Below are positions 1 through 8,123 of a stretch of 8,123 nucleotides of DNA, piece after piece. The DNA is taken from the NCBI GenBank assembly GCA_027064425.1, contig JAMOPO010000047.1:1-8123 (forward strand), in the 5' to 3' direction. The translations under genes were made by a program, and so were the position numbers. The stretch comes from Methanobacteriota archaeon. Its GTDB lineage: Archaea > JAADCQ01 > Methanopyri > Methanopyrales > Methanopyraceae. The notes below the pieces were generated by a model. That model worked only from the letters and a program-made list of their open reading frames with translations. It did not search any database and had not been told where the DNA came from. Each line of letters starts with the position of its first letter. Position 1 is the stretch's first letter.

Positions 1-1
1 G

Positions 2-415
2 AGGCTCCGGGAGACGATAGACCGCTATCACGGTGTCGTCCTGGACACCAACGCGTTCGCGGCCCTCGCCAAGGCCTTCGTGAACGACATCTGCGAGACC
101 CCGGCCGACGACGTCGTGTACGCGTTCCTCCTCGAGGTCAAACGGATGATGGGCGAGAACTTCCTCCTCCACTCCTACGAGGAGCTTCGGAGGGAGTACG
201 CCAGGCGCCTGAAAGACCTCAGAGACTACGACGGGCGGGAGGTGTGCCACGCCTGCCCGATACTCTCGGAACTCTTGGGGCCGGCGGTGAGGGACCTCTG
301 CTACCTGTTCAGGGGTCACGAGGACGTGAGCGTACACGATGTGCTGTCACTGCCGGAGTACTCCGAACAGCTGGAGAGGTTGTACCGGGGACTGCGACGG
401 GGTACGCCGGGCTAG
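2..415 (+). CDS. PIN-like domain protein, 5' end outside window
   Basis: The frame is open from the first bases of the window to the TAG at 413-415, giving 137 visible residues; the true start lies upstream. An internal GTG at 80 exists, but the frame before it reads as protein, so I do not take it as the start. Visible residues 12-19 read VVLDTNAF. A hydrophobic strand followed by D-T-N/S is typical of the first strand and first catalytic Asp of PIN ribonuclease domains, including VapC toxins and RNA-ligase partner proteins. The rest is helical and charged, with an EELRREYARRLKDL stretch, one C-x-x-C (CHAC) and acidic candidates for the other metal ligands (HEDVSVHD). I cannot place the remaining PIN acids with certainty. 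At least 11 residues precede the motif, so the gene may have another N-terminal part. A role as an RNA-cleaving or RNA-binding protein is inferred from one motif only. It stops 110 bp before the convergent 526-975 gene. Confidence 0.55.
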   Translation, partial: RLRETIDRYHGVVLDTNAFAALAKAFVNDICETPADDVVYAFLLEVKRMMGENFLLHSYEELRREYARRLKDLRDYDGREVCHACPILSELLGPAVRDLCYLFRGHEDVSVHDVLSLPEYSEQLERLYRGLRRGTPG

Positions 416-525
416 CCGGGACATCACCCTCCGGAGCCCGAGCGATGCGGAAAGCGGTGATGACGACCCTTGCGGGTAGCGCTCGAACCCGGACCCCAAG
501 GCGGGAAGGCATCCACCCGGCGTGG

Positions 526-975
526 TCAGGACGGGGGCGGTCCGAGCTCTCGGGCCAGCCCCTCCGGGTCACTCACCACCAGGGGCATGCACCCGCGGTC
601 CCTCAAATACACCCTGACCACCCCGATCCTCCTCGTACCCTCCCGCGTGCTGATCTCCTCCGTGATCACCTCCGCCCCCTCGATCAGATGTCGCGGAACC
701 TCCTCTTCCTGCTTGAAGAACCCGTAATCCCGTACGATCACCAGCCGATCCGACTCCACCCGCACGTGACTGCACAGCAGGTACACCAGGACCGGCACCC
801 CACCGAAGATCAGCGCGAACATCGCCGCCCCGAAGTACCAGTTGATCAGCACGCCGAACATCACCATCACGGCGACGGCCGCCGACGTCACGCCGATCAT
901 CGCCGCGATCCGGTACAGCCGGATTCGGCCGGGGTCGGCGGCCTTCCCGTAGAACCGGTAACACCTACCGTTCAA
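526..975 (-). CDS. Small membrane protein with PH-like tail (second of pair)
   Basis: This is a protein of 149 residues. Residues about 23-44 and 47-68 are two closely spaced hydrophobic helices (IAAMIGVTSAAVAVMVMFGV and a second ending VLVYLLC), forming a membrane hairpin. Residues about 70-145 are soluble and look like alternating strands ending in a helix (VSDPEGLARELG). Two N-terminal helices followed by an 'R-x-x-V-x-x-D-x-L-x-V' strand resemble the bacterial PH-domain membrane proteins (bPH_2/YdbS type); this is inferred from architecture, not a database match. The start is TTG at 975, which overlaps the end of the upstream gene by 11 nt and implies translational coupling. No ATG occurs before residue 26, which lies inside the first helix. 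The stop is at 526-528. The function is unknown; a membrane-anchored scaffold or sensor is possible. It is intact, unlike the frameshifted genes further right. Confidence 0.75.
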   Translation of the reverse strand: MNGRCYRFYGKAADPGRIRLYRIAAMIGVTSAAVAVMVMFGVLINWYFGAAMFALIFGGVPVLVYLLCSHVRVESDRLVIVRDYGFFKQEEEVPRHLIEGAEVITEEISTREGTRRIGVVRVYLRDRGCMPLVVSDPEGLARELGPPPS

Positions 976-1414
976 ACTCGAATCCCCACAGCCTCCGGAC
1001 CGTCTCGGTGAACCCCTCGGTATCCAGCACCTGGAGCCTGACTTCCCGCCCGTCCATCGTTTTGAGAACCACCGTATCGTCCGAGACGACCAGCTCGGAG
1101 ACCTCGTCGGACCTCACGAACTCGGCTCCGAACGGCTTCCTCACCTCGAGACAGTCCGGCCTCACGACGACCCTCCTCATGAACGAAGAGAACACCTTGA
1201 AGGCGACCGGCAGCATGACTACCGAGGAGAGGAAGAGTAGCCCGGCACCGAGGATCGCCTCGCTGGGGACCGGCTCCCCACCGAGCTCGCAGGTACCCTT
1301 GATGATCAGCGGGACGGCCGCTCCCGTGAACGGTGCGTTCAGCGAGGTGGCGAGGATGAGTCCCAGACCCCTGGGGTCACCCTGCGGGTACACCGGCCAC
1401 TCCACCCGTCTCAT
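965..1414 (-). CDS. Small membrane protein with PH-like tail (first of pair)
   Basis: From the ATG at 1414 the product is 149 residues. The frame is open further upstream to about 1537, but that part is Arg/His/Pro-rich and unlike the rest, so I prefer the ATG, which has a G-rich stretch (GGGGTCGGG) just before it. Residues about 17-38 and 53-75 are membrane helices separated by a short loop containing one Cys. Residues about 80-149 are a soluble beta-rich tail (RRVVVRPDCLEVRKPFG, then TVVLKTMDGREVRLQVLDT) ending in a short helix and an aromatic end. The plan matches the downstream gene (two helices, then a PH-like tail, also 149 residues), so the two are probably diverged tandem duplicates in one operon. 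A weak TATA-like TTCTAAAC lies on the minus strand at 1466-1459, about 45 bp before the ATG. The specific role is unknown. Confidence 0.75.
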   Translation of the reverse strand: MRRVEWPVYPQGDPRGLGLILATSLNAPFTGAAVPLIIKGTCELGGEPVPSEAILGAGLLFLSSVVMLPVAFKVFSSFMRRVVVRPDCLEVRKPFGAEFVRSDEVSELVVSDDTVVLKTMDGREVRLQVLDTEGFTETVRRLWGFEFER

Positions 1415-1824
1415 CCCGACCCCGGCCTCGCGGCGTCGGTCGGGACTATGAGCGTTTCGTTTAGAACGGTGCGGGCGACCCGCGGGCCCGCTCACCCGAA
1501 CGACGACCTGCACGTCGTGAGGGCGACGGTGCGGCATCGCCCGTACGTTCCGCTACCGAGCGTGCCCGACCGCGTCCCGACGGTCGTGTCGTCGGTGTAC
1601 GGGCTATTAGTTCGGACTTCGGCGGCGTAGCCCCGCCCGGAGGGACGTTCTCCGGGTTCCATCCCGCGTGAGGACGCGCGATACCGATACCGTGGCAGAT
1701 CGTCGGGAAGCGTCGGCATACGGTAGCGTCACGGTGTCCGTTTCAACCTCCACCGTTCCAGCTCGAGGAGCAGTCCGGGACCTCGTGCTTCCCGTCGAGG
1801 GACTTCCCTCGAGAACGAATGATC
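1415..1824. other. 410 bp between genes, no supported gene
   Basis: This stretch lies between the start of the PH-like pair and the end of the small minus-strand gene. A 60-codon plus-strand frame (1448-1630, ATG start, TAG end) and several overlapping frames on both strands are open. They are Arg/Ser/Thr/Pro-rich, mutually exclusive, and lack convincing start signals. The left end probably holds the promoter of the leftward pair. Fragments of beta-like sequence in several frames near 1640-1780 may be remains of a decayed gene, but I cannot join them into one product. No RNA gene was recognised. Confidence 0.5.
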
Positions 1825-2190
1825 TTATTCGAGTGAGCGGAGTAATGCGCGGGCCAGCCTCCCAGGGTCCTGATCGCGAAGGATCCCATCGGTCGGGGAG
1901 TTCTAACACGTCCCGGATTCGGTCGAGTTAGCGAGTCTCGCGTCGAGGACCAGCGCGAGCCCTCGTGCGAGCGCACGTCTCGCCTTCTTGTACGGGAGGC
2001 ATGAGACCCCGGCGAGGAGGGTCTTGAGCACCGAGCGGAGGTTCCTCGTGAGATGTCGAGCTAGTTCTAAAACCTCTCCTCGGTCTAGGAAAACCGACCA
2101 TTCGACGAAGGAAACACTCTCGTTCTCGAGCTTGCCCAGGTAGAGGGTCCTTCCGTGTTTGAACCGCGAGTCACGCCTCCAGCGGACCAC
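1825..2190 (-). pseudogene. Small frameshifted gene of unknown function
   Basis: Read leftward, the frame passes through TLYLGKLENESVSF, a helical centre (EVLELARHLTRNLRSVLKTL) and LALVLDARLAN, then stops at 1903-1905. One missing base near 1928 would instead continue into LDRIRDVLELP. Removing one C from the CCCC run near 1893 then continues into TDGILRDQDPGRLARALL, ending at TAA 1825-1827. The joined product is continuous and helical, so I read one gene of about 120 residues with two opposite-sign single-base indels. The start is uncertain. GTG at 2190 would follow the TATA-like box by a normal distance, but the frame stays open upstream and includes a CGPYYVVRWRR stretch. GPYY-x-x-x-R followed by LYLGK recalls a short motif in small uncharacterised archaeal and bacterial proteins (DUF6788-like); this is a weak resemblance. 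Whether the indels are biological or sequencing errors cannot be told here. Confidence 0.5.
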
Positions 2191-2225
2191 GTAGTACGGG
2201 CCGCAGGCGCTCCCGTTGACGTCCG

Positions 2226-2235
2226 ATAAATAACA
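2226..2235 (-). promoter_or_regulatory. TATA-like box for the leftward 1825-2190 gene
   Basis: The minus strand reads TTATTTATC here, a good archaeal TATA-box match in an otherwise GC-rich surround. Transcription would be expected about 25 bp downstream, near 2203, which gives a leader of roughly a dozen nucleotides before the GTG at 2190. If the protein really begins further upstream (the frame is open), the box would be internal and spurious. Confidence 0.35.
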
Positions 2236-2367
2236 TCCTCGAAGTAACCTCGAGACCCGGCTTCTCCCCCGGCGGTAGACCTCCCTCAGGCCCGCTGATC
2301 GACCGGTCCACCGATCGGATCCTGGGGTGGAGGGTCGGGAGCGTGCCGGTGCTCGAGTCCGACGGCG

Positions 2368-4874
2368 ATGATCGAGGTCGTCACGGGCGACGGGAGGACC
2401 ACCGTGGGCGAGGGTGAACTCCTGAGCGCCGTGGACCTCGGGTGGGGACACCTCCTGGTCCTGAGAACCCCCGATGATCGGATCGAGTTCGAGCTCGTGG
2501 AGTTCCGGCTCTACGGTCCGCCGGAGGTGAGGGACCCGAAGCCCGAGGTCGTCCGGATCGACGACCGCACGCTCTACCTGGCCACGGCCGGGGTCGAACC
2601 GGTGACGACGATCCTGGTGTTCGACCCGGGGACGCGCCGCCTCTACGCGCTCTACGGTACCGAGTCGAGGGAGACGGGCTGGAGGTGACGGACCCGCGGG
2701 GCCGGACGCTCCGCTACGTCTACGACCCGGAGCCGGGCCCCGTACCGCCCGTCCCGGTGCGCGACGGGACGGTCCTGGAGTGGAACGGGGCGGGTTCGAG
2801 GAGGTCCTCACGACCTCGGGGCCGGAGGACGTACTGCCGTTGGCCGACGCCGGGATCCTGCTGATCTCGCGCACCGGATCGTACCTGGTGGATCTCGAGC
2901 GGGATCGTCCCGGGGTCCCGCCCGTCGACGCCGTGTGGAACGACCACGGCCCGTGCAGCCGCTGCGGGCTCGTCGTCGCGGTCCGCGAGGGCGACGCGGT
3001 GCGGGTGATCACCCCGCTCGGGACCCTCGAGCTCCCGGGCGCCCGGAAGGTGCTCTGGCTGGACGACCGCCTCGTCGTCTACGAGGGTAAGGACGGCGCC
3101 CTCCACGTCGTCACCCACGACGGTCGCCGCGCCCCCGGCGAGGCGGAGGACGCGGAGATGGTGAAGCGCGTCGGACCGTTCGTCGTGCTCAGGGAGAGAG
3201 GGACGTACGAGCTCCTCGCCAGGCTGACGGACGGCCCGCGCGTCGGACTCCCGCTCCCGGAGGTCCGCGGTCGCGAGGTCGTGCATCGCATCGACGACTG
3301 TGAGTGTCCGATCGACCCGAAGGACCCGCTCCCGGAGCGCCAGGTGCCGGATGCTGGTACGTCGTCGAGACCTCGCGCTGGGCGACCTACCGGACGCCTG
3401 GTGCCGACCGGCCGGGAACGGGACGTGCCGCGTCCTGAGGGACGGGGACGAGATCGTGTGGAACTGTCCACGGTGTTCGGGCCCGTGAGGGTGCGGACGG
3501 AACTCACCGGCGATCCCGTGATCGCCGGGCTGAACCGCTCGCTCCTCACGGTCGTGTACCGGGCGCCCGACGGGACCGCCCACGACGCCCTGCTCTCCCC
3601 GACGCCGATCGTCGGGAGGTACACCGACAAGGGAGGTCGTGAGACTGGGGCCCGACGGTCCGGAGCGCGTCGACCTCCTACCGCCCGCCGAGAGGGAGAC
3701 CCTGACGTCGCTCCTCGTGGTCTCGACGGCGCCCGAGTACGCGTGCGTCACGAAGGCCGGGGACCGGACGTAACCACCTGCTCTCGGGGTCCCTGTACGA
3801 CGCCGAGGGACGCGCCCTGGACCGCCGGTCCGGATCGACGCCGGGGCGCGCGGGCGAGGCCGTGGTCGTACCCGCGCCGATCTTTCCCTTCCCTCCGCAG
3901 GTACTACCCCGTCGCGACGGTGCCGGCGCTCCTGGTGAGGTCCCGGAAACCCCGTCCGGCGACCGCGTCGAGCTGAACGGCGTCACCGTGCTGGTCCACC
4001 GGGAGGACGACGGGAACCGTCCTCACGTTCGTCCACGACGGACGCTCCGTGGACCCGGTGCTACCGACCCTCCCACGGGGTGACTGGCGCGTCGAGCGCG
4101 TCTCGGGGAGGGCGCTGAGGCTGTCGACCCCCCGACGGGTTCGAGCTGGAGCCCGTGGCCGACCCGTGGCCGACGCCGACCGTCAGGGTCAGGACCGGCC
4201 CGACCGAGCTCACGGTCGAGAGGTGGGAGGGAGGCGGCTACCGGCCCGCGCTGACGCTCCGGGTCCCACCGCCCGAGGTCACCGTGGCCCTGCTGTCGAA
4301 CGGCGACGTGGCCGCGATCGTCGGCCGGCTGATATTCCTGAGCGGGAAGGCCTGGAGGGGCGTCGGTACCCCCGATCGGTGGCGGTGTGGACCTCCGACG
4401 ATCCGACCGTCCTCCTCGAACGGGTCGCGGCGTTCGACCGCTTCACGCGAGCGCGCGCTGGCGAGGCTACCCTCCGCGTCGGAGCTCGGGTGCGATGGGG
4501 AGGCTGACCGTGATCGAGGGGACCGTGGTCACCCTGATCGGGTCGTCTAGGGTCCTGGAGCCCGGTACCTGAGGCGGCTGGACGGGGGCCGGTTCCTGGC
4601 CGTGTTCGACATCGACGGGGAGTATCTGGCGGCGCTGTCGGACGGGAGGAAGGTGGTGGGCCGGCGCCCCTACGACTCGGTCGAGCCGAGGCCGGACGGC
4701 ACGCTGGTGGCGCGGAGCCCGAGGGTGAGGAGGTCGTGCTGAGGGTCGAGCGGACGGAGGACGAGTGGACGCTGACCGAGGGGGAGACCGGACGAGCGGA
4801 AGGGCGGTGGGAGAACCCGACGGATCCCCGTACCGGTACCGACGGTGCCCGTCCGACGGCGACGATCGGCCTAG
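2368..4874 (+). pseudogene. Long beta-rich protein gene broken by about 14 frame changes
   Basis: No single frame spans this stretch, but protein-like segments follow one another on the plus strand by switching frame: MIEVVTGDGR to LYALYG (2368 to about 2655); RVEGDGLEVTDPRG to LEWNG; GFEEVLTTSGPEDVL to DPLPER (about 2787-3345); a confused part at 3345-3475; VRVRTELTGDPVIAG to TDKG (to about 3630); EVVRLGPDGPERVDLL; HLLSGSLYDAEGRAL; VLTFVHDGRSVDPVL; DGFELEPVADPWPT to LIFLSGKAWRG; SVAVWTSDDPTVLLERV; RLTVIEGTVVTLIG; YLRRLDGGRFLAVFDIDG; EGEEVVLRVERTEDEW. Joined, this is about 830 residues, acidic, with recurring 'hydrophobic strand, DG turn, strand' units like a beta-propeller or beta-helix; I do not recognise a family. 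Two C-x-x-C pairs appear (CSRCG, and CPRC in one frame). At least four junctions are explained by one base in a homopolymer (near 2787, 4018, 4125, 4367). ATG 2368 is the first good start. One frame ends at TAG 4872-4874. Confidence 0.7.
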
Positions 4875-4963
4875 AACTCGATCAACCGCCGCCGCTCCGA
4901 TCCCTTCAGGTAGTCCTTCGAGCACAGTTTGTAGGACCACAGCAGAATTTTACCTTGTTTCAT
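4871..4963 (-). CDS. 30-codon ORF starting inside a CRISPR repeat
   Basis: On the minus strand the ATG within the AATGAAAC end of the leftmost repeat of array 1 opens a frame of 30 residues that stops at TAG 4873-4871. It starts MKQGKILLWSYKLCSKDY and ends in an Arg-rich tail and EF. It is basic, with aromatic and Cys residues and no low-complexity character. It may be a real micro-gene read from array transcripts, or the C-terminal scrap of a gene cut off when the array formed. The function is unknown. The coding case rests on composition only. Confidence 0.3.
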   Translation of the reverse strand: MKQGKILLWSYKLCSKDYLKGSERRRLIEF

Positions 4964-5259
4964 TACCCGTGTTAACTACGGGTTAATGCGAGGAGATGTC
5001 GGTGAGCTGGAAGAAGATAGCGGATAGGATGGGTGTCGAGTCGTTTCATTACTCGCGTTAACTGTGAGTTAATGCGAGCGCCTACGCCTAGGCGCCTGGA
5101 CGATGGGGGTGCATGACTGTGCTTGACTGGTTTCATTACCCGTACCCGTGTTAACTTCGGGTTAATGCGAGAGCAGGGAGTTCGGTCGGAAGCTGTCGAG
5201 AGACTAAAGAACGGCGGCTCAATGTTTCATTATCCGTGTTAACTACGGGTTAATGCGAG
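4957..5259. CRISPR. CRISPR array 1: four 36-nt class repeats, three spacers
   Basis: Repeats lie at 4957-4992, 5043-5078, 5130-5171 and 5224-5259. Each begins GTTTCATTA and ends GTTAATGCGAG, with a central palindrome around GTTAAC. Spacers are 4993-5042 (50 nt), 5079-5129 (51) and 5172-5223 (52), all different. Repeat 1 is identical to the first repeat of array 2. Repeat 2 differs at five positions that largely preserve the stem. Repeat 3 is 42 nt because ACCCGT is duplicated in tandem. Repeat 4 has one C-to-T change in the stem. The arm CATTA-CCCGT pairs with ACGGG-T-TAATG with one bulge. On the minus strand the repeat ends in AATGAAAC, like the common archaeal 8-nt crRNA 5' handle (AUUGAAAN type), so leftward transcription is favoured but not proven. 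No cas genes are in the window. Confidence 0.97.
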
Positions 5260-5327
5260 GGCCTTTTAGTTTTGTCGGGTGGTGTTGGTGGGTACGCCTA
5301 ATTCTTGGGTGGTGGGGTGGGGTGTCT

Positions 5328-5339
5328 GGTATATGAAGG
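5328..5339. promoter_or_regulatory. AT-rich box between array 1 and the cassette genes
   Basis: GGTATATGAAG lies 34-43 bp before the two possible starts (GTG 5364, ATG 5373) of the first cassette gene, a suitable distance for a TATA box with a short leader. On the minus strand the same bases read CTTCATATACC, about 70 bp before the right end of array 1, where a leader promoter for leftward transcription could sit. It could serve either direction. A T-rich run (TTTTAGTTTTG) at 5264-5274, just outside the last repeat, could be a rightward terminator. Confidence 0.35.
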
Positions 5340-5363
5340 GGACCGTCTGTTGTTGGCCGTGGG

Positions 5364-5687
5364 GTGGTTTGGATGAAGTGGGCGAGGAAGGTGTTTGACG
5401 TGTGTGAGGGTGGCCGGTTTGTGGTATTTAAGTCCAGGTCGTGGAGGGGGTCGGAGAAGATGAAGGTGATTGTGAGGGGTGAGGATGGTAAGTCGAGGTC
5501 GTTGGGGGTGTTCAGTCCGGAGGTGGCAGAGAGGGTGGTGGAGGTAGCGAAGAGGGCCGATGGTCCTGAGGGTGTGGTTGCTGGCGTGATTTGGGGTACG
5601 TTGGTGGCTTTGTACGGTGTGAAGGGAGCGAGGAGGGTGGTGTGTAGGATGGTGGAGTTGGCTGGGGGTGAGCCGGTTGAGCTATGA
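5364..5687 (+). CDS. Small protein of unknown function, cassette gene 1
   Basis: The product is 107 residues from GTG 5364, or 104 from ATG 5373; the ATG start (MKWARKVFDVCEGG) looks as good, and neither has a clear Shine-Dalgarno. The N-terminal half is basic and strand-like (GRFVVFKSRSWRG, then MKVIVRGEDGKSRSLGVF). The C-terminal half is helical (EVAERVVEVAKRA, then ARRVVCRMVELAGGEP). It has no signal peptide or clear membrane helix, although AGVIWGTLVALYGV is hydrophobic. The C-terminal pattern E-V-A-[ED], then A-x-R-V-[VL]-C-x-[ML]-V-x-L-A-G, recurs in the next gene, so the two are probably paralogues. Its end overlaps the next start by 20 nt, which suggests one operon. Codons are GTG/TTG/AGG-heavy, unlike the C-ending codons of genes left of the arrays, suggesting foreign origin. 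I do not recognise the family. Confidence 0.75.
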   Translation: MVWMKWARKVFDVCEGGRFVVFKSRSWRGSEKMKVIVRGEDGKSRSLGVFSPEVAERVVEVAKRADGPEGVVAGVIWGTLVALYGVKGARRVVCRMVELAGGEPVEL

Positions 5688-5979
5688 AAAGTTGGTGCGG
5701 TTGGTGGAGAGATTTGTCGAGGATGAGGAGACTAGGGTGTGGGCGAATAAGCGTGGGGTTTTGAATCTGACGAAGGGCAATGATCATGTGATGGGGGTGC
5801 GTGTGGGTGAGGAGGTGGCGGATGCGATGGCGTCGGAGTTGTTGGCGTGTCGAGTGTGTGGGTGTGGGTTGGAGGAGGCGTTGGCGAGGGTGACGTTGGT
5901 GGGGTTGGCGTCGGGGTTGCCGTTGGAGTACGCGGAGCGGGTGTTGTGTGAGTTGGTGCGGTTGGCGGGGCTGGGCTAG
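5668..5979 (+). CDS. Small protein of unknown function, cassette gene 2
   Basis: The product is 103 residues from GTG 5668, inside the end of gene 1 with a G-rich stretch (GGCTGGGGGTG) at the start. No ATG follows until residue 42 (a GTG lies at codon 12), so I keep the GTG. The N-terminus is helical and charged (YEKLVRLVERFVEDEETR). A strand region (GVLNLTKGNDHVMGVRV) leads to two helices with clustered Cys (LLACRVCGCGLEEAL) and the C-terminal AERVLCELVRLAGLG, which matches gene 1 in pattern. The C-x-x-C-x-C group could bind metal, but with no second ligand pair this is weak. The stop TAG at 5977-5979 lies on a CTAG palindrome that also gives the stop of the convergent gene. The strand is extremely G+T rich (about 80% in 5821-5880). 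The function is unknown; the pair may act together as a two-subunit module. Confidence 0.75.
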   Translation: MSRLSYEKLVRLVERFVEDEETRVWANKRGVLNLTKGNDHVMGVRVGEEVADAMASELLACRVCGCGLEEALARVTLVGLASGLPLEYAERVLCELVRLAGLG

Positions 5980-6488
5980 TTTCTTGCGGCTTCTTCTATG
6001 CCCTTCTTGAATTGTTTTTCCACGTGCTTGGTGACGACCTCGTAAAGTTTGGTGAGGGTTTCTATTTCTTGGTCGGTAAGTTTCCAGGCTGGGACGGGGT
6101 GGTCTCGTAGGAGGTTGTTGAGAAGTTGCCGGCCGTTTTTGGGTCGGTTTTGATGCCCATGGCGTCGGCGAGGAGGATGAGTGAGGCGGGTTCGGTGGCG
6201 GTGATCTTGTGGAGTTTTGTGGAGTTGGGTTTCGGCGTGGATTTCTCGGTATTTTTCGGCCCAGTGGAGTTTGGTGGTTCCGGGGTAGTGGAAGAGGACG
6301 TAGGTGTCGTCGATCTCGTCGTGGGAGAGGATGCCGGTGGAGAGGGTCCAGATGCGGCCGTAGGGTGCGGGCTTGTGCCAGGGTTCGATGGTATTTAGGA
6401 AGTCTGGATCGGGTTCGACCTCTGCGACCTTGGTGATGATGGGGTGGTCGGCTTCACGGAGGTTTGCGAGGTGTCGGTAGATTTCCAA
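5976..6488 (-). CDS. Unknown protein, cassette gene 3, with an internal out-of-frame stretch
   Basis: The frame gives 170 residues from TTG 6488, only 10 bp from the array 2 repeat. No ATG is available and the frame stays open back into the repeat to a TAA at 6527-6525, so the native N-terminus may have been lost. The N-terminal half looks real (EIYRHLANLREADHPI, then EPWHKPAPYGRIWTL, then DDTYVLFHYPGTTKLHW), as does the C-terminal helix region (WKLTDQEIETLTKLYEVV to KKGIEEAARN). Between them, roughly residues 95-122 are His/Arg/Pro-rich and unlike either side. The shifted frame there reads LHKITATEPASLILLADAMG, which is far more protein-like. A perfect 10-bp tandem duplication (6207-6226) starts the shift, and a missing base near 6128-6132 restores it, so the frame stays open by chance. 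I call it a damaged gene of unknown family. If array 2 is transcribed leftward, its transcript would run straight into this gene. Confidence 0.6.
   Translation of the reverse strand: MEIYRHLANLREADHPIITKVAEVEPDPDFLNTIEPWHKPAPYGRIWTLSTGILSHDEIDDTYVLFHYPGTTKLHWAEKYREIHAETQLHKTPQDHRHRTRLTHPPRRRHGHQNRPKNGRQLLNNLLRDHPVPAWKLTDQEIETLTKLYEVVTKHVEKQFKKGIEEAARN
6207..6226. repeat. Perfect 10-bp tandem duplication inside cassette gene 3
   Basis: TTGTGGAGTT occurs twice back to back (6207-6216 and 6217-6226). Removing one copy on the minus strand joins HAETQ directly to LHKITATEPASLILLADAMG. The duplication therefore looks like a recent slippage or copy event that shifted the frame by one. Confidence 0.85.
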
Positions 6489-6498
6489 TTTTGATCCC

Positions 6499-6797
6499 GT
6501 TTCATTACCCGTGTTAACTACGGGTTAATGCGAGGGATTCGCCAGTTACCCGTCGGTGGTGTACGGGATCGCGGCGGTGGTGGAGACGTTTCATTACCCG
6601 TGTTAACTGCGGGTTAATGCGAGCGGACGTGCCCGATCCGAGGTCGTTGTGGGAGTACGCCGGCATTTTCCTCGAGTTTCATTACCCGTATTAACTGCGG
6701 GTTAATGCGAGGTGGCCCCATTCAGCTTCGTCTACCGGCAGCGGCGGATGCTGCCGGGCGGGTTTCATTACCCGTATTAACTGCGGGTTAATGCGAG
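6499..6797. CRISPR. CRISPR array 2: four 36-nt repeats, three spacers
   Basis: Repeats lie at 6499-6534, 6588-6623, 6676-6711 and 6762-6797, all 36 nt. Spacers are 6535-6587 (53 nt), 6624-6675 (52) and 6712-6761 (50), with no similarity to each other or to array 1 spacers that I can see. The two rightmost repeats are identical (core GTATTAACTGCGGG). Moving left the core becomes GTGTTAACTGC, then GTGTTAACTAC, the form seen in array 1. Identical repeats at the right and drift to the left fit a leader on the right and minus-strand transcription. The left edge abuts the start of cassette gene 3, leaving no room for a leader there. Confidence 0.97.
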
Positions 6798-6890
6798 GGC
6801 GGTCCGGTCCTGCAGGATCCGAGCTTTACCGCGCGAGGACCACCAACCCCGACCGCTCCAAAAACCTTGGGCGTGCTCGTGGTATTTAAG
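6798..6890 (-). promoter_or_regulatory. Putative leader and promoter of array 2
   Basis: On the minus strand CTTAAATACC at 6890-6881 is a good archaeal TATA box in GC-rich surroundings. Expected initiation near 6858 would leave about 60 nt of leader before the rightmost repeat at 6797. No matching leader sequence is seen beside array 1, which fits a single leader serving one original array. The plus strand also reads GTATTTAAG here, so direction rests on the array layout. Confidence 0.45.
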
Positions 6891-7345
6891 GGTTGCCCGG
6901 GATTAGGGTGTGATTTGGTAGTACGTGATTTGGAAACTAATCCGTTTTCGATCCGTCGAAAGGCGCTTTAACGAGCCCGGGTATGAGCAAAGCCTAGTCA
7001 ATTATGATTTAGTAATAGGATTTTTGGCATCTTGTAATAACCCCGTGGGGGTTGCGGATGGTGATCATACTGGGCTAATAGTGGGATCCTTTTCATGAGT
7101 TAAAGTTGGTTAACGCTCGGGATGATAGAGGGTGCAGCTAGTTCACCATGACAGGGAACAACATGCCTACCAGGTAAAACCCTCATCAATCCTACCAAGT
7201 ACCACGAAAGCTGGTAATACTTCATACCATGGTCGTGGATGGTGGTGTGCGGTTTCCTTCAATCTAATTCGGTTTCTGTATAAACTAACATGTTTTTTGA
7301 TCGATGCTTTTTGTTTCCTTATAACCTAAAAGCGTACCTTAAGTG
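6891..7345. other. AT-rich stretch without a convincing gene
   Basis: G+C falls to about 45% and in places below 30% (7261-7320), against about 70% in flanking regions. Stops are frequent in all frames. A 65-codon plus-strand frame (7132-7329) ends in a hydrophobic tail but looks like chance translation of AT-rich DNA. Visible structure: a hairpin with arms AACCCC/GGGGTT at 7039-7053; oligo-T runs at 7293-7298 and 7308-7316 that could end rightward transcripts; and a possible degenerate CRISPR repeat near 7091-7119. It may be a regulatory or origin-like region, or imported DNA; nothing proves either. Confidence 0.5.
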
Positions 7346-8123
7346 GCCACCCGCCCGCTGGGCCGGTCGCTCGATGCCCTCGGGAGTGTCCCGGCCGCCC
7401 GCCCCGGTAGGGACGCAGGTACTGTGGGAGGTGTTCCGTGGGATCCGATCGGAGTGCGGAGGGGGCTGCCTCCGGGCTTCGATCCCGACGTTCCGGCGCC
7501 GGGCCGTGGGTGGCTTCCATCGGCGACCCATCGTCCCTCTCGGTGGGAGAGCGTTGGACGTGTTGTGGGCGCGCTGACCGTCTCGGAATCCCGACCCGCG
7601 GGAGGTCCGCTCGCGTCCCCCGCTATCCCTCGCATGGTCCAACGTTCCGACCGGGGTGCCGGGCGGTCCTTCGGCGTGTGGGTAGGGCGCTGCGGGGTAT
7701 GGGGCTTAACCGCGCTCTGGGTCCGGCGGATCGTCGGGCTTGACTTCGTCGTTGGGACCCCGTCTGGGGGGTCCTCGGCTCGCGGTGGGCGTTCCGGGCG
7801 GGCGGCCTCGGGCTGGTAAGCCGGGATCGGAGGTGAGGGCGGGTCGCGTTCCGGCCTTCGTGATCCCTTGGTCGGGCGGCCCGGCCGGGATTCCGCTTAG
7901 TCCCGCCGCCGGATCATCCTGGCGCGGTGCCGGGTCGGTGGGCGCCGGCCCGGAGCGGTGATCCACCTGGCGCCCGTCCTTGACTCCGGGTGGCCGGCCG
8001 CCCTAGGTGTCGTTCCCGGTGTCGGGGGAGCTGAGGGCTGGGTCAGGGGCCGTGCCGCCGGGTCGCCGGTCGGTGCCATCGTGGGTTCCCGCTCCGGGGT
8101 CGAGCGCCCTACGGGGAGGTCGA
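7346..8123. other. Very GC-rich stretch without a supported gene
   Basis: G+C is above 70% and several overlapping frames are open on both strands, as expected by chance at this composition. They are Pro/Gly/Arg/Ser-rich and lack the Glu/Val/Leu helix and strand patterns of the genes further left. One plus-strand frame from GTG 7958 (starting MIHLAPVLDSGWPAALG) is open to the window edge and could be the start of a gene that continues outside; support is weak. I searched by eye for rRNA, tRNA, SRP and RNase P RNA landmarks and found none. Decayed coding DNA is possible. Confidence 0.4.

Follow-up and report, generated by a model that had tools for sequence, protein, structure and literature searches.

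In a draft genome of Methanopyrus we found a CRISPR array that is interrupted by a cassette of 1,239 bp lying in the position of a spacer. We consider it fairly probable that the locus is a single array of the Methanopyrus type, that it acquired a piece of plasmid or viral DNA through homologous recombination between repeats, and that the array is by now an inert relic. Methanopyrus is a heat-loving, methane-making archaeon. The stretch analysed here (the window) is a complete contig of 8,123 bp from a draft of 57 contigs, which is 99% complete and represents a genome of 1.54 Mb. For comparison we used the reference genome of the genus, which we take to be that of Methanopyrus kandleri AV19.

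The split array and its leader

An earlier note on this DNA, made from the letters alone, had described two arrays sharing one 36-nt repeat in the same direction, with similar spacer lengths. The pattern search returned eight such copies (R1 to R8), and the six spacers measured 50, 51 and 52 nt in the left half and 53, 52 and 50 nt in the right half. The gap from R4 to R5 was 1,239 nt, and the coordinates of these two intact repeats place the cassette exactly between them, as had been stated.

4957-5259, minus strand: leader-distal half of the array, R1 to R4 with three spacers (from repeat coordinates; repeat orientation as in the reference arrays)
4957-4992, R1; 5043-5078, R2; 5130-5171, R3 (42 nt); 5224-5259, R4
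5260-6498, no strand assigned: cassette in spacer position (from strand composition, change points and homologue searches)
6499-6797, minus strand: leader-proximal half of the array, R5 to R8 with three spacers
6499-6534, R5; 6588-6623, R6; 6676-6711, R7; 6762-6797, R8
6798-7060, minus strand: array leader (from alignment to the reference leaders), with box A CTTAAATA at 6883-6890
4903-4957, plus strand: block of 55 nt identical to positions 1240662-1240716 of the reference genome

On the minus strand the repeat reads CTCGCATTAACCCGCAGTTAATACGGGTAATGAAAC, i.e. CTCGCATTAACCC...GGGTAATGAAAC, and has the orientation of the reference arrays, in which the repeats are CTCGCAATTAACCCGTAATAATACGGGTAATGAAAC and close variants and the spacers are mostly about 50-60 nt long. 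The array thus has the 36-nt repeat of the Methanopyrus type, CTCGCA(A)TTAACCC...GGGTAATGAAAC, together with the long spacers (50-53 nt) and, on the right side only, a leader whose box A, TTTAAA, precedes the first repeat. Judged by these sequence features it is a CRISPR array of the Methanopyrus kind. All five reference arrays close, on the side away from the leader, with a degenerate repeat. Here R1 is perfect, but such an ending is a habit seen in those five arrays and no strict rule. The first spacer of the reference array at 1306914 is 70 nt long and opens with a copy of the last 11 nt of the repeat, as if it were the product of an irregular integration.

Five arrays with TTTAAA leaders were found in the reference genome and have likewise been described for M. 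kandleri AV19 (PMC3695527). The present array resembles these in repeat family, in the usual spacer length and in its leader, which is homologous to theirs with box A in register; it differs in that the five M. kandleri AV19 arrays found here are without a cassette and stand in a genome with cas genes, whereas neither cas1 nor RAMP genes were detected in the present draft.

Rightwards of R8 the sequence aligned with the five reference leaders at a mean alignment z of 8.4 against shuffles, with box A in the identical register. The same alignment applied to the cassette end beside R4 gave a z of -0.1, and no leader was detected there. The TATA-like element that the earlier note had seen on the right side only was confirmed, at the register taken by the TTTAAATA box in each of the five reference arrays, and the second leader for array 1 that it had named as a counter-case was not found at that array's cassette end. 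These results point to a single leader and to leftward transcription. The two halves were thus most likely one array originally, read leftwards from the right-hand leader.

As to the repeat variants, the earlier note had arranged them in one series with the most altered copies in array 1. This stood insofar as the altered copies R2 (5 changes), R3 and R4 all lie there. It did not hold for R1, the copy most distant from the leader, which is not degenerate and equals R5 over all 36 nt, and R3 is a copy of 42 nt, enlarged by an internal 6-nt duplication (TACCCG). R4 differs from R5 by one base. An enlarged repeat comparable to R3 was also seen near the distal end of one reference array. In R2 two changes together turn one stem pair from C-G into T-A and so preserve it, which might reflect continued selection for structure or descent from another repeat lineage.

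In the whole-genome pattern search the repeat pattern was unique to this locus (the reversed pattern as control gave 0 matches), and the variant was absent from four other genomes of the genus. A relaxed pattern matched one Bacteroidia MAG and one viral contig; no second repeat was close by and both matches were rejected as chance-like. The reference genome, about 93% identical over the left flank, is collinear with the window up to position 4957, where R1 begins, and diverges from there on, the array being missing at this place. Neither an uninterrupted array nor an empty site was found in the relatives. The earlier proposal of one eight-repeat array with an inserted module is therefore supported by the leader found on the right only, by compositional breakpoints at the repeat boundaries (see below) and by the lack of convincing relatives of the cassette, but the uninterrupted array that it had expected in related strains was not among them.

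Several observations were made in the flanks. The 55-nt block at 4903-4957 is fully identical to the reference although the adjoining gene is only about 93% identical. This gene (2290-4900) is the orthologue of an intact reference gene of 1,137 aa; its first part is missing and it contains many frame changes, and we concluded that it is a decaying gene. The segment at 1749-2290 belongs to a multi-copy family with more than a dozen copies of 72-79% identity in the reference genome. The segment at 7341-8123 has 74% G+C and only 8% A; it matched none of the other genomes of the genus and shows no clear gene.

Composition and genes of the cassette

The plus strand of the cassette consists of 44.5% G, 28.7% T, 13.8% A and 13.0% C. 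Its G+T fraction was 0.73. In 443 windows of cassette size, drawn from reference genome stretches and the left flank, the median was 0.53 and the highest value 0.60. A fit with two breakpoints, using G+T alone, placed the edges at 5223-5277 and 6396-6502, and the repeat boundaries fall inside both intervals. The spacers of array 1 showed no extreme G+T bias. By this measure the cassette is foreign DNA, and, as in CRISPR locus F of Sulfolobus, the foreign DNA lies exactly between two repeats. We infer that it derives from a mobile element.

Three open reading frames were found:

5364-5687, plus strand: ORF1, 107 aa; codon periodicity p<0.001
5668-5979, plus strand: ORF2, 103 aa, overlapping the end of ORF1; codon periodicity p<0.001
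5976-6488, minus strand: ORF3, 170 aa, with a TTG start 10 nt inside the cassette beside R5; codon periodicity p<0.001

Given the composition of the cassette the lengths of the frames are not significant by themselves, and the case for genes therefore rests on the codon periodicity. Third codon positions contain 65-74% G in the two plus-strand genes, while in the minus-strand gene C accounts for 56% of them and A for 26%. They are thus G or T on the plus strand in genes of either direction, and the bias is therefore one of the strand rather than of the genes. A bias of this sort would be expected of a replicon whose replication is strongly asymmetric. In the middle of ORF3 (about 6150-6250) another frame is preferred, adjacent to a short tandem duplication, which suggests decay.

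Family searches with ORF1 to ORF3 gave no match, also when ORF3 was translated through its frame change. The structure model of ORF1 was weak (pLDDT 68), with a helix, three strands and two helices, and had no significant fold match; that of ORF2, likewise weak and of low confidence, was all-helical. No integrase, Rep or structural protein was recognisable among the cassette proteins, PADLOC detected no defence gene (a weak dGTPase score was attributed to chance) and Rfam gave no match. When cassette DNA and proteins were compared with 40 other archaeal genomes, phages and viral contigs, no convincing relative was found. The same was true of plasmids, searched with the cassette DNA and the ORF3 protein; the viral and plasmid collections contain few or no Methanopyrus elements. 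The search against plasmids and viruses that the earlier note had recommended thus yielded no donor. The four other genomes of the genus contained no homologues. The spacers gave nothing above chance against the cassette and the reference stretches, nor did two of the six against viral contigs, and none of 31 reference spacers matched the cassette.

Proposed route of entry into the array

The starting point would be one array, read on the minus strand from its single right-hand leader, and the donor a piece of plasmid or viral DNA on which one or more matching CRISPR repeats were present. A repeat of the array would have recombined with a homologous repeat of the element, so that the 1,239-bp fragment came to lie with an intact repeat on either side. 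The exact placement between intact repeats is the outcome expected of such an exchange, and we infer recombination as the entry route. Archaeal viruses and conjugative plasmids are known to carry stand-alone repeats of the host type (PMC6858448), and in Sulfolobus arrays have been inferred to rearrange by recombination of one repeat with another (PMC4390879). Virus and plasmid mini-arrays and stand-alone repeats are similar to the present case as a potential source of a matching repeat; they differ in that no virus or plasmid bearing the present repeat was found in our searches, apart from one chance match. The recombining pair could be R4 and R5, with one difference, or R1 and R5, which are identical. 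Because R1 equals R5, R2 to R4 are either original members of the array or arrivals with the cassette; if the pair was R1 and R5, they were brought by the element.

The latter case leads to the idea that the cassette and R2 to R4 together made up a small circular molecule of about 1.54 kb bearing a mini-CRISPR array, and that this molecule recombined at the R1/R5 repeat of a host array originally of four repeats. It agrees with the identity of R1 and R5 over 36 nt with the altered copies between them, with the perfect R1 at a place where all five reference arrays carry a degenerate copy past the last good repeat, and with the mini-arrays known from archaeal viruses and plasmids (PMC6858448). 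However, a crossover between R4 and R5 fits nearly as well with its difference of one base, the spacers of array 1 lack the extreme G+T bias and no replication gene is present within the 1.5 kb, and we hold the circle to be unlikely. A more elaborate proposal, to which we attach a quite low probability, is a tiny extrachromosomal element of Methanopyrus of about 1.5 kb, with strand-asymmetric replication, three genes of unrecognised families and its own mini-CRISPR array, which used the shared repeats as an attachment site free of integrase.

It is improbable that the locus is an assembly chimera of two molecules joined at CRISPR repeats. The draft consists of 57 contigs, and the identity of R1 and R5 would make paths exchangeable for a short k-mer assembler, but R2 and R3 are distinctive and one base occurs in R4 only, which makes most links unambiguous; a read of more than about 40 nt across a repeat settles the order, and a foreign molecule with the same repeats would still be required.

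Insertion of a transposon or MITE into a spacer is very unlikely, even though ISH4 and a 132-bp MITE are known in archaeal arrays (PMC4390879) and the array of Haloquadratum HBSQ001, which lacks cas genes, contains a MITE (PMC3119063). At the cassette, whose ends the earlier note had suggested examining for duplications, neither terminal inverted repeats nor a target duplication nor a remnant of a spacer was found, and a transposase is lacking. Moreover, the coding bias persists up to 10 nt short of R5 and the G+T bias as far as R4, which leaves no room for a split 50-nt spacer. Equally remote is the reading as two separate arrays enclosing native genes, which the earlier note had itself named as a counter-case: several arrays are present in the reference genome, but the cassette end of array 1 has no leader or promoter in register (z -0.1), the composition of the cassette is unlike that of the host and the four other genomes of the genus hold no homologues. 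Least probable of all is Cas1-Cas2 integration of an oversized piece as a giant spacer, which the exact repeat boundaries resemble, since the remaining spacers measure 50-53 nt, the insert lies four repeats from the leader, the genome has no cas1 match and there is no graded series of other long inserts.

Functional state and known parallels

The survey of cas genes covered two families. Neither cas1 (PF01867; control genomes positive) nor the RAMP genes of type III effectors (PF03787; six in the reference genome) gave a match in the draft, whereas both are present in the reference genome. On this basis the array is probably an inert, decaying relic that has lost its function, in line with the altered repeats and the decayed neighbouring gene. 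A transcript from the leader would yield guide RNAs from the right half only and then run through the cassette.

A foreign cassette within a CRISPR array is rare but has been published before. The direct precedent is CRISPR locus F of Sulfolobus (Saccharolobus) solfataricus, where an 899-bp fragment of a pNOB8-like conjugative plasmid lies between two repeats (PMC4390879). Both cases have about 1 kb of foreign DNA in spacer position in an old archaeal array that is inactive or, here, probably so. Locus F has no leader, and its insert can be traced to a known family of donor plasmids, whereas the present array, in Methanopyrus, has a leader, and no donor of its insert was found. The size conservation suggested for locus F was unsupported here, where the insert equals 13.5 repeat-spacer units and no whole number. 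The residual CRISPR of Haloquadratum walsbyi HBSQ001 with the MITE HqIRS37 (PMC3119063) is likewise a cas-less remnant array with a foreign insert; there, however, the MITE splits a spacer and is itself a relative of transposons, and the present cassette shows neither a spacer remnant nor transposon ends. Two things are unusual here, the organism and a cassette with so extreme a strand bias.

With this locus, the capture of foreign DNA between CRISPR repeats would be clearly documented in archaea for a second time, and the route by recombination is made testable by junction PCR. The cassette is a candidate fossil of a mobile element with a striking strand bias. If the element of about 1.5 kb is real, the repeats of the host array would serve it as an attachment site without an integrase.
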